From positions 62,001-126,000 of the forward strand of contig JAOAIJ010000052.1 of assembly GCA_026414765.1 (NCBI GenBank): DNA of 64,000 nt, read 5' to 3'. Source of the stretch: Clostridia bacterium. Lineage in GTDB: Bacteria > Bacillota > Clostridia > Acetivibrionales > DSM-27016. The notes below the pieces were generated by a model. The model was not told where the DNA came from. It did no database searches and saw only the letters and a list, made by a program, of their open reading frames with translations. The position numbers were made by a program, and so were the translations under genes. The stretch's first letter is position 1, and each line of letters begins with the position of its first letter. Positions 1 through 64,000 of this stretch are shown here, piece after piece.

Positions 1-711
1 AAAGCAGCTGAATCTTTAATTAATGGGAATGAGCGGATAATTGATGTTTGCTTGGCATTTGGCTTTGAAAATCATGAAACCTTTACACGTTCATTTAAGG
101 AAGCCTATGGTTTAGCGCCTGATACTTACCGTAAGCAACCAAGACCCTTATCGCATTTTATCAAGCCGGACTTATCTATGAAATACCGATTGATAGATGA
201 AAATGTACCATTGGTAGCTGATGGCATTATTCTGGAAGCGAGCCGCCGCAATTTACTTGAGTCTCGAGGTTTTGCAGGATTATTCATTGATACCGTATTT
301 TCCAATAACCCAAGTATAGACTTCTTAGCGGAGTTATGGCAAAATTTTCACAGTAAAAAACGTAATATTGTCAATATAAAAGAAGGTGGAAAAGAAATAG
401 GTGTTGGAAGTCCAAGTGAAATTGATGGCCAACTCCGGTATTTTGTAGGTGTAGAGACAGACGGTGCAAAAGTTCAGGATGAATTTGCCTATTTTGAAAT
501 GCCTATTGGGAACTATGTGATCTGTGCTTTTGAAGCAGAGGATTTAAACCTTCTTACGACAGATGCATTGGATAAAGCAGTTAAGTATATGTATGGTACT
601 TGGCTTGTAAACAAAAAAATAAAGACAGACCCGTTCATGGTAGAGGTATATTCTGATACATTACAGGAAGAAGCTGCTATGGAACTATGGTTTAAAATAG
701 CAAGTAACTAA
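1..711 (+). CDS. AraC-family regulator with GyrI-like effector-binding domain (5' end outside window)
   Basis: The frame is open from base 1, so the N-terminus lies outside the window; 236 codons remain. The first ~45 visible residues are the second half of an AraC-type DNA-binding domain, with the hallmark run A-F-G-F-E-N-H-E-T-F-T-R-S-F-K near residues 19-33 followed by the usual G-x-x-P-x-x-Y-R ending. Residues ~75-236 look like a GyrI/SOUL-fold effector-binding domain, the layout of Rob-like multidrug or small-molecule sensors. The next gene follows within about 20 bases, so the two may be co-transcribed. The family is clear; the ligand and targets are unknown. Confidence 0.85.
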   Translation, partial: KAAESLINGNERIIDVCLAFGFENHETFTRSFKEAYGLAPDTYRKQPRPLSHFIKPDLSMKYRLIDENVPLVADGIILEASRRNLLESRGFAGLFIDTVFSNNPSIDFLAELWQNFHSKKRNIVNIKEGGKEIGVGSPSEIDGQLRYFVGVETDGAKVQDEFAYFEMPIGNYVICAFEAEDLNLLTTDALDKAVKYMYGTWLVNKKIKTDPFMVEVYSDTLQEEAAMELWFKIASN

Positions 712-731
712 TTAAGGTGGATAAAATAATT

Positions 732-1154
732 ATGTGGAGTGAGCTTTATAGCATAGATAATAAACCAACATTGGAAGGTATAAATGATTTTGTTAATAGT
801 GAACTGTGGAAGGAGTTCTGTATATTTTTAGAAGATAATTACACTGTGCTACCCAGGATAGAATACAGTAAATGTTCGATTCAGAAAGGTTGGAACGTAA
901 AGTATAAAAAGGCTAGTAAATCACTGTGTACTCTTTATCCTATGAAGGGCTATTTTATTATACTTATCGTCATTGGTGAAAAGGAGCAAATAGAGTCAGA
1001 ATTGATTATGCCAACTTGTACAGTGTATGTTCAACAATTATTTCTTGAAACAGCGTCTGCGTTAGGTGGTAAATGGCTTATGATAGAAGTAAGAGATAGA
1101 GATGTTTTGGAAGATGTATTGAAGTTAATAAGAATTAGAGTAAATAAAAAGTAA
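732..1154 (+). CDS. DUF3788-family protein
   Basis: A 140-residue soluble protein resembling DUF3788, beginning M-W-S-E-L-Y and ending in a basic tail. A GTG at 717 is in frame, but the AAGGTGG at 714-720 is better placed as ribosome-binding site for the ATG at 732, and family members start with this Trp-Ser pattern, so 732 is chosen. It follows the AraC/GyrI-like regulator by about 20 bases. Family members often sit beside GyrI-type regulators and are annotated only as a domain of unknown function. No catalytic motif is visible. Confidence 0.75.
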   Translation: MWSELYSIDNKPTLEGINDFVNSELWKEFCIFLEDNYTVLPRIEYSKCSIQKGWNVKYKKASKSLCTLYPMKGYFIILIVIGEKEQIESELIMPTCTVYVQQLFLETASALGGKWLMIEVRDRDVLEDVLKLIRIRVNKK

Positions 1155-1356
1155 TTCTGTAAAAAAAGAAGTTTATTTATATAGAGTGTATAGAAAAGGA
1201 TGAAAACATGAGAGCTGAAGATTAGAAGCAGGATTAGGAAAAAACCGTACAATTCATTCAGAAAGCGCAGAACGCTCCTCTGAGGTATTTATATGAAGAA
1301 CAGATTTGTGCAAAGGCTTACCTAGCTATACCACACACTGTGGGAATACTATAAAT

Positions 1357-1382
1357 TCAGGGAAGCATAAATACTTCCCTGA
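1357..1382. terminator. Hairpin between convergent genes
   Basis: TCAGGGAAG at 1357-1365 pairs perfectly with CTTCCCTGA at 1374-1382 around an 8-base loop. A second short hairpin (TGCCAG/CTGGCA) lies at about 1406-1421. Both sit between the convergent DUF3788 and serine hydrolase genes. There is no strong U-tract, so terminator function is inferred from position. Confidence 0.4.
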
Positions 1383-1429
1383 TAAACCAATACCTGCCTT
1401 CATCATTGCCAGACATGCTGGCAGTAAGT

Positions 1430-2476
1430 TTAATCTATTATAGCCGGAATAATGAATTCCTTAATCAGTGTCCATCTATCACGGGGATTAATGATGAATC
1501 CTGATGCAATTACTACGACCAGGTCTTTTTCTGGAATACAACAAATAACATTACCGCCATCACCTCGTGCCATGCATGCAGAAGTTCCATCCTCTTCGTG
1601 CAACCACCAGAGATAGCCGTATTTGGCTATAGACCCGTCTATCAGTGTCTCGGAATGTGGAGCTGTAGACTCATCAATCCATCCCTCTGAAATAACCGGT
1701 TTGTTTTCCCAAAAACCGCGATTTATATACAGAAATCCGAAACGTGCCATATCACGGGGAATCAGTGTAAGTCCCCAGCCTCCTGTGGAGTTGCTGCCCG
1801 GGTCTTTGACCCATCCTTTGACGTTTTTGCCGAATAAATCCTCAAACCCGAACGAGTTCATTTCATAATCCGGAATTTCTTTTATGCCGATGTGCTTAAA
1901 TAAGTGTTCATTGGCAAATTGACGGGCACTTTTTCCCGTACTGCGGGTGATTATGGCTGAAAGCAGATGAACTCCTGAGGTGGAATACTTAAAGGTTCCA
2001 ATGCTTCCTTGTTGGCCCAGCATATCCAAAGTATACTTTATCCAGTCAGGTGACATACACATCTTGTCCAGCGGTTCGTTCCAGTCCTCATATGGGTAGG
2101 GAGCCGTCATGGTGAGAAGGTGGCGTATTGTGATTTCCTGTTTCTGTCTATCAGCATCGTTGGGAAAATATTCGGGGAAAAAATCCAGTACCTTCTGGTC
2201 TACACTATTAATATATCCTGAATCTATGGCTATACCTATGAGAGCAGATATTATACTTTTCGTTACTGATGTCACATGGTGGGTATCATCCGGGCTATAA
2301 CCATTAAAATATTTTTCATAAGCAATATATCCGTTTCTCACAACAACAATACCATTTATATTGCTGTATTCGGATTTTAACTTGGTTTCAAGTCCCGAAA
2401 ACTTCTCAGAGTCGATCCCCAGGGACGCTGGATCCGCGGTTTGCCATTCTGTAGTTGGCCAGTAGTTTCTTTTCAT
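1430..2476 (-). CDS. Serine hydrolase, beta-lactamase class C/esterase family
   Basis: A 348-residue protein of the penicillin-binding/class C beta-lactamase-like fold. The nucleophile motif S-x-x-K is S70-V-T-K73, and a Y-S-T triplet at 164-166 occupies the place of the Y-x-N motif. There is no signal peptide, so it is probably cytoplasmic, in line with EstB-like esterases rather than secreted beta-lactamases. The start is firm: AGGAGG lies 7 bases before the ATG. It reads in the same direction as the MerR gene upstream and could be its target. The substrate cannot be told from sequence, and there is no basis for calling it a resistance gene. Confidence 0.85.
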   Translation of the reverse strand: MKRNYWPTTEWQTADPASLGIDSEKFSGLETKLKSEYSNINGIVVVRNGYIAYEKYFNGYSPDDTHHVTSVTKSIISALIGIAIDSGYINSVDQKVLDFFPEYFPNDADRQKQEITIRHLLTMTAPYPYEDWNEPLDKMCMSPDWIKYTLDMLGQQGSIGTFKYSTSGVHLLSAIITRSTGKSARQFANEHLFKHIGIKEIPDYEMNSFGFEDLFGKNVKGWVKDPGSNSTGGWGLTLIPRDMARFGFLYINRGFWENKPVISEGWIDESTAPHSETLIDGSIAKYGYLWWLHEEDGTSACMARGDGGNVICCIPEKDLVVVIASGFIINPRDRWTLIKEFIIPAIID

Positions 2477-2545
2477 TATAAGTACCTCCTAAAAGACTTT
2501 TTTGTCTAGTATGACGAGCGATCTGGAAAATGTCTGGTTTTGTTA

Positions 2546-3370
2546 CTATTTTTTCTTTACAGGAAAATACACTTCTGTAATAATATCATAAGGATGGGTG
2601 GCTTTATCGGGGTCAGTTATATACACTTCATATGGCGATTTCGTCATTTCATATCCTTCATTTTCTACCCATTCCTTCAGTCTGGCATAAATCGATGTCA
2701 ATTCCGAATATGACCCCTTTAAAACGGACTTAGCACAAAGGCCCCCAGGCAAATCTCTCGTTCCCTTTACAGCCTCCTTTATCGGGATGGCAAACTCAGT
2801 ATCATTGCCGGCAGGATTGTATTCAGTGCTGTGATAAATAGTCATTGGCTTACCGAGCAGGGTGAGTTTTTCAGTAGCAATTTTTTCATAAAGCATGTTG
2901 AAATACTTTCCATATCCTGCAGCATAGTCATCACTGCTCATCATCTGCCTTGTATAAAGGATATTTATTGACAGGGTTTCAAAAAGCTGTACTTCTATAT
3001 TGTCGATGTATGACATAATTGGTATACCCTTCTCTAAGCTTAAAATATCATTACTCATTTGCTTAAGGATATATTCAAAAGCATCTAGCTTTTCCTGCAT
3101 TTCCCTTCTCTTACGGTTGAGGGCAGAACAAAGCTTCTCTTCTGATTGATCCTCTTCCAGGTCCAGAATGGCTTTTATTTCCTCCAAAGAAAAATCATAG
3201 GATTTCAAACGGTTGATAAAGAGCATCTTTTTTAGCTGCTTGATGGAATAATATCTATAACCGTTTTCAGGATTAACTTCATCGGGATTAATCAATCCAA
3301 TTTCAGCATAATATCGAAGGGTTTTTGTAGACACCTCGCATATTTTTGAGAATTCTCCAATCGATAGCAA
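2546..3370 (-). CDS. MerR-family regulator with GyrI-like ligand domain
   Basis: Residues ~1-70 form the MerR winged helix (I-G-E-F-S-K then T-L-R-Y-Y-A-E-I-G-L-I), followed by a dimerisation helix to ~115 and a GyrI-like effector domain at ~125-274, as in BmrR-type multidrug sensors. The frame extends back to an ATG at 3391, but that start lies inside the ribosome-binding site: GGAGG is at 3378-3382 and a TTG at 3368-3370 follows 7 bases later, giving the usual family N-terminus. A MerR-type promoter lies just upstream (3439-3469), which suggests autoregulation and possible control of the serine hydrolase downstream on the same strand. Confidence 0.85.
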   Translation of the reverse strand: MLSIGEFSKICEVSTKTLRYYAEIGLINPDEVNPENGYRYYSIKQLKKMLFINRLKSYDFSLEEIKAILDLEEDQSEEKLCSALNRKRREMQEKLDAFEYILKQMSNDILSLEKGIPIMSYIDNIEVQLFETLSINILYTRQMMSSDDYAAGYGKYFNMLYEKIATEKLTLLGKPMTIYHSTEYNPAGNDTEFAIPIKEAVKGTRDLPGGLCAKSVLKGSYSELTSIYARLKEWVENEGYEMTKSPYEVYITDPDKATHPYDIITEVYFPVKKK

Positions 3371-3438
3371 GAGGCCACCTCCATCTTTCATGTATTTACG
3401 GACTAAAAGCTTTAAGTATCGATACTTTGTTAACTTCT

Positions 3439-3469
3439 ACTATACACCTTACCCTAAGGGCAAAGTCAA
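3439..3469 (-). promoter_or_regulatory. MerR-type promoter/operator with 19-bp spacer
   Basis: On the minus strand, -35 TTGACT (3464-3469) and -10 TATAGT (3439-3444) are separated by exactly 19 bp, the overlong spacer typical of MerR-activated promoters. The spacer holds the dyad CCTTA-GGG-TAAGG (3447-3459), like the operators of BmrR/TipA-type proteins. It drives the adjacent MerR gene, so autoregulation is expected. Confidence 0.8.
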
Positions 3470-3495
3470 CTGCAAAAAAAATGGTGCTTCTTTAG

Positions 3496-3690
3496 TCAGA
3501 TGCAAAGACGATCGTGGTAAACCTCGAGATTCCAGCAGAAGAAAAGAACCGGCTTGCCAAATAGATAGCCGATAAAATCAGCAATGTGAGACTGACGCAA
3601 GAGCAGAAATCAAAGTTGACTTTCTATAAGGCTCGGGAGATAATTCTCTTGAGTATTATTTTTGAATATCTCATATTTTGCAACTGGTAG
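3496..3690 (+). pseudogene. Possible decayed coding fragment
   Basis: One plus-strand frame from 3496 to a stop at 3688-3690 is broken only by a TAG at 3562-3564. The two halves read as a hydrophilic, protein-like sequence (for example I-P-A-E-E-K-N-R-L-A-K, then L-T-Q-E-Q-K-S-K-L). There is no ribosome-binding site or start. I do not recognise the parent gene; chance is possible. Confidence 0.25.
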
Positions 3691-3763
3691 TTGTCATACT
3701 TACCATCATTGCTTGGTAGAATTATTGTTTTTACTGTTGTATTCTTAAGTCGGGGTGATGAAT

Positions 3764-4444
3764 ATGAAATTTCAGGATAAATTACAATTGTTGAGAAAAG
3801 AAAAAGGTATTTCTCAAGAAAAGTTAGCAGAAAAAGTCGGAGTATCAAGACAAGCTGTTGCAAAATGGGAGGCGGGCCAATCATATCCAGATATAGGAAA
3901 CCTAATTGTCCTGAGCGATTTATTCAGAATAAGTATTGATAAACTTATAAAAGATTATGGTGACGAAAACTGTTCAGGTGAGAATTCTAAACACCAACAT
4001 TTTTTTGATGAAAATGTAATAGAATTCTTATGTCGTGCAAAAAAAGCAACTTATGCAGGTAAAGGAGCAGAAACTATCCCTTCAAGACCTAATTCCCACG
4101 ACTTGCAATACATAGAGAAGGATTTAAAGTATATTGATACATACTTGGGGAGTGAAAAATTTGCCGGAGAAGAAGCATTGTGGCTTAATGATAAACCATT
4201 TTGGTCAATGAACTATATTGGACGTATTGTTAATGAAGGCTTCTCAGGAGATTTTTTAAAGGAGTGTCTATTATTAGTACCAAAAGAATATCCATATCGT
4301 GGGCCACTAGTACACCAAAATGGAGATTTTAGGTATCATTGCGTAATAAATGGGGAATTTGAGTGGTTTACTGGTTATGAAGAAATATTCTGTGGTGGCA
4401 CTAAAGTTTATGAGTGTGTTTTCCACGGTGGTTCAGTAAAATAA
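3764..4444 (+). CDS. XRE-family regulator with C-terminal DUF5680 domain
   Basis: Residues ~5-58 are an XRE/Cro helix-turn-helix (E-K-G-I-S-Q-E-K-L-A-E-K-V-G-V-S-R-Q-A-V-A-K-W-E). Residues ~85-225 match the DUF5680 pattern found C-terminal to such regulators in Firmicutes (F-L-C-R-A-K-K-A-T-Y-A-G, then W-S-M-N-Y-I-G). GTG 3755 and ATG 3758 are also in frame, but the GGGGTGAT stretch at 3752-3759 fits as ribosome-binding site for ATG 3764. It appears monocistronic. DUF5680 has no known activity and is presumed to sense a ligand. Confidence 0.8.
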   Translation: MKFQDKLQLLRKEKGISQEKLAEKVGVSRQAVAKWEAGQSYPDIGNLIVLSDLFRISIDKLIKDYGDENCSGENSKHQHFFDENVIEFLCRAKKATYAGKGAETIPSRPNSHDLQYIEKDLKYIDTYLGSEKFAGEEALWLNDKPFWSMNYIGRIVNEGFSGDFLKECLLLVPKEYPYRGPLVHQNGDFRYHCVINGEFEWFTGYEEIFCGGTKVYECVFHGGSVK

Positions 4445-4669
4445 AGTAAAAAAATAATTCTGCTCATTTTCAACTCTGTTATCAGTGTGTAGTAATAACT
4501 CATTTTAGTTATCTTCCCCAAATATCCTTGCATATTACTCAATGGCACACTCCTCTGACATGCTTAATTATAGTGTTTTCTTGTGAGAAGTATTTGCAGA
4601 AGAAATCAGACAAGGGATAAGCTATTCCGTATACATCTTCAGATATGGATATTTTGAGAGGAGATTTGT

Positions 4670-5476
4670 ATGTATAGAAATAATAATTTTAAAAGACCTG
4701 TAATAAAGTTTTTCATGCTAACGTATTTGATTTTCTGGGTACTTTTTATATTAACAGGTGGGATAATAATGCTGAATGGTCCAAAACTCATTCAAAATAT
4801 TATGCCGATAATTTGTTCGTGGTCACCAAGCTTTGCTTTTTTAGTATTATACAAAAGGCTATATCCTGATTTGGCACTTAGAGAATTTTTGAAAGAGCAA
4901 TTTTTTTCAGCGGTAAAAATTCCGGTATTAGTTGCTATAGCTTTTATTTACATAATCATATTTTTAGCTAATATATTTTCTTATTCAATTATGACTAATA
5001 TCCCAATTTCTTCAGTTGTAACAGCATCATCAACTGTTATCATACTTGGCTTTTTCAATCAACTGATAAGAGGACCGTTGGGTGAAGAGTTAGGTTGGAG
5101 GGGTTATGCATTAAATGAATTACAGAAAAGGTTTTCGCCTGTGTTTTCTGCTGTTATAATTGGAGCGGTTTGGGGATTCTGGCATACACCATTATGGTTT
5201 GTAGCATCAGGGTATTCAGGGGATAAGCTAATCCAATATATTGCTCTGTTTATGGTATGTATTATTTCAACATCAATTATTATAACTGCTTTTTACAATT
5301 TAAATAGAAATCTTCTGATACCTATTATTATTCACCAGTTATTTAATTTTTTCATTTCAATTATTAAGCTGGATACACTTCAGATTTTTTATTTCATAGC
5401 TCCAGTATATTTAGTTTTCGCAGTTTTATTGGTAATTGTTAACCCCAAAAAGGTTTTGCACGGAATGAGGAAATAA
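4670..5476 (+). CDS. CPBP-family intramembrane metalloprotease
   Basis: A 268-residue, very hydrophobic protein with about eight predicted membrane helices. It carries the three CPBP (Abi, Rce1-like) motifs: E139-E140 followed by W-R-G at 143-145, H172 in F-W-H-T-P-L-W, and H222 in I-H-Q-L-F-N-F. These Glu and His residues form the zinc site of the family. The start has a good AGAGGAG ribosome-binding site. In bacteria these proteins are linked to bacteriocin self-immunity or peptide maturation, but no bacteriocin gene is visible beside it, so the role is open. Confidence 0.88.
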   Translation: MYRNNNFKRPVIKFFMLTYLIFWVLFILTGGIIMLNGPKLIQNIMPIICSWSPSFAFLVLYKRLYPDLALREFLKEQFFSAVKIPVLVAIAFIYIIIFLANIFSYSIMTNIPISSVVTASSTVIILGFFNQLIRGPLGEELGWRGYALNELQKRFSPVFSAVIIGAVWGFWHTPLWFVASGYSGDKLIQYIALFMVCIISTSIIITAFYNLNRNLLIPIIIHQLFNFFISIIKLDTLQIFYFIAPVYLVFAVLLVIVNPKKVLHGMRK

Positions 5477-5573
5477 AGACATGCAATTCAATAACAGTGT
5501 TTTCCGCCACGGGCAGCTTACGGATAAATGCACGGGCCTGATAAAATATACCAATATATATTTTATATATTTT

Positions 5574-5603
5574 TTGGTAAAACATTATGTCAAATGATAT
5601 AAT
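5574..5603 (+). promoter_or_regulatory. Probable sigma-A-type promoter of the chemoreceptor gene
   Basis: TTGGTA at 5574-5579 and a perfect TATAAT at 5598-5603 are 18 bp apart, about 35 bases before the chemoreceptor start, in an AT-rich stretch without other signals. Confidence 0.5.
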
Positions 5604-5638
5604 GTTTATTATAATTGAATAACAGGGGGTAAATGCAG

Positions 5639-7306
5639 ATGAAATTTATTAAAAGCATGTCCATTAGAATCAGACTGATTATTATTCTAGTTGTAGCCAT
5701 TACCCTGACAAGCGGCAGTATAACCGCTGTTTTGATCTTAAGGCAAAGTAAAAGCATGGAAAGCCAGATGTATATTGATGCGTCAAATATTGCAAAAGTA
5801 TATCAGGTAGCATTGCAAAACATAGCACAAAATTCCAATAGTTTTGAAGATGTCCAAAAACTGACGGAAACCATTGGGAATTCTATGGGTATTTCATATG
5901 CAGTTTTAATGAGTTCAGAATATAAGGGGTTGGCAGACAGTAACCCGGCTGATATCGGGAAGAATTATGCCGACGATCCAGCGACTGTTAAGACAGTGAA
6001 AGACAGGGAAATAAGCAAAAGCTTCTGGACAAATGTAAAAGGTATAAGGATACTAGACTATCAGACACCTGTGGATTTGACAATAGATGGTAAACGTATA
6101 GCTTCAATAGACATCGGGTTATCATTGGACACGCTGAACAAGTCAATTGAAAAGTCTGCAAAAGAGAGTATTTTATACCTGCTTGGATTCATAATATTAT
6201 TTTCAATTGCCACAAGCATTCCATTGACAGTATTGATAATAAAACCTGTGAAATCCGGTGAGAAAATCTCAATGGCAATAGCAGAAGGTGATCTGACGGC
6301 TACGGCAAAAGTATATTTTGCAGATGAAATCGGTAGAATGGTCGAATCCATGATAATAGCTAAAGACAAGCTTAAAGGTATGATAGGGCAGATACAAGTT
6401 TCATCAAAGCAGGTTACATCATCCAGTGAGCAGCTGGATTCAGCAATTAGTGAAGTGAATGTTGGTATTGAGAATATCACCAGAGGAATAGATAATATGA
6501 CCCAGGAGTTCAGTGCAAATGCTGAGTCTGTAAAGCAAACCACGCAAGCAGTTGTTATGATTGCAAAAAATTCTCAGAAAGCAGCTGAAGCATCCTCAAA
6601 TGTCGCTGAATACACTCAGATTGTAAGAAAGTCAGCTGTTAACGGCAAGGAATCTGTTGAAGATATTGTAAAAATTATTAATGATATATCTGAATCTTCA
6701 AAAGACGTTCAGAATGTAATTAAAGAACTGGAGACTTCCACTGTTAAAATCAGCCATATCGTAAAGGTTATATCACAGATATCCGAGCAGACAAATCTTC
6801 TAGCCCTCAATGCGGCTATAGAAGCTGCAAGAGCGGGGGAACAGGGCAAAGGTTTTGCTGTGGTTGCAGAGGAGGTAAGAAAACTTGCGGAGCAGAGCAG
6901 GGAATCCTTGAAAGATATAGTTGAACTCACAAATGATATCATAGGTAAAACAGGTAATGTTGTCACCGTTGTTTCTGCAACGGAACAAAAGGTACAGGAT
7001 AGCGTCAGAAAGGCGGATACAACAAAGCGCAATATTGATGAAATAATTACAAGTATCCATAATGTAATAGAAAAAATATCAGAGATTTCATCTATTGTTA
7101 AGGAACAAGCAGCAGAAATGGGGGAAATGAGCACCTCCATGGACAGGATAAACGAGTCGGCCAACAAAGGCTCGGAAACAGCGCAGGAAATGAGTGCAAA
7201 TATACAGGAACAGGTAAGCATACTTGAGGAGATAGGTACAACAACTCACGAAATGAAAGCGATGGCAGAGCAGCTCAACAAGCTAACCTCACAGTTCAGG
7301 CTATAG
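5639..7306 (+). CDS. Methyl-accepting chemotaxis protein
   Basis: A 555-residue transmembrane chemoreceptor. A first membrane helix at ~8-32 is followed by a periplasmic-type single Cache-like sensor to ~175, a second helix at ~180-203, a HAMP domain, and a long coiled-coil signalling domain. The hairpin tip, which binds CheA/CheW, is the conserved block starting at E383 ([18 protein letters not shown]). ATG 5633 is in frame but sits too close to the AGGGGG at 5624-5629; ATG 5639 has ideal spacing. No che genes lie nearby, so it is an orphan receptor. The ligand is unknown. Confidence 0.92.
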
Positions 7307-7386
7307 GAAGAAAATCTGTAAGCGTATCGTCTTATATTTTGCAACAAGTTGTGACATTTATATTACAGCAAATTGGGGGAAGAAGC

Positions 7387-7938
7387 ATGTATTTGGAAAC
7401 TGACAGATTAATATTAAGAAAATTTATTTGTGATGACTGGAAGGACCTGCACGAATACCTATCTAACGAAGCAGTAGTAAAATATGAACCATATGATGTT
7501 TTTACAGAGGAAGCGTGCAGGCAAGAAGCAGAGAACCGCTCACAAAACGATGCTTTTTGGGCCGTTTGCCTGAAAGAAAACAATAAATTAATAGGAAACG
7601 TATATTTTCAGCAGCAAGAGCCTAAAGAATTTCTGACATGGGAGATTGGATATGTTTTTAATCCTTCGTACTATGGAAAAGGTTATGCCACAGAAAGCTG
7701 CAGAAAAATAATTGATTATGCGTTTGAGCAGCTGAATGCACGTAGGATTGTAGCTATGTGTAATCCTGAAAACATACCTTCGTGGAAGCTGCTGGAAAGG
7801 CTGGAAATGCGGAGAGAAGGGCATCTGAGGGAAAACATATACTTTAAATGTGACAGTCAGGGGAACCCAATCTGGCTTGATACATTTGAATACGCTATAT
7901 TAGCGGAGGAATGGTTTGGTTTTAATAAAAACGTATAG
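7387..7938 (+). CDS. GNAT-family N-acetyltransferase, RimJ/RimL type
   Basis: A 183-residue single-domain acetyltransferase. It opens with M-Y-L-E-T-D-R-L-I-L-R, the usual RimJ/RimL N-terminus, and carries the acetyl-CoA-binding segment G-K-G-Y-A-T-E-S at ~98-105 followed by the late-strand pattern C-N-P-E-N-I-P-S-W-K-L-L-E-R-L. The frame extends upstream to 7339, but a GGGGGAAG ribosome-binding site precedes only the ATG at 7387. It stands alone, with a strong hairpin about 30 bases downstream. The acceptor could be a ribosomal protein N-terminus or a small molecule. Confidence 0.88.
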   Translation: MYLETDRLILRKFICDDWKDLHEYLSNEAVVKYEPYDVFTEEACRQEAENRSQNDAFWAVCLKENNKLIGNVYFQQQEPKEFLTWEIGYVFNPSYYGKGYATESCRKIIDYAFEQLNARRIVAMCNPENIPSWKLLERLEMRREGHLRENIYFKCDSQGNPIWLDTFEYAILAEEWFGFNKNV

Positions 7939-7967
7939 GTATGCCTATCGGGCATGAGATTTAGACG

Positions 7968-8003
7968 CAAGAGGCTCTGTATTCCATGATACGGAGCCTC
8001 TTG
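7968..8003 (+). terminator. Long hairpin after acetyltransferase gene
   Basis: A 15-bp stem (7968-7982 with 7989-8003, one G-U pair) closes a 6-base loop. There is no U-run after it on either strand, so it may terminate inefficiently or mainly protect the 3' end of the message. Confidence 0.6.
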
Positions 8004-8134
8004 CAGTCCAGGGAAGTTCGACGCTTTAGGAACACCATTTTTTTTGATTGTTTACCGGTAAAGTTTTGTGCGATAGTGAAGGTTTTTCGGACAATATTCG
8101 GCTGCTATACTGCTTTTTTAACCTGCAAAGGGAT

Positions 8135-9019
8135 CTAAAGCTTTATTTCATGTATTAATTCTATAAATGCCTTTAACGGTGCGGAAATCCATTTGTTTCT
8201 ATGATATAGTACCTGGGTTAGTATTTCAAAATCAGGTCCTTTCCAGTTCAGTTTTACCAAACGTTGCTGAAAACACTCTTCCTCTACTGCAACTAAAGGC
8301 AATAGAGTAATACCCAGGCCGCTTATAGCCAACTGCTTGATTGCCTGCACATTTCCGGTCTCAATAATTGAATGAGGTCTTATGGAGTATCGGGTCAGCA
8401 TATTCTCAAAAAGTGCCCTATAACCGCAGCCGGCTTCTGTCAGGATAAATGATTGATTATTCAAATCTTTGGGGTATACACTACCTGCCCGGGCAAGAGG
8501 ATGCTCGGGCGAAGACAGGATTACCATCGGTTCAGGAAATTGGATTTCTGTAACAAACTCCTCCTGATCTATTTTTTTCTCAAGAAAAAATGCAATGTCT
8601 AAAGTATTTTCCTTTAAACTGCGGAGAAACTCATTGCAATTACCAAATCTTAATGCAATCTCAACATTGGGATATCGTGAGCGGTATTCTTTAAGTAATT
8701 TTGGCAGCCGCATTACACATAGTGATTCAACTGCTCCAATAGATAGAGTTCCATTAGGTTCATTTGAATTATCCATAACATTTTTTGCCTCATTTGAAAG
8801 CTTAACTATTTGTTCGGCAAATGGAAGCAACTTCTTGCCGTCAGGTGTTAATGTAATATTTTGCCCTAACCGGTCAAACAACTTTACTCCGAACTCTTTC
8901 TCCAGTAATTGAATTTGTGTGGTTACGGTTGATTGAGCATAATTCAGTTTTTGTGCAGTCAGTGTAAAACTTTGTAATCTGGCTATAGATAAAAAAGTTT
9001 TTAGTTGTTTTATATCCAA
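8135..9019 (-). CDS. LysR-family transcriptional regulator
   Basis: A 294-residue LysR regulator. Residues 1-60 form the winged helix (M-D-I-K-Q-L-K-T-F-L-S-I-A, then F-T-L-T-A-Q-K-L-N-Y-A-Q-S-T-V-T-T-Q-I), and residues ~90-294 the periplasmic-binding-protein-like effector domain. The start is a TTG with GGAGG 8 bases upstream. It is divergent from a small cupin gene, and a perfect 11-bp dyad lies in between, the classic arrangement for a LysR regulator and its target. The effector is unknown. Confidence 0.9.
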   Translation of the reverse strand: MDIKQLKTFLSIARLQSFTLTAQKLNYAQSTVTTQIQLLEKEFGVKLFDRLGQNITLTPDGKKLLPFAEQIVKLSNEAKNVMDNSNEPNGTLSIGAVESLCVMRLPKLLKEYRSRYPNVEIALRFGNCNEFLRSLKENTLDIAFFLEKKIDQEEFVTEIQFPEPMVILSSPEHPLARAGSVYPKDLNNQSFILTEAGCGYRALFENMLTRYSIRPHSIIETGNVQAIKQLAISGLGITLLPLVAVEEECFQQRLVKLNWKGPDFEILTQVLYHRNKWISAPLKAFIELIHEIKL

Positions 9020-9040
9020 TAATTAAACCTCCACATATCA

Positions 9041-9069
9041 ATAATTTCGAATGTTTACTTCGAAATTAT
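9041..9069. promoter_or_regulatory. Perfect dyad in LysR/cupin intergenic region
   Basis: ATAATTTCGAA (9041-9051) and TTCGAAATTAT (9059-9069) are perfect inverted copies around 7 bases. It lies about 20 bases upstream of the LysR start. LysR proteins bind interrupted dyads like this one, so it is a likely operator for autoregulation and possibly for the cupin gene. Confidence 0.6.
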
Positions 9070-9190
9070 CAATTTTACTGTTCGCTATTCATATGATATC
9101 ATACTATCAAACAGCAATAAATACCAGAACTTAATGATTTGATTAATTAATACAGAAGAATATAGGATAATTATTAAGGAGAGTGTAAAA

Positions 9191-9538
9191 ATGGTTGATA
9201 AAGTAGATTTAAGAGCAAGTGCAAACAGCATTTCTGAGTTATTTAAATATCTCAAAGTAGGACATTTGAATGACCATATGCTAAATATTGTTGTAGCAAA
9301 AGACAGGACACTTGATTTTCATATCCACGAAGAATCAGATGAAATGTTTTACATAATTGATGGAAAAATGCAGATGGAATTTGACGATAGTATTGTTGAT
9401 TTAGCCACAGGAGATTTTATTATTGTTCCAAAAGGCAAACGTCACCGACCGGTTTGCAAGACACTGGTAAAGTGTTTGCTGATTGAAAAGGCAGGAATTT
9501 TATCTAAAGCCAATACTGGTGGAACTTATACGGAGTAA
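9191..9538 (+). CDS. Small cupin-domain protein
   Basis: A 115-residue single-domain cupin. Metal ligands fit the cupin pattern: H44 and H46 with E51 in motif 1, and H85 in motif 2 (I-V-P-K-G-K-R-H-R-P). The start has an AAGGAGAG ribosome-binding site. It is transcribed away from the LysR regulator and is its probable target. Stand-alone cupins of this size can be sugar isomerases, dioxygenases or sensors; nothing here decides between them. Confidence 0.8.
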   Translation: MVDKVDLRASANSISELFKYLKVGHLNDHMLNIVVAKDRTLDFHIHEESDEMFYIIDGKMQMEFDDSIVDLATGDFIIVPKGKRHRPVCKTLVKCLLIEKAGILSKANTGGTYTE

Positions 9539-9648
9539 TCATTGAACCGGTAAAAGCATAATTCATCTTTAGTGGAAATGCAAACCATTCTGGGGTTGCA
9601 GGGAGTATGGACTGTTAATACATGTATTCTGTAGGAGGTCGGTATACA

Positions 9649-9765
9649 ATGTCATTGAATATAGAAGAATTGGAAGAATTAATACCAAACTGTTGTGAAA
9701 TTGGGTTTGCAGACATAGGGAAAAACTATACCGAATGCATACATAAACAAAGCAACTTTATGTAA
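9649..9765 (+). CDS. Small ORF of 38 residues
   Basis: An ATG at 9649 has a near-perfect ribosome-binding site (AGGAGGTC at 9633-9640) and opens a 38-codon acidic frame beginning M-S-L-N-I-E-E-L-E-E-L, with three cysteines (two adjacent). I do not recognise the product. It could be a genuine small protein or the remnant of a longer gene truncated at its 3' end. It lies in a 323-base gap between the cupin and the next cassette that holds nothing else I can name. Confidence 0.4.
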   Translation: MSLNIEELEELIPNCCEIGFADIGKNYTECIHKQSNFM

Positions 9766-9861
9766 ATTTTAGCATAAACTAATAAAAGAGGATGATTTGT
9801 TGAAAATCCGGCTTAATTGCAGTTTATTGAGGGAACTGTATTCATAATAGGGGGGGAATCA

Positions 9862-10188
9862 ATGGCTGATTCTGATTACTGTGATATACCGGCACTTTAC
9901 TGGACTAAAGACACCCAGATAGGAAAAGTGACAATTACTACAGAACCGACCCCGCTAAGGGTAGGTGCAGAAAATCTGCCCAAAAGAAGGCAGCTATGGG
10001 TGGTAAATGACGCAGCCACTTATTTATACCACTCTACTGATCCGGAATTCACTATTGAAAGCGGAAAATATATATTCAATGTACCTGCTGAAGTTATTGT
10101 GTATGATTTGAATCCTAATGAAGATTTGACTGTTTATGCCAGAACAAAAGAGTATCCTGTAACTATAAGAGTATTTGAGGTGGTTTAG
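9862..10188 (+). CDS. Uncharacterised protein, first gene of two-gene cassette
   Basis: A 108-residue acidic protein with no signal peptide or membrane helix. Alternating hydrophobic residues suggest an all-beta fold. The frame extends to 9817, but AGGGGGGGAA precedes the ATG at 9862. The next gene starts 1 base after its stop with its ribosome-binding site inside this gene, so the two are translationally linked. The beta-rich composition recalls small phage-type structural proteins, but there is no other phage gene nearby and I do not assign a function. Confidence 0.6.
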   Translation: MADSDYCDIPALYWTKDTQIGKVTITTEPTPLRVGAENLPKRRQLWVVNDAATYLYHSTDPEFTIESGKYIFNVPAEVIVYDLNPNEDLTVYARTKEYPVTIRVFEVV

Positions 10189-10189
10189 T

Positions 10190-10696
10190 ATGGCGATTAC
10201 CAGTTATCAATTCAGAGGGCAGCCGTATTGGCTTGGCTTTGTTTTTGCCGGTCAAGCATTTACTGTTTCGTACAGAACCATGATTCCTGCTGGGGAAAGC
10301 CTAAATATCCAGATATCGACAGGTAAAGACACTATTACACACATAACCAACAGGACTGTTGTAAGTCAAGGGGAGCAACTTGGCATAAAGCTGATAAAAA
10401 GTCCGGGATTTGTCCCAGGAAGTAAAAGGATACCGGTGATAAACCTTGATGGCAGATCGGGAATACAAGCTGCTACAAATTTTTATACAGATGCTTCAAA
10501 TATTTATGGGGGAACAGTGCTGGAAGAAAGTATGATTCCACGCTTTGCTTTTGCACAGGGAGGAGCTCCTGTAGAATCCGCACTGTTTGAAAGAATTCTT
10601 CAATACAATACGGATTACATCCTGTCGATAACAAATGAGGGTTTTTATCCTACAGGAGTTTCTGTAAACATAGCGTTTTATGAGTCAGGAAACTAG
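10190..10696 (+). CDS. Uncharacterised protein, second gene of two-gene cassette
   Basis: A 168-residue beta-rich protein without a signal peptide, membrane helix or cysteine. It starts 1 base after the preceding gene's stop, with GAGGTGG at 10177-10183 as ribosome-binding site; the frame start at 10175 is therefore not used. A hairpin terminator follows. The tight linkage implies a joint role with the 108-residue partner, perhaps a complex or shared particle. I do not recognise either family. Confidence 0.6.
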   Translation: MAITSYQFRGQPYWLGFVFAGQAFTVSYRTMIPAGESLNIQISTGKDTITHITNRTVVSQGEQLGIKLIKSPGFVPGSKRIPVINLDGRSGIQAATNFYTDASNIYGGTVLEESMIPRFAFAQGGAPVESALFERILQYNTDYILSITNEGFYPTGVSVNIAFYESGN

Positions 10697-10722
10697 ACGA
10701 TAATGCAAGAATGGGAAAAATA

Positions 10723-10757
10723 ATATGAAGGTGGATTTGAAAATCCTACCTTCATAT
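10723..10757. terminator. Hairpin between convergent genes
   Basis: ATATGAAGGTGGATT pairs with AATCCTACCTTCATAT with one bulged base and a 4-base loop. It lies between the cassette and the convergent glucosidase gene and probably serves both. Confidence 0.7.
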
Positions 10758-10781
10758 TTATGGAAACAGGATTGTGCGGTT

Positions 10782-13142
10782 TTATACCTCCAAATTAATT
10801 GTTCCTTCTTCGGCAGGTATGATAAACTCAATAGCGCTACCCTGGATTTTTGACTCTATAGGTGAACCGTTAAAGCAAACTTTAGTGAAATTACTGTCAT
10901 TATAAACGACTTTAAAGGTCTTATAACTTCCAGCATATCCTTTATGAGGTTTTTCTATCTTAATAACTGTGCTGTCACCAGCATGCTGGGTAAATCTATA
11001 ATGGTTGTATTTGCCAGCTCTGTATCCGTAACTCTCACCGTCATCCTCATAATGGCAGTAACTGCTGTCTCCGGGGTAGATATCAAGGGTAAGCTCATCT
11101 ATTTTCTTTTCACCTACATAGTTTTGAGGCGGATAATTCGGAATAACAGCGCCCGCTTTTATGTAGATAGGGCAGACATCCAGAGGAGCATCCCTGAGTA
11201 TTGCACGTCCGCCTTCTATGGATTCCTTTGTCCAGTAATCGTACCATGTACCTTCAGGAAGGTACAGTGACCTGTATCTCTTTCCCTGTTCTACTACCGG
11301 AGCTACAAGTATGCTCCTGCCAAACAGGAATTGATCATTAATTTCATGGACATTTGAATCCTGAGAGTAATGAAGTACCAATGGCCTCATCGGGGGTAAG
11401 CCGGTATTTTCACATTCCCACATAAGGTCATACAGGTAAGGAAGCAGTTTATATCTTAATTTTATATATTTTCTGTTTATACATAGTGTTTTTTTGTCAA
11501 ATGCCCATGGTTCCTGGTCTCTTGTGCCGATAGCCGTATGATTTCTGAAGAGTGTACTGAAGCATCCTACCTGCACCCATCTTGATAAGAGCTCTGCACT
11601 GGTATCGGAGAAGAAACCGCCAACATCACAACCACAGAAAGCCTGTCCGCTTAATCCGAGATTCAAAAGCATGGGAATGGATAAGCGAAGATGTTCCCAG
11701 GTACTCTGATTGTCACCGGTCCATACTGTGGAATACTTGTGTGTACCGGCATAGCAGGCCCTGGTAATAACAAAAGGACGTTTGCCCGTATGCTTTTTTA
11801 TTCCCTCAAATGTTGCTTTAGACATAAGATGCCCGTATACATTATGAATCTCTTTATGATTTGTCGGCCTTCCGTCATTTTTGAAGCTTACGTCATCAGG
11901 TAAAGGACCTTTAAAGCTTGCAGGTTCATTCATATCATTCCAGATGCCTGATACTCCTGAATCAATCATAATCTTTTGATTCTCTGCCCACCAATCTCTC
12001 ACCCTGCTGTCAGAAAAATCAGGATATACTGAATCTCCTGGCCAAACTGCATTTACATAAGGTATCCCATCCGGGTCAGTAGCAAAGAAATCATTCTTTA
12101 ACCCTTCATCATACACTGAATATCCTTTGTCCTTTTTAATACCCGGGTCAATGATGGTAACAATTTTTATTCCGTCTCTTTTCAGCGCTTCCGTAGTTTT
12201 CCTGGGGTCGGGAAATCTTTCATTATCCCATGTAAATACCCTGTAGCCGTCCATATAGTCGACATCAAGGTGTATTACATCCAAAGGGATGTCATTTTCC
12301 CTGAATCCTTTGGCTATCTCCATAACCCTGGATTCCGGAGCATAAGACCACCTGGATTGATGATATCCCAGAGTCCACATTTGGGGAAGAGGAACAACGC
12401 CGGTCAATTTTGTATAATTTGAAATAATCTGGTCTATTTCAGGCCCTGCAATAAAGTAGTAATCAAGATTTCCTTCATCAGCCCCAAAGTAAAAATACTC
12501 ACTGTTTTCCTTGCCCAAATCAAAATATGACTTGAAAGTATTATCAAAAAATATACCGAAAGCGGATTTCTCTCTAAGTGTTATAAAGAAAGGTATACTT
12601 TTGTAAAGGGATTTGTGGGTTTCAACATGAGGTTCGGGGACATCTGAGTTCCACATCTCGTATTCATGGCCCTTTTTGTTGAAATTTCCGGTTTTATCAC
12701 CCAGACCATAGAATTTTTCGTCGCCAAACAGTTTTTTTATTATTTCAATTTCATGTTTTCCGCTATTTTTTAGAGCAGCATGTCCCTCCGCCTCAGCTAT
12801 GCTTACATTTCCACGTCTGGTAAAGGGAGCTCTTTCGCCTCTGTAATCCTCGCATAAAAGCAAGCCGCTTTTATCATAGAAATCGACCGCAAAGTTGTCA
12901 AAAACCTTTACAGTTAAATCATCTGTCGTTATCTGTATGAATCCGCTTCCGTCCACTGCCTTAAAGTCACACTTTTCTGTGACAGGAGACTCTACGGCTC
13001 TTGAGTAGTGGTCGTCATACCTTAACGGTGAAAACACATTTATTATTGCTGAGCTGACAACTTCAATCCTGCCTTCATTTTTTTCAAAGCGTATATATAC
13101 TTTATTGCCTTTTACTTCAAAATCTAAAATTCTGCCAAACAT
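10782..13142 (-). CDS. GH31 family alpha-glucosidase
   Basis: A 786-residue cytoplasmic glycoside hydrolase of family 31. Domain order is an N-terminal beta-sandwich (~1-230), a (beta/alpha)8 barrel (~235-590), then proximal and distal C-terminal beta domains. The nucleophile is D403 in W-N-D-M-N-E-P, and the acid/base is D477 in W-T-G-D-N. No signal peptide is present, so it probably acts on imported oligosaccharides, releasing glucose (alpha-glucosidase) or xylose (alpha-xylosidase); the subfamily is not decidable here. The start follows AGGAGG by 6 bases. An AraC regulator with an N-terminal sugar-sensing fold is divergent and is its probable activator. Confidence 0.93.
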   Translation of the reverse strand: MFGRILDFEVKGNKVYIRFEKNEGRIEVVSSAIINVFSPLRYDDHYSRAVESPVTEKCDFKAVDGSGFIQITTDDLTVKVFDNFAVDFYDKSGLLLCEDYRGERAPFTRRGNVSIAEAEGHAALKNSGKHEIEIIKKLFGDEKFYGLGDKTGNFNKKGHEYEMWNSDVPEPHVETHKSLYKSIPFFITLREKSAFGIFFDNTFKSYFDLGKENSEYFYFGADEGNLDYYFIAGPEIDQIISNYTKLTGVVPLPQMWTLGYHQSRWSYAPESRVMEIAKGFRENDIPLDVIHLDVDYMDGYRVFTWDNERFPDPRKTTEALKRDGIKIVTIIDPGIKKDKGYSVYDEGLKNDFFATDPDGIPYVNAVWPGDSVYPDFSDSRVRDWWAENQKIMIDSGVSGIWNDMNEPASFKGPLPDDVSFKNDGRPTNHKEIHNVYGHLMSKATFEGIKKHTGKRPFVITRACYAGTHKYSTVWTGDNQSTWEHLRLSIPMLLNLGLSGQAFCGCDVGGFFSDTSAELLSRWVQVGCFSTLFRNHTAIGTRDQEPWAFDKKTLCINRKYIKLRYKLLPYLYDLMWECENTGLPPMRPLVLHYSQDSNVHEINDQFLFGRSILVAPVVEQGKRYRSLYLPEGTWYDYWTKESIEGGRAILRDAPLDVCPIYIKAGAVIPNYPPQNYVGEKKIDELTLDIYPGDSSYCHYEDDGESYGYRAGKYNHYRFTQHAGDSTVIKIEKPHKGYAGSYKTFKVVYNDSNFTKVCFNGSPIESKIQGSAIEFIIPAEEGTINLEV

Positions 13143-13324
13143 AAATACCTCCTGAAATACTAGATTAATAGCTTTATATTATTTGATTCTATATTTAAAG
13201 TAGAAATAAATCATCAATATTATTTAGATGTTTATAAGTGTTTTTTACATTGCCTGGATAATATACAAAATGTTAAAATTAATATGGGTTTTCTAGGTTT
13301 CAAATACTGAGAGGATACGATCAT

Positions 13325-14182
13325 ATGAATCATACAATACTGGACGCAAATGGAAGATTTCTTCTAAGCATGGAAAATTATTGCCTCACACCCTCCTATA
13401 GAGGGAATATACACAGCCACCACTATCTTGAAATATCATATATCAAAGAAGGCAAAGGGAAATACCAAATAGATGATAAGGTATATGACATCAAGCAAGG
13501 CGACATTTTCTTGTTTAATAATATAGAAAAGCATGTATTGGTTGTTGAACCACCGGAAAGGCTTACTAACCTGGTTATTCATTTTGAGCCAAGGTTCATA
13601 TGGTCACAGACAGACAATTCTTTTGATTCACGGTATTTGCAGGTTTTCTACAACAGGAACAGGAATTTCTCAAACCGTCTGGAAAGAAGCAGTCCTGCAG
13701 CAGAAAAGATATCCAATCTGTTTATAGAGATAGACGAAGAGTTTAATAATTCTCAGCATGGACATGAACTGATGATTAAAGTACGGCTGCTGAACATACT
13801 TGTGCTCATCTCCAGATGCTATGCATGCATACAGGAGGATTCAAACTGCAAACAGGCTATAGGGTATGGATTGGCGTGTATAAATAAGGTTCTTGACTAT
13901 ATAGACACAAATATCGACAAACAGATCAGTCTTGAAGAGCTGGCAAATATAGCGCATATGAATCCATCATATTTTTCCACATTTTTCAAGAAATACAACG
14001 GTATAAATCCATTGAGGTATGTTAAAAGTAAAAGGATAGAAAAAGCTGTAGAATATCTAAAGTTCAGCGATAAAACCATAACGGAAATAGGCAGTCTTTG
14101 CGGCTTCAATAACATGACCAGCTTCTATAACGCTTTTAGGGAAGTTACAGCTACATCACCGACAGAATACAGACAGAAATAA
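13325..14182 (+). CDS. AraC-family regulator with N-terminal cupin domain
   Basis: Residues ~1-150 form an AraC-type cupin ligand pocket, with H-S-H-H-Y-L-E near the start and G-D-I-F-L-F in the middle. Residues ~185-285 contain two helix-turn-helix motifs (I-S-L-E-E-L-A-N-I-A-H-M-N-P-S-Y-F-S, then I-T-E-I-G-S-L-C-G-F-N). The 285-residue length is standard. It is divergent from the GH31 glucosidase across 182 bases, so it probably activates that gene in response to the matching sugar. Confidence 0.88.
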   Translation: MNHTILDANGRFLLSMENYCLTPSYRGNIHSHHYLEISYIKEGKGKYQIDDKVYDIKQGDIFLFNNIEKHVLVVEPPERLTNLVIHFEPRFIWSQTDNSFDSRYLQVFYNRNRNFSNRLERSSPAAEKISNLFIEIDEEFNNSQHGHELMIKVRLLNILVLISRCYACIQEDSNCKQAIGYGLACINKVLDYIDTNIDKQISLEELANIAHMNPSYFSTFFKKYNGINPLRYVKSKRIEKAVEYLKFSDKTITEIGSLCGFNNMTSFYNAFREVTATSPTEYRQK

Positions 14183-14185
14183 TTA

Positions 14186-14233
14186 TTGACCATCAGTCAA
14201 AAAAAGCATATAATATATTTGACTGATGGTCAA
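14186..14233 (+). promoter_or_regulatory. TetR promoter flanked by two palindromic operators
   Basis: TTGACCATCAGTCAA (14186-14200) and TTGACTGATGGTCAA (14219-14233) are exact reverse complements; each is itself a TTGAC-N5-GTCAA palindrome. The first contains the -35 TTGACC (14186-14191). The -10 TATAAT is at 14209-14214 after a 17-bp spacer, and the second operator starts just downstream. A repressor bound at both would fully occlude the promoter. It lies 20 bases before the TetR start. Confidence 0.85.
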
Positions 14234-14253
14234 AACTTTTTGTGGAGATTAAT

Positions 14254-14937
14254 ATGACCGGACCAACAAATAAATCAAAAGAACGTAAACATGAAATACT
14301 AAAAGCTGCACAGGAGCTTTTTAATACAAGGGGCTTTCAAGATACGTCGGTTAATGACATTATGAAGAAAGTCGGAGTAGCAAAAGGTGTGTTTTATTAC
14401 TATTTCAAGACAAAAGACCAGGTGCTTGACACGTTGGTTTCCGAGAACATAATGGAAATAGCGGAAGCCATGGAAGAAATAGTACAGAAGTCTGATATAG
14501 ATGCATTACAAAAGCTGAAGTTTATGCTGGCCGAAGAATTTAAAGCCAGTATGAAGAGCGATAGTCCGGATAACCATTTACATAATATAAAGAACGTAGA
14601 TATGCACCAGCGGGTAATGGTTGCTATGGTTGAAATACTTGCGCCGATAATAGCAAGGGTTGTTGACCAAGGTATAAAAGAAGGAATATTTAAGACTGAG
14701 TACTCTTTGGAAGTATGTGAGATAGTTATATCAGGTATTCATTTCATAACTGATCTGGGCATTTTCCAGTGGGATAGGGAGCAGTATTTAAAAAGGGTCA
14801 GGGCATCGGAAGAATTGATAGAAAAGGCATTGGGCATAAAACAGGGCAGTTTTGCTTTCCTATCGGATTTACTAAAAGATACTCCAGATAGAATAAACGG
14901 TATAAAATCAACAGAGGTGGATTTAGATGAAACATAG
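14254..14937 (+). CDS. TetR/AcrR-family transcriptional repressor
   Basis: A 227-residue TetR regulator. Residues ~8-55 form the DNA-binding domain (I-L-K-A-A-Q-E-L-F-N, then G-V-A-K-G-V-F-Y-Y-Y-F-K-T-K-D-Q-V-L), and the rest the helical ligand/dimer domain. The frame can start at GTG 14242, but that GTG lies in the GTGGAGATT ribosome-binding site of ATG 14254. It overlaps the next gene by 11 bases, and both are driven by the operator-flanked promoter, so the membrane protein downstream is its probable regulated partner. Confidence 0.9.
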   Translation: MTGPTNKSKERKHEILKAAQELFNTRGFQDTSVNDIMKKVGVAKGVFYYYFKTKDQVLDTLVSENIMEIAEAMEEIVQKSDIDALQKLKFMLAEEFKASMKSDSPDNHLHNIKNVDMHQRVMVAMVEILAPIIARVVDQGIKEGIFKTEYSLEVCEIVISGIHFITDLGIFQWDREQYLKRVRASEELIEKALGIKQGSFAFLSDLLKDTPDRINGIKSTEVDLDET

Positions 14938-15877
14938 ACGTATTTTTTTGTCTGTTGTATCAGTAATTATGCTAGGCGTCATTTCAATTTTGACGATTAT
15001 AAACATATACGGTAAGTCTGCGAAAAAGAGCAGCGGCTGTTCCGGGGGCGGATGTATGGGCTGCAACGGCTGCGGAAGCCAGGGTCAGATCAACAGTACT
15101 TACTACAAAAACAAACAGGAACAGCTTCTGGATACATTGGAGGGAAGGCAGAAGATATTTAGAAGTGAATTACTTAAATCCCATACAGAAAAAGAAATCA
15201 CTGAAATATCTAAAGAAACTACAGAAGAATTTATAAAGCTTATTCCCCAGCTGCCGTATATCGGAGGAGATGATAATGTTTTGACAGAAGATATTGAACT
15301 GGCAGCAATGGTTTTGGCATTCTACAGGGTAGAAAAAAAACTGGGAAGATCTGTGGAAGAGGTCGGAGGCATAATATATAACGCCATAAAGGGTGAGATG
15401 TCAAAGTATCCGAAATGGCTGCTGAGATTAAGCGGGAGAAAATACTTTACTGCTACATACATTGAGAAACTAAAAAAAGATACTGAAGAATCGCAGAAAA
15501 AGTTATATAGTGGAGATTGGCTAACAACTTTTGTCCCGGGCGACGGAAAACAGTTTGATTATGGATATAACCACACAGAATGCGGTATTTTGAAGTTCTT
15601 TCGTGAACAGGATGCGGAAGAGCTTACACCATTCTTGTGCAAACTGGACTATGTCTATAGTGACAGTCTCGATGAGGGGCTAGTAAGAACATCTACCTTG
15701 GCTGAAGGCGGCAAGTATTGCGATTTCCGTTTAAAGAGGGTTGAGAATGACAGTCTTGATATGTTAGTTGCAGGCACAGCAGGGATGATTATAGTAAGTA
15801 TTGCCCTAACATTCTTATTTATTGTCAGAAAAATCCTCATAAATAGGAAGCGTTCAATAAGCGGCTTATCTTCTTAG
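14927..15877 (+). CDS. Membrane protein with ATC-hydrolase-like domain
   Basis: A 316-residue protein with a membrane helix at ~5-27, then a Gly/Cys-rich stretch with C38, C43, C46 and C49, then a soluble domain (~60-275) and a second helix at ~282-303. The soluble domain resembles the L-2-amino-thiazoline-4-carboxylic acid hydrolase family, including H-T-E-C-G-I at ~206-211 and a late T-L-A-E-G-G-K-Y-C-D-F. Known relatives are mostly soluble; anchoring at both ends plus a possible metal-binding loop is unusual. It overlaps the TetR gene and is probably repressed by it. Hydrolase activity is inferred from family only. Confidence 0.7.
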   Translation: MKHRRIFLSVVSVIMLGVISILTIINIYGKSAKKSSGCSGGGCMGCNGCGSQGQINSTYYKNKQEQLLDTLEGRQKIFRSELLKSHTEKEITEISKETTEEFIKLIPQLPYIGGDDNVLTEDIELAAMVLAFYRVEKKLGRSVEEVGGIIYNAIKGEMSKYPKWLLRLSGRKYFTATYIEKLKKDTEESQKKLYSGDWLTTFVPGDGKQFDYGYNHTECGILKFFREQDAEELTPFLCKLDYVYSDSLDEGLVRTSTLAEGGKYCDFRLKRVENDSLDMLVAGTAGMIIVSIALTFLFIVRKILINRKRSISGLSS

Positions 15878-15928
15878 AAGTATTCCCGATTATGAGGTGC
15901 AAATTTTTTGTGAATAAGCCTAAAGTTA

Positions 15929-17053
15929 TCAGCTTATTGCCCCATAAAACTCGAACATTAACTCAGCTTCTACATTAAAGGATACCTGACTGTATATTTC
16001 TTTCCACTGTACTGATTTCCAATATTTATTATGCTTTACCCTTATCATTTCACTGAAGCCTAAAGGGTCTGAACCGGTTTTTTGGATTTTTTCCAATAGC
16101 TTTGTGCAGTCCTCCTTTATAGATAATGCAACGGCTTTCTCCAGCTTTCTCTTGGATTCCAAATCGTCCAGGTTATGTTCTTCATCATACTCATCAAGTG
16201 AAGCTTTCAAATTCAGCTTTATAACTATTTTAGGAATGCCGTTTTCTATATCTATTTTAACTTTTCTTTTAATTTTCTTAAGTAATATTGCAGCGCCTTT
16301 TTTGATTTTATTCGGATTTTCCTGAGTATCCTGTTCTTTGTATATATACTGGACTTTTCTTTTTGTAGCCATTAGCGCATGAAGCAGACCGGTTTCAGCT
16401 TCATCCAATTCCCCAACCATTCTATCACCACTGAAAAGAGCGGAGCCTGCAGCTTGGACTTCTTTCTTACTGTAACGGAAAAGGGGAGTTACAGGATCTG
16501 TAGTTTTTGCATTTTGACATATTAGAAAATCATATACTCTTGTTTCCGGTATGAAAGAGTTTTGGCGCGTATTTTCCAGCAAATCATTGATATAGAGGGC
16601 GGGTCTTGGCTTGTCCTTGAAATCTGCACTGAATTCCATCATTTCTTTCGGGCTGCCGTCTACTACGATAACATTTGCCAGTAATGGGTTTTCGGGGCTG
16701 CGCATGAAAATTTCCAGTAACTCGTCTGTTCCGCGTTCTGCCAGTTCCCTCGAAAAATAAATATGCTGAGTTTTTCCACCTTCTATATTTCTCCCGGAAA
16801 CACGGCGTAAGGTTTCTCTGGACTCTCTCAAAAGGTTTTTTGAAGTAGAGAGAATTTCAACTTTCTTTTCTATATCGGGAGCGACAACAGGAACAGAAAC
16901 TGTATAAAGCAATTTTTTTTCTTTATCAAGTTCCAAGCCCATTTGAAGTATAAAGCCTATATCCTCATATATTTTCTGATCCCAGCAACCGGTTTGAAAC
17001 AGAAGAAAAATACACAAAGCTATGATAGTAATTTTTTTAGCAAGGTATCTCAA
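15929..17053 (-). CDS. Ger(x)C family spore germination lipoprotein (C subunit)
   Basis: A 374-residue germinant-receptor C subunit. The N-terminal hydrophobic stretch ends in a lipobox (Q-T-G-C-W), so the protein is a lipoprotein on the outer face of the spore inner membrane. The rest matches the three-domain GerBC fold. The frame extends to 17098, but a TTG at 17051-17053 with AAGGAG upstream is the better start; its TTGA overlaps the stop of the B-subunit gene. It is the last gene of a gerA-gerB-gerC operon, with a weak hairpin (15913-15938) overlapping its end. Confidence 0.9.
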   Translation of the reverse strand: MRYLAKKITIIALCIFLLFQTGCWDQKIYEDIGFILQMGLELDKEKKLLYTVSVPVVAPDIEKKVEILSTSKNLLRESRETLRRVSGRNIEGGKTQHIYFSRELAERGTDELLEIFMRSPENPLLANVIVVDGSPKEMMEFSADFKDKPRPALYINDLLENTRQNSFIPETRVYDFLICQNAKTTDPVTPLFRYSKKEVQAAGSALFSGDRMVGELDEAETGLLHALMATKRKVQYIYKEQDTQENPNKIKKGAAILLKKIKRKVKIDIENGIPKIVIKLNLKASLDEYDEEHNLDDLESKRKLEKAVALSIKEDCTKLLEKIQKTGSDPLGFSEMIRVKHNKYWKSVQWKEIYSQVSFNVEAELMFEFYGAIS

Positions 17054-18132
17054 CGAGAGTTCACTCCTTTCTTTCTTATAAATGAGAGTACCAGACATAG
17101 AATAAGGAATGCCGTTACTCCTATGCCTGCAAAATTAATAGCCTCAAGGAAGAGGAATGATTCATTGATATCACGTGGGATTCTGCTTAATGAAACAAGA
17201 ACTACAAAGAAAATTATCAAAAAGGGCTTTGACCTTTTTATATTGAATACCTTTTGCAGGCTGTAGAATGCAGCAAACATGTAAGCTCTCATTGAGCATC
17301 CCATGGCTACAAACCACAAAGCAACTATATAAAGATCCACTCTCTCAAGTATCGGCGCATTATATACCCTGGCCAGATTGAAAAGGGGAATAGTAAATAT
17401 CTTCACAAGATTTTCTCCGAATAAAGAGGTAGTAGCGACAACAATTATAGAAAGGAACAGCATACTGAACACGCTGGCAAAAATATGCCATTTCATCGTC
17501 TTATTTTTGTCAGTGATTTCAGGGAAGAAAAATACAACCAGCTCCAGTCCTATATATGCAAAGAAACTTGTTTTTATACTGTACAGAATAGGCATTAACC
17601 CTGCTTCACCCACAGGCATAAGGTAGGAAATTTTAAGCTCACTGCTGATTAAAACAACATAAGTGACAGCTACTACATAAGATAAAACTGAAATGTATTT
17701 AAACCTGATAACTGTTTTCAATCCCTGCCATACCAGATAAACAGAGGGCAGTAATACAAATGCGGCAAGCATGCCGGGTGGCGTCATAGGAAGCAGAGTC
17801 AGCCTTAAGAAAAGTGAGAAAACCCTGACACCGGCGGCTGCAGCTGCTAATAAATACAACACCAGCAGTATGTTGAAAGCAGTACCTATTACCTTCCCGA
17901 ATATAAACCTGTTTATTTCATATATTGATTTGTCAGAATATCTTTTCAGAAGTACGACAAAAAGCATACTTAATATGATTGCCAGTATACCTGTAACCGA
18001 TACAGATATCCAGCCGTCGTGTCCCACATCTTTCGCCAGTATCGATGGGAGAGTGGTAATGCCTACACCTGTTTGCGCTATGAATGTAAAGAGTGCCATC
18101 TGCCTCGATGTAACCTTATTTATTCCTCTCAT
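17050..18132 (-). CDS. GerB-family spore germination permease (B subunit)
   Basis: A 360-residue membrane protein with about ten helices, of the APC-like endospore germination permease family, the subunit that binds the germinant. It opens with the family-typical R-Q-M-A-L-F-T-F-I-A-Q-T-G-V-G-I. ATG 18130-18132 has AGGAGC 7 bases upstream and is preferred over the longer frame from 18168. It overlaps gerA by 17 bases and gerC by 4, showing a tightly coupled operon. The germinant cannot be predicted. Confidence 0.9.
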   Translation of the reverse strand: MRGINKVTSRQMALFTFIAQTGVGITTLPSILAKDVGHDGWISVSVTGILAIILSMLFVVLLKRYSDKSIYEINRFIFGKVIGTAFNILLVLYLLAAAAAGVRVFSLFLRLTLLPMTPPGMLAAFVLLPSVYLVWQGLKTVIRFKYISVLSYVVAVTYVVLISSELKISYLMPVGEAGLMPILYSIKTSFFAYIGLELVVFFFPEITDKNKTMKWHIFASVFSMLFLSIIVVATTSLFGENLVKIFTIPLFNLARVYNAPILERVDLYIVALWFVAMGCSMRAYMFAAFYSLQKVFNIKRSKPFLIIFFVVLVSLSRIPRDINESFLFLEAINFAGIGVTAFLILCLVLSFIRKKGVNSR

Positions 18133-19594
18133 CGTTTCTGCTCCTGATATTATTTTTGGTTCTGGCACTATTAGGTCGCTTTCTGAGTACCTTAAGGGGC
18201 ATTCTTAAGACCGAATCCTTGAAATCTCTGGTATTGAGTGGGGAGAAAGGTTGAAAATACGGCTGACCAAGCGATTCCATAGTAATCATATGAGCAAATG
18301 TCAGCGCAGTACATACTACAATGCCAATAATGCCAAAAACAGAGGATGCCAGAATGAATAGAAACCGCAGTATACGTATTGCCATTGCCATATCATAGGT
18401 TGGGATAACATAGGATGCAACTGCAGTAGCTGCTACTATTACAATGAGCAGGTCACTTACTATCCCAGCCTGGACTGCTGCTTCTCCGATTATCAGACCG
18501 GCAACTACACTTATTGCAGTGCCTATATATGAAGGCAGACGTATTGATGCCTCCCGTACCATTTCTACTGTCGCTTCCAGAATCAGAACTTCAATTATGG
18601 GGGGGAAAGGTACTCTCGATCTGGATTCGGCCAGGGGTACAAGCAGGTGAAGGGGGACTGCATAGTAGTGGAAAGAGGTAACTGCAATATACAGTGACGG
18701 AAGCAATAAAGTTATAACAAGTGCTGCAATTCTGAGCAGACGGATGAAAGACCCATGGGTCCACAAGGTGCTGAAATCATCAAGAGCCTGAAAAAATGAT
18801 ATAAAGCTTACAGGAGCTATAAGGACTACCGGAGTTCCTTCCTGCAGTATCACTAGCCTCCCTTCAAGGAGAGCAGCCATTGCTCTATCCGGTCTCTCGG
18901 TTGCAATAAACTGGGGAAACAGTGAGTTAGGGTGTGATGTTATTATCTGCTCGATGTAGCCTATAGCAGAAAGACCGTCGATTTTAATACTGCTTAGTTT
19001 TTTATATAGGCTGTTTATGATATCCTCATTTGCTAAACCCTCCATATATGAGATAACAACCTGCTGGTTTGTTTGAAGACCCAGGGATAAAGTTTTATAC
19101 TTCAGTTTGCTGTTTTTAATTTTCCTTCTGAGTATGGAAAGGTTGGTATCAAGAACTTCTACAAAGCCCTCATGCGGACCGCGGACATTTTTTTCCGTAA
19201 TAGGCTCATCAATACTTCGTTTTTCAATATCCGACAGCATGCATGAAACTGCAAAGGGCAGAGCATTGCATATAAAAACTGAGTTTCCCGACAAAATGCT
19301 GTCTACTACTTCTGACGGGTCATATATTAGATTTAGTTCAGCACATGGTATGTTATTAATGGCAATTCCGGCAGATAACTGGTCAAAGCTCATGGCGATA
19401 ATGGGACTGATGAAATCCCTTTGAATCAGGTCTTTGTCGGTAAGGCCTCTGATGTATATAAAATAAGCCTCATGTTTATTATCTATATATACCTTTTTAC
19501 GTATAATATCAGGGCAATTTTCAAGTTTTTCATTTATTATTTGAAAGTTAAGACTTCCGGTTGTGTTTTCACTATTATCTTTTTTTCTGCTCAA
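18116..19594 (-). CDS. GerA-family spore germination protein (A subunit)
   Basis: First gene of the operon. It has a soluble N-terminal domain (~1-240) and a C-terminal membrane domain with 5-6 helices, the layout of germinant-receptor A subunits, which oligomerise into the germination ion channel. Conserved family blocks visible are G-P-H-E-G-F-V-E, L-L-E-G-R-L-V-I-L, P-F-P-P-I-I-E-V and the proline-rich end Q-P-Y-F-Q-P-F-S-P. A GTG at 19601-19603 is in frame, but GGGTGATC there looks like the ribosome-binding site for the TTG at 19592-19594. Expression should be forespore-specific (sigma-G); I could not place that promoter confidently. Confidence 0.9.
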   Translation of the reverse strand: MSRKKDNSENTTGSLNFQIINEKLENCPDIIRKKVYIDNKHEAYFIYIRGLTDKDLIQRDFISPIIAMSFDQLSAGIAINNIPCAELNLIYDPSEVVDSILSGNSVFICNALPFAVSCMLSDIEKRSIDEPITEKNVRGPHEGFVEVLDTNLSILRRKIKNSKLKYKTLSLGLQTNQQVVISYMEGLANEDIINSLYKKLSSIKIDGLSAIGYIEQIITSHPNSLFPQFIATERPDRAMAALLEGRLVILQEGTPVVLIAPVSFISFFQALDDFSTLWTHGSFIRLLRIAALVITLLLPSLYIAVTSFHYYAVPLHLLVPLAESRSRVPFPPIIEVLILEATVEMVREASIRLPSYIGTAISVVAGLIIGEAAVQAGIVSDLLIVIVAATAVASYVIPTYDMAMAIRILRFLFILASSVFGIIGIVVCTALTFAHMITMESLGQPYFQPFSPLNTRDFKDSVLRMPLKVLRKRPNSARTKNNIRSRNDERNK

Positions 19595-19686
19595 ATTGAT
19601 CACCCAAAAGAGATTGTTGCCATCTTAAGCACTATATATACGAAAAATGTAAGTGAGTGGTCTAAAAGATAAGTATCCTTTACTTT

Positions 19687-19727
19687 CCCAAAAACAAAAA
19701 ACAAGCAGGCAGGGTGCCCGCTTGTTT
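19687..19727 (-). terminator. Rho-independent terminator of the GH18 gene
   Basis: Read on the minus strand just after the GH18 stop: AAACAAGC/GCTTGTTT (8 bp), one mismatch, then a 3-bp GGC/GCC stem and a 5-base loop (19699-19727), followed by a U-rich run. It separates the GH18 gene from the ger operon. Confidence 0.85.
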
Positions 19728-19740
19728 AGTAAATCAAAAG

Positions 19741-22248
19741 TTATTTATTCAGTTTTAGTTTGATGGTATTCCAGTAGTTTGAGTTTTCCAGTCCAAGCCG
19801 CCATATGCCTACACCTTTCAGGTCCTTTGAATTTACAAGGTCAAGCTTGTAGGATATAGTTTCACCATCTTCAAACCAGACTGTGTGTACTATGCCATTT
19901 ACGGTATATGTAAAGTATTTTGATTTTGTAGCATTGTCCAGGTAGATTGTTGACCCATATTGGTTTGCAAGATTGATACATCCGTTTATTGAGTATGACT
20001 TTGTGGTGCCGTTGGCCCAGTCGTATCCGTATGCCGCCAGACCAAGCACGATTTTTTCTTTTGGTACCACTGTCAGCGCATAATCAACCACGCTTGTTAC
20101 CCAGCTGATGGAAGCTACCGCCCCTGGAGTTCCTCCGGGATAATGTTCGTCATAGGCCATTATCATAAGATAATCGGAATACATTGCCAGAGATTTATAG
20201 TCAAAGGCGTAAGTCCATGATGCATTTGGTGAATCATAGGTTTTGGCCTGGACTGCTACCGACACGCCATATCCCAGGGGCTTCAGTGTACTGTAAATTT
20301 CGCTCATCAGGGCAGTAAAGTTGTTTCTGCAGGATGCGGGAATATTTTCTATGTCGATATCGACACCCTTATAATTATAGGTCTTCAGTATATTAAGTAT
20401 ATTATTTTTAAGATTTTGCCTGTTTTCATAGCTGTCAAGGAGCTGCTTTGCTATGTTTGCATCAAAATTGTTGCTGACCATGAGCTTCGGCCTGATACCG
20501 TTTTTGTTCGCATAATCTATTTGGTCGGCCGGAGCTGTTCCTGTAAGCGTTCCAAGGCCGTCTACAGAATAGGTTGCAGTTGCTATCTCATTCAGAACAC
20601 TTGTATTGGCTACCATTGAATTATAAGAACCCACATCGGTTGACCAGTATTTTACGGTATAGCCCAATACTGTTTTCGAGATGTTTGTTACATTTAAAAA
20701 TGACTCAGGACTCCAGTTGCCTGCTATGTCAGAGGAACGGGCATATATTGTGTTATTCGAACTGAGCAGTAAGGGAGCACTATAATCCGTCCATGTACCG
20801 CTTGCTCCCAATCTATATTGCTTTACAGATGCATCTGTACCAAAAGCGATTGTAACGGTTACAGGCTGATCGGTCGGTGATGTGGTTGATATGTGGACGG
20901 TGGGTGCTTCAGGAGCAACAGTGTCTATATTGCCAACTGTATAGGTTGTTTCGGATGTCCAGTTTCCTGCACTGTCTGAAGCTTTTGCATATATAGTATC
21001 ATTGAAATTTAGTATCAGGGGTGCATTGTAGTCAGACCATATTCCGGAGGTTCCGGTTTTGTACAACATAACAATCGAATCTGCACTATAACTGATAGAA
21101 ACGGTAACATTCTGGTTTGTAAACGCAGTTGTAGATGCAAGGAAAGTTGGGGCATCAGGCGCTGTTTTGTCAATATTATCAACTGTAAAGCTTACTTCCT
21201 GGCTCCAGTTACCGGCACTGTCAGCAGCCCTTGCATATAATGTTCCGTTAGAGCTCATAATTACAGGAACACTATATGCAAGCCAGATCTCTGAATTATC
21301 TGTCTTATATTGTCTTTCAACTGAATCTGCACTGTAATTTATGTTTATAATGACATCCTGATTTGTCAATCCGGAAGTGGATGCTATAAATTCAGGCGAT
21401 GCAGGGGGGATGCTATCTGTATTTGAAACAAAATAATTTACTTCAGGAGTCCAGTTTCCTGCATCATCACAAGCTTTTGCAAAAATGATATCACTTGAGC
21501 TTATTGCTAAAGGTGCTGTGTAATCAGTCCATAAACCTTCATTCCCAACTTTATACAGCTTAATAAGTGAATCGCTGCTAAAATCAATTGTGACTGTTGT
21601 ACTACCATTTGAGAGGTATGTATCTGAAATACTGAAGATTGGATTTTCTGGTGCTGTCTTATCTATGTTTGATACAACCAGAACACCTTCAACCGACCAA
21701 TTGCCGGCAGCATCCCGGGCTTTTGCGTATATTTCCGTATTTGAGCTCACTGTTATAGGAATCGAATAACCAGTCCATACACCTGAAATGCCCACTCTAT
21801 ATTGCTTTACACTGGCATCGGCAGGGTAGGTGACAGTTATTTTTACATCCTGGTTTGTTTTACTGGTCGTATCAGGTGTCAATATTGGTGCAGCAGGTGC
21901 AGTTTTATCTATATTTGATACTGATACACCTCCTAATGCAGACCAGTAACCGGAACTATTCTGATACCGGGCGTAAACGTATGCATTTGATGTTAAGACC
22001 ACAGGGGCGGTATATGTAGTCCAAATTCCGGCTGACCCTAGTTTGTATTGCTTGAGTACTGCACTTGACGGGTAATAAACTGTAACAGTGACATTGCCGT
22101 TGGTTGGTGTCATAGGGGTATACGAAAGGGTCGGAGCAGGCGGGTTGGTTGTTGAATTGGAAGGTTTTGCTGAGATAGTGCTTACCGAGTTGAATGACAA
22201 AATGCAAATAACAAGCATTATTGCCAGGTATCTTACACTTTTTTTCAT
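19741..22248 (-). CDS. Secreted GH18 glycoside hydrolase with six N-terminal beta-sandwich repeats
   Basis: An 835-residue protein. A signal peptide (~1-27) is followed by six tandem repeats of ~82 residues (~36-528), each containing a K-Q-Y-K/R-x-G-x-x-G-x-W core, a Y-A-R/K segment and A-G-N-W-S, ending S-N-I-D-K-T. They resemble chitobiase/hexosaminidase C-terminal or Ig-like modules. The C-terminal ~300 residues are a GH18 barrel with the catalytic motif D630-I-D632-I-E634. Substrates may be chitin, peptidoglycan or spore-cortex glycans. A SleL/YaaH-type cortex role would fit the neighbouring germination operon, but LysM domains are absent, so this is only inference. Confidence 0.88.
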   Translation of the reverse strand: MKKSVRYLAIMLVICILSFNSVSTISAKPSNSTTNPPAPTLSYTPMTPTNGNVTVTVYYPSSAVLKQYKLGSAGIWTTYTAPVVLTSNAYVYARYQNSSGYWSALGGVSVSNIDKTAPAAPILTPDTTSKTNQDVKITVTYPADASVKQYRVGISGVWTGYSIPITVSSNTEIYAKARDAAGNWSVEGVLVVSNIDKTAPENPIFSISDTYLSNGSTTVTIDFSSDSLIKLYKVGNEGLWTDYTAPLAISSSDIIFAKACDDAGNWTPEVNYFVSNTDSIPPASPEFIASTSGLTNQDVIININYSADSVERQYKTDNSEIWLAYSVPVIMSSNGTLYARAADSAGNWSQEVSFTVDNIDKTAPDAPTFLASTTAFTNQNVTVSISYSADSIVMLYKTGTSGIWSDYNAPLILNFNDTIYAKASDSAGNWTSETTYTVGNIDTVAPEAPTVHISTTSPTDQPVTVTIAFGTDASVKQYRLGASGTWTDYSAPLLLSSNNTIYARSSDIAGNWSPESFLNVTNISKTVLGYTVKYWSTDVGSYNSMVANTSVLNEIATATYSVDGLGTLTGTAPADQIDYANKNGIRPKLMVSNNFDANIAKQLLDSYENRQNLKNNILNILKTYNYKGVDIDIENIPASCRNNFTALMSEIYSTLKPLGYGVSVAVQAKTYDSPNASWTYAFDYKSLAMYSDYLMIMAYDEHYPGGTPGAVASISWVTSVVDYALTVVPKEKIVLGLAAYGYDWANGTTKSYSINGCINLANQYGSTIYLDNATKSKYFTYTVNGIVHTVWFEDGETISYKLDLVNSKDLKGVGIWRLGLENSNYWNTIKLKLNK
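20665..22143 (-). repeat. Six tandem ~246-bp coding repeats
   Basis: These encode the six ~82-residue modules of the GH18 protein. Copies are alike in protein but diverged in DNA, so the array is old and not a recent slippage product. Unit boundaries are set by the recurring D-K-T-A-P junction. Confidence 0.8.
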
Positions 22249-22549
22249 ATTGTTTTCCCCTTTTCATTATTAAATTTTTGGTTTTAAGAAAATTGACAGT
22301 GCTGCAGAGCTGCAAGAAGAAAATCCTGGGAACACATTGATTGTTTGTAAATTAGGATAATATTATGTTAACAACTAAATGATTATGTGTCAATCAAATG
22401 AGGTAGATATCAGGCCCTAATTGATATAGGACAAAAGGATCATCTGTTATGTAACCTAGTTTAATTTTTATGATGCTTCTTCAGTGATTTTGTTGCATAA
22501 GCCTAAAATATAAGGGGAAAATATGTGCAATAAAACAGGAGGTGATTCT

Positions 22550-22753
22550 ATGGCACAAAGTTTAGCTTTGCATGAAACTATGGAAATACACGAGCTTTTG
22601 AACTTTAAAACAGTAAGTATGACAAAATCAAAAATGCTTCAGGGAATAGTGCTTGACAGGGATCTGAAAGCACTGCTGGAAAAGCATGTGCAGCAATCCA
22701 CGGCAGCAGTAAATACCCTGCAGGACATATTGGCAAAAACTCAACTGCACTAA
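22550..22753 (+). CDS. Small CotF-like spore coat protein
   Basis: A 67-residue helical protein (A-L-H-E-T-M-E-I-H-E-L-L-N-F-K near the start) resembling the short CotF-related partner proteins of sporulating Firmicutes. The frame extends to 22523, but AGGAGGTGAT precedes the ATG at 22550. It is the first gene of a three-gene set with a second CotF-like protein 18 bases downstream and an alcohol dehydrogenase. The ~300-base gap upstream shows no other gene; a sporulation sigma-factor promoter is expected there but not identified. Confidence 0.75.
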   Translation: MAQSLALHETMEIHELLNFKTVSMTKSKMLQGIVLDRDLKALLEKHVQQSTAAVNTLQDILAKTQLH

Positions 22754-22771
22754 CTGGAGGTAACGGAACTG

Positions 22772-23176
22772 ATGAATTATGAAAAAAAAGCTATTAATGA
22801 AGTGAAAAGACGTGGAAATAACGATTATCTTGAGATAGAAAACTCGGAAGGTATGCCTGGTCTTGTGGATTCAACAGTAGCCCTGGATTTTCTGTTAGCA
22901 GTAAAAAGCGGAATAAGAAATTGTGCTATAGCGATATCAGAGACGGCAAGCACAGAAGTAAGATCCGCTTTGCGAAGAATTCTGGATGGAGAAATTGATC
23001 TGCATATAGAGCTGTCGGAGCTGATGATGAGCAAAGGGTGGCTGTACCCTTATGAGATGAATAGACAGTTCCGGATAGATGAGATATCGACACAGACTGC
23101 GCTTCAAATTGCCAGCCTGAAGCTCTTTCCCGGAGATACGGACAGACTTGGTACATTTGCTACACCCAAAAGCTAA
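22772..23176 (+). CDS. CotF-family spore coat protein
   Basis: A 134-residue protein with the CotF/YraF-type ferritin-like helical region: D-S-T-V-A-L-D-F-L-L-A-V-K-S-G-I-R at ~33-49, then I-S-E-T-A-S-T-E-V-R-S-A-L-R-R, then K-G-W-L-Y-P-Y. GGAGG lies upstream of the ATG. In Bacillus subtilis, CotF-like genes (yraG, yraF, yraE, yraD) flank adhB; the same pairing of coat-like genes and dehydrogenase is seen here, which supports forespore or coat expression. Confidence 0.85.
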   Translation: MNYEKKAINEVKRRGNNDYLEIENSEGMPGLVDSTVALDFLLAVKSGIRNCAIAISETASTEVRSALRRILDGEIDLHIELSELMMSKGWLYPYEMNRQFRIDEISTQTALQIASLKLFPGDTDRLGTFATPKS

Positions 23177-23193
23177 AACAGGAGGTTTTGAAA

Positions 23194-24339
23194 ATGAAAG
23201 CCGTAACATATCAAGGCATTAAAGACGTGAAGGTTATGGAAGTCGAATATCCTCAAATCCATAAACCGGACGACATAATAATCAGGCTGACAACTACAGC
23301 CATATGCGGATCGGATCTGCATCTGATTCACGGGATGATTCCTAATCTCCCTGAAAACTACATAATTGGCCATGAACCGATGGGGGTTGTAGAAGAAACC
23401 GGACCGGAGGTAACGAAAGTCAAAAAAGGGGACAGGGTCATTATCCCTTTCAACGTCAGCTGTGGCGAATGTTATTATTGCAAACACGATCTGACAAGTC
23501 AATGCGATAACTCAAATCCCCATGGGGAAAGCGGAGGTTATTTCGGCTATTCCGAAACCTTTGGAGGATATCCCGGAGGACAGGCTGAGTTCATGAGGGT
23601 ACCATTTGCCAATTTTACCCCATTCCGCATCCCGGATGACTGTGAACTGGAAGATGAGAAATTGGTACTCTTATCGGATATCATACCTACTGCTTACTGG
23701 AGTGTGGAAAATGCCGGTGTAAAAAATGGCGATACAGTCATAATCCTGGGATGCGGGCCTGTAGGACTGCTTGCACAGAAGTTTGCCTGGCTTAATGGTG
23801 CAAAAAGGGTTATAGCAGTTGATTATGTGGATTACCGTCTTGAGCATGCAAAAAGAACCAATGGGGTTGAGATAGTGAATTTTGAGCAGGAGAAAAACAT
23901 AGGAGAGCATTTAAAAGAAATTACACAGGGTGGAGCTGATATTGTCATTGACTGTGTGGGTATGGATGGAAAAATGACACCACTTGAATATCTGGCTACC
24001 GGTATAAAACTACATGGTGGAGCGATGGGAGCATTAGTTACAGCTACACAGGCAGTGCGAAAGGGTGGAACTATACAGGTTACAGGTGCATATGGCGCAA
24101 GGTATAATGCCTTTCCGCTCGGAGATATATTCAACCGTAATATTGACCTGAGAACAGGACAAGCACCGGTTATACCTTATATGCCGCGTCTTTATGGTTT
24201 GCTTGCTGAAGGAAAGGTTGATCCAAGTGATGTCATAACTCATAAACTGCCTTTAGAACAGGCAGAAAAGGGGTATGAGGTATTTGATACAAAAACCGAC
24301 GGGTGTATAAAGGTTATACTTAAACCGTGGGTACACTAA
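23194..24339 (+). CDS. Zinc-dependent alcohol dehydrogenase (AdhB/formaldehyde-dehydrogenase-like)
   Basis: A 381-residue medium-chain dehydrogenase. Catalytic zinc ligands lie in A-I-C-G-S-D and G-H-E-P-M-G; the structural zinc site is C-G-E-C-Y-Y-C-K-H-D-L-T-S-Q-C; the NAD-binding motif is G-C-G-P-V-G-L at ~190. The start is ATG 23194 after AGGAGG; an upstream TTG at 23188 is in frame but too close to it. It lies 17 bases after the CotF-like gene, as in the adhB neighbourhood of B. subtilis, suggesting a sporulation-stage oxidoreductase. The substrate is unknown. Confidence 0.9.
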   Translation: MKAVTYQGIKDVKVMEVEYPQIHKPDDIIIRLTTTAICGSDLHLIHGMIPNLPENYIIGHEPMGVVEETGPEVTKVKKGDRVIIPFNVSCGECYYCKHDLTSQCDNSNPHGESGGYFGYSETFGGYPGGQAEFMRVPFANFTPFRIPDDCELEDEKLVLLSDIIPTAYWSVENAGVKNGDTVIILGCGPVGLLAQKFAWLNGAKRVIAVDYVDYRLEHAKRTNGVEIVNFEQEKNIGEHLKEITQGGADIVIDCVGMDGKMTPLEYLATGIKLHGGAMGALVTATQAVRKGGTIQVTGAYGARYNAFPLGDIFNRNIDLRTGQAPVIPYMPRLYGLLAEGKVDPSDVITHKLPLEQAEKGYEVFDTKTDGCIKVILKPWVH

Positions 24340-24363
24340 CCTGCAATAAAGAAAAACCCTGTC

Positions 24364-25086
24364 TTAATAAAAAGCTTGTGGTTTATCACCATGGGCTTTT
24401 TTTGACTTTTTCTTGCTCATGTAAAGACTGCCGTCATTCTGGTATTCTGCATAAAAAACTTCGTTAACAGAGCTGATTCTGGCTTGTTTCAACTGCAAAT
24501 CCAGCCACTCTTCACTGAGGTTGTGCTCTTTAAGGTTTTTAGAAACCAGTTTCCCATCTACTATTATTTCCGTAGGTACATTATTCCTGTTATTGGTTTG
24601 CAAATTCATATCTTGTTTAGTAATGGACTCCAAATGAGGTTTTTTCAGTACGCTAAGCTGACCGTTAGGTTCCAGTATGGCATAATCGACATCTTTTATT
24701 GAATAGACATTGTTTATACGGAGCATCATGGTCAGATCATCCATGTTTAGCCTTTGCGAGGATAATTCTTTCTGCATGATAACTCCTTTCTTAATCACTA
24801 TTGCAGGTTCTCCGTCGAGGAAGGTTCTGGCTTTGGAAGACTTAAGGCTGATCAGCTCTACTATAAATGTCATTACAGCCCATACTATTAGTCCTGTTAC
24901 GCCGTCAACAAGTTTTATATCCCTGTGAACTACCATATCACCTGCTATATTCCCCATAGCAATACCTGTTATATATGTAAATATAGTTAGCTGGCCCAGT
25001 TGCTTTTTTCCAAGTAAACGGGTCAGGATTAAAAGTATTGTAAATCCGATTGCTGTTCTTAAAGATGTCTCAAAAACAGTTAACAT
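24364..25086 (-). CDS. DUF421 (YetF/YcaP-like) membrane protein
   Basis: A 240-residue protein with three N-terminal membrane helices (~5-75) and a cytoplasmic DUF421 domain, with D-G-E-P-A-I-V-I-K-K-G at ~93-103 and I-I-V-D-G-K-L near 180. The preferred start is ATG 25084-25086, 5 bases after AGGAG; GTG 25090-25092 overlaps that site. YetF-type proteins are common in spore formers, some expressed in the forespore. It is convergent with the dehydrogenase gene, 24 bases apart. Function is unknown. Confidence 0.85.
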   Translation of the reverse strand: MLTVFETSLRTAIGFTILLILTRLLGKKQLGQLTIFTYITGIAMGNIAGDMVVHRDIKLVDGVTGLIVWAVMTFIVELISLKSSKARTFLDGEPAIVIKKGVIMQKELSSQRLNMDDLTMMLRINNVYSIKDVDYAILEPNGQLSVLKKPHLESITKQDMNLQTNNRNNVPTEIIVDGKLVSKNLKEHNLSEEWLDLQLKQARISSVNEVFYAEYQNDGSLYMSKKKSKKAHGDKPQAFY

Positions 25087-25380
25087 ATTCACTCCTGATT
25101 TTTTTGATCCTGAGTACTATTATTTAAATAAAAACAGGAAATTATGTAGGATAATTCAGTTGCTTTGGTGTTGAAGCAAAAAAAATACTATATTTGCTGA
25201 ACATGACGTGTTTATGTAATGGACAACTCATATCCATTCTTTTCATCATATGCCTAAATTTAATTCGCTGTAAAATCAATTGTAAGAATTAATAGTGCAA
25301 TATTGAAGTAAAATAAGTTTACTGTAATGGTACATATTAATTGTATTGCATAAAAAATCTGATAAGGGAGAAAAGATACT

Positions 25381-26958
25381 ATGAAAAGAATTTTTATCAA
25401 GTTAATAGGTGTACTGACCGCCGTATGTCTATTTGTGCTTTCATTTGCAGGCTGCAGCATATCGGATAAAATGGTGCTTCTCGATGCTATGGAGAAGATG
25501 ATGGCTATAAAATCTATGGAAAGCGAAAGTAATATTTCAGTCCGCGTAGATATCGAAGGCATTCCAAAAGAACAAAGGCAGGGAATGGAAGACTTTTTGC
25601 AGGCAATTGGAAACATGAATATGAAAATAAATCAAAGGGTATGGGAAAATGAAAGCGGTACAATATCCGAATCCGGAATTGATGCGGCAATATCGGCAGG
25701 TACATCGGCCTTCAGCAGTTCCGTCTGGACTAAAGCTGATATTTCCGGACAAATACCCGAGATAAAACAAATAATGAAAATCCCTGAAGACTTATCAGAA
25801 TTGCTCCCCCCAGATTATTCAGGCAAAAGATACATGGTTATTGACCAGAGTGAGATGCAGGATAATGGAGGACTGGATGCTGCAGAGTATAGAAATATGC
25901 TTGAAGCGGTAAATAAATTTCAGCCAAGGCTTATAGACTTCATGAAGGAATATGCAAAAGATTTTGATCCGGATTTTGCGGTAATCTCAGGTAAAGGTAA
26001 ACAAATCGTGAACGGCCGCGAATTGGATGTCTATGAATTGAGACTTAATGATGATTCTTTCAAAAGGTTGATGAGGTACTCAGTTGATAATCTTTCAAAA
26101 AGCGAAAACTTCAAGGTCATTTTAAAGGAGTTTGCCGGAGTAGTAGTACCGGCAGCCGGTGGGACTGAAGCCGGGGTAGAAATGGATCAGGCTTTTGATA
26201 GATTCAGAAATGGATCGTCAAGCTTCAGACAGGATTTGTATAAGGTGCTTAATGCACTGGATAAGGTGAGGCTGCTTGGCGACAGAGGGATTACTGTAAA
26301 CATAGGGGTTGATGAAAATGGATATATACTCAACCAAAATGGGTATGCCGATTTTATCATCGATATGAAAGCGATAGAGGCTGCTCTCTCAGATATAACA
26401 GGCACAGCTGAAGAGGAGCCGGGTGACGGGGTACAGGTTTCAGGTCTCGTGCCGACGGATATTACTGTATCTTTCAGTATTGATTTCAACACTGAAATTA
26501 AAAATATTAATAAAGGCTTACGGGTAGATTTTCCGGTACTTACTGAAAATAATTCATTCAGCTTTAATGAGTTGATGTCCGGATTTGCCCCTGACCCGGA
26601 TTTTCCAGGAGAGATTCCTGAAGAATCTGTCGGAATCATAATTGATAACGAATGGTCAGATATTACACCAGTAATGATGGGTGAACTTGCCTTGGTCCCT
26701 GTAGACGAAATTTCCCATGAGCTGGGGGCACAGTACAGGAGTGAAAGTGAAAACGTATATGTCACCAAAGCAGGGAAAACAATTGTGTTTAAAGCAGGTG
26801 ACATAAATGCGGATATAAACGGTAAAACCTTAGAAATGGAGTTTCCTGTAATTACAGTTGGCGAGCAGACCTTTGTTCCTTTAGACTTTATTGCAGAGAA
26901 TCTGGGTGCTGAAGTCTCCTATAATGAATTTGGAAATATAGTTATCAAAACAGAATAA
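25381..26958 (+). CDS. Lipoprotein with C-terminal copper amine oxidase N-terminal-like domain
   Basis: A 525-residue exported lipoprotein. The signal ends in a lipobox (S-F-A-G-C) near residue 25. Residues ~30-390 form a long region I do not recognise, rich in short helices and strands. Residues ~415-525 match the copper-amine-oxidase-N1-like stalk domain frequent in clostridial cell-surface proteins (two halves, with A-L-V-P-V-D-E-I-S and Q-T-F-V-P-L-D-F-I-A-E-N-L-G-A-E-V). It has its own terminator and is probably monocistronic. A cell-envelope role is likely; no enzymatic site is visible. Confidence 0.8.
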   Translation: MKRIFIKLIGVLTAVCLFVLSFAGCSISDKMVLLDAMEKMMAIKSMESESNISVRVDIEGIPKEQRQGMEDFLQAIGNMNMKINQRVWENESGTISESGIDAAISAGTSAFSSSVWTKADISGQIPEIKQIMKIPEDLSELLPPDYSGKRYMVIDQSEMQDNGGLDAAEYRNMLEAVNKFQPRLIDFMKEYAKDFDPDFAVISGKGKQIVNGRELDVYELRLNDDSFKRLMRYSVDNLSKSENFKVILKEFAGVVVPAAGGTEAGVEMDQAFDRFRNGSSSFRQDLYKVLNALDKVRLLGDRGITVNIGVDENGYILNQNGYADFIIDMKAIEAALSDITGTAEEEPGDGVQVSGLVPTDITVSFSIDFNTEIKNINKGLRVDFPVLTENNSFSFNELMSGFAPDPDFPGEIPEESVGIIIDNEWSDITPVMMGELALVPVDEISHELGAQYRSESENVYVTKAGKTIVFKAGDINADINGKTLEMEFPVITVGEQTFVPLDFIAENLGAEVSYNEFGNIVIKTE

Positions 26959-26990
26959 GAAGCTTGCATCAGATTGCAAGTATTTGCAGA

Positions 26991-27012
26991 AGCCGGTTAA
27001 TAACCGGCTTTT
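26991..27012 (+). terminator. Rho-independent terminator of lipoprotein gene
   Basis: AGCCGGTT (26991-26998) pairs with AACCGGCT (27002-27009) around a 3-base loop, followed by a short U-run, about 35 bases after the stop. A weaker hairpin (CTTGCA/TGCAAG) precedes it. Confidence 0.85.
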
Positions 27013-27107
27013 ATGTTTCCTGAATCAAATGGCATATAAGTAATTATCCATATTGTAACTGTCATAAATTTGGTCATGTATGTAAAAAATAACTCCGGGT
27101 GAAGAAT

Positions 27108-28679
27108 ATGTTTAAAAAATCAAAGGAGAGTATAGATAAAAACAGTGAGCCGGTACAGCATGAAAAGGGCGCTTCAGATAAGAAGCCTGAAACGGAAAGC
27201 ATACCAATGTCAATCGATGCTGTAAAGGCTGAACTAAAGCAAACATTTGCATTATGCAGTGATTTTGTAATGCGTGAAATTGTTTTTGGTAAGAGCAAGA
27301 CTAGGATAATCATTACATTTATAGATGGTTTTGTTGACAAACAAATTTTGGATCAAAGTGTCATGAGTCCTGTACTTGGCTTTAACGGGGATATCGGAAA
27401 ATCTGTACTCAATACCTTGAAAGAAGAGGTTATAGCAAACTGCGCCCTGTCTGAGCTGAATACCTTTAGTGATGCAGTAGACAATATTTGTATAGGTGAG
27501 GCAGTTGTTTTCATCGACGGTGGGAGCAAGGCTTTCAAAATAGGTGTAAAATCTCCGGAAAAAAGAGCAGTTGAACAACCGGATACAGAGGTGTCAATAA
27601 AGGGTCCAAGAGAAGGTTTTACCGAGAATTTAAGAACCAATACCATCCTTCTTCGCAGGAAAATTAAAAATGCTGATTTTAAAATTGAATCAATGAAAAT
27701 AGGAAAAGTAACAAAAACCGAGGTGGCAATATGCTATATAGGAGGAATCGCAAAGGAGGAAATAGTTAACGAAGTAAAAAACAGGATCAGTAAAATAGAA
27801 CGTGACTCACTTATAGGTTCAGGATATATAGAGCAGCACATAGAAGATGGGATGGCACCTTTCTTTCCGATGGTGGGTAACAGTGAGAAACCTGACAAGG
27901 TTACAGGAAAGTTACTGGAGGGCAGGGTAGCGGTTATTGTGGACGGAACACCTACCGTACTTACCGTCCCGTTTCTATTTATTGAAACAATTCAGACATC
28001 TGAAGATTATTTCGGAGAATACTATTTTACTTCCTTTATAAGGATATTGAGACTTGCAGCCTTGTTTGTTTCCACATACCTCCCAGCACTATATGTTGCA
28101 TTGACAGCGTTTCATCATACGGTAATCCCTTTTAAACTGATACTGACTATGGCAGCCTCCAGGGAAGGGATTCCTTTTTCCTCATTTACAGAAGCAATAC
28201 TTATGACAATAACTTTTGAAATTCTCCGTGAAGCAGGTGTACGGATGCCAAGAGCAATAGGACAGGCGGTAAGTATAGTGGGAGCTATAGTGCTGGGGGA
28301 TGCTGCCATATCGGCAGGAATTGCATCGGCACCTATAGTTATTGTTGTTTCGCTGACCGGTATCTGCAGCTTTATCAATCCGCCTTTAATGAAACCGGTT
28401 GTAGTACTTAGGATAATGCTGCTTATAGCCTCAAATTTCCTGGGACTATTCGGTATTGGAATTTTGAGTATTGGAGTACTTATATATCTGTGTAAAAAGA
28501 GATCTTTTGGAATTCCATACCTTACTCCTTTTTCTCCGCTTCATACTGATGACTTGAAGGATGCTTTAATTGTAGTACCTGTCTGGGCAATGATAACAAG
28601 GCCTAAAGCACTTAGTCAGAGTGGGAACTTGATTAGAAGCAAGGGAAAGGCATTTTCCAGAAAGGAAGAAAAGAAATGA
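27108..28679 (+). CDS. GerA-family spore germination protein (A subunit), second operon
   Basis: A 523-residue A subunit with a highly charged N-terminal linker (~1-45), a soluble domain to ~265 and a membrane domain with 5-6 helices. Family blocks are G-P-R-E-G-F-T-E, L-L-E-G-R-V-A-V-I-V and I-P-Y-L-T-P-F-S-P. A GTG at 27099 is in frame but overlaps the GGGTGA ribosome-binding site of ATG 27108. Its stop overlaps the C-subunit start (ATGA). Order here is A-C-(2-TM)-B, unlike the first operon's A-B-C, so the operons are not simple recent duplicates. Confidence 0.9.
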   Translation: MFKKSKESIDKNSEPVQHEKGASDKKPETESIPMSIDAVKAELKQTFALCSDFVMREIVFGKSKTRIIITFIDGFVDKQILDQSVMSPVLGFNGDIGKSVLNTLKEEVIANCALSELNTFSDAVDNICIGEAVVFIDGGSKAFKIGVKSPEKRAVEQPDTEVSIKGPREGFTENLRTNTILLRRKIKNADFKIESMKIGKVTKTEVAICYIGGIAKEEIVNEVKNRISKIERDSLIGSGYIEQHIEDGMAPFFPMVGNSEKPDKVTGKLLEGRVAVIVDGTPTVLTVPFLFIETIQTSEDYFGEYYFTSFIRILRLAALFVSTYLPALYVALTAFHHTVIPFKLILTMAASREGIPFSSFTEAILMTITFEILREAGVRMPRAIGQAVSIVGAIVLGDAAISAGIASAPIVIVVSLTGICSFINPPLMKPVVVLRIMLLIASNFLGLFGIGILSIGVLIYLCKKRSFGIPYLTPFSPLHTDDLKDALIVVPVWAMITRPKALSQSGNLIRSKGKAFSRKEEKK

Positions 28680-29845
28680 ACGGAAGGCTATTTGTTCTAC
28701 TGCTATTGATATGCTTATTAGCTACCAGTACAGGCTGCTGGAATAATACTGACTTAACTGAAATTGCTATTTGCACGGCTTTGGGAATAGATAGGACATT
28801 AGATGATAAAATAATGGTTTCCGTTCAGATTGTCAAACCTTCAGCAGCCAGATCCTCAGGAAAAGAAGGTGGAGGTGGGACAGAAGGCGGAAAAGACAAA
28901 TCTTTTGTTGTAGTCAGTAATACTGCTGATACTGTCTTTGGCGCCCTACGTGAAATGCTCAACAGACTGAATAAAAAGATTTTTTATAATTCCACCCAGG
29001 TTATCGTAATAGGGGAAGAAGCAGCAGAGAGTGGTATTAATGAATATTTGGACTTTTTTGAGAGGGATCATGAAAGCCAGTATAAGGCTGACGTTGTTGT
29101 TGCTAAAGGTATTACTGCCAAAAAGATATTGGAGCAGGAGTACGATTTGGCGAACGTGCCTGGCGCATATATTTCTGATACGCTTAAAAACACTTCTGAA
29201 CGTGGAATGGTAAAAAGAACGCTTCTCATAGATGCAGTTAAAGAGATTTCAAGTGAGCAGAAACAGCTTGCTCTCGGGACTATATTAAAAGTGGGTGATA
29301 CCACAGAAACCAACGGGACAGCAGTATTCAAAAAGGGGAACATGGTTGGCTGGCTTGGCAGGTTTGATACGAGAGGGTATTTGTTCGCCACAGGCAGGGT
29401 CGAGAGCACTATTCTGGAACTTCCGTCTTTATCCGGAGCAGGAAAATATGTCGGTATTGAACTTATACGCTCAAATAGTAAGATGAATCTCCGATGGAAA
29501 AATGGAACCCCAGGTTTTGTTGTAAAAATAGAGGCTCAGGGTAACATAGGAGAACAGCATGCTAACGACGGCTTGAAAGAACAAAATATCCTTGAAAAGC
29601 TTATACCTCTATGTAATGAAAAAATTAAGAGTGAAGTTATGAGTGCTGTCTCAAAATGCCGGAATCAGTTTAAAAGCGATATTTTCGGATTTGGTGAAGC
29701 GTTATATAAAAATAACCCTAATTATTGGAATGCAGTACAAAAAAACTGGAACGAAGCCGGTTTTTTAGAAGCGGAGATTATTGTAGAAGTAGACACAAAG
29801 TTATTCAGAAGCGGGTTACTTAAGGAAACTGTAGAAAGCAGGTAG
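28676..29845 (+). CDS. Ger(x)C family spore germination lipoprotein (C subunit), second operon
   Basis: A 389-residue C subunit. The signal ends in lipobox S-T-G-C-W at residue ~21, followed by N-N-T-D-L-T-E-I, the usual mature start. A Gly/Glu-rich insertion (~60-72) is a local peculiarity. It overlaps the A-subunit stop by 4 bases and is followed 6 bases later by a small membrane protein gene. It should be anchored to the spore inner membrane with the A and B subunits. Confidence 0.9.
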   Translation: MNGRLFVLLLLICLLATSTGCWNNTDLTEIAICTALGIDRTLDDKIMVSVQIVKPSAARSSGKEGGGGTEGGKDKSFVVVSNTADTVFGALREMLNRLNKKIFYNSTQVIVIGEEAAESGINEYLDFFERDHESQYKADVVVAKGITAKKILEQEYDLANVPGAYISDTLKNTSERGMVKRTLLIDAVKEISSEQKQLALGTILKVGDTTETNGTAVFKKGNMVGWLGRFDTRGYLFATGRVESTILELPSLSGAGKYVGIELIRSNSKMNLRWKNGTPGFVVKIEAQGNIGEQHANDGLKEQNILEKLIPLCNEKIKSEVMSAVSKCRNQFKSDIFGFGEALYKNNPNYWNAVQKNWNEAGFLEAEIIVEVDTKLFRSGLLKETVESR

Positions 29846-29851
29846 CTTAAT

Positions 29852-30061
29852 ATGATAATATTCATTTTTTTTATATTCCTGATAGTACTGCTGGATTTTA
29901 AAATCCTTAAAAAGGCAAATCCAAAAGGAAGAATTATAGGCACATATGCTTTCCTGATGGCTGCAAGTTTGCTTTTGGGTATTTTGCTAACGTTAGGAAA
30001 AAGACCCGTAAGCCCGGCAGAGGTTATAGAATCCATAGTACGGATAATGGGGGGCGGTTAA
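29852..30061 (+). CDS. Small two-helix membrane protein, D-subunit-like
   Basis: A 69-residue protein with two predicted membrane helices (~1-17 and ~29-47) and a short soluble tail. It lies between the C and B subunit genes with gaps of 6 and 0 bases, so it is an integral operon member. Small 2-TM 'D' proteins encoded in some ger operons (for example GerUD in Bacillus megaterium) modulate receptor responses; this gene fits by size, topology and location, though I cannot show homology by eye. Confidence 0.7.
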   Translation: MIIFIFFIFLIVLLDFKILKKANPKGRIIGTYAFLMAASLLLGILLTLGKRPVSPAEVIESIVRIMGGG

Positions 30062-31144
30062 GTGACTGGAGGAAAGGATGTAAAGATATCCAATATACAA
30101 TTAGGACTGCTTCTTGTAGGTTTTTTTTACGGCAGTACCGCTTTAATGAATCCTGCCGGTAGTGCAGGCAGGGAATCATGGATAGCTGTCATATTGGGTT
30201 GGGCTTTAGGGCTGATGTTAATAATCATGTATGTGAAGATAGCACAACTAAACCCAGGTAAGACTCTCATCGAAATGTTGCGGATAAATTTCGGAAATGT
30301 AATAGGTAGTATGGTCTCTGCATTATATATATGGTATTTCATACATCTGGCGTCTCTTGTAACAAGAAACTTTGGAGAATTTATGACAACTACCAGCTAT
30401 ACTGAAACACCAATGAGTGTAATTGTGGTTCTTTTTGTTGCCTTGACTGTATATGTAGTCAGAAGCGGGTTGGAAGTACTGGGAAGGGTCAGTGAAGTTG
30501 TAGTTTGGGCTATACCCGTTATTATATTTATTGCATCTGCAGCACTGTGGACCATTCATGATTTCTCAGTCTTAATTCCTTTGTTCGAAAAGGGCATAAA
30601 ACCTGTTCTAAGTGCAGGTTTTGCCTTATCAACCTTTCCTTTCGGAGAAGCAGTTGCATTTATGATGGTGTTTCCATACCTGAATAAAAAGGAATATATG
30701 TTTAAAACTGCAATTTTATCAGCTACAGCAATAGGTTTTTTGTTCTTAGTTTCAGTTTCAAGGGATTTAGTAATTTTAGGGCCTAAATTGATGACGGAAA
30801 TCAATTACTCTCCTGATATTGTTACAAAACTTGTCCCCGGGGTGAGTGTTGAACCATTTCTGGATATAAACCTGCTGATAGGAGGCGGCATTAAAGTTTC
30901 AATTTGCCTGTATGCAGCAGTAAAGGGAACTGCTGAACTTTTGAAGTTTGAAAACTATAGACCTTTGGTTACCGCTTTTGGTGCTTTTTTTATTGTATTG
31001 TCATTCTGGCTTTATACGAATGCGTTGGAAATGATGACTTGGGCAAAAGATATCTGGCCTTATTACTCTTTGCCGTTTCAGTACTTAATTCCGGCTATAC
31101 TGCTGATAACTTCATATATTAGAAGCAAGAAGAGCATAAAATAA
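30062..31144 (+). CDS. GerB-family spore germination permease (B subunit), second operon
   Basis: A 360-residue permease-like protein with about ten membrane helices of the endospore germination permease family. It begins at a GTG directly after the 2-TM gene's stop, with a GGGGGGCGG stretch upstream as ribosome-binding site. Recognisable elements are Q-L-G-L-L-L-V-G-F-F-Y-G-S-T-A near the start and the F-P-F-G-E region in the middle. It is the last gene of the operon. It would carry the germinant pocket; specificity is unknown. Confidence 0.9.
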   Translation: MTGGKDVKISNIQLGLLLVGFFYGSTALMNPAGSAGRESWIAVILGWALGLMLIIMYVKIAQLNPGKTLIEMLRINFGNVIGSMVSALYIWYFIHLASLVTRNFGEFMTTTSYTETPMSVIVVLFVALTVYVVRSGLEVLGRVSEVVVWAIPVIIFIASAALWTIHDFSVLIPLFEKGIKPVLSAGFALSTFPFGEAVAFMMVFPYLNKKEYMFKTAILSATAIGFLFLVSVSRDLVILGPKLMTEINYSPDIVTKLVPGVSVEPFLDINLLIGGGIKVSICLYAAVKGTAELLKFENYRPLVTAFGAFFIVLSFWLYTNALEMMTWAKDIWPYYSLPFQYLIPAILLITSYIRSKKSIK

Positions 31145-31229
31145 AAACCCGGTATGCCAGAATAAACTTCAATAATACAGAATAATCAGGTATGCCTGTG
31201 ATTAACTGATGCTTTTGCTCCAGATGATG

Positions 31230-31440
31230 TCAAAGAGCTGCTGTCTTTATCGATGAAACCAGAAGAATACCTGCCATAACAAATACCATTCCTATGAAGT
31301 GCGAAAAAAATTTTCTCAAAGCAGCATATTGAATGCGTAGTACAGTATAAAAAGCCACTGCTTATAGCCAACGTCAGGCAGATCAAAATTCCTGAGTTCC
31401 ACCAATGAAACAGGAAGGGACATATCACAATACATTCTTG
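31230..31440 (-). pseudogene. Frameshifted C-terminal remnant of a membrane protein
   Basis: On the minus strand, the stretch just upstream of a TGA at 31230-31232 reads in one frame as a basic helix followed by a hydrophobic segment (F-I-G-M-V-F-V-M-A-G-I-L-L-V). Further upstream, from about 31350, a different frame gives another hydrophobic run (I-L-I-C-L-T-L-A-I-S-S-G-F-L-Y). One frameshift would join them into the end of a multi-span membrane protein. Parent family uncertain. Confidence 0.35.
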
Positions 31441-31586
31441 TCTGAAAGCTAGCGCAACGCTTTAATTTGTTGTGCTTTACGCTGGTTTTAGGTTATTATG
31501 AAATTGCTTAATATTATCAGTCAAAGAGTGGTTTATAATAAACCACAATTATTGAATTTTCATGGTACCAGTTTCGAGGTGATAGC

Positions 31587-31724
31587 ATGTTATGGCTCAA
31601 TATAGACAAGAATTCGAAAACTCCTATGTTAAGTCAGGTATACGGACAGATAGAGAAGCGTACTTTGAACGGAGAAATAGAAGAAGGGATAAGGAGAATA
31701 CGGGATGTTTTTCTTGACCACTGA
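31587..31724 (+). pseudogene. Truncated MocR/GntR regulator N-terminus
   Basis: An ATG at 31587 with GAGGTGAT upstream opens 45 codons starting M-L-W-L-N-I-D-K-N-S and continuing L-S-Q-V-Y-G-Q-I-E-K, which is the standard N-terminus of MocR (GntR-aminotransferase) regulators. It stops just where the 'K-L-P-S-T-R-E-L' helix-turn-helix should begin. The intact MocR gene begins 77 bases downstream. This looks like a relic of a second, deleted MocR gene. Confidence 0.6.
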
Positions 31725-31801
31725 AATATAAAAACCCGGGTTGTGTGGTACTTTATACGGTCTTGATTTTGTGTAAAAATATTATTGGGTGGTGAGAGGG
31801 C

Positions 31802-33241
31802 ATGTTTTCGGAAATAACTATTGATAAGAAAAAGACTGTTTATGTACAGCTTAAAGAATATATCAGACAAATGATAATAAAAGGTATATTGAAAAGCGGC
31901 CAGAAGCTTCCGTCGACAAGGGAACTGGCTGACATTCTAAGTATCAGCAGAAATACTGCTATTACTGCATATAAGTGCCTTGAGGATGAAGGGTTTATTT
32001 ATACAGAAAAAGCTAAAGGCGCTTTTGTTCAAAATATAAGCATAACCTGCACTGAAGCATTTAAATTGGCATGGAAGGGAAGAATCACAGAACAAGCCAG
32101 ACTTGCTGAAGAGCTTGATCTGATGAAGCATGGGGTAAGCTGGGAAAAAGGTATGATATCTTTTACAAGCATCGCTCCAGATGAAAAACTTTTTAATGCA
32201 AATGAGTTTAAAAGAGCCTTTTTAGACAGGTTTTCCGTTGAGGGCGAAAAACTGTTGAATTACGGTTATGCAAGAGGCTACAAACCTCTTGTACAATACC
32301 TGATGAAGTATATGGAAGGTAAGGGGGTAGATGTGGAAGGGAAAGACCTCATAATCGTCAATGGATTTACCGAAGGGTTTGATCTGATGCTGACAGCCCT
32401 GTGCAGTGGAAGAGGACGAATAATCTGTGAGAATCCTACTCACAATACCGCAATTAAAATAATGAAACTACATGGGCTGGATATAGCTGGGGTCGATATG
32501 GAGGATGACGGTATAAACTTAACCCAGCTGAAAGAAAAATTGTCAGGCGGAAAGGCTGATTTGATTTACACAATACCTTCATATCACAATCCTACAGGGA
32601 TTGTGACATCTCCCGAAAAAAGAGTTGAATTAATAAAAATTTCAAAGGAATATGAGGTTCCGGTAATAGAGGACGGGTTCAATGAAGAACTGAGGTATTC
32701 AGGATCACACATCACACCGCTGATTTCATGTTGTGGAAAGGGAAATAGTGTAGTGTATGTAGGAAGCTTCTCAAAAGTGTTGTTTCCAGGTATCAGAACA
32801 GGTTGGATTTTTGGAGACATAGAACTGATAAATTACATTGAAAGTTTGAAAAGGAGCCGGAACATACATACTTCAACTATTGATCAGGCAGTGTTGTTTC
32901 AATACTTTCTGGAGGGAAATTTCGGAAGATACATCAAAAAGGCCAAAAGGGTTTACAAACATAAATTCGAACTGGCAAAGGCATGTGCTGAAGAGTATAT
33001 TACATACAAGAAAGCCCTTGGAGTAGGAGGACTTCACATTTTTCTGGAACTTGAACAGCGTATAGACGCCAGAGAAGTACTGGCAAGATGTTATGAAAAA
33101 GGAGTTGTATTTACTCCAGGTGATATTTTCTATACGGACAACAAGGGTGCAAACACTTTAAGGCTAGGTTTTTCGAGAGTTGAAGATGATGAGATCCGAA
33201 AGGGCTTTAAAATCATTGGAGAGGTGGTGGCAGAATTATGA
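31802..33241 (+). CDS. MocR-type GntR/aminotransferase regulator, DdlR-like
   Basis: A 479-residue PLP-dependent regulator. Residues ~1-75 are a GntR winged helix (S-G-Q-K-L-P-S-T-R-E-L-A-D-I-L-S-I-S-R-N-T). Residues ~110-479 are a fold-type I aminotransferase-like domain with the PLP region G-S-F-S-K-V-L-F-P-G-I-R-T-G (putative Schiff-base lysine in S-F-S-K). Its stop overlaps the D-Ala-D-Ala ligase start. In Brevibacillus, the MocR protein DdlR activates ddl; the same adjacency here supports that role, with D-Ala or PLP adduct as probable signal. Confidence 0.88.
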   Translation: MFSEITIDKKKTVYVQLKEYIRQMIIKGILKSGQKLPSTRELADILSISRNTAITAYKCLEDEGFIYTEKAKGAFVQNISITCTEAFKLAWKGRITEQARLAEELDLMKHGVSWEKGMISFTSIAPDEKLFNANEFKRAFLDRFSVEGEKLLNYGYARGYKPLVQYLMKYMEGKGVDVEGKDLIIVNGFTEGFDLMLTALCSGRGRIICENPTHNTAIKIMKLHGLDIAGVDMEDDGINLTQLKEKLSGGKADLIYTIPSYHNPTGIVTSPEKRVELIKISKEYEVPVIEDGFNEELRYSGSHITPLISCCGKGNSVVYVGSFSKVLFPGIRTGWIFGDIELINYIESLKRSRNIHTSTIDQAVLFQYFLEGNFGRYIKKAKRVYKHKFELAKACAEEYITYKKALGVGGLHIFLELEQRIDAREVLARCYEKGVVFTPGDIFYTDNKGANTLRLGFSRVEDDEIRKGFKIIGEVVAEL

Positions 33242-34143
33242 AGATAGGTGTAATAATAGGTGGTACTTCAACAGAAAGAGAAGTTTCTCTTATGACAGGA
33301 AAAGAAATGGCAAAAAATCTCGATAAAGAGAAGTACGAAGTTTATCCTATAATAATCAATGATAAGAAAGAATTGGTAGAAAAAGCCGGGAAAATTGATT
33401 TTGCACTCTTGGCATTACATGGGAAATTCGGGGAGGATGGCACTGTTCAAGGCACACTTGATACTATTGGTATCCCATATTCAGGCAGTGGAATACTATC
33501 AAGCGCCATATGTATGGACAAGGATATTTCAAAGAGACTTATGAGGTTTGCAGGTATAAGCACTCCTGAATGGTTTTTGATAAAAAGTAAGGAAGAACTG
33601 GAAATTATGCAATTAGAGAAGCTGGGATATCCTCTGGCAGCAAAGCCGAATTCGGGAGGCTCGAGCATAGGGATGCATGTGGTAAAGAACCGTGATGAAT
33701 TATTGATGGCAGTCGATCAGATTCTGAATATGGATCATGAAGTGATACTTGAAAAGTACATTGAAGGAGATGAGATTACCTGCGCTATATTGAACGGGAG
33801 AGCGCTTCCCATACTGGCCATAAAGCCTAAGGCCTGTTTTTTTGACTATGTATCCAAATACACTGACGGAGGCGCGGAAGAGTATGTTGTGAAACTTGAT
33901 GAAGGCCTCAGTGAAAAAGTAAACAATATGGCAGAACGATGTTTTGATATCCTTAAATGCAGGGTTTATGCGAGAGTAGATATGATTATCAAAGAAGGGG
34001 AACCATATGTACTTGAGGTGAATACACTTCCTGGTATGACAAAGAACAGTCTTTTCCCAAAGAGTGCAGGTGCGGAAGGAATTTCGTTCGACAGACTTCT
34101 GGATATTATTATTGAGTATTCGATGAATGAAAAGGTAAATTAA
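33238..34143 (+). CDS. ddl: D-alanine--D-alanine ligase
   Basis: A 301-residue ATP-grasp ligase that joins two D-alanines for peptidoglycan precursor synthesis in the cytoplasm. It begins with the family motif G-G-T-S-T-E-R-E-V-S-L and contains L-H-G-K-F-G-E-D-G-T-V-Q-G, A-K-P-N-S-G-G-S-S-I-G at ~137-147, and the C-terminal L-E-V-N-T-L-P-G-M-T metal/nucleotide motif. Length is normal. It overlaps the MocR stop (ATGA), so the two are translationally coupled, and a terminator follows. Confidence 0.95.
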   Translation: MKIGVIIGGTSTEREVSLMTGKEMAKNLDKEKYEVYPIIINDKKELVEKAGKIDFALLALHGKFGEDGTVQGTLDTIGIPYSGSGILSSAICMDKDISKRLMRFAGISTPEWFLIKSKEELEIMQLEKLGYPLAAKPNSGGSSIGMHVVKNRDELLMAVDQILNMDHEVILEKYIEGDEITCAILNGRALPILAIKPKACFFDYVSKYTDGGAEEYVVKLDEGLSEKVNNMAERCFDILKCRVYARVDMIIKEGEPYVLEVNTLPGMTKNSLFPKSAGAEGISFDRLLDIIIEYSMNEKVN

Positions 34144-34191
34144 TCTAATTGCTATATAAATATTATGTTATTAATAAAAGTTGATTGGTGG

Positions 34192-34218
34192 GAGCTTGTT
34201 TTAGTTACAAGCTCTTTT
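34192..34218 (+). terminator. Rho-independent terminator of mocR-ddl
   Basis: GAGCTTGT (34192-34199) pairs with ACAAGCTC (34207-34214) around a 7-base loop, followed by TTTT, about 50 bases after ddl. Confidence 0.85.
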
Positions 34219-34323
34219 ATGTTAATATGCATGTGTCTGCCATTTTAGAGTTAAAATGTGGTATTTGACGAATACATTTTGTATTGGAATTGAAAAAATT
34301 ATGTTAATTTATCGATTGCAATA

Positions 34324-34352
34324 TTGTTAACTAATCTTAGAAAAACTATAAT
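34324..34352 (+). promoter_or_regulatory. Probable sigma-A-type promoter of second chemoreceptor
   Basis: TTGTTA (34324-34329) and a perfect TATAAT (34347-34352) with a 17-bp spacer lie about 80 bases before the chemoreceptor start. Confidence 0.5.
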
Positions 34353-34430
34353 ATATATAAATAATATTTAGTGTACATAATAACAGACAGCTTTTATGCA
34401 CTAAAATTCTCATACAGGGGGAAGTCAGCT

Positions 34431-36149
34431 ATGAAGTGGTTTTATAATTTACGTCTTGTAGTAAAAATATCAATTCTCTCTTCAGTATTTATATTATTTA
34501 TACTTGTTTTGGGAGTAATGGGTATAGGGGCAGTATCCAGGGAGAATGACAACCTCAAATCCTTAAATAACGGCCGTCTGCTTCCAATGTATGATTTGAG
34601 TGAAGCAAAATCTCATTTGATGGAAATTCGTCTTGCTGTACTGACACATGTTTTGAATGATGATGCCGGCATAAAAAAGCAGCAGGAAGAATTCATAGCA
34701 AAAAATGATCAGGAATATCTGGAACATATCAAGGTGTATAAAGCTACTTACCTGGTAGACGCTGAGAGAAACGGCCTGAATACATTGGAGAATGCTTATG
34801 AAAGCTATAGCTCTGTAAGAGAAAATGTACTTAAGTTTAGCACGGAAGGCAAAAAGGAGGAATCTCTCAAATTAGCCAATAGCGAAGGAATAGCAGCTTT
34901 TGTAAAAGCAGTCAAGGTATTGGACGAGCTGATAAATACACAAATTACGGAAGCAGAAAAACTTTATACAGCCAGTGAGGAAGAATATGACAACATAATG
35001 AGAGGTTTTCCAACTATTATTAGTATATGCCTGATAATGGGCATAGCCTTGTCCTTTATAACCTTAAAAGCGATAGTAGGACCTGTCAGGAAGGTTACCA
35101 GGAGGCTTGATGAAATAGCACACAACGGGGGAGACTTAACTCAGAGGATAGGAATAGACAGTAAGGATGAGATCGGGCAATTGAGCAAATCATTTGATCA
35201 ATTTGTCGGAAGCCTCCAATTCATAATAAGGGATGTTTCATTATCTGCAAAAACCATGCTGGAATCAAGCAAACAGCTTTCATATGCTTCGGGAGAAAGC
35301 AATAAGGCTATGGAACAAATTGCACAGGTAGTAAACAATATAGCAGGGGGGACTTCCGACAATGTAGCTGTCACTGAAGAGACTACGGCAAGTCTCACTG
35401 AAGCAGCAAGATTCTCTGAGTCTACGGCGTTAATAAGTAAAAAAACAAATGAGAACAGTATAAAAGTTATGGAAGCTGCTGAGGCAGGTGCACAGCAGGT
35501 AAGTGAAATTGCCGTTTCCATGAAAGATATTGCTGGATCGTCAAAAGAGGTTGCTGCTGTAATTAATAACCTGAATCATTCATCAATAAAGATAGGTGAG
35601 ATTGTTCAACTGATAAACAATATTGCAGGGCAGACAAACCTTCTGGCATTAAATGCAGCTATAGAGGCTGCCAGGGCAGGGGATGCAGGAAAAGGGTTTA
35701 ATGTAGTAGCTGAAGAGATACGAAAACTTGCCGATGAAAGCAGCAGGGCAGCTAAAGATATCGTAGAGCTGATCAAGGAAAACAGGATTGAATCGGAAAA
35801 CGCAGTCGAAACAGTAAATGAAGTTGACAAGATGGTTGGTGTATGTGCGGAAAAAGCTTACGAAGTAAAAGCGAATATTGACAACATTATTAACAATATA
35901 AAAAATGTTACTAAGCAAATTGGTGAGATAAACAGGGATGTTGAAAAGCAGGCGATAATCACCGAGGAAATAACCAAAGCTATGGGAAATATAGCTTCAA
36001 ATGCAAATGATATGGCAGCAGGAACGGAAGAAATGAGTGCGAGCATAGAAGAACAGGTAGGTACTATGGAAGAGTTGGAAGCCACGGCTCATCAGCTCTC
36101 TGAGGTTGCAGACAAGCTGAATAAAATAACCTCAGGATTTAAAGCCTGA
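34431..36149 (+). CDS. Methyl-accepting chemotaxis protein (4HB sensor)
   Basis: A 572-residue chemoreceptor. A first membrane helix (~10-34) is followed by a ~150-residue four-helix-bundle sensor, a second helix (~190-210), HAMP (~212-265) and a coiled-coil signalling domain whose tip reads [18 protein letters not shown]. The frame extends to 34371, but AGGGGG precedes the ATG at 34431. The sensor type differs from the Cache-like receptor at 5.6 kb, so the two should respond to different signals. No che genes are adjacent. Confidence 0.92.
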
Positions 36150-36169
36150 TATATCTGGCAAAGACTTTT

Positions 36170-36213
36170 AAAAGTGCGGAGTGTATGGGAAATACTATAC
36201 ATTCCGCACTTTT
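36170..36213 (+). terminator. Rho-independent terminator of chemoreceptor gene
   Basis: A 17-bp stem with one G-T pair (AAAAGTGCGGA... with ...TCCGCACTTTT) and a 10-base loop begins about 20 bases after the stop; A-run before and T-run after would allow bidirectional function. Confidence 0.88.
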
Positions 36214-36316
36214 CTACTTGCCCTGTTTTTACCGCATGGATATAATAGGTTTAATGATATTTTTAGTTAATATACATATGATTAAAGAAAAGAATTTTCA
36301 GAGAGGAAGGTATCAA

Positions 36317-36694
36317 ATGAAGGAGATAATTAATACGAATAAGGCCCCGGCTGCTATAGGTCCCTATTCACAGGCTGTAAAAGTCGGCAATGTTGTCTAT
36401 ACCTCAGGCGCAATTCCGGCGGATGCTGTGACAGGTCAGATAGTCGGAAGTGGAATTACAGAGCAGACAGAACAGGTTTTAAAAAACCTGACAGAAGTTT
36501 TGAAGGCCGCAGGCGCAAGTTTGAACAATGTTGTCAAAACAACGGTGTTTATTAAGAATATGAATGATTTTGCGGCAATGAATGAAGTGTACGGAAGGTT
36601 TTTTACCGGGAAATATCCTGCCAGGTCTACCGTTGAAGTTGCAAGGCTTCCGAAGGATGTACTGGTGGAAATAGAGTGTATTGCGATAATATAG
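36317..36694 (+). CDS. ridA: RidA family enamine/imine deaminase
   Basis: A 125-residue RidA/YjgF/YER057c protein. It hydrolyses reactive 2-aminoacrylate and related enamines made by PLP enzymes. Visible signatures are A-P-A-A-I-G-P-Y-S-Q-A near the start, V-V-Y-T-S-G, and the C-terminal P-A-R-S-T-V-E-V-A-R-L-P, which includes the substrate-carboxylate arginine. The frame extends to 36185 over a non-family stretch, so the ATG at 36317 after GAGGAAGG is used. It is a single gene, folT being separated by a riboswitch. Confidence 0.92.
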   Translation: MKEIINTNKAPAAIGPYSQAVKVGNVVYTSGAIPADAVTGQIVGSGITEQTEQVLKNLTEVLKAAGASLNNVVKTTVFIKNMNDFAAMNEVYGRFFTGKYPARSTVEVARLPKDVLVEIECIAII

Positions 36695-36770
36695 TATGTT
36701 GATTTTTGCTAGGTATTAAAGTAAAATAGCTATATTGTAATCCGATTGGTTAGTATATATATCGGATTGC

Positions 36771-36896
36771 GGGCAGAGTAGGAGATTGCGCGTCAAGTGC
36801 CAGATGGACGGGAAGTTGCCACTGGACGAAAAATTCTTTTGATTATGATACAAGAATTTGCGGTGCAGTTTTCGCATTCCGCTGCCACAAAAGGGA
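36771..36896 (+). promoter_or_regulatory. Tetrahydrofolate (THF) riboswitch
   Basis: Bases GGGCAG (36771-36776) and CTGCC (36892-36896) can form the closing stem. Between them lie the conserved THF-riboswitch blocks AGAGTAG, GCGTCAAGTG, GGGAAGTTG-CCAC, GACGAAAA and TTTGCGGTGCAG, then CGCATTCCGCTGCC, in the right order. A variable stem (AAATTCTT/AAGAATTT) is also present. It is followed after ~200 bases by folT, the usual target of this class in Clostridia. I cannot draw the expression platform with confidence; the folT ribosome-binding site is exceptionally strong. Confidence 0.85.
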
Positions 36897-37097
36897 AATA
36901 AAGTCTTCACAAGGGATTATAATCATCTTCCTTTCAGAAGTAACACTCATTATTGAGTGCTCTCTTTATGTGGCTTTATCTGTAAGTAGAGCATATGGGA
37001 TTTATCCTTTAGAATTCCATCAGAATGTGTTCTGCTGAGAAAGACCATTTTTGAGTATGTGTCTTTCAGGTCATATAAGGGGGGAGGAGGTGATTTC

Positions 37098-37625
37098 ATG
37101 AATAAAGTAAGGGTTTTGGTAGCTGTAAGTCTGTTGATTTCCATAGAGGTAATGCTTACCAGGTTTTTAGCAATAGAAATACCCCCGAGTATGCCAATAG
37201 TGAGAATAGGCTTTGGTTTTTTACCGATAGCACTTTCTGCGATGCTGTTTGGGCCTGCAGTTGGAGGTATCACAGCTGCTATGGCTGATGCAATAGGTGT
37301 TTTGCTGTTTTCAAAAGGAGGCATGCCTTTTCCGGGCTTTACTTTCAGCGCTGCCTTAACGGGAGCGGTTTATGGCATTTTTCTTCATAAAAAGCCTTTT
37401 TCGGTTGTGCGTACAATATTTGCAGTATTAACAATACTAATTGTTGCTGATCTTACACTCAATACTCTATGGCTTACAATAATAACGGGAAAAGCAGCTG
37501 CGGCATTATTACCGGCAAGATTGATAAAGAGTGCAGTGATGTTCCCGGTACAGGTAATACTGATACAAAGTCTCTGGAGATTGGCTGGTTCCAGTATAAG
37601 TAAAAGATATGTAAAAGAGGCGTAA
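37098..37625 (+). CDS. folT: Folate ECF transporter substrate-binding (S) component
   Basis: A 175-residue membrane protein with about six helices of the ECF S-component type. It provides folate specificity and uses a shared energising module (EcfA/A'/T) encoded elsewhere. The segment R-I-G-F-G-F-L-P-I-A-L-S-A-M-L-F-G-P at ~34-51 is typical of FolT. The start is ATG 37098, 7 bases after GGGGAGGAGGTGA; the longer frame from 37059 reads through that ribosome-binding site. A THF riboswitch upstream supports both the substrate and the regulation. Confidence 0.88.
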   Translation: MNKVRVLVAVSLLISIEVMLTRFLAIEIPPSMPIVRIGFGFLPIALSAMLFGPAVGGITAAMADAIGVLLFSKGGMPFPGFTFSAALTGAVYGIFLHKKPFSVVRTIFAVLTILIVADLTLNTLWLTIITGKAAAALLPARLIKSAVMFPVQVILIQSLWRLAGSSISKRYVKEA

Positions 37626-37704
37626 AGACCGTATGCACCAGTCGAGATTCCGCATTTGCCGTGGTTGGATCAGAATATAGCAAATCAGAATAGTTTGTAA
37701 ATTC

Positions 37705-37729
37705 AAAGCCGGGGTAACGCCCGGCTTTT
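37705..37729 (+). terminator. Rho-independent terminator of folT
   Basis: AAAGCCGGG pairs with CCCGGCTTT around a 6-base loop, followed by a short T-run, about 80 bases after folT. It abuts the end of the convergent gene and may work for both. Confidence 0.85.
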
Positions 37730-38180
37730 ACAACGCGTTATGTATAAAACCTGTTATTTTTTTAAGTGGTATACATGCTATAGAACCTGGGTAGAAGATT
37801 GAAAAAGAAGGTGTGCACATGGAAAGACTCCATATCCGGGCTTGTGCGGAAAGGTGCTTTGGACAGTTTTGACATACATAAAAGAGTGGATAAGCAGGAG
37901 GAGAACTTATCCTTGTTAGTAGTCTGATGTATGAACTGTTTGAACTGATTAATACTCCTGTAAATCCCAGACTGCATACTCCTCCTCCACATACGTATAC
38001 AGTAACCGTACTTCCGGTATATTTGGATATGTGATTTGATAGAAGCTCACGGGGATCGATATATGCATGTTCATGGCAAACTTTTTCAGCAGCAGCTCCG
38101 GTCTTGGGTTCTTCAGCAATACATGTTATGTTTTTTCGCTGTCTGTTTTTCTTTACAGTTCTACTAAATATGTTAAACAT
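37728..38180 (-). CDS. Uncharacterised small cysteine-containing protein
   Basis: A 150-residue protein. The N-terminus is basic (K-K-N-R-Q-R-K). A central segment (~55-100) reads V-Y-V-C-G-G-G-V-C-S-L-G-F-T-G-V-L followed by R-L-L-T-R-I-S-S-P-P-A, a pattern I associate with small clostridial proteins having Gly/Cys-rich loops, possibly spore-coat related. The inner ATG (38178-38180) after GGTGGT is preferred over the first ATG at 38192, which lies at that site. It is transcribed alone, convergent with folT. No function is assigned. Confidence 0.6.
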   Translation of the reverse strand: MFNIFSRTVKKNRQRKNITCIAEEPKTGAAAEKVCHEHAYIDPRELLSNHISKYTGSTVTVYVCGGGVCSLGFTGVLISSNSSYIRLLTRISSPPAYPLFYVCQNCPKHLSAQARIWSLSMCTPSFSIFYPGSIACIPLKKITGFIHNAL

Positions 38181-38236
38181 TAATACCACCATCTAAAAAA
38201 GGATTTCCTAGTATAAATTATTTATAGATTACATGA

Positions 38237-38328
38237 TTGTTACAAAAGATATGAGATAATAAAATTATCAAGATAAGTCAGTATCCCGGGAGCCGGATTT
38301 GCTAACCGGGATACTGACTTATCTTTTT
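38237..38328 (+). ncRNA. Candidate short RNA: promoter followed at once by an 18-bp hairpin and T-run
   Basis: TTGTTA (38237-38242) and TAAAAT (38260-38265) are 17 bp apart. Starting 7 bases later, a perfect 18-bp stem (38272-38289 with 38306-38323) with a 16-base loop ends in TTTTT. No plus-strand gene lies upstream after the folT terminator, so the hairpin is either the body of a ~55-nt RNA or a back-up terminator. Confidence 0.35.
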
Positions 38329-38366
38329 GCATGAGCAGCTGAAAATTAGCTATAAGTGGTGTTAGT

Positions 38367-38545
38367 AAAGGAAGTAGTAGAGAAAGACCTGTTCTTTGTA
38401 TAATCTATTGTAAAAGGTATAATCATATATGTTATTACGCTATGCAAACAGAACTGACTTTAGTTGGCTGCCGGGCTTTATTTGACACACCCGAAACTAC
38501 CAAAAAGCCTTCTCTTGTACTTTTGTTTCATTTACTACTTCCTTT
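38367..38545. repeat. 13-bp inverted repeats bounding a 179-bp segment
   Basis: AAAGGAAGTAGTA (38367-38379) and its exact reverse complement (38533-38545) flank an AT-rich, apparently non-coding stretch. No target-site duplication is evident. It might be a decayed miniature element or a folded RNA; origin unknown. Confidence 0.35.
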
Positions 38546-38571
38546 TAAAGTGTTGCACTTATAAAAGGATT

Positions 38572-38682
38572 TTAGTCACATGCAGGACCTGTGCAGCCCC
38601 AGAACAGGAGTAAGAAAACAAGGATAAAGAATAAAATAGTTGAGTCGTTGAAAAATCCACCACCGCATCTGTTGTCACCCAT
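38572..38682 (-). CDS. Small membrane protein of 36 residues, YjcZ/sporulation-like
   Basis: An ATG at 38680-38682 has a perfect AAGGAGG 7 bases upstream. It encodes a 36-residue peptide: a Gly/Cys-rich head (M-G-D-N-R-C-G-G-G-F-F), one hydrophobic helix (I-L-F-F-I-L-V-F-L-L-L-F-W) and a short C-rich tail. The layout matches the tiny YjcZ-type sporulation proteins of Firmicutes. It is too short for ordinary gene calling. The rest of the 757-base gap holds the hairpin and inverted repeat listed separately. Confidence 0.7.
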   Translation of the reverse strand: MGDNRCGGGFFNDSTILFFILVFLLLFWGCTGPACD

Positions 38683-38937
38683 AATGGCACCTCCTTGAAT
38701 TTGGTATGTTTCACATAAAAACCATCCTCCTACATGATATGCATTTTTGGTATTATGGTGATAACTTAACAGATTGGCATTGTAATTAATTTGGAGTAAG
38801 CAAGCATAAATTTATATAACTTTCAAAGAAGTAATATAAATCTTTTTTGGTTTAAAAGTGAAACTATAATTTGTTTCCTTAATGTAAATACTAATAAGCA
38901 TATAAAGTTGAAAAATCGCTTGGAACAGGGAGGAAAC

Positions 38938-39219
38938 ATGGAACGAAAGCATATGGATTTTGAGCCGACTTTTAATATTGAGAAGATATCTTTTGAAAAT
39001 GTAAGCAAAGAATTCGAAAGCAAGTTTAAAGACCGCTATAGCAGTGCACTTGCTTCAATATCTGACGGCAAAGACAAACTTACAAATGCCAGCGGAGCTA
39101 ATTCACTTGGTATACTTGAAAAAATGGCGCAACACATGGAGTATTTTGACGAGAAATCTGATTTTGAGGATAGCTATCATAAAATGTTAAAGGAGTATGA
39201 ACCATTTATTGAAACATAA
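38938..39219 (+). CDS. Uncharacterised 93-residue protein
   Basis: A small charged, mostly helical soluble protein with no membrane segment, cysteine or motif I recognise. The start is ATG 38938 after GGGAGGAAAC; the longer frame from 38908 lacks a ribosome-binding site. It is flanked by its own terminator, so it is an independent gene. I do not assign a function. Confidence 0.6.
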   Translation: MERKHMDFEPTFNIEKISFENVSKEFESKFKDRYSSALASISDGKDKLTNASGANSLGILEKMAQHMEYFDEKSDFEDSYHKMLKEYEPFIET

Positions 39220-39228
39220 TGTTCTTAG

Positions 39229-39266
39229 CAGATACGCGTAAGTAAAAATTTATGCGTATCTGTTTC
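39229..39266. terminator. Hairpin terminator between convergent genes
   Basis: CAGATACGC-G-TAA pairs with TTA-T-GCGTATCTG (39229-39262) around an 8-base loop, followed by TTTCCCTTT. It lies between the 93-residue protein gene and the convergent chromate transporter gene. Confidence 0.8.
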
Positions 39267-39269
39267 CCT

Positions 39270-39839
39270 TTATAGTATGAATATTCCAAGAACTCCCGCA
39301 AATATAGTCAGTGGAATAGGACCTATTTTGAACTTTTTTGTACAAATGATTGTAATAATGAAGATAATAACGGCAGGGATATTAATAAATCCAGACGGGT
39401 TATTTTTAATATTCTGAATAGATAAAGTACTGCTAAATATTGAGGACTGTGATAGGAAAATAACCGCTGAAGCAATCATGCCGACAGTTGCAGGACGTAT
39501 GCCGGAAAGGACACCTTGGACAATTGGGTTAGTCTTAAACTTGTAGAAGAAAGCAGATATTATAAGTATAAGTATGAATGAGGGAAGTGAAACACCTATT
39601 GTAGCGAAGACCGAGCCCCAAAAGCCTGCAGACTTATAGCCTACATAAGTGGCGGCATTGACTGCTATAGGGCCGGGCGTCATCTGTGACAAAGCTACAA
39701 TGTTTGAAAACTCCCTTTCGGATATCAGGCTTAATTGTTTTATTTCCTGATAAATAGGGGAAAGCATGGCATAACCTCCGCCAAAACTGCAAAGGCCAAC
39801 CTTAAAAAATATATAAAATAATCTTAAATATTCCATCAT
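39270..39839 (-). CDS. Chromate transporter, half-size CHR protein (second of pair)
   Basis: A 189-residue protein with about six membrane helices and one CHR domain: F-F-K-V-G-L-C-S-F-G-G-G-Y-A-M-L near the start, S-Q-M-T-P-G-P-I-A-V-N-A-A-T-Y-V-G-Y at ~50-67. Many Firmicutes encode the transporter as two half-size genes whose products act together; the partner ends 4 bases into this gene. The family exports chromate, though the native substrate may be another anion. Confidence 0.88.
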   Translation of the reverse strand: MMEYLRLFYIFFKVGLCSFGGGYAMLSPIYQEIKQLSLISEREFSNIVALSQMTPGPIAVNAATYVGYKSAGFWGSVFATIGVSLPSFILILIISAFFYKFKTNPIVQGVLSGIRPATVGMIASAVIFLSQSSIFSSTLSIQNIKNNPSGFINIPAVIIFIITIICTKKFKIGPIPLTIFAGVLGIFIL

Positions 39840-40390
39840 CGACTTCCACTCCTTCTTTTCAGATACATAACATAGCCTGCAAATCCGCTTAAAATAACTA
39901 TAAAAATTGCATGTATACCCAAAAGTGCAATAGTGATGAAGGAAAGAAGGGCAATTATATACCCGGATTTGCCGGTAACAGCTGATTTGCCGAGTTTAAG
40001 TGCGGCAAGAAGTATTAATGCTGCGGAAGCGGCACGTATACCTTCAAAAAATTTGTTTACATGTATATTGTTTTCGAATCCGGCTAGAATCAATATTATA
40101 GCCAGTATTGATATGAATGCGGGAAGTATTACTCCAAGAGCGGCAAAAACAGCACCACTGAAGCCAAGAACCCTGTTGCCTATGAAAAATGCAGAGTTTA
40201 TAGCTATCACTCCGGGTACTGATTGTGATATGGCAAATATGTCAAGAATATCTTCTTCAACTAGCCAGTTCTGTTTTTCCACTACCTCTTTTTGTATCAA
40301 AGGGAGCATTGCCATACCCCCTCCAAAAGTAAATGATCCTATCTTGAAAAAAATCCAGAACATTTTACAGAGTTTTGTAAATCTCTCCAT
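39836..40390 (-). CDS. Chromate transporter, half-size CHR protein (first of pair)
   Basis: A 184-residue membrane protein with the CHR signatures F-F-K-I-G-S-F-T-F-G-G-G-M-A-M-L and S-Q-S-V-P-G-V-I-A-I-N-S-A. It starts after GGAGAG and overlaps its partner gene by 4 bases (ATGA), so the two halves are probably made in equal amounts and assembled as a heterodimer with opposite membrane orientation. No chromate regulator is adjacent. Confidence 0.88.
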   Translation of the reverse strand: MERFTKLCKMFWIFFKIGSFTFGGGMAMLPLIQKEVVEKQNWLVEEDILDIFAISQSVPGVIAINSAFFIGNRVLGFSGAVFAALGVILPAFISILAIILILAGFENNIHVNKFFEGIRAASAALILLAALKLGKSAVTGKSGYIIALLSFITIALLGIHAIFIVILSGFAGYVMYLKRRSGSR

Positions 40391-40609
40391 TTATATTACT
40401 CTCCTGCAACAACAGCTTTTTCCCGGTAATTATAAACTTCTGGTTTTCTGATGTCAATGATTGCTAACTGTTTTATTTATTATTTCTCAACAATAAATAA
40501 ATAATATTATTGACTACTGATATATAAATATATATTTTATGCAGCATGAAGTACATTAGGGCATTTTCCTTTAAATAGCGCAGCAGGTCGTGATGGGGGA
40601 TGGATAAGA

Positions 40610-41968
40610 TTGGGACAGGATAAAAATAAAAAGGTGGGCTTTGACAGAAAGCATCTCATAGTTATGGCTTTGGGGAATATTATCGGCTCAGGTATTTTTC
40701 TAGCCAGTGGGGCAGTAATTTCTGTAGCAGGGCCGTCTGCTATCATAGCATATGCCATAGGCGGGGCAATTATGATGCTTGAGGTGCTTTTCATAACTGA
40801 GATGTCTATTGTCAATCCTGCTCCAGGTTCATTCAGGGTGCATGCTACAGAAGTATTCGGTAACGGAGTCGGGTTTGTAAACGGATGGATGTTCTGGTGC
40901 AGCGGGGTATTGGGTATGGCTGGTGAGGTAACTGCAGCTGCTATCTTTAGTTCCTTCTGGTTTCCGCAAATACCTCTATGGATATTTTGTATTATTTATA
41001 CTTTACTCATGACATGTGTCAATTTCCTTGATGTAAGAGGACTCAGCAAGATTGAAATGTGGCTGGCTTCGACAAAAGTATTAACACTGGTTATCTTTAT
41101 AGTTTTTGGATTATTTGTACTGTCGGGAGTACTGCCGTTTGAACTAAAAGGAATATCCGCCAATTTCCAATCCATTGAGGGTTTTATGCCTGGGGGTATC
41201 AAGGGCGTTTTGGCATCTATGCTTTTGGTGTTGTTTTCATATACAGGGACTGGAATTATCGGGCTTGCAATTGCAGAAACTAATCAACCGGAAAAAAACG
41301 TCCCTTCTGCAGTGTACATAATCACTTTTTCTATAAACATCCTGTATGTTCTTTCTATATTGTTTATTCTGTTAATGTCGCCATGGAAAGGAATATCTTC
41401 TGCTGAAAGCCCTTTTGTCCTTATTATGCAGAGTATGGGAATTGCTTTTGGAGGGACTATAGTAAATTTCATAGTGCTTACTGCATCTCTATCAGGTTTG
41501 AATTCTGCAATGTATAGCGCATCAAGGATGTTGTATTCTCTTGGCAGGGATAAACAAGCACCTTCCTTTTTTGAAAGAAAGAATAAATTAGGAGTACCAT
41601 ACTTTGCTGTAGGGATAAGCAGCCTGGTTCTTATATTTACAGCTGTATTATCTTATATGGTACCTGATAAGGTATTCCTGATTTTGACAGGAGCAAGTGG
41701 CTTCACAGCTATGCTTAACTGGCTGACTATTTCGGTAACACACCTGTTCTATAGAAGGAAAGTTATGAGAGAATGCCCGCAAAAACTAAAATACAGGGTA
41801 AGGGGATATCCTTATGTTTCAATACTTGCAATTCTGCTGATAACAGCAATACTACTTACATCTCCGCTGTTTCCCGGACAGATATTAAGTCTTCTTGGAG
41901 GTATTTCACTCATTGTAGTTTTGGCATTGATATACATTGTACTTAAGTATATGAAAGTTGTTAAGTAG
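40610..41968 (+). CDS. APC-family amino acid permease
   Basis: A 452-residue transporter with 12 predicted membrane helices. It opens with the APC motif L-G-N-I-I-G-S-G-I-F at ~22-31 and has S-A-M-Y-S-A-S-R-M-L-Y-S-L and F-Y-R-R-K-V-M-R-E-C-P in the second half, typical of the aromatic/GABA/proline-type APC subfamily. The start is a TTG with GGGGGA 9 bases upstream; a nearby ATG at 40600 is out of frame. The substrate cannot be told from sequence. It is single, without a linked catabolic gene. Confidence 0.9.
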   Translation: MGQDKNKKVGFDRKHLIVMALGNIIGSGIFLASGAVISVAGPSAIIAYAIGGAIMMLEVLFITEMSIVNPAPGSFRVHATEVFGNGVGFVNGWMFWCSGVLGMAGEVTAAAIFSSFWFPQIPLWIFCIIYTLLMTCVNFLDVRGLSKIEMWLASTKVLTLVIFIVFGLFVLSGVLPFELKGISANFQSIEGFMPGGIKGVLASMLLVLFSYTGTGIIGLAIAETNQPEKNVPSAVYIITFSINILYVLSILFILLMSPWKGISSAESPFVLIMQSMGIAFGGTIVNFIVLTASLSGLNSAMYSASRMLYSLGRDKQAPSFFERKNKLGVPYFAVGISSLVLIFTAVLSYMVPDKVFLILTGASGFTAMLNWLTISVTHLFYRRKVMRECPQKLKYRVRGYPYVSILAILLITAILLTSPLFPGQILSLLGGISLIVVLALIYIVLKYMKVVK

Positions 41969-42071
41969 AGGTTTCTTTTTTATGTAACAAACATATAAAA
42001 AAATAATATAATACTAATAGAATTGCCGGAGCTTGAAATACCGTTGCATGTTGTCTGAAGGGGGAAAAATA

Positions 42072-42197
42072 ATGTCTGTAAGTGAAGATGCCAGCCATAA
42101 TCTGCTGTTTATTATTGTAACAGTGCTGTTTTTTCTTTTTGCTACAGGTACTGCTGTACCCGGTGAAGTACCGGCCAAACCGGTAATCGTTGCATAA
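42072..42197 (+). CDS. Small membrane protein of 41 residues
   Basis: An ATG at 42072 follows GAAGGGGGAAAAATA, a strong ribosome-binding site. The 41 residues comprise a short acidic head, one hydrophobic helix (L-L-F-I-I-V-T-V-L-F-F-L-F-A) and a Pro/Val-rich tail. It is followed 36 bases later by another small gene on the same strand. Unrecognised; possibly sporulation-related by size and type. Confidence 0.55.
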   Translation: MSVSEDASHNLLFIIVTVLFFLFATGTAVPGEVPAKPVIVA

Positions 42198-42233
42198 TCA
42201 GATCAGTAAGTTTGAATCCAGGGGGGGCTTCTT

Positions 42234-42572
42234 GTGTTTTCACCAGAACATCTTAACCCGTTTGTGAAGGAAATAATGTCAAGATTAACAGGTCAAAATT
42301 CTGGAAATGGCTTAAACAGCACAAAAAGCAATTCCGGCAACCAGAGTGACAAGCCATGTATAAATATAACCCCATCACAGGCGTTGGTAATAGCAGGTAT
42401 TATAGGAGGAGTGCTGGAGGTCACTTCGGTACTGGTAGATAAGGATCAACTTGTACAAATAATACTATCCGGGTCACTGAAAAGAAAGACTGAGCTTGAG
42501 AAAATTCTGGATCAGATAGGCTCCATGCCATTTGATGATGTAATGAAAGCGTTATTGGAAAGACTTGCTTAA
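42234..42572 (+). CDS. Uncharacterised 112-residue protein
   Basis: It starts at GTG with GGGGGGG upstream. The N-terminal ~45 residues are polar and Asn/Ser-rich (a probable flexible linker), and the rest is helical with a weakly hydrophobic segment at ~50-65 (A-L-V-I-A-G-I-I-G-G-V). There are no catalytic motifs. It probably shares a transcript with the 41-residue membrane protein just upstream. I do not recognise the family. Confidence 0.6.
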   Translation: MFSPEHLNPFVKEIMSRLTGQNSGNGLNSTKSNSGNQSDKPCINITPSQALVIAGIIGGVLEVTSVLVDKDQLVQIILSGSLKRKTELEKILDQIGSMPFDDVMKALLERLA

Positions 42573-42597
42573 GTTATGTTTCACTTCTTACTGTTTT

Positions 42598-42801
42598 ATG
42601 CAATTTAGATGTTCATTATCCAGGAAAATGTGTCGGGTATGTAAACAATTTGAAGAGTTCTTGACTGATTTCAAAAAAGCTGATATTGTAATTTCTGAAG
42701 GATTTAGAAATTCTAAATATTCAAACAAACAGATAACTGTGTTCCTTATAGGAGCGGGTATACCCGGATTATTAAATGGCAATTGTACTTTCAGGGTATA
42801 A
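42598..42801 (+). pseudogene. Possible MobB-like gene fragment
   Basis: A frame continuous through 42801 contains D-F-K-K-A-D-I-V-I-S-E-G-F-R, which resembles the D-x-x-I-x-E-G-F-K motif of molybdopterin-guanine dinucleotide biosynthesis protein B. There is no ribosome-binding site, no P-loop and no metal-binding remainder. If real, it is a small relic. It fills most of the ~310-base gap before the TrpR-like gene. Confidence 0.25.
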
Positions 42802-42884
42802 ATTAGTATTACTTGTCATATTGATTTTTCCGTTAATACGGTAGTATTAATATAATTGCCTTATCTGTGGGGAGTGAAGCAGAT

Positions 42885-43175
42885 ATGAATTCTAAAATTA
42901 AAGATGAAGTTACAGATAAATTATTTGAAGCCATTTTATTGTTAAAGGATATGGATGAGTGTTATAGTTTTTTTGAAGATATATGCACGGTTCCCGAAAT
43001 AAAAGCTCTTGCACAGAGACTTGAAGTAGCCAAAATGCTCAGAGAAAAAAAGACATATACTGAAATAGGGGACAAGACAGGTGCTAGTACTGCTACCATC
43101 AGTAGAGTGAACAGATGCTTGAATTATGGAGCAGATGGCTATAAGATGATTTTGGACAGACTTGAAGACAAATAG
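42885..43175 (+). CDS. TrpR-like protein, YerC/YecD family
   Basis: A 96-residue all-helical protein of the TrpR-like YerC/YecD family. The DNA-binding helix-turn-helix is Y-T-E-I-G-D-K-T-G-A-S-T-A-T-I-S-R-V-N-R-C-L, preceded by A-L-A-Q-R-L-E-V-A-K-M-L. ATG 42885 is preferred over the in-frame GTG at 42867, which overlaps the GGGGAG ribosome-binding site. The family is a DNA-binding repressor fold; targets in Clostridia are not known. Confidence 0.88.
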   Translation: MNSKIKDEVTDKLFEAILLLKDMDECYSFFEDICTVPEIKALAQRLEVAKMLREKKTYTEIGDKTGASTATISRVNRCLNYGADGYKMILDRLEDK

Positions 43176-43230
43176 GATTTACCTTTATAAATAGATATGA
43201 ATTTAGAGAACTTGATTGGGGAAGGTATAC

Positions 43231-43662
43231 ATGTTCAGAAGGTTATTCATAAGTTTGATCATACTGTCAGCGTTGACAGCAGAGGGTATTGTAAATGCCC
43301 CGTGGGATTTTTATAACCTTTGCCTGTATGTAAATAATCAAAGCAGCTTGCCTGAAAGTGCTGATAATAATCAGATAGGGCTGGATTTTACGAAAGAGAC
43401 AGCAGCTGCTTTTTCAAGAACAAGCCTTGAAAACAGGCTTTTTTTGGAATCAGGCATAATAGAACAGCTAAAAATAAATATTACATTTAAATCTATACTT
43501 AAGGAAAGCTATTCAAAGTCATGTTCCGGGAAAACAACCATAAATGCGGAACATGGTTTGTCATACCCTTTTATAAATTCACATCTTACTTACAACCCGG
43601 GATCTGAGAAGGAAATCATTATCAAACAATCCGACATATCTCCACCCAAAAGCGCCATCTGA
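43231..43662 (+). CDS. Uncharacterised exported protein
   Basis: A 143-residue protein with an N-terminal signal-like segment (M-F-R-R-L-F-I-S-L-I-I-L-S-A-L) and a polar, Ser/Asn-rich remainder. The ATG at 43231 follows GGGGAAGG; the longer frame starting at 43216 overlaps that site. It sits between the TrpR-like gene and a DUF5317 gene in the same direction. I recognise no domain. Confidence 0.55.
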   Translation: MFRRLFISLIILSALTAEGIVNAPWDFYNLCLYVNNQSSLPESADNNQIGLDFTKETAAAFSRTSLENRLFLESGIIEQLKINITFKSILKESYSKSCSGKTTINAEHGLSYPFINSHLTYNPGSEKEIIIKQSDISPPKSAI

Positions 43663-43724
43663 ATATTGAATTTTTCTGATAAAGCCGCTCACAGCTCTAA
43701 TGCTTAATAATGCGAGGTGGTTTG

Positions 43725-44291
43725 ATGCTGTATGTATTGATGATTTTATCAGGAATACTTTTGGGTTTGCTTACGGGAGGTAAGTTATCTAATCTTGTTG
43801 AGTTCAAACTTGAAAAAGCCTGGATAGTAATGTTGGCATTTATACTGCTGGTAACTGTACGTATAGCAGGTATGAAATTTTATGTATTGAATGAGTACGC
43901 TATGATTGCGAATGGCCTGGTCGCTATAATATTGTTTATCGGACTTTGGTATAACAGATATTACGCCGGTATATGGCTCATAGGTGCAGGAAGTTTTATG
44001 AATGCTCTTATAATACTGTTAAATGATGGAAAGATGCCTGTGGGTGTGAAGGTTGCTTTAAAGGCAGGTGTAGTACCCGAGATTGTCAAATCTGATATAC
44101 GGCACTTTGTTTTTTACAAAAGTAGTGAAGTAAAGCTTTCTTTTCTGGCGGATGTGGTTTATCTGCCGGGGTTTATCGGATATGGCATGCCTATTGTCAG
44201 TATAGGTGACTTAATCATTGCAGCGGGCTTAGCGGTTCTGATGATGCAGATCGTAAGAAACAAAAGAGTTGGAAATCCGACCGTACAGTAA
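43725..44291 (+). CDS. DUF5317-family membrane protein
   Basis: A 188-residue protein with about five membrane helices. It contains the family-like N-terminus G-I-L-L-G-L-L-T-G-G-K-L-S-N-L and the loop N-D-G-K-M-P-V near the middle, which match DUF5317. ATG 43725 follows GAGGTGG; the first ATG of the frame (43710) lies before that site. It precedes secA by about 100 bases. The function of DUF5317 is not known. Confidence 0.78.
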   Translation: MLYVLMILSGILLGLLTGGKLSNLVEFKLEKAWIVMLAFILLVTVRIAGMKFYVLNEYAMIANGLVAIILFIGLWYNRYYAGIWLIGAGSFMNALIILLNDGKMPVGVKVALKAGVVPEIVKSDIRHFVFYKSSEVKLSFLADVVYLPGFIGYGMPIVSIGDLIIAAGLAVLMMQIVRNKRVGNPTVQ

Positions 44292-44395
44292 AAACATAAG
44301 AATTATGTTTGGTAAACTATGGTTTATTATCGGGAATTCCAGTAGAAATATAAAATGTGTTAATAATTGACATATATCGAATGGAGGATTTTACA

Positions 44396-47128
44396 GTGAA
44401 AAAGATTATTGAGAAAATTATAGGAAGTTATAGTGACAGAGAGCTAAAAAGAATAACGCCCGTTATTGATCAGATAGAGAGCTTGGAGCCTAATATTAAG
44501 GAGTTGAGCGATGAAAAGCTTAAAGCAAAAACACAGGAATTCAAAAAGAGGCTTGCAGAGGGTGAAACACTTAATGAAATACTTCCTGAAGCCTTTGCTG
44601 TTGTAAGGGAAGCATCCAGAAGGGTATTGGGCATGAGGCATTTCCGTGTGCAGCTGATAGGTGGTATGGTTTTGCACCAGGGAAGAATTTCCGAAATGAA
44701 AACAGGAGAAGGAAAAACTCTGGTTGCTACACTTCCTGTATACCTTAACGCGCTGGAAGGTAAAGGTGTTCATGTAGTAACTGTTAATGATTATCTTGCA
44801 AGACGTGACAGTGAGTGGATGGGCAAAATATACAATTTCCTTGGTTTGTCGGTAGGCCTTATTGTCCATGATATGGACAATGAGGAGAGAAGAGCAGCCT
44901 ACAACTGTGATATAACTTATGGAACAAACAATGAGTTCGGCTTTGATTATCTTAGGGATAATATGGTTATTTACAAGGAAGAGATGGTACAGAGAGATCT
45001 TCATTATGCGATTGTGGATGAAGTTGACAGCATCCTGGTAGATGAAGCCAGAACTCCTCTTATTATCTCGGGTGCAGGAGATAAATCCACCGATATGTAC
45101 AAACGGGCGAATTCATTTGCCAGCAGGCTGAAGGCAAAGGTTTATACTCAATCCGATGATAAGAAACATGATGATGACCTGGAAGAGGACTATATTGTTG
45201 ATGAAAAAGCTCATACAGCAACCCTGACTGCCAAGGGTGTGGCAAAGGCAGAACAGTATTTCGGAATAGGTAATCTGTCGGACCCTGAAAATATGACGAT
45301 TCTGCATCATGTTAATCAGGCGATAAGAGCTCATGGCCTGATGAAAAAGGACAGGGAGTATGTTGTAAAAGATGGTGAAATAATCATAGTTGACGAGTTT
45401 ACAGGGCGTCTCATGTATGGAAGACGTTACAGTGACGGTCTGCACCAGGCTATAGAAGCAAAAGAAGGTGTAAAGGTTGAAAGAGAAAGTAAAACACTTG
45501 CTACCATCACATTCCAGAATTACTTCAGGATGTATAAAAAGCTTTCGGGTATGACCGGTACTGCTCAGACAGAAGAACAGGAATTTCAGACTATCTATAA
45601 ACTGGATGTCATTGTTATACCTACAAATATGCCTATGGTGAGAAAAGATCATCCTGATTGCGTGTATAAAAATGAAATGGGAAAATTCAATGCTGTAATA
45701 AACGAAGTTGTAGAATGCAATAAAAAAGGTCAGCCTGTTCTTATCGGAACAATATCAATTGAAAAATCCGAGCTGCTAAGTACAATGCTCAAGAAGCGTG
45801 GGGTACAGCATCAGGTATTGAATGCAAAATACCATGACAAGGAAGCTGAAATTATAGCACAGGCCGGTAAATATGGTGCAGTTACAATTGCAACGAACAT
45901 GGCAGGCCGTGGTACCGACATTGTGCTGGGTGGAAATGCTGAATTTATGTCAAAACAGGAGATGCGTAAACAAGGGTTTTCTGAGGAACTTATAAGCCAT
46001 TCTACAGGCTTTATAGAAACTGATGATGAGAATATACTGCAGGCTAGAAAGACTTTCAGAGAGCTTCATGACAAGTTCAAGCAGATAACAGGTGCTGAGC
46101 GTGAGAAGGTTGCTGCGGCAGGAGGACTTCATATTATCGGTACTGAAAGGCATGAATCAAGGCGTATTGATAATCAGTTGAGAGGGCGTGCAGGGCGTCA
46201 GGGAGACCCAGGTGAATCGAGATTTTATATTTCCCTGGAAGATGACCTTATGAGACTTTTTGGCTCTGAAAGGCTTACCAACATAGTAAATATGCTGGGA
46301 CTTGAAGATGACCAACCGATAGAGCACAGAATGCTTTCAAATGCTATTGAAAATGCTCAGAAAAAGGTTGAGGGCAAAAATTTCGATATAAGAAAGCATG
46401 TTCTTCAATACGATGATGTAATGAATAAACAAAGAGAGATTATCTATGCGCAAAGGCGCAAAGTCCTTGATGGAGAAAACCTTAGCGATTCTTTCATTAA
46501 AATGCTGGAAGGAATTGCTGATAGCATAATAAAGATGTTCTGCAGCGAAAACCAATATCCTGAATTCTGGGATTGGGAAGGTATGATCAGCTATGCTGAG
46601 GGTGTACTTGTTCCCCGCGGTTCACTTAATTTGAGTGATGAAGATAAGCAGAGCATTACTAAGGAAGAGCTGAGAGAAAAGTTTATTTCCATAGCGACAG
46701 AAGTATATAAGGCCAAAGAAAATGAGTTTGGTCCGGAACTCATGCGTGAACTTGAAAGAGTTGTACTACTTAGGATTGTAGATCAGAAATGGATGGATCA
46801 TATAGATGCCATGGACCAGCTAAAGCATGGTATAGGTTTGCGTGCATACGGACAGCGGGATCCTGTAATAGAATACAAGTTTGAAGGTTTTGAAATGTTT
46901 GAGGAAATGATTAAGAACATACAGGAAGATTCGGTGAAGATGGTGTTGAATTCTCATATAGATTCAGAAAATGCACCTCAGCGTGAGAAGGTTGCTGAAC
47001 CTATTACAGCAAGTCACGGTGATGAAGGGCCCAGAAAGCCTGTAGTAAAGAATGACAGGGTTGGACGTAATGATACATGTCCTTGCGGAAGCGGCAAAAA
47101 GTATAAGAAATGCTGTGGAGCGAACTAA
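44396..47128 (+). CDS. secA: Preprotein translocase ATPase SecA
   Basis: A 910-residue SecA, the ATPase that drives proteins through SecYEG. Visible are Walker [10 protein letters not shown] at ~100, the DEAD-like [23 protein letters not shown], and [11 protein letters not shown]. The C-terminus carries the zinc-binding SEC-C motif [13 protein letters not shown], which docks SecB-like partners or lipids. The frame extends to 44357, but a GTG at 44396 after GGAGG gives the standard start ([10 protein letters not shown]). A perfect palindromic terminator follows. Confidence 0.97.
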
Positions 47129-47284
47129 CAACGAGCCTTTGAGCTTAATCCAGACAGATCCAGGCTCGCTAACTTCGGTTCACAAGAAAAATGTACGAGG
47201 GCTGAAAAGCTATTAATAGACATAATCATAAGTTGATGATAAGATAAAAGAAGCACAATTAACTTAAAAGGTAGTATTGAATAT

Positions 47285-47320
47285 AAAACAAAGATTAAGT
47301 ATATACTTAATCTTTGTTTT
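47285..47320. terminator. Perfect 36-bp palindrome between secA and folC
   Basis: The two 18-base halves are exact reverse complements. With a 4-base loop the stem is 16 bp, with A-run before and T-run after, so it can terminate in both directions. It lies about 155 bases after the secA stop and 37 bases before folC. Confidence 0.8.
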
Positions 47321-47356
47321 ATGTGAATAAGAGAATTGCTGGAAATGGAGACAAAC

Positions 47357-48646
47357 ATGAATTACGATGAAGCATTGAACTATATACACGGTACTCTGAA
47401 ATTCGGATCAAAGCTGGGACTGCACAATATCGGGAAACTGCTTGAGTTAATGGGCAACCCACAGGACAAACTGAAGTTTGTTCATGTAGCAGGCACAAAC
47501 GGAAAGGGGTCGACAGTAGCTTTTATCTCGAGCATGCTCATGGAGGCCGGCTATAAAGTAGGTGTTTACACTTCACCTTATATTGAAAGGTTTACAGAGA
47601 GAATGAAAATCGGTAACAACGAGATAGGGCAGAGCGAACTGGCTGAGTTGACGGAGTTTGTCAAAGCAAAGACTGAAATTATGGTCAAAATGGGTGAAAA
47701 TCATCCTACGGAGTTTGAGATAGTTACAGCCATCGCATTTCTATATTTCTGTAAAAATAGTTGCGATATTGTAGTTTTGGAGGTTGGCCTCGGGGGAAGA
47801 TTCGATGCAACCAATATAATTAAGACACCTGAACTTGCAGTCATAACTACTATAAATTTTGATCATACCAGCATATTAGGCAATACTCTGCCTGAAATAG
47901 CATTTGAGAAAGCCGGTATAATAAAGCATGGGGGAGATGTCCTTTTATACCCGCAGAGGCAGGAAGTAGAAAAGGTATTCGAAGCTGCTTGCAAAGAACG
48001 CGGAGCGATACTTCAGAAAGCAGAGATATATGAAGCGGAAATAACAGGTTTTAGTTCTGAAGGACAGAGTTTCAACTATAAAAATTATATTGGGTTAAGG
48101 ATAACGCTCCTTGGAGATCATCAGGTAAATAATGCAGTACTGGCAATTAATGCAGCTGATATGCTAAACTCAAAAGGATTTGCCATATCAGAAACTTCAA
48201 TAAGAAATGGTCTTGCTAATGCCAGATGGCCGGGGAGACTTGAAGTTGTGAGCAGAGAACCACTGTTTATAGTAGATGGGGCACATAATGCAGAGGGAGC
48301 GAGAGTGCTTTCAGAGGCTCTAAACAAATATTTCCCGGAGAAGCGGAAGATATTTATTTTTGGTGTTATGAGAGATAAGGATTACAAATCATTAGTTGAG
48401 GCTGTTAATCCTCTGGCTTATAAGTATATTACGGTGACACCGGAAAACGAAAGGGCTTTAAGTGCAGAGGAACTGGCAATTTTTATTAGGTCCTATTGTA
48501 AAAATGTGATGGTTAGTGATACAATTGAGGAGGCGATAAAGGCAAGCCTGGACATTTCTACTCCTGATGATCTGGTTTGCGCTTTTGGTTCTTTATATTA
48601 TATTGGGAAAGTAAGAAAATATTTTAAAGACCAGAATATATATTAG
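47357..48646 (+). CDS. folC: Bifunctional dihydrofolate/folylpolyglutamate synthase
   Basis: A 429-residue Mur-ligase-family enzyme that adds glutamate to dihydropteroate and folates. It has the P-loop A-G-T-N-G-K-G-S-T at ~42-50, the omega-loop region S-P-Y-I-E-R-F-T-E-R, and the central V-G-L-G-G-R-F-D-A-T-N motif. The frame starts at 47336; ATG 47357 is chosen since ATGGAG upstream can serve as ribosome-binding site and the family begins M-x-Y-x-E-A. Together with folT it shows active folate uptake and retention. Confidence 0.95.
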   Translation: MNYDEALNYIHGTLKFGSKLGLHNIGKLLELMGNPQDKLKFVHVAGTNGKGSTVAFISSMLMEAGYKVGVYTSPYIERFTERMKIGNNEIGQSELAELTEFVKAKTEIMVKMGENHPTEFEIVTAIAFLYFCKNSCDIVVLEVGLGGRFDATNIIKTPELAVITTINFDHTSILGNTLPEIAFEKAGIIKHGGDVLLYPQRQEVEKVFEAACKERGAILQKAEIYEAEITGFSSEGQSFNYKNYIGLRITLLGDHQVNNAVLAINAADMLNSKGFAISETSIRNGLANARWPGRLEVVSREPLFIVDGAHNAEGARVLSEALNKYFPEKRKIFIFGVMRDKDYKSLVEAVNPLAYKYITVTPENERALSAEELAIFIRSYCKNVMVSDTIEEAIKASLDISTPDDLVCAFGSLYYIGKVRKYFKDQNIY

Positions 48647-48835
48647 TAATGTATCACATCTCCAAGCCGGTAAATGTTGATCTATCCGTAAAATTTGCTA
48701 AGCTGATACAAAAGGTTAATTTATTATTTAGGTAAATTACTGTTTAACATAGATTATACCCACTTTTTCTGCATGAACATTGTTGGCGATTTGCTGATAC
48801 CTTGAATTCTCAGTTTTTATTTAGGGGGTGTTTTT

Positions 48836-49957
48836 TTGATCAACCTGGATCAAGAATTGCAAAACTATCCTGCTATTGATTTGAAGATTATTTCCGAAAA
48901 CAACACCAATATTTCTGATAATGTCAGGAATTCTATCATTTTATATAATAAGGCTTTGGATAGTCTTAGGCAAAACAGCGAGGATATAGCAATCATAGAG
49001 CTAAAAAAAGCTATAGCTATGAATCCTGATTTCCACGAGGCCATGAATCTTTTGGGGTTGTGTTACAGCTATACAAAGGAGTATTCAAAAGCAATTAATA
49101 TTTTTGAAAAAGTAATTGCCGCAGAAAACAATAGTGTCCAGGCTATGAAATACCTCGGTTTACTGAATGCGGGAAATACTCAGACCGCTACCGACAGCAA
49201 GTTGAAAAGCGGTTTAAAGAATAGAACCCGTAAAATCAACGAAAAACGGCTTTCTTTAACGGAAGGTGCCCAAAATATGAAAATTGGCTGGTCAGCTGAT
49301 ATCCCGAAGTATCTGACCGGATTGGTGGCAGGCGTTGTTGGAGTTCTTCTGGTAACACTAGTTATCAATCTTGCCTCAGGAAAACCTGCCGATACACCTG
49401 CGGATATGTCAGATATGCCCCAAATAGCTGCAGAGGATAGCTCTGATTATAAAATGAAATATGAATCTTTAAGCAAAGAATATGATAAAGTGAAAGATGA
49501 GCTTGGTAAGGCAAATACGGAAGCCAATTACTATAAAAGTGTGGTTCAACTCCTGGAAGTGGATAAGCTGGTTCAGAATAATTCTTATGAAGCAGCGGCC
49601 GATTTGCTTGTATTATTAAAATCTGTCGGCTTTAAGGGAGCGGAAAAAGAAAGGTTTGAAAACCTGTATAATAGTGTATTGCCAAAAGCAGCGTCTGTTT
49701 TGTTGACTGAAGGTACACGGCTTGAAAAGTCAAAAAAATATCAAGAAGCAATAAACAAGCTAAACAAGGTGTTGATATACGGAAATGACTGGAAGTTTAC
49801 AGACAGGGTATTATACAGTATGGGAAAATCCTATATGGGTCTAAATGATTCTGCAAATGCAATAGATATCTTTCAACAAATCAAGGACAAATTTCCGGGA
49901 AGCAAGTATGCAAAGTATGCAGACGGCTGGATAAAGAGCCTGACAGGCAGCTTGTAA
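48836..49957 (+). CDS. TPR-repeat membrane protein
   Basis: A 373-residue protein. Residues ~35-105 hold two TPR units (N-P-D-F-H-E-A-M-N-L-L-G-L-C-Y, then Y-S-K-A-I-N-I-F-E-K-V). A single membrane helix lies at ~160-182 (Y-L-T-G-L-V-A-G-V-V-G-V-L-L-V-T-L-V). A short coiled coil (~205-235) and further TPR-like repeats (~240-370) follow, ending like YbgF-type TPR_6. The start is TTG after AGGGGGTG. It is probably an inner-membrane scaffold with TPRs on both sides of the membrane; partners are unknown. Confidence 0.8.
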   Translation: MINLDQELQNYPAIDLKIISENNTNISDNVRNSIILYNKALDSLRQNSEDIAIIELKKAIAMNPDFHEAMNLLGLCYSYTKEYSKAINIFEKVIAAENNSVQAMKYLGLLNAGNTQTATDSKLKSGLKNRTRKINEKRLSLTEGAQNMKIGWSADIPKYLTGLVAGVVGVLLVTLVINLASGKPADTPADMSDMPQIAAEDSSDYKMKYESLSKEYDKVKDELGKANTEANYYKSVVQLLEVDKLVQNNSYEAAADLLVLLKSVGFKGAEKERFENLYNSVLPKAASVLLTEGTRLEKSKKYQEAINKLNKVLIYGNDWKFTDRVLYSMGKSYMGLNDSANAIDIFQQIKDKFPGSKYAKYADGWIKSLTGSL

Positions 49958-49972
49958 GTCAATCAGGTTAAG

Positions 49973-50022
49973 ACGCTTCTTAATTAGAATGGGCCAACAT
50001 CTTAATTAAGGAGTGTTTTTTT
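49973..50022 (+). terminator. Rho-independent terminator of TPR gene
   Basis: ACGCTTCTTAATTA pairs with TAATTAAGGAGTGT (14 bp, two G-U pairs) across a 16-base loop, followed by a long T-run. Confidence 0.85.
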
Positions 50023-50136
50023 ATACCATTTTGTTCAGGATAAAATGTTGTTCAATAAACTTTGTATAAACGTTAGCTATTTTGATCAATAAATCATATA
50101 TTACATAATATAGAACTATTTTTTGAGGCGGTTTTT

Positions 50137-51279
50137 GTGTATAGGTTATGTAAAACTATAAACCTGGTGTTAGGAGGAGGCGGAATAAAAGGTATCGCAT
50201 ATGCCGGCTCCTTTGATATTGCAGAACAGGAAGGAATAAAATGGGGAAACATAGCCGGTGTATCAGCCGGAGCTTTAGTGGGTGCTTATGCAAGTGCAGG
50301 ATACAGCTCGCTTGAGCTGAGAAAAATGCTTGACGTTTTTGATTTTAGCAAAATAGAGATAAATAAAATTTATAAAAAAGTACCTGCTGTACAGCAATTT
50401 ATGACTTTCAATACACAATACAGAGGGGAATGTCAGAATACGGGCAATGTAATGGATGTTTTTCTGAATAGTTCCCTATTTGATCAAAACAGAGGATTAA
50501 GCAATTCTTTATATGAGTTTTCTGGATATAGAGGTAATCTGCTTAAGAATATTATTACCTTGAGTAAGGAAGGATGCCTTTGTGATGGAGATTACCTGGA
50601 AGAATGGGTATATGGTGTTCTTTCTAAAAAGGGTATTAAGACATTTGGGGATTTAAGGGGAGGAAGAGCAGACAGTAAGAATCCGAAGGGATACAGAATA
50701 AGGATGACAGCAGTAGATGCCAACAGGGCTAAGGTTATCGTGCTTCCTGATGATATAGCTTTTTATGGTGTGGAACCGGATAAACTGGAGGTAGCCAGAG
50801 CCGTACGGATGAGCACGTGTGTTCCTTTTGCATTCAAACCTGTAGAAATAAAAAAAATAACAGGAAGGGTATCAAGAACTTACTATATTATAGATGGAGG
50901 AGTTTTGGACAATTTTCCGTCATGGACTATGGATACCAGCGATAGTTCAGATGTTTTCGGCTTCAGACTTACGGGAAGTGATAAAAACAAGTTATTGAGC
51001 ATTGATACTCCGCTTAATGTGCTAAAAGCTTTGATCTGTTCAGTTCACGATGCAGGCATAGATAAAAATGCAAAAGATCTGAAATTCATTGAGGATGTCA
51101 ATACCGGGGACATTTCATTCCTGGATTTTAATTTGAGTGAAGCGGATAAGAAGTATCTTTTCTATACCGGGCAGGGTTCGGCAAGACGGCTGATAAAAAG
51201 ATACAAGAATGGCAGGATGCTAAAAAACAATGGTATTTTCAGTTTTTTAAATAGCTTCAGGAATAAAACGGAAATATGA
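50137..51279 (+). CDS. Patatin-like phospholipase
   Basis: A 380-residue Ser-Asp dyad hydrolase. The oxyanion-hole motif G-G-G-G-I-K-G is at 13-19, the nucleophile S43 in G-V-S-A-G, and the catalytic D253 in D-G-G. There is no signal peptide. The start is GTG after TTGAGGCGG. Bacterial patatins act on membrane lipids, either in lipid turnover or, when part of CBASS, in antiphage defence; there is no cyclase gene nearby, so a defence role is not supported. It is single, with its own terminator. Confidence 0.9.
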   Translation: MYRLCKTINLVLGGGGIKGIAYAGSFDIAEQEGIKWGNIAGVSAGALVGAYASAGYSSLELRKMLDVFDFSKIEINKIYKKVPAVQQFMTFNTQYRGECQNTGNVMDVFLNSSLFDQNRGLSNSLYEFSGYRGNLLKNIITLSKEGCLCDGDYLEEWVYGVLSKKGIKTFGDLRGGRADSKNPKGYRIRMTAVDANRAKVIVLPDDIAFYGVEPDKLEVARAVRMSTCVPFAFKPVEIKKITGRVSRTYYIIDGGVLDNFPSWTMDTSDSSDVFGFRLTGSDKNKLLSIDTPLNVLKALICSVHDAGIDKNAKDLKFIEDVNTGDISFLDFNLSEADKKYLFYTGQGSARRLIKRYKNGRMLKNNGIFSFLNSFRNKTEI

Positions 51280-51284
51280 TGAAT

Positions 51285-51309
51285 AGCTGCCGGAGAGCAG
51301 CTGTTTTTT
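51285..51309 (+). terminator. Rho-independent terminator of patatin gene
   Basis: AGCTGC (51285-51290) pairs with GCAGCT (51297-51302) around a 6-base loop, followed by GTTTTTT, starting 6 bases after the stop. Confidence 0.88.
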
Positions 51310-51507
51310 ATGCTTTCCTTTTCAGAGCATTTGTATTATTATATTATATGATAAAAGACTTTATAGAAAATTGAATTTTATGAAAGCAGCATATACTGAC
51401 TTATAGTATTTTTGTGTTTATATATTGTTTAGTTCTTTGATCTTTTATTTATAGAAAGAAAATAAGGATAGTCAAAAGTAAGCTATTACTTTTTAGGAGG
51501 CGTAGTC

Positions 51508-53007
51508 ATGTTTTACGAAAGTACAAGAGGAGGACTTAAATCTGTTTCTTCTGCAGAGGCTATAAAAAAGGGAATTGCACCGGATGGAGGGTTGTTTGTC
51601 CCAGAGTCGGGTGTAAAACTGACAATGGATAAAATCTATGAATTGGCGGGTATGGATTACCGGGCAATAGCAGTTTCAATATTTAAATATTTTTTGGACG
51701 ATTATACTGATGACGAAATAGAAGAGTGTGTAAAAAACGCATACACCGAGCAGAAGTTTGACAGTAAGGATATTGCTCCAGTTTACAAAATGAACGAAAA
51801 TGTTTTTGTCCTTGAGCTTTGGCATGGTCCGACATGTGCATTTAAAGATATGGCACTGCAAATCTTGCCTCATCTATTGGTTAAAGCTATAAATAAAACC
51901 GGAGAGAAAAGTGAAATAGTTATCCTTGTGGCAACTTCAGGCGATACAGGAAAAGCTGCGTTAGAAGGTTTTAAGGATGTAAATGGTACAAAGATAATCG
52001 TATTCTTTCCTGAAAATGGCGTTAGTGAAGTGCAAAAGATGCAGATGATTACACAGGAAGGAAGTAACGTATACTCAATAGCTGTAGACGGAAACTTCGA
52101 TGATGCTCAAAATGGTGTAAAAGCTATATTCACAGACGGCGAGCTTGAGGATATAATGAAAACTAAAGGCTTCAAATTTTCTTCTGCAAATTCTATAAAC
52201 TGGGGAAGATTGTTACCGCAGATAGTATACTATTTCTCCTCTTATGTAAATCTTGTAGAGAAAAAGGAAATCAGTCTGGGGGATAAAATAAATATTGTAG
52301 TACCGACAGGAAATTTTGGTAACATACTTGCAGCTTACTATGCGATGGAAATGGGACTGCCAGTTAATAAACTGATTTGTGCATCAAATGATAACAATAT
52401 TCTTACTGATTTTATCAATACAGGTACTTATGACCGTAATAGGGAATTCAAAAAGACTATTTCACCTTCTATGGATATTCTCATATCCAGCAATCTGGAA
52501 AGGCTGCTTTATGAAATTACAAATCATGATTCAGAAGCAATAAATGATTGGATGGGGAAGTTAAAGGACGACGGAGTGTATACAGTAGATGAAAGCACAA
52601 AAAAGAAAATATCCAAGCTGTTCTGGGCAGGATACACAAACGAGAATGAAACCATAAAAACAATAGAGTGCATATATAAAGAATATGACTATGTTATAGA
52701 CACTCATACAGCTGTTGGAATTGATGTTTATGACAAGTATGTAATTTCTACAGGAGATATGACCAAGACTATAATTGTTTCTACTGCAAGTCCTTTTAAA
52801 TTCAATGAAAGTGTTGCAAAGGCTATTCTCGGTGAGGAGAATGTACAGGGCAAGAGTGAATTCGAGCTTCTGGATGTGCTTGCAAAGCAGTGTAATTTGT
52901 CCATTCCTGCAGGGTTGAAGAATCTTGATAAAAAGGAAGTAAGGCATAACAAAGTTACTCTTAAAACGGAGATGAAGGAACAAGTCAAAAATATACTGAA
53001 TATTTGA
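51508..53007 (+). CDS. thrC: Threonine synthase
   Basis: A 499-residue PLP enzyme converting O-phosphohomoserine to threonine. It starts with M-F-Y-E-S-T-R-G, has the family N-terminal block A-P-D-G-G-L-F-V-P, the PLP lysine K113 in A-F-K-D-M-A, and the phosphate-binding A-T-S-G-D-T-G-K-A-A-L at ~147-157 with a later V-P-T-G-N-F-G-N. Length is typical of the long (class I-like) form. GGAGG precedes the ATG by 9 bases. No T-box leader is visible in the 200 bases upstream. hom and thrB are not adjacent. Confidence 0.95.
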   Translation: MFYESTRGGLKSVSSAEAIKKGIAPDGGLFVPESGVKLTMDKIYELAGMDYRAIAVSIFKYFLDDYTDDEIEECVKNAYTEQKFDSKDIAPVYKMNENVFVLELWHGPTCAFKDMALQILPHLLVKAINKTGEKSEIVILVATSGDTGKAALEGFKDVNGTKIIVFFPENGVSEVQKMQMITQEGSNVYSIAVDGNFDDAQNGVKAIFTDGELEDIMKTKGFKFSSANSINWGRLLPQIVYYFSSYVNLVEKKEISLGDKINIVVPTGNFGNILAAYYAMEMGLPVNKLICASNDNNILTDFINTGTYDRNREFKKTISPSMDILISSNLERLLYEITNHDSEAINDWMGKLKDDGVYTVDESTKKKISKLFWAGYTNENETIKTIECIYKEYDYVIDTHTAVGIDVYDKYVISTGDMTKTIIVSTASPFKFNESVAKAILGEENVQGKSEFELLDVLAKQCNLSIPAGLKNLDKKEVRHNKVTLKTEMKEQVKNILNI

Positions 53008-53016
53008 TATAAACAA

Positions 53017-53050
53017 CAATAAAGAAGCACCTTAAGGTGCTTCTTTATTG
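53017..53050. terminator. Perfect 34-bp palindromic bidirectional terminator
   Basis: Two 17-base halves are exact reverse complements, with a GC-rich inner stem (AAGCACC/GGTGCTT) and A/T flanks. It lies 10 bases after thrC and overlaps the last two codons (Gln and stop) of the convergent oxidoreductase gene, serving both. Confidence 0.9.
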
Positions 53051-54133
53051 TATATAAGTGTGTAGGTTTTCATAATCTTCAACGTTGCCCAAATATGCAT
53101 TTTTTTTGTATTCATCTGAATATACAATTCTATTGCCAGAAATAGAATCAAGGATATCAAAAATCATTTTTGTATCACCGTATTCTATAGCAGGAGTGAC
53201 TGCAATATCCTCTTTTCCGATTAAAGCATTGTAAAAATTAAGTAATTCATTATAGTATCCACGTTCGGGAATATATGATATTTGTTCGGAACTGCCGTTA
53301 TTATATGCTACATTAATTACTCCGCAGGACTTTTCTTCCAGATACAATTCCCCTTTGGTTCCAAATATCCTGAAGCCTACAAGAGGCCTTTGGGGTTCCA
53401 TGCCTGACGGGAAATAAGTGAAGTATCCAGTGATGCCGTTTTGAAACAATATATTGGTATTTACCGATACATATGGATTGAAATCTTCCTTTTGCGGCTT
53501 GCCAAATGCCTGGACACAACTCACTTCTCCAAAAATATGTCTTAAAGCTGCAATGTCGTGAACTGCTGCATCCAGAAAAGCTCCTCCTATATATTCGGGA
53601 TGCTGGCGCCATTCGGTTCCCGCATATGTATCTTTTGTCATTTCACAAGGAAAACAGTTTATATTATTTCTGATAAAATAAACAATGTCACCAATTTTGC
53701 CTGATTTAACAATATCTTTTATTTTGTTGTTTTCCTCATTGTACCTATAGTTTTCGGCAATCATGATTTTTACAGGGTAGTTTCTGGCAATTTCCAGGTA
53801 TTTTTCGGCTTGCTGCCTGTTTGCAGCAAGGGGTTTTTCACATATTATGTTTTTACCCGCTTTTGCAGCATCTTCGGATACCTCAAAATTTAGCTCTATA
53901 GGGACAAGAATATCAACAGCATCGATATCTGTTCTTTTAAGAAGTTCTTTATAATCACTATATACGTTTTTTAAATCCAAATTTATTTTTCCGGCAAAGT
54001 TTTGTGCATCTTCTACAGTACGGTTGGCAAGAGCAACAATTTCATATTTGTCACCAAGCTCCTGTATCGCCGGATAATGCAATCTTTCCCAGGCCAGTCC
54101 GGTTCCTATAACACCAAGGCGTATTTTGTCCAT
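53045..54133 (-). CDS. Gfo/Idh/MocA-family oxidoreductase
   Basis: A 362-residue NAD(P)-dependent oxidoreductase. The Rossmann motif G-V-I-G-T-G-L-A is at ~8-15, followed by the hallmark E-K-P-L-A at ~98-102 (catalytic lysine) and a C-terminal alpha/beta domain with G-G-A-F-L-D-A-A-V-H-D (catalytic His/Asp region) near 180. It is probably active on a sugar or inositol; the substrate is unknown. A 72-residue HMA-fold protein gene lies 12 bases upstream on the same strand, so the two likely form an operon. Confidence 0.9.
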   Translation of the reverse strand: MDKIRLGVIGTGLAWERLHYPAIQELGDKYEIVALANRTVEDAQNFAGKINLDLKNVYSDYKELLKRTDIDAVDILVPIELNFEVSEDAAKAGKNIICEKPLAANRQQAEKYLEIARNYPVKIMIAENYRYNEENNKIKDIVKSGKIGDIVYFIRNNINCFPCEMTKDTYAGTEWRQHPEYIGGAFLDAAVHDIAALRHIFGEVSCVQAFGKPQKEDFNPYVSVNTNILFQNGITGYFTYFPSGMEPQRPLVGFRIFGTKGELYLEEKSCGVINVAYNNGSSEQISYIPERGYYNELLNFYNALIGKEDIAVTPAIEYGDTKMIFDILDSISGNRIVYSDEYKKNAYLGNVEDYENLHTYIQ

Positions 54134-54145
54134 GCTTATTCTCCT

Positions 54146-54364
54146 CTATTGTACTTTTGTTACACTTAAACCTGTCTGATTTACAAAGTCCTTTATTTCA
54201 CCTTCGCTGTATCTGGCTTCATCATAGTCAACAGTTACAGTACTGGCTTCCATATCGATGCGCACTGCATTTATACCGTTATGTGAATTTTTTAGAGACT
54301 GCTCAATATCTCTTATTTTGTCAGCATCCCTCAAACCGGTAACAATAAATTTGTTTGCTTTCAT
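54146..54364 (-). CDS. HMA-like small protein lacking the CxxC motif
   Basis: A 72-residue protein with the beta-alpha-beta-beta-alpha-beta pattern of heavy-metal-associated domains (F-I-V-T-G-L-R start, V-T-V-D-Y-D-E in the middle, S-V-T-K-V at the end). The metal-binding C-x-x-C is absent: the protein has no cysteine at all, so it cannot bind copper in the usual manner. It precedes the oxidoreductase gene by 12 bases. Role unknown. Confidence 0.75.
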   Translation of the reverse strand: MKANKFIVTGLRDADKIRDIEQSLKNSHNGINAVRIDMEASTVTVDYDEARYSEGEIKDFVNQTGLSVTKVQ

Positions 54365-54544
54365 TCTGCTAATCCTCCCAAGCTTTATTTTAGCTTATTA
54401 TTTGTAAAACAAGTATTATTATGCGGTGTTTCAAAGAACATCTGTAAGCAGCAGCTTGTAGCTAAATTCAGATTATTGCATAAAACTGAGTAAGAGAAGC
54501 AATATAAATATTGTGAGCAATATTTTTTACAAGGAGAGGATATA

Positions 54545-54790
54545 GTGAAAAAGTTAAGTATGATGGGTATACTGGTTGATAAAAGGACCAAATCTGCACC
54601 AAGGGTTCAGGAAATATTGACAAAGTATGGTGATAGCATACTTTCAAGGGTAGGAATTCATGATCCCGGAGAGGAAGAACACGGGATAATAACACTAAAT
54701 GTCAGAGACAAGAGCGAGAAAATATCATCATTGGCTGAAGAGTTAGAAGCTCTTGACGGAGTCCAGGTCAAAACAGTGACTATGAAATGA
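54545..54790 (+). CDS. TM1266-like small ACT-fold protein (putative hydrogenase-system regulator family)
   Basis: An 81-residue protein starting at GTG after AAGGAGAGG. The pattern G-I-L-V-D-K-R, V-Q-E-I-L-T-K-Y-G-D-S-I-L-S-R-V-G-I, then a C-terminal L-D-G-V-Q-V-K-T-V resembles the TM1266 family, annotated as putative regulators of iron-only hydrogenase systems. No hydrogenase genes are adjacent, so only the fold family is proposed. It is monocistronic, with a hairpin about 40 bases after the stop. Confidence 0.7.
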   Translation: MKKLSMMGILVDKRTKSAPRVQEILTKYGDSILSRVGIHDPGEEEHGIITLNVRDKSEKISSLAEELEALDGVQVKTVTMK

Positions 54791-54829
54791 AGAATACAAT
54801 TAACAAGTATTTGCTTTCAGTAATACATA

Positions 54830-54865
54830 GAGAACGCTAAAAAACCATAATTTTGCGGCGTTCTC
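54830..54865 (+). terminator. Hairpin after the TM1266-like gene
   Basis: GAGAACGC (54830-54837) pairs with GCGTTCTC (54858-54865) across a 20-base loop; no strong T-run follows, so termination is probable but not certain. Confidence 0.55.
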
Positions 54866-55297
54866 TCAAATATTTACATAATATGACAAAAACGTCGATT
54901 TACAGTATAATATGTTTTACAAATCCTTTAAGAAATCTACTTGTACAGATTGTAAAATTATAATATAATTTCCTTGTATAAAATGTCGAAATGTAAATAA
55001 ATGAAAATGATATTTAGTTGAATGGTTTTATCGGCAGATATATGAAAAAGCATATTAAAGTATGAGACATATTTGATTTTGTGAAGCAATTAGTAAATTA
55101 TAATAAATGTTTTATGTTTATTAATTAATGTTTTTTATAAGTGCAATGTTCGAATTCTTAAATATTAACTAATGAAGAAAACCAAGAGCGGAGGCTTCCT
55201 TGGTAATTTATTATTTAATCAAATAGTATAGGAAGCAGTATAGTAGTGCCCTGAAATTGTAGTTCTTGGGAAAAAACAAAAACAAGGGGGCTAATTG
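54866..55297. other. Long AT-rich leader of the HD-GYP gene
   Basis: No gene or riboswitch is visible. A TGTCGAA match to the Spo0A box core lies at 54984-54990. A hairpin (ACCAAG/CTTGGT around a GC-rich loop) lies near 55178-55205, between the likely promoter region and the HD-GYP start, and could be an attenuator. The conserved c-di-GMP riboswitch blocks were looked for and not found. Confidence 0.35.
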
Positions 55298-56806
55298 ATG
55301 AGGAGATCGGTTAAAGAAATATCTTCAGAGTACAAGATTGCAATACTTGATGATGAGACAGGTATAATTGATTCCGTGTCCCTTCTGCTTAAACGTGCAG
55401 GGTATGGCTTCAAAGGTTTTAATGACCCCTTTGAAGCATTGGAAGAATTGCGTAACGAGCATTATGACATAATTATTCTGGATTATTTAATGGACATTAT
55501 GCATGGAGACGAGGTAGTAGAAAAAATCAGGGAGTTTGACCAGGGAATTTACATACTACTTCTTACTGGACACAAAGATATAGCGCCACCCCTTGAGACG
55601 CTAAAAAAACTTGATATACAAGGATATTGCGAGAAAAGTGACAATTTTGACCAATTGATTTTACTTATAGAATCAGGAGTTAAAAGTGTCAGCCAGATGA
55701 GGCGTATAAGGAAATTTGAGGATGGATTGAATAAGATTTTGCAAGCCGTTCCGAAGATTTATCAGCTAAAGCCTATTAGCAGCATACTTGAAGAGATACT
55801 AGTCGGAATAATGCCGCTTGTAAACAGTAAAAATGCTTTTATACTGGATGATACAAATAGCTCGAATAATGACAATGAAAGAAAAGGCATATTTAAAGGC
55901 ATAGGAAAATTTGATGTAAGCCTTGACGAGTTTATGTCCATGATAAATCCTGATTTTCTGGCGAATATAGGATATGCCAGGGAGAGTGGGAAAGTAGTTA
56001 ACCTTAAGGAAGGAGCTATTTTTCCTCTGGTAAATGAATTCCAGAAAGCTATGGGTGTCATATATATTGAAACCAGTGAACTGGGTGAGGGAATACAGTT
56101 GCTGGATTTATACTCAAAACAGGCTGCATCATCCTTAAGCAATGCATTTCTTCATTCACTTGTTAATATGAAGAATGAAGAGCTGAATAAAACTTATGAA
56201 GAGCTGAAAACAAGATATATGGATACAATAGAAGTACTCAGACTAGCTGTTGATGCTAAGGATGTGTATACGAGAGGGCATTCTGACAGAGTAGCTTATT
56301 ATGCTGAGAGAATCGGTAAGGCCTTTGGCATGCCTGAAGAAGAATTGGAAAAGCTCAGGCTTGGAGGAGTATTTCATGATGTAGGAAAAATCGGAACTGC
56401 CGACGATATCCTTTTTAAAACAGAGAGTCTGGATGACAGGGAGTATGACGAGGTTAAGAAACATACCCTAAAGGGTGCACATATATTATCAGCTGTATCA
56501 ATGTTTAAGGAAGTAATTCCGCTTATAAAGTGTCATCATGAGAGAGTTGACGGAAAGGGATATCCTGACCGGCTGAAGGGGGAAGAGATTCCATTCCTGG
56601 CGAGAATATTATCAGTTGCTGATGCTTTTGATGCAATGACTTCAGACAGGCTATACAGATCCAAATTGAATTTGGAAGAAGCCAAAATGCAGTTGGTCGA
56701 AGCGTCAGGTACACAGTTTGACAGTTGTATAGTTAATAAATTTATTAAGTTATTAGACTCTGAATATGAAAATATGCAGAAAGAAATCAAGCATACTTTC
56801 AAATAG
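55298..56806 (+). CDS. Response regulator with HD-GYP domain, probable c-di-GMP phosphodiesterase
   Basis: A 502-residue two-domain regulator. The receiver domain (~12-130) has the acidic pair D18-D19 and phospho-acceptor D62. A GAF-like linker spans ~140-300. The HD-GYP domain (~310-490) contains H360-D361 in F-H-D-V-G-K-I-G, the second metal cluster H413-H414-E415 and G421-Y422-P423 with D418-G-K-G before it; all catalytic positions are present, so c-di-GMP hydrolysis is expected. ATG 55298 after AAGGGGG is the start. No histidine kinase is adjacent. It lies 353 bases before the PilZ-NRPS gene, on the same strand. Confidence 0.92.
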   Translation: MRRSVKEISSEYKIAILDDETGIIDSVSLLLKRAGYGFKGFNDPFEALEELRNEHYDIIILDYLMDIMHGDEVVEKIREFDQGIYILLLTGHKDIAPPLETLKKLDIQGYCEKSDNFDQLILLIESGVKSVSQMRRIRKFEDGLNKILQAVPKIYQLKPISSILEEILVGIMPLVNSKNAFILDDTNSSNNDNERKGIFKGIGKFDVSLDEFMSMINPDFLANIGYARESGKVVNLKEGAIFPLVNEFQKAMGVIYIETSELGEGIQLLDLYSKQAASSLSNAFLHSLVNMKNEELNKTYEELKTRYMDTIEVLRLAVDAKDVYTRGHSDRVAYYAERIGKAFGMPEEELEKLRLGGVFHDVGKIGTADDILFKTESLDDREYDEVKKHTLKGAHILSAVSMFKEVIPLIKCHHERVDGKGYPDRLKGEEIPFLARILSVADAFDAMTSDRLYRSKLNLEEAKMQLVEASGTQFDSCIVNKFIKLLDSEYENMQKEIKHTFK

Positions 56807-56819
56807 CCGATAAAGACTG

Positions 56820-56869
56820 AAAGCAATTGGATTATATTCCTTAATAGGATATCCGGTTGCTTTTTATTT
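56820..56869 (+). terminator. Rho-independent terminator of HD-GYP gene
   Basis: AAAGCAATTGGAT pairs with ATCCGGTTGCTTT (13 bp, two G-U pairs) across an 18-base loop, followed by a T-rich run. It separates the HD-GYP message from the NRPS promoter. Confidence 0.85.
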
Positions 56870-57004
56870 TCTCCTCATTTTTCACAATCTTATCTGTTTG
56901 TTATATTACACCATTAATTTTTTAAAAATTTTCTTAATTTCTACCGGAAAGGCTGGATACTCCATTACGAATGTATAGTAAGGAGTACGATTTGTAAACC
57001 GGGG

Positions 57005-57032
57005 TTGACATTTTTCGACTAAATTATATAAT
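57005..57032 (+). promoter_or_regulatory. Consensus promoter of the PilZ-NRPS gene
   Basis: Perfect TTGACA (57005-57010) and TATAAT (57027-57032) with a 16-bp spacer, 127 bases before the NRPS start. A TTCGACT in the spacer is one mismatch from the reversed Spo0A-box core, so repression by Spo0A-P is conceivable but weakly supported. Confidence 0.7.
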
Positions 57033-57159
57033 ATCTTTTGAAATTATAAAAATTTTGTAGAAAAATGTAATATTTTAAAGAAAATTAGGGAATTTGTACC
57101 CATGATTATATATAAAACGGATAAATGCTATGTTTAATCAGATTATTAGGGGAGAAGAA

Positions 57160-60100
57160 ATGATAGGCAACAAAGAAGTGAAAAATCAGAAGTATATTCT
57201 TGAATATTTTAGGAACTTATCAAAGCAAAAAAGTATTCCAGTATCAGTCAGTTGTATGGGAAATAAAACTGATGCTGTTATGCACTTTACGAGTAAGAGA
57301 GGCAGTGAACCTTCAGTAAAAATTGATGATATACTGTTTCCAAGATTAATTCCGGGTAATGAGATCAATATTGAAATATCTAATGAGGAGGATATTTATT
57401 TATTTAGAAGTGTAGTGATATACTCTCTGGAAAATAATTATGACATAAAATTACCTTCAGCTCTCAGTATTTCTTTCAGAAGGCAGGTGCCCAGGTACAG
57501 AATCGGAAAAGAAGATACTGTGCTTTTAGGCATCAAAGGAAAAAACAAAAATTTCAGAGTGAATGATATAAGTATAAAAGGATTATCCTTTGTGTCAGAT
57601 AAAGCTTCTTATGAAAAGGATCAATTCATAAAAAATGCTTTTATAAAAATTCCCCACACTGCAGGTATACATGTGGATGGAACCGTGTGCCACCATAGGA
57701 TTGACGGGAATAACGAACATATCTATGGAATAAGCATAAATAATATTAATTGGAGCGAGCAGCTTGTGCTATTCAATTATGTCTACAAAAATCTGTACCC
57801 AAAGTTAAGGTCTTTTAATGAATTGTCTGTGGAAAATATTAGCAGTATTTTCAAAAATGCTAGTAGCGCCTATATTGAGAGCAACGAAAAAACCGGATAT
57901 GATTACGGTAAGTTTATCAACACATTTAACAAACTATATTCCAAATCTTCTATTTCATCTGGGCTAGCATACATAAAAGAAGACATGGTGTATAATCTCG
58001 GAGTTGCTATGAGGATATACAACAGGACTTTCTATGGTTATCAGCTGTATTCGCTGCCTGAAACCAAACTGGATCCTGAAATCAATAATGACGTATATAT
58101 TGGATTGGCGGACAATATGCTAAGCAATCGCTGCTTTGAATACTATATTTCATATATAACAAGGGAATTCAAGCAGCAGAGGGATATGTTCAGCAGCATA
58201 TCGAATGTAATTTCCGATCAGGCTAAATTTTGTTTTGATGCGATATACAATATCGAATATTTATGCGAGGAAAAAGAAAAAAGGGCAGATAATTACGGCT
58301 ATTCTTGTGAGCCCTGCAGGGATATCAGCAGCTTCATCGGATTCTGTAATGAAGCACTATCTCCTTTGGAGATTGGTGCATACGGTTACTGTGAAGAGCA
58401 GCTGGATCAATCTGAAATCAAAGAGGCTTTTGGGGTGTTTGACATAACTATGGACAGAAATCTATGGAGGGTAGTGAAGGATGGTATAGGTATTGCTTAT
58501 GCTGTAGCTGAATCGTACCCCGAGGGAATTAATCTTGATAGGATGCATGATGTCTGCAGGATTTATTTTTTAGAAGAAAATCCGGAAATCGATAAAATTC
58601 TCGGAACACTCGTGGTAGAATTGTCTGAATATTATGAAAGTATGGGTAAGAAAAGATTTAGTATATGTTTTAAACTCGGAAGTCAGGTTATTGAAAAAAG
58701 TAAAGTAAGGGAGACAGGTAAAATAACAACGATAGGGAGAGTTATGGCAAACCGCAAGGGCATGCTTGAATATAAAAAGCTTTTGGCAGGAAATATGGTC
58801 CATATTCCAAGGTATTACAACCTGACTCATCCTCAGCTGGCAATATGGTTTACGGAAAAGGTCTACCCCGGAACAAATTTTGCCAATATTACAAGTACAG
58901 TAAGGATTAAAGATAAAATTGATTTTAAACTGCTAAACAGGGCAATAAATTTGGTAGTTATGAAAAATGATGCGCTTAGAATGAGGTTTGTAGAAATAGG
59001 TGGTGAGCCACGCCAGTTTGTTTCAAGCTATGAGTATATAAACAGCGATATTTTTGAATTTGATGGACAATACGGCAAAGAGGAATTTTCTAGATGGACT
59101 GAAAATATGAATATTAAGCATTTCAACATAATAAATTCTGATTTGTTTTATTTTGCACTTTTTAAACTTGATAATAATGAAGGTGGATTTTATATCAAAA
59201 TGCACCATTTGATTTCTGATGCATGGTCAATGTCTGCTTCTATTAGCAAAATAGTAGAATACTATACAAAGCTGAAGAAAGGAATTTCCGTAAGTAAATT
59301 AGATAAACCGTCTTATATAGACTATATTTCAAGTGAAGAAAGATTTCTTGATTCTTACAGGTTTCAAATGCAAAAACAATTCTGGAAAAACAAATTTGAG
59401 AGCATTCCGGAATTAATAAGCCTAAAACCTGCAGCCGCGGTTTGTCGGGAAACAAAGGCAGAGAGAAGGACTTTTAAGATTACAAAAGAACTCACATCTG
59501 CAATAAATTCTTATAGTAGGGAAACCAAAAGCTCGGTATTCTCTGTTTTTCTATCGGTTTTTTCCATATATCTGAATAGAATAACTTCGATGGAGGATAT
59601 GGTATTGGGGTCTCCGATCCTGAACAGATCTGGTTCCAGAGAAAAAGAGATGGCAGGAATGTTTGTTAGTGTAGTTCCTGTACGGTTGAATGTTGATACA
59701 GATATTGAGTTCAATAAATTTGTAACAGGTGTATCCCGGGAGTGGATGCTTGTACTGAAAAATCAGAAATACCCTTTCAATCTGATTCAGAAAGACTTCA
59801 GGGAAAGGCACGGTATAAGTGATAATTTATATGATATAGTACTTTCGTTCCAAAATGCAGAACTTGATAAATTAGAAGCAGATTATGATGTCAAATGGGA
59901 ATTTAACGGTCATCAGACAAATTCTCTGAGTATTCATATAAACGACAGAGACAACGAAGGGCAGTATAAGGTCGATTTTGATTACCTTGCAGACGCTTTT
60001 TCCCAAAGCGAAATCGAATACATGTTTTACCATATGATGAATCTTCTGACTGACGCTGTAAAAAATCCATCCAAAAAGCTTCATCAGCTGCAGATGTTAT

Positions 60101-63100
60101 CTGAAGATGAGAAATATAAAATTTTGTATGAGTTCAACAGGACGGAAGCAGACTATCCGAAAGATAAGACCATACATGAAATTTTTGAAGAACAGGCAGA
60201 GTGTACACCCGATAATATTGCAGTGGTGTATAAGGACAGACAACTGACATACAGAGAGCTTAATGAAAAGGCAAATCAGCTGGCTTGGGTACTGAGAGGT
60301 AAGGGGGTCGGGCCTGATACCATAGTTGGGATAATGGTGGAACGTTCACCGGAGATGATAGTTGGAATAATCGCAATCCTGAAGGCAGGAGGCGCGTATC
60401 TGCCTATTGATCCGGAATATGCGGAAGATAGAATAAACTATATGCTTAAAGACAGCAACGCTATCATGTTGCTGACCAGGGAAGCGTATTGCCATATCCC
60501 GGCTTTTAGCGGAGAAACACTATATTTTGATAAATATAGCGAGAATAATATCTCAGTGGGAAATATTGAAAAGATAAACAAACCTGAAAGCATTGCATAT
60601 GTGATATATACTTCGGGTTCTACCGGCAAACCAAAAGGTGTCATGGTTGCAAACAGATCGCTTGTCAACTTGTGCTGCTGGTATAGGAAAGAGTTTGGTA
60701 TTGAAGAGAATTCAAAAGTATTGATGATGATACCTTTCTGTTTTGATGCCTCAGTAAAGAACATTTTAACGCCCCTGATTGCTGGAGGACAATTATTGTT
60801 AGCACCGGTAGGGTATTTTAATGCAAATACTGTCAGAAAATTAATTTTTGAAAAGGGAGTAACGCTCATAAATTGTGTACCTAGTGCAATTTATCCGGTG
60901 ATTGAGCTGGCTGGGGGAGATAATAATTACCGGGAACTTAAAAGTTTAAGATATCTTCTTTTAGGTGGCGAGTCAATGAGTATTTCTAAAATTAAGCCGT
61001 GGCTTGACAGCTCTGACTGCAAATGCATACTTGGAAATATCTATGGACCGACTGAATGCACCGATATATCCGCTTACTATTTATTGGAGAAAGAGAAGGA
61101 TAAGAATATTAAAACGGTGCCTATAGGAAGACCTATCCATAATTCAAAGCTGTATATTTTAGGAAAGCATAACCAAATACAGCCTATTGGCGTAGCAGGT
61201 GAGTTATGCATATCTGGTTCGGGTATTTCTATGGGGTATATTGGAAAAGAGAGGCTCACGGCGGAGAAATTTGTACAAAACCCATTCATAGCAGGAGAAT
61301 TAATGTACAAAACAGGGGACTATGCAAAATGGCTGCCTGATGGGAATATTGAGTTTTTGGGCAGAATAGACGGGCAGGTAAAGATACGGGGATTCAGGAT
61401 AGAACTTGGAGAAATAGAAAGCAGGCTGTTGAAGCAAAAGAGCATAAAAGAGGCTGTAGTTGAGGCTAGGGAGGATGAGGACGGTAAAAAATACCTGTGT
61501 GCGTATTACGTTTCAGACACAACACTTTCTGTTTCGGACCTGCGTACATTTCTTCTGCAGAAATTACCGGACTATATGGTGCCGGCTTACTTCATCAGAA
61601 TGGATAAGCTTCCGCTGTCTGCAAACGGCAAGATTGACAGGAAGGCTCTGCCTGAACCTGATAAAGATGCAAATAGCATTGAAAGCTATGAAGCTCCTGC
61701 AAATGAAACAGAAGAGAAGCTTGCAGAGGTTTGGAAGGGGATACTTGGACTCAGGAGGGTCGGCGCAGGGGACAACTTCTTCGAACTCGGAGGAGATTCA
61801 CTAAAAGCCATAACTCTTATTTCTAGTATATATAAGGAGTTTGGTGTTGAAATACCTATTAGCGTTATTTTTGAAAACCCAGTACTGAAGGAACTGTCAA
61901 AACAAGTTGGAAATAGTAATATAAAGCATTTTTCTTCAATTAAAATTGCAGAGAAAAGTGATTACTATCCGGTTTCATCCTCACAAAAACGTATGTTTGT
62001 ACTTAATGGATCAAATGCTGACTCCATCAGCTATAATATGCCGGGTGCAATTCTGATCAAAGGCAGACTTGATTCAGAGCACTTAAGACATGTACTTGAA
62101 AAAATAATAGAAAGACATGAATCCTTCAGGACTTCTTTTCATTTATTAGACGGTGAGGTAGTACAAAAGGTAAATGAGAAGGTCAAGCTTACCTTTAAAA
62201 GTATGAAAATTGCCGGGTCGGAGATCAGTACAGAAGTCAGAAAATTTGTCCGTCCTTTTGACCTGAGTAAGGCTCCACTTTTTAGGGCTGAACTTATAAG
62301 CGAGTCCGAAGAAAAGAACATAATGTTGATAGACATGCATCACATAATATCTGACGGAATTTCTTGCAGCATTCTTATAAAGGAAATTGCAGATCTGTAC
62401 GCCGGAAAGAATTTGCCGGAACTAAAACTGCAGTATAAGGACTATACCGTATGGCAGAAGGAATTTCTCAAGTGTGAGGAAATAAAGGCACAAGAGGCTT
62501 ATTGGATAGAAAAACTTTCAGGTGAGCTTCCGGTGCTCAATATGCCTATGGATTACAACCGACCTCCCATACAGAGTTTTGAAGGCGACAGGATAAGCTT
62601 TGCTCCCGATGATGAATTGACCCGCAGATTAAAGCAGCTTGCGGCTGATACGGGTACAACATTATATATCGTGCTGCTTGCTGCTTATAATGTATTGTTG
62701 TGCAGATATACAGGCCAGGAGGATATTGTAATTGGTTCTCCTGTCGCAGGGAGAGGGCATTCTGATCTTGAAAATGTGGTTGGAATGTTTGTCAATACTC
62801 TTGCTATGAGAAATTATCCTTCCTATGACAAAACCTTTATGGATTTTTTATCGGAAGTAAGACAAAATGCCATAGGAGCATATGAAAATCAAGATTACCA
62901 ATTTGAGGAGCTTTTAGAGAAACTGAATGTAAAAAAAGATTTGAGTAAAAATCCTTTGTTTGATACTATGTTTACGCTTCAAAATATCGATGTATCAGAG
63001 TTGAGGAGAGACAACCTTGTTTTTTCTCCCTATGAGCTTGACTGCAAAACATCAAAGTTTGATTTCTCCATCCAGGCTGTGGAAAAGGCAGAAGCGATTA

Positions 63101-64000
63101 ATTTCAATCTGGATTATTGTACAGGGCTGTTCAGACACGAGACTATGGAAAGATTCAAAAATCATTTTCTGAACCTGTTGAGTGATATTGTCAGAAGGCC
63201 TTCTTGCAAGATTTGTGAACTCGAGATTATGACAGAAGAAGAAAAAAACAGGCTGCTATATGAATTCAACAGAACTGAAGCAGAGTATCCAAAAGAAAAG
63301 ACCATACACGAGCTTTTTGAGGAACAGGTAGAGCGGACTCCTGATAATATTGCAGTGGTGTATCAGGACAGACAGCTCACTTACAAAGAACTTAATGAAA
63401 AGGCAAATCAGCTGGCGTGGGTACTGAGAGGTAAGGGTGTCGGGTCTGATACCATAGTTGGGATAATGGTGGAACGTTCACCGGAGATGATAGTTGGAAT
63501 AATGGCAATCCTGAAGGCAGGAGGTGCGTATCTGCCTATTAGTCCGTCATATCCGGAAGAGAGAATCGAATATATGTTGAAGGACAGTAGTATAAACATT
63601 GTACTGACCTGTGGGAATACATTAAGCTGTGCAGATTTTAGCGGCACTATTCTGGATTTATTGAGAGAAGAGTCATACTCGGCGGGATTAGGAAACCTTG
63701 ATAGGGTGAATACACAAAAGGATTTAGCATATATAATCTATACCTCGGGATCAACCGGAAAGCCTAAAGGGGTAATGGTCTGCCACCAGAGTGTAGTAAA
63801 TGTACTTTTTGCCCTTCAGGAGAAGTATCCGCTTCTGGAATCGGATTCCTTCCTCCAAAAAACAACGTATACATTTGATGTATCTGTTGCAGAAATATTC
63901 GGATGGTATTTAGGCGGAGGAAGGCTTATACTACTTGAAGAAGGAGCAGAAAAAGAGCCCCGGGCTATACTGAAAGCTATTGACAAGTATGACATAACTC
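57160..64000 (+). CDS. PilZ-GNAT-like-NRPS fusion (C-A-T-C-A...), continues past window end
   Basis: One frame of 2280 codons, open at the window end, starting at ATG 57160 after GGGGAGAAGAA. Residues ~1-105 look like a YcgR-type N-terminal domain. Residues ~106-220 are PilZ with both c-di-GMP motifs: R108-x-x-x-R112 and D136-x-S138-x-x-G141. Residues ~225-545 are helical then GNAT-like. A condensation domain follows (~553-980) with H682-H683-x-x-x-D687 but Ala for the usual Gly. A1 (~985-1500) has core A3 at ~1150-1161; provisional specificity residues D,A,K,N,L,G,I,D,I,K match no code I know. The carrier domain has S1547 in L-G-G-D-S. C2 (~1600-2020) has intact H1727-H-x-x-x-D-G. A2 starts at ~2028 and is cut off. 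No epimerase is seen in module 1. Product unknown. Confidence 0.92.
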   Translation, partial: MIGNKEVKNQKYILEYFRNLSKQKSIPVSVSCMGNKTDAVMHFTSKRGSEPSVKIDDILFPRLIPGNEINIEISNEEDIYLFRSVVIYSLENNYDIKLPSALSISFRRQVPRYRIGKEDTVLLGIKGKNKNFRVNDISIKGLSFVSDKASYEKDQFIKNAFIKIPHTAGIHVDGTVCHHRIDGNNEHIYGISINNINWSEQLVLFNYVYKNLYPKLRSFNELSVENISSIFKNASSAYIESNEKTGYDYGKFINTFNKLYSKSSISSGLAYIKEDMVYNLGVAMRIYNRTFYGYQLYSLPETKLDPEINNDVYIGLADNMLSNRCFEYYISYITREFKQQRDMFSSISNVISDQAKFCFDAIYNIEYLCEEKEKRADNYGYSCEPCRDISSFIGFCNEALSPLEIGAYGYCEEQLDQSEIKEAFGVFDITMDRNLWRVVKDGIGIAYAVAESYPEGINLDRMHDVCRIYFLEENPEIDKILGTLVVELSEYYESMGKKRFSICFKLGSQVIEKSKVRETGKITTIGRVMANRKGMLEYKKLLAGNMVHIPRYYNLTHPQLAIWFTEKVYPGTNFANITSTVRIKDKIDFKLLNRAINLVVMKNDALRMRFVEIGGEPRQFVSSYEYINSDIFEFDGQYGKEEFSRWTENMNIKHFNIINSDLFYFALFKLDNNEGGFYIKMHHLISDAWSMSASISKIVEYYTKLKKGISVSKLDKPSYIDYISSEERFLDSYRFQMQKQFWKNKFESIPELISLKPAAAVCRETKAERRTFKITKELTSAINSYSRETKSSVFSVFLSVFSIYLNRITSMEDMVLGSPILNRSGSREKEMAGMFVSVVPVRLNVDTDIEFNKFVTGVSREWMLVLKNQKYPFNLIQKDFRERHGISDNLYDIVLSFQNAELDKLEADYDVKWEFNGHQTNSLSIHINDRDNEGQYKVDFDYLADAFSQSEIEYMFYHMMNLLTDAVKNPSKKLHQLQMLSEDEKYKILYEFNRTEADYPKDKTIHEIFEEQAECTPDNIAVVYKDRQLTYRELNEKANQLAWVLRGKGVGPDTIVGIMVERSPEMIVGIIAILKAGGAYLPIDPEYAEDRINYMLKDSNAIMLLTREAYCHIPAFSGETLYFDKYSENNISVGNIEKINKPESIAYVIYTSGSTGKPKGVMVANRSLVNLCCWYRKEFGIEENSKVLMMIPFCFDASVKNILTPLIAGGQLLLAPVGYFNANTVRKLIFEKGVTLINCVPSAIYPVIELAGGDNNYRELKSLRYLLLGGESMSISKIKPWLDSSDCKCILGNIYGPTECTDISAYYLLEKEKDKNIKTVPIGRPIHNSKLYILGKHNQIQPIGVAGELCISGSGISMGYIGKERLTAEKFVQNPFIAGELMYKTGDYAKWLPDGNIEFLGRIDGQVKIRGFRIELGEIESRLLKQKSIKEAVVEAREDEDGKKYLCAYYVSDTTLSVSDLRTFLLQKLPDYMVPAYFIRMDKLPLSANGKIDRKALPEPDKDANSIESYEAPANETEEKLAEVWKGILGLRRVGAGDNFFELGGDSLKAITLISSIYKEFGVEIPISVIFENPVLKELSKQVGNSNIKHFSSIKIAEKSDYYPVSSSQKRMFVLNGSNADSISYNMPGAILIKGRLDSEHLRHVLEKIIERHESFRTSFHLLDGEVVQKVNEKVKLTFKSMKIAGSEISTEVRKFVRPFDLSKAPLFRAELISESEEKNIMLIDMHHIISDGISCSILIKEIADLYAGKNLPELKLQYKDYTVWQKEFLKCEEIKAQEAYWIEKLSGELPVLNMPMDYNRPPIQSFEGDRISFAPDDELTRRLKQLAADTGTTLYIVLLAAYNVLLCRYTGQEDIVIGSPVAGRGHSDLENVVGMFVNTLAMRNYPSYDKTFMDFLSEVRQNAIGAYENQDYQFEELLEKLNVKKDLSKNPLFDTMFTLQNIDVSELRRDNLVFSPYELDCKTSKFDFSIQAVEKAEAINFNLDYCTGLFRHETMERFKNHFLNLLSDIVRRPSCKICELEIMTEEEKNRLLYEFNRTEAEYPKEKTIHELFEEQVERTPDNIAVVYQDRQLTYKELNEKANQLAWVLRGKGVGSDTIVGIMVERSPEMIVGIMAILKAGGAYLPISPSYPEERIEYMLKDSSINIVLTCGNTLSCADFSGTILDLLREESYSAGLGNLDRVNTQKDLAYIIYTSGSTGKPKGVMVCHQSVVNVLFALQEKYPLLESDSFLQKTTYTFDVSVAEIFGWYLGGGRLILLEEGAEKEPRAILKAIDKYDIT
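60127..60408 (+). repeat. Near-identical tract in A1 (copy 1 of 2)
   Basis: This 282-base stretch at the start of A1 matches 63259-63540 at the start of A2 almost base for base, with an unbroken identical run of more than 50 bases including third codon positions. The rest of the two A domains is clearly diverged. Confidence 0.85.
63259..63540 (+). repeat. Near-identical tract in A2 (copy 2 of 2)
   Basis: Counterpart of 60127-60408, offset by exactly 3132 bases (1044 codons). Identity is highest around the segment encoding E-R-S-P-E-M-I-V-G-I and then drops. Confidence 0.85.

Follow-up and report, generated by a model that had tools for sequence, protein, structure and literature searches.

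A PilZ and tandem GNAT-fold module heading a nonribosomal peptide synthetase in Clostridia: a candidate c-di-GMP-responsive initiation unit

Cyclic di-GMP (c-di-GMP) steers motility, glycan export and gene expression, and the control of nonribosomal peptide synthetases (NRPSs) is generally attributed to transcription and substrate supply. The described proteins closest to the N-terminus of the synthetase reported here are YcgR, MotI (DgrA) and MrkH, which share with it the same N-domain and PilZ fold and the same order of motifs; those are stand-alone regulators (of flagella or transcription), whereas here the pair heads a synthetase. CurA-type GNAT domains load an adjacent carrier protein, and CurA-like loading domains resemble the present case in that the assembly line opens with a GNAT fold; here, however, no carrier lies between the GNAT and the condensation (C) domain, and the GNAT is tandem. 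As a short assembly line with a terminal thioester reductase, the synthetase is similar to the gut dipeptide-aldehyde NRPSs (ruminopeptin type) and to AusA, which begins with an adenylation (A) domain and not with a C domain, and we know of no PilZ or GNAT N-terminal module in either of these. Dipeptide aldehydes have been reported from gut bacteria (PMC12327764).

PixB of Myxococcus xanthus is a PilZ-GNAT protein, in which PilZ domains are linked to a GNAT domain, and it binds c-di-GMP in vitro although its PilZ domains lack the conserved Ser (PMC8316039). It differs from the present protein in having two PilZ domains, a single canonical GNAT and no NRPS, and in its role in motility and development, while here one PilZ domain precedes a tandem GNAT-like region. 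Among the open-licence literature we found no paper on a PilZ-NRPS fusion (PilZ with NRPS or with condensation domain), in agreement with the preliminary description of this DNA, which knew of no standard architecture of this kind. To our knowledge, the parts are of known kinds, and the PilZ-GNAT-NRPS combination and its gene cassette are new.

Architecture of the synthetase

The window is the whole stretch of 64,000 nucleotides that was analysed (positions 62,001 to 126,000 of contig JAOAIJ010000052.1, from a Clostridia bacterium), and the synthetase gene continues past its end (Table 1). There is no stop in the frame from either 57130 or 57160 up to the window end, and on contig C52 the complete protein measures 3037 aa from the ATG at 57160, or 3047 aa from the in-frame ATG at 57130. 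The former is the likely start, because it is preceded by a good Shine-Dalgarno sequence (AGGGGAGAAGAA) and because homologues begin there. The sigma-70 element upstream is a consensus match and not proof of function, but with so strong a promoter consensus in front of the synthetase itself, control by transcription may be as important as control by c-di-GMP. No c-di-GMP riboswitch was found upstream: across the window and four related loci, Rfam models gave only a THF riboswitch and a 5S rRNA. The THF riboswitch lies at 36772-36886 of the window (plus strand; RF01831, 80.8 bits). The source genome is rich in NRPSs, with 31 condensation-domain matches, among them a second NRPS on the same contig (G000:C52:9728-14260), and with matches on other contigs.

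The N-terminal 233 aa match the Pfam PilZ model with 28.9 bits (E = 1.6e-6; cut-off 22.5), and PilZ is also above the cut-off in the six-frame genome search (26.6). Against the full-length protein the score is 21.4, slightly below the cut-off, so that the domain can escape a simple annotation of the complete sequence. Counted from 57160, both PilZ motifs sit exactly where the preliminary description had placed them (R108 and R112 of RxxxR; D136, S138 and G141 of DxSxxG). It had also proposed a YcgR-like segment ahead of the PilZ domain, and this too is borne out: over the first 220 residues, the predicted structure retrieves in Foldseek the MrkH-c-di-GMP complex (E = 1.9e-13) as well as MotI and YcgR, the YcgR-like N-segment included. 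The AF2 model of the whole N-terminal module (12 sequences) has a pLDDT of 81, the sequence profile of the module matches MrkH (YcgR-like) chains (E = 7.7e-5), and a PDB sequence search with the module returned PilZ relatives only. RxxxR is retained in 14 of the 14 homologous modules that have a PilZ barrel, despite very divergent sequences, and the same number keep D or N in the second motif. The Ser of DxSxxG is substituted in SKW158 and in six of eight stand-alone modules (see below); the window protein has the complete motif set. From these residues we infer that the PilZ domain is a receptor that would bind c-di-GMP.

Between the PilZ domain and the first C domain lie about 330 aa with no match in Pfam or NCBIfam. 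Modelled alone (AF2, 16 sequences; pLDDT 83, pTM 0.85), this region retrieves tandem GNATs in Foldseek (E = 6e-10 to 1e-9), with a histidine N-acyltransferase nearest in shape (PDB 9EMP; TM about 0.5), and a search of a viral fold library gave a GNAT/NMT-like fold and nothing further. The overall tandem-GNAT shape is shared with 9EMP and other tandem GNATs, but sequence identity is ~9%, and the R/QxxGxG/A acyl-CoA binding loop of usual GNATs is absent in 16 of 16 homologues. Because the loop is missing in every homologue, acyl transfer is possible yet may not occur, and we class the region as a GNAT-like fold only. The preliminary description had joined PilZ directly to the NRPS; the single uninterrupted frame stands, but the joint is not direct, as the tandem GNAT fold lies between. 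Of the domains that it had named for a search of the frame, PilZ (on the N-terminal part) and Condensation (twice) were found in Pfam, and GNAT appeared in the predicted structure only.

On the full-length protein, Pfam identifies two Condensation, two AMP-binding and two PP-binding domains and a terminal NAD_binding_4 domain (2.2e-45), i.e., a C-A-T-C-A-T-reductase order. Every NRPS motif that was looked for was found (two A3, two YGPTE, two GGDS, two HHxxxD, and the TGATGYLG (Rossmann) and YVKSK (YxxxK) motifs of the reductase). No carrier domain is found by Pfam upstream of the first C domain, which therefore occupies the starter position, and whose donor would have to come from solution (acyl-CoA or similar). 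With such an acyl starter, the product would be a short, possibly lipidated, peptide, probably an N-acylated dipeptide released as an aldehyde. The specificity regions of the A domains differ so strongly among homologues that no product is predicted from them. The best NCBIfam match of the NRPS part is AusA, below that model's cut-off.

Table 1. Features of the synthetase gene and its neighbours (window positions unless a locus is given).
Feature	Position	Strand	Evidence
Response regulator, receiver-DUF3369-HD-GYP phosphodiesterase, directly upstream of synthetase	55295..56806	+	Response_reg 4.8e-16, DUF3369 2.4e-24, HD_5 8e-34
Sigma-70 consensus TTGACA-16-TATAAT, perfect, upstream of synthetase	57005..57032	+	Consensus scan, 12/12
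PilZ-GNAT-GNAT-C-A-T-C-A-T-R synthetase gene	57160..63999, onward past window end to L023:10273 (C52:128273)	+	ORF, Pfam
YcgR-like N-terminal domain	57187..57447	+	AF2 model, Foldseek to MrkH/YcgR/MotI over about 220 residues
PilZ domain	57451..57789	+	Pfam PF07238, Foldseek
RxxxR motif (RQVPR)	57481..57495	+	Motif check
DxSxxG motif (DISIKG, begins at residue 136)	57565..57582	+	Motif check
Tandem GNAT fold without a Pfam family or an RxxGxG/A CoA loop	57802..58797	+	AF2, Foldseek, motif check
First condensation domain (HHLISDA), starter position	58813..60129	+	Pfam, PDB sequence matches to C domains, motif
Adenylation domain 1	60184..61632	+	Pfam AMP-binding and AMP-binding_C, motifs
Carrier domain 1 (FFELGGDS)	61714..61902	+	Pfam, motif
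Condensation domain 2 (HHIISDG)	61957..63258	+	Pfam; tyrocidine synthetase 3, E 3.7e-136
Adenylation domain 2, beginning; T2 and terminal thioester reductase (TGATGYLG, YVKSK) past window	63316..63999	+	Pfam, motifs
Multi-TM histidine kinase with HAMP-like segment, directly downstream of synthetase	L023:10291-12294		

Relatives and neighbouring c-di-GMP genes

The preliminary description had pointed to close relatives as a check on the fusion, and within the order the module is joined to an NRPS in seven further genomes, which are the SKW182 and SKW158 MAGs, Ruminiclostridium cellobioparum and its subspecies termitidis, Pseudobacteroides cellulosolvens, Acetivibrio alkalicellulosi and a Bacillota MAG. 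The window protein, SKW182 and SKW158 have a two-module, reductase-terminated layout in common, the R. cellobioparum synthetase consists of one module and a reductase, and the remaining fused relatives have one module and a thioesterase. A stop or frameshift hidden near the junction, which had been named as a possible source of error, did not turn up; the junction region aligns unbroken in the seven other genomes, and a frameshift or assembly join is excluded on that ground. That the fusion is a sequencing or assembly artefact has a negligible probability, given an identical junction in seven independent assemblies, one of which is a single-contig genome, and nothing was found in favour of it.

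Modules without the synthetase (about 530-575 aa; here termed stand-alone) occur at four loci in the order, in three genomes of another order of the class, and in one genome of another class. Outside the order, no fusion was seen in samples of 391 genomes of the class and 398 of the phylum. The full-profile search covered about 1,000 genomes, and the sub-alignment scan reached only members with the C-domain start motif, 28 of 35 loci having that motif alone. A PilZ search of 58 genomes of the order gave only small frames among the best matches listed; the known fusions rank lower than these, so that the list neither adds further fusions nor speaks against them. In the module tree, all fused members are separated from all stand-alone members with 99/98 support, and one change is needed in 100% of the bootstrap trees, so that the tree is consistent with a single fusion event.

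The preliminary description did not mention that the synthetase gene is flanked by c-di-GMP signalling genes, with an HD-GYP regulator upstream and a histidine kinase downstream. For the regulator, the closest NCBIfam model is NF053512 (response regulator c-di-GMP phosphodiesterase), with a score below the cut-off; the HD-GYP catalytic residues (HD..GK, H, HHE, GYP) are all present, and are intact in nine aligned homologues. A kinase and an HD-GYP regulator also adjoin the fused gene in SKW182, SKW158, A. alkalicellulosi and MAG bin149, and the stand-alone PilZ-GNAT gene in four genomes (G238, G173, G149 and G792). G021, G238, G173 and G792 encode no DUF3369 protein other than this adjacent regulator. 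In G054 the neighbour of the stand-alone gene is a single 7TM-HD-GYP protein, no kinase or HD-GYP regulator lies beside the gene in P. cellulosolvens (both copies) or in G005, and the locus of G019 is truncated at a contig end.

Several further arrangements were seen at these loci. At L104 (4304-6052, minus strand), a HisKA_7TM region is fused straight to an HD-GYP domain beside a stand-alone PilZ-GNAT gene, and in MAG bin149 a separate small PilZ protein is encoded just upstream of the PilZ-NRPS gene (L067:8446-9009, plus strand). Loci L107, L108 and L109 (another order) and L110 (another class) each have a cassette of a stand-alone PilZ-tandem-GNAT gene, a kinase and a receiver-DUF3369-HD-GYP regulator.

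The cassette kinase is of the 7TM type in L107 and L108. This three-gene PilZ-tandem-GNAT/kinase/HD-GYP cassette seems to be undescribed. Stand-alone members from a second order and a second class are accompanied by this kinase and regulator pair, and the tree divides them cleanly from the fused members. The probable history is therefore a single fusion, in which an NRPS was added to the PilZ-GNAT effector gene of a c-di-GMP cassette (effector, kinase and HD-GYP regulator) that already existed.

R. cellobioparum is a special case. In both of its genomes (L063:9569-15181 and L065), PilZ is cleanly absent from RxxxR to its end, and the frame runs on into the NRPS, with the YcgR-like part and most of the GNAT region retained. 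No DUF3369 protein was found genome-wide, and in the place of the regulator, upstream of the NRPS, are LytTR, HDOD and plain receiver proteins. The joint absence of the PilZ barrel and the DUF3369 regulator supports a link between the two, but is suggestive only, since it amounts to one evolutionary event. It also shows that the synthetase can survive without PilZ, and this counts against the explanation that we prefer.

Proposed mechanism and alternatives

Our preferred reading, to which we assign a probability of about 0.58, is that the first half of the synthetase is a c-di-GMP-responsive initiation unit that would bind the nucleotide and gate the assembly of a short peptide. That c-di-GMP controls the synthetase, as the preliminary description had inferred, is a sensible reading given the adjoining genes for a phosphodiesterase regulator and a histidine kinase. 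In the proposed sequence of events, the membrane histidine kinase would sense a cue and phosphorylate the neighbouring receiver-HD-GYP protein, which would then degrade c-di-GMP locally. The YcgR-like/PilZ pair would read the c-di-GMP through RxxxR and DxSxxG and shift its position against the tandem GNAT fold, and this shift would open or close initiation, where the C domain in starter position would couple an acyl group with the first amino acid. The GNAT region leads straight into this C domain, and would be well placed to help or hinder uptake of the donor. The two modules would then build the short chain, from which the terminal reductase would free the aldehyde. PixB is a precedent in that a protein of PilZ-GNAT type can bind c-di-GMP. 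Several observations speak against the scheme: the Ser of DxSxxG is substituted in SKW158 and in most stand-alone modules, the GNAT part has no CoA loop, and the P. cellulosolvens fusion lacks both neighbours.

The gate need not reach the NRPS. PilZ-GNAT proteins without an NRPS occur beside the same kinase and HD-GYP genes, which suggests that the unit that was fused is PilZ plus GNAT, and that c-di-GMP may act on the GNAT part and not on adenylation. It is thus conceivable, though we consider it unlikely, that c-di-GMP acts only on a GNAT-fold domain with a job of its own (e.g., modification of a protein or small molecule), the NRPS having been joined for co-expression or channelling and remaining ungated; PixB, as a PilZ-GNAT protein without an NRPS (PMC8316039), and the retention of the GNAT part where PilZ was lost in R. 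cellobioparum would both fit. Such a role is harder to reconcile with a GNAT part that has no CoA loop, and with a fusion kept in one piece over very long branches, which suggests mechanical coupling.

The YcgR and MotI families work by binding partners, and since both are among the closest folds and the neighbouring kinase is multi-TM, the PilZ domain might instead localise the synthetase (to the membrane, the motor or a kinase partner) with no control of catalysis. We regard this as improbable, because there is no partner motif and because a tandem GNAT between PilZ and a C domain in starter position fits more readily into an initiation unit. More improbable still is that the N-terminal module is a relic, functionless and decaying, left over from a stand-alone gene that lay upstream of the NRPS. 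The deletion of the PilZ barrel in R. cellobioparum and the degraded second motif of SKW158 are what a relic might look like, but every other member, at 24-35% identity, still has RxxxR and the two GNAT halves, and the fused homologues are free of stops; across such divergence a relic would have lost its open frame.

A more far-reaching extension of the gating scheme, which we offer as speculation, is that the genes form a self-contained loop. Here the PilZ-GNAT effector, alone or extended by the NRPS, would make a lipophilic signal under c-di-GMP control, and the multi-TM kinase would sense this signal and reset c-di-GMP through the HD-GYP regulator.

Significance for c-di-GMP signalling and peptide synthesis

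If the preferred reading is true, a second messenger would gate the assembly of a natural product directly, through a receptor built into the synthetase, with the phosphodiesterase and the kinase adjoining. Should the signalling loop hold as well, the protein would be the first NRPS gated by a second messenger, and an autoinducer synthase of a new kind. The fusion is present in cultured clostridia (A. alkalicellulosi and P. cellulosolvens), and R. cellobioparum constitutes a natural control without PilZ. The gate might offer a way to switch silent gene clusters of clostridia, and the distribution of its parts suggests that a PilZ-GNAT/kinase/HD-GYP cassette has gone unrecognised in two classes of one phylum.
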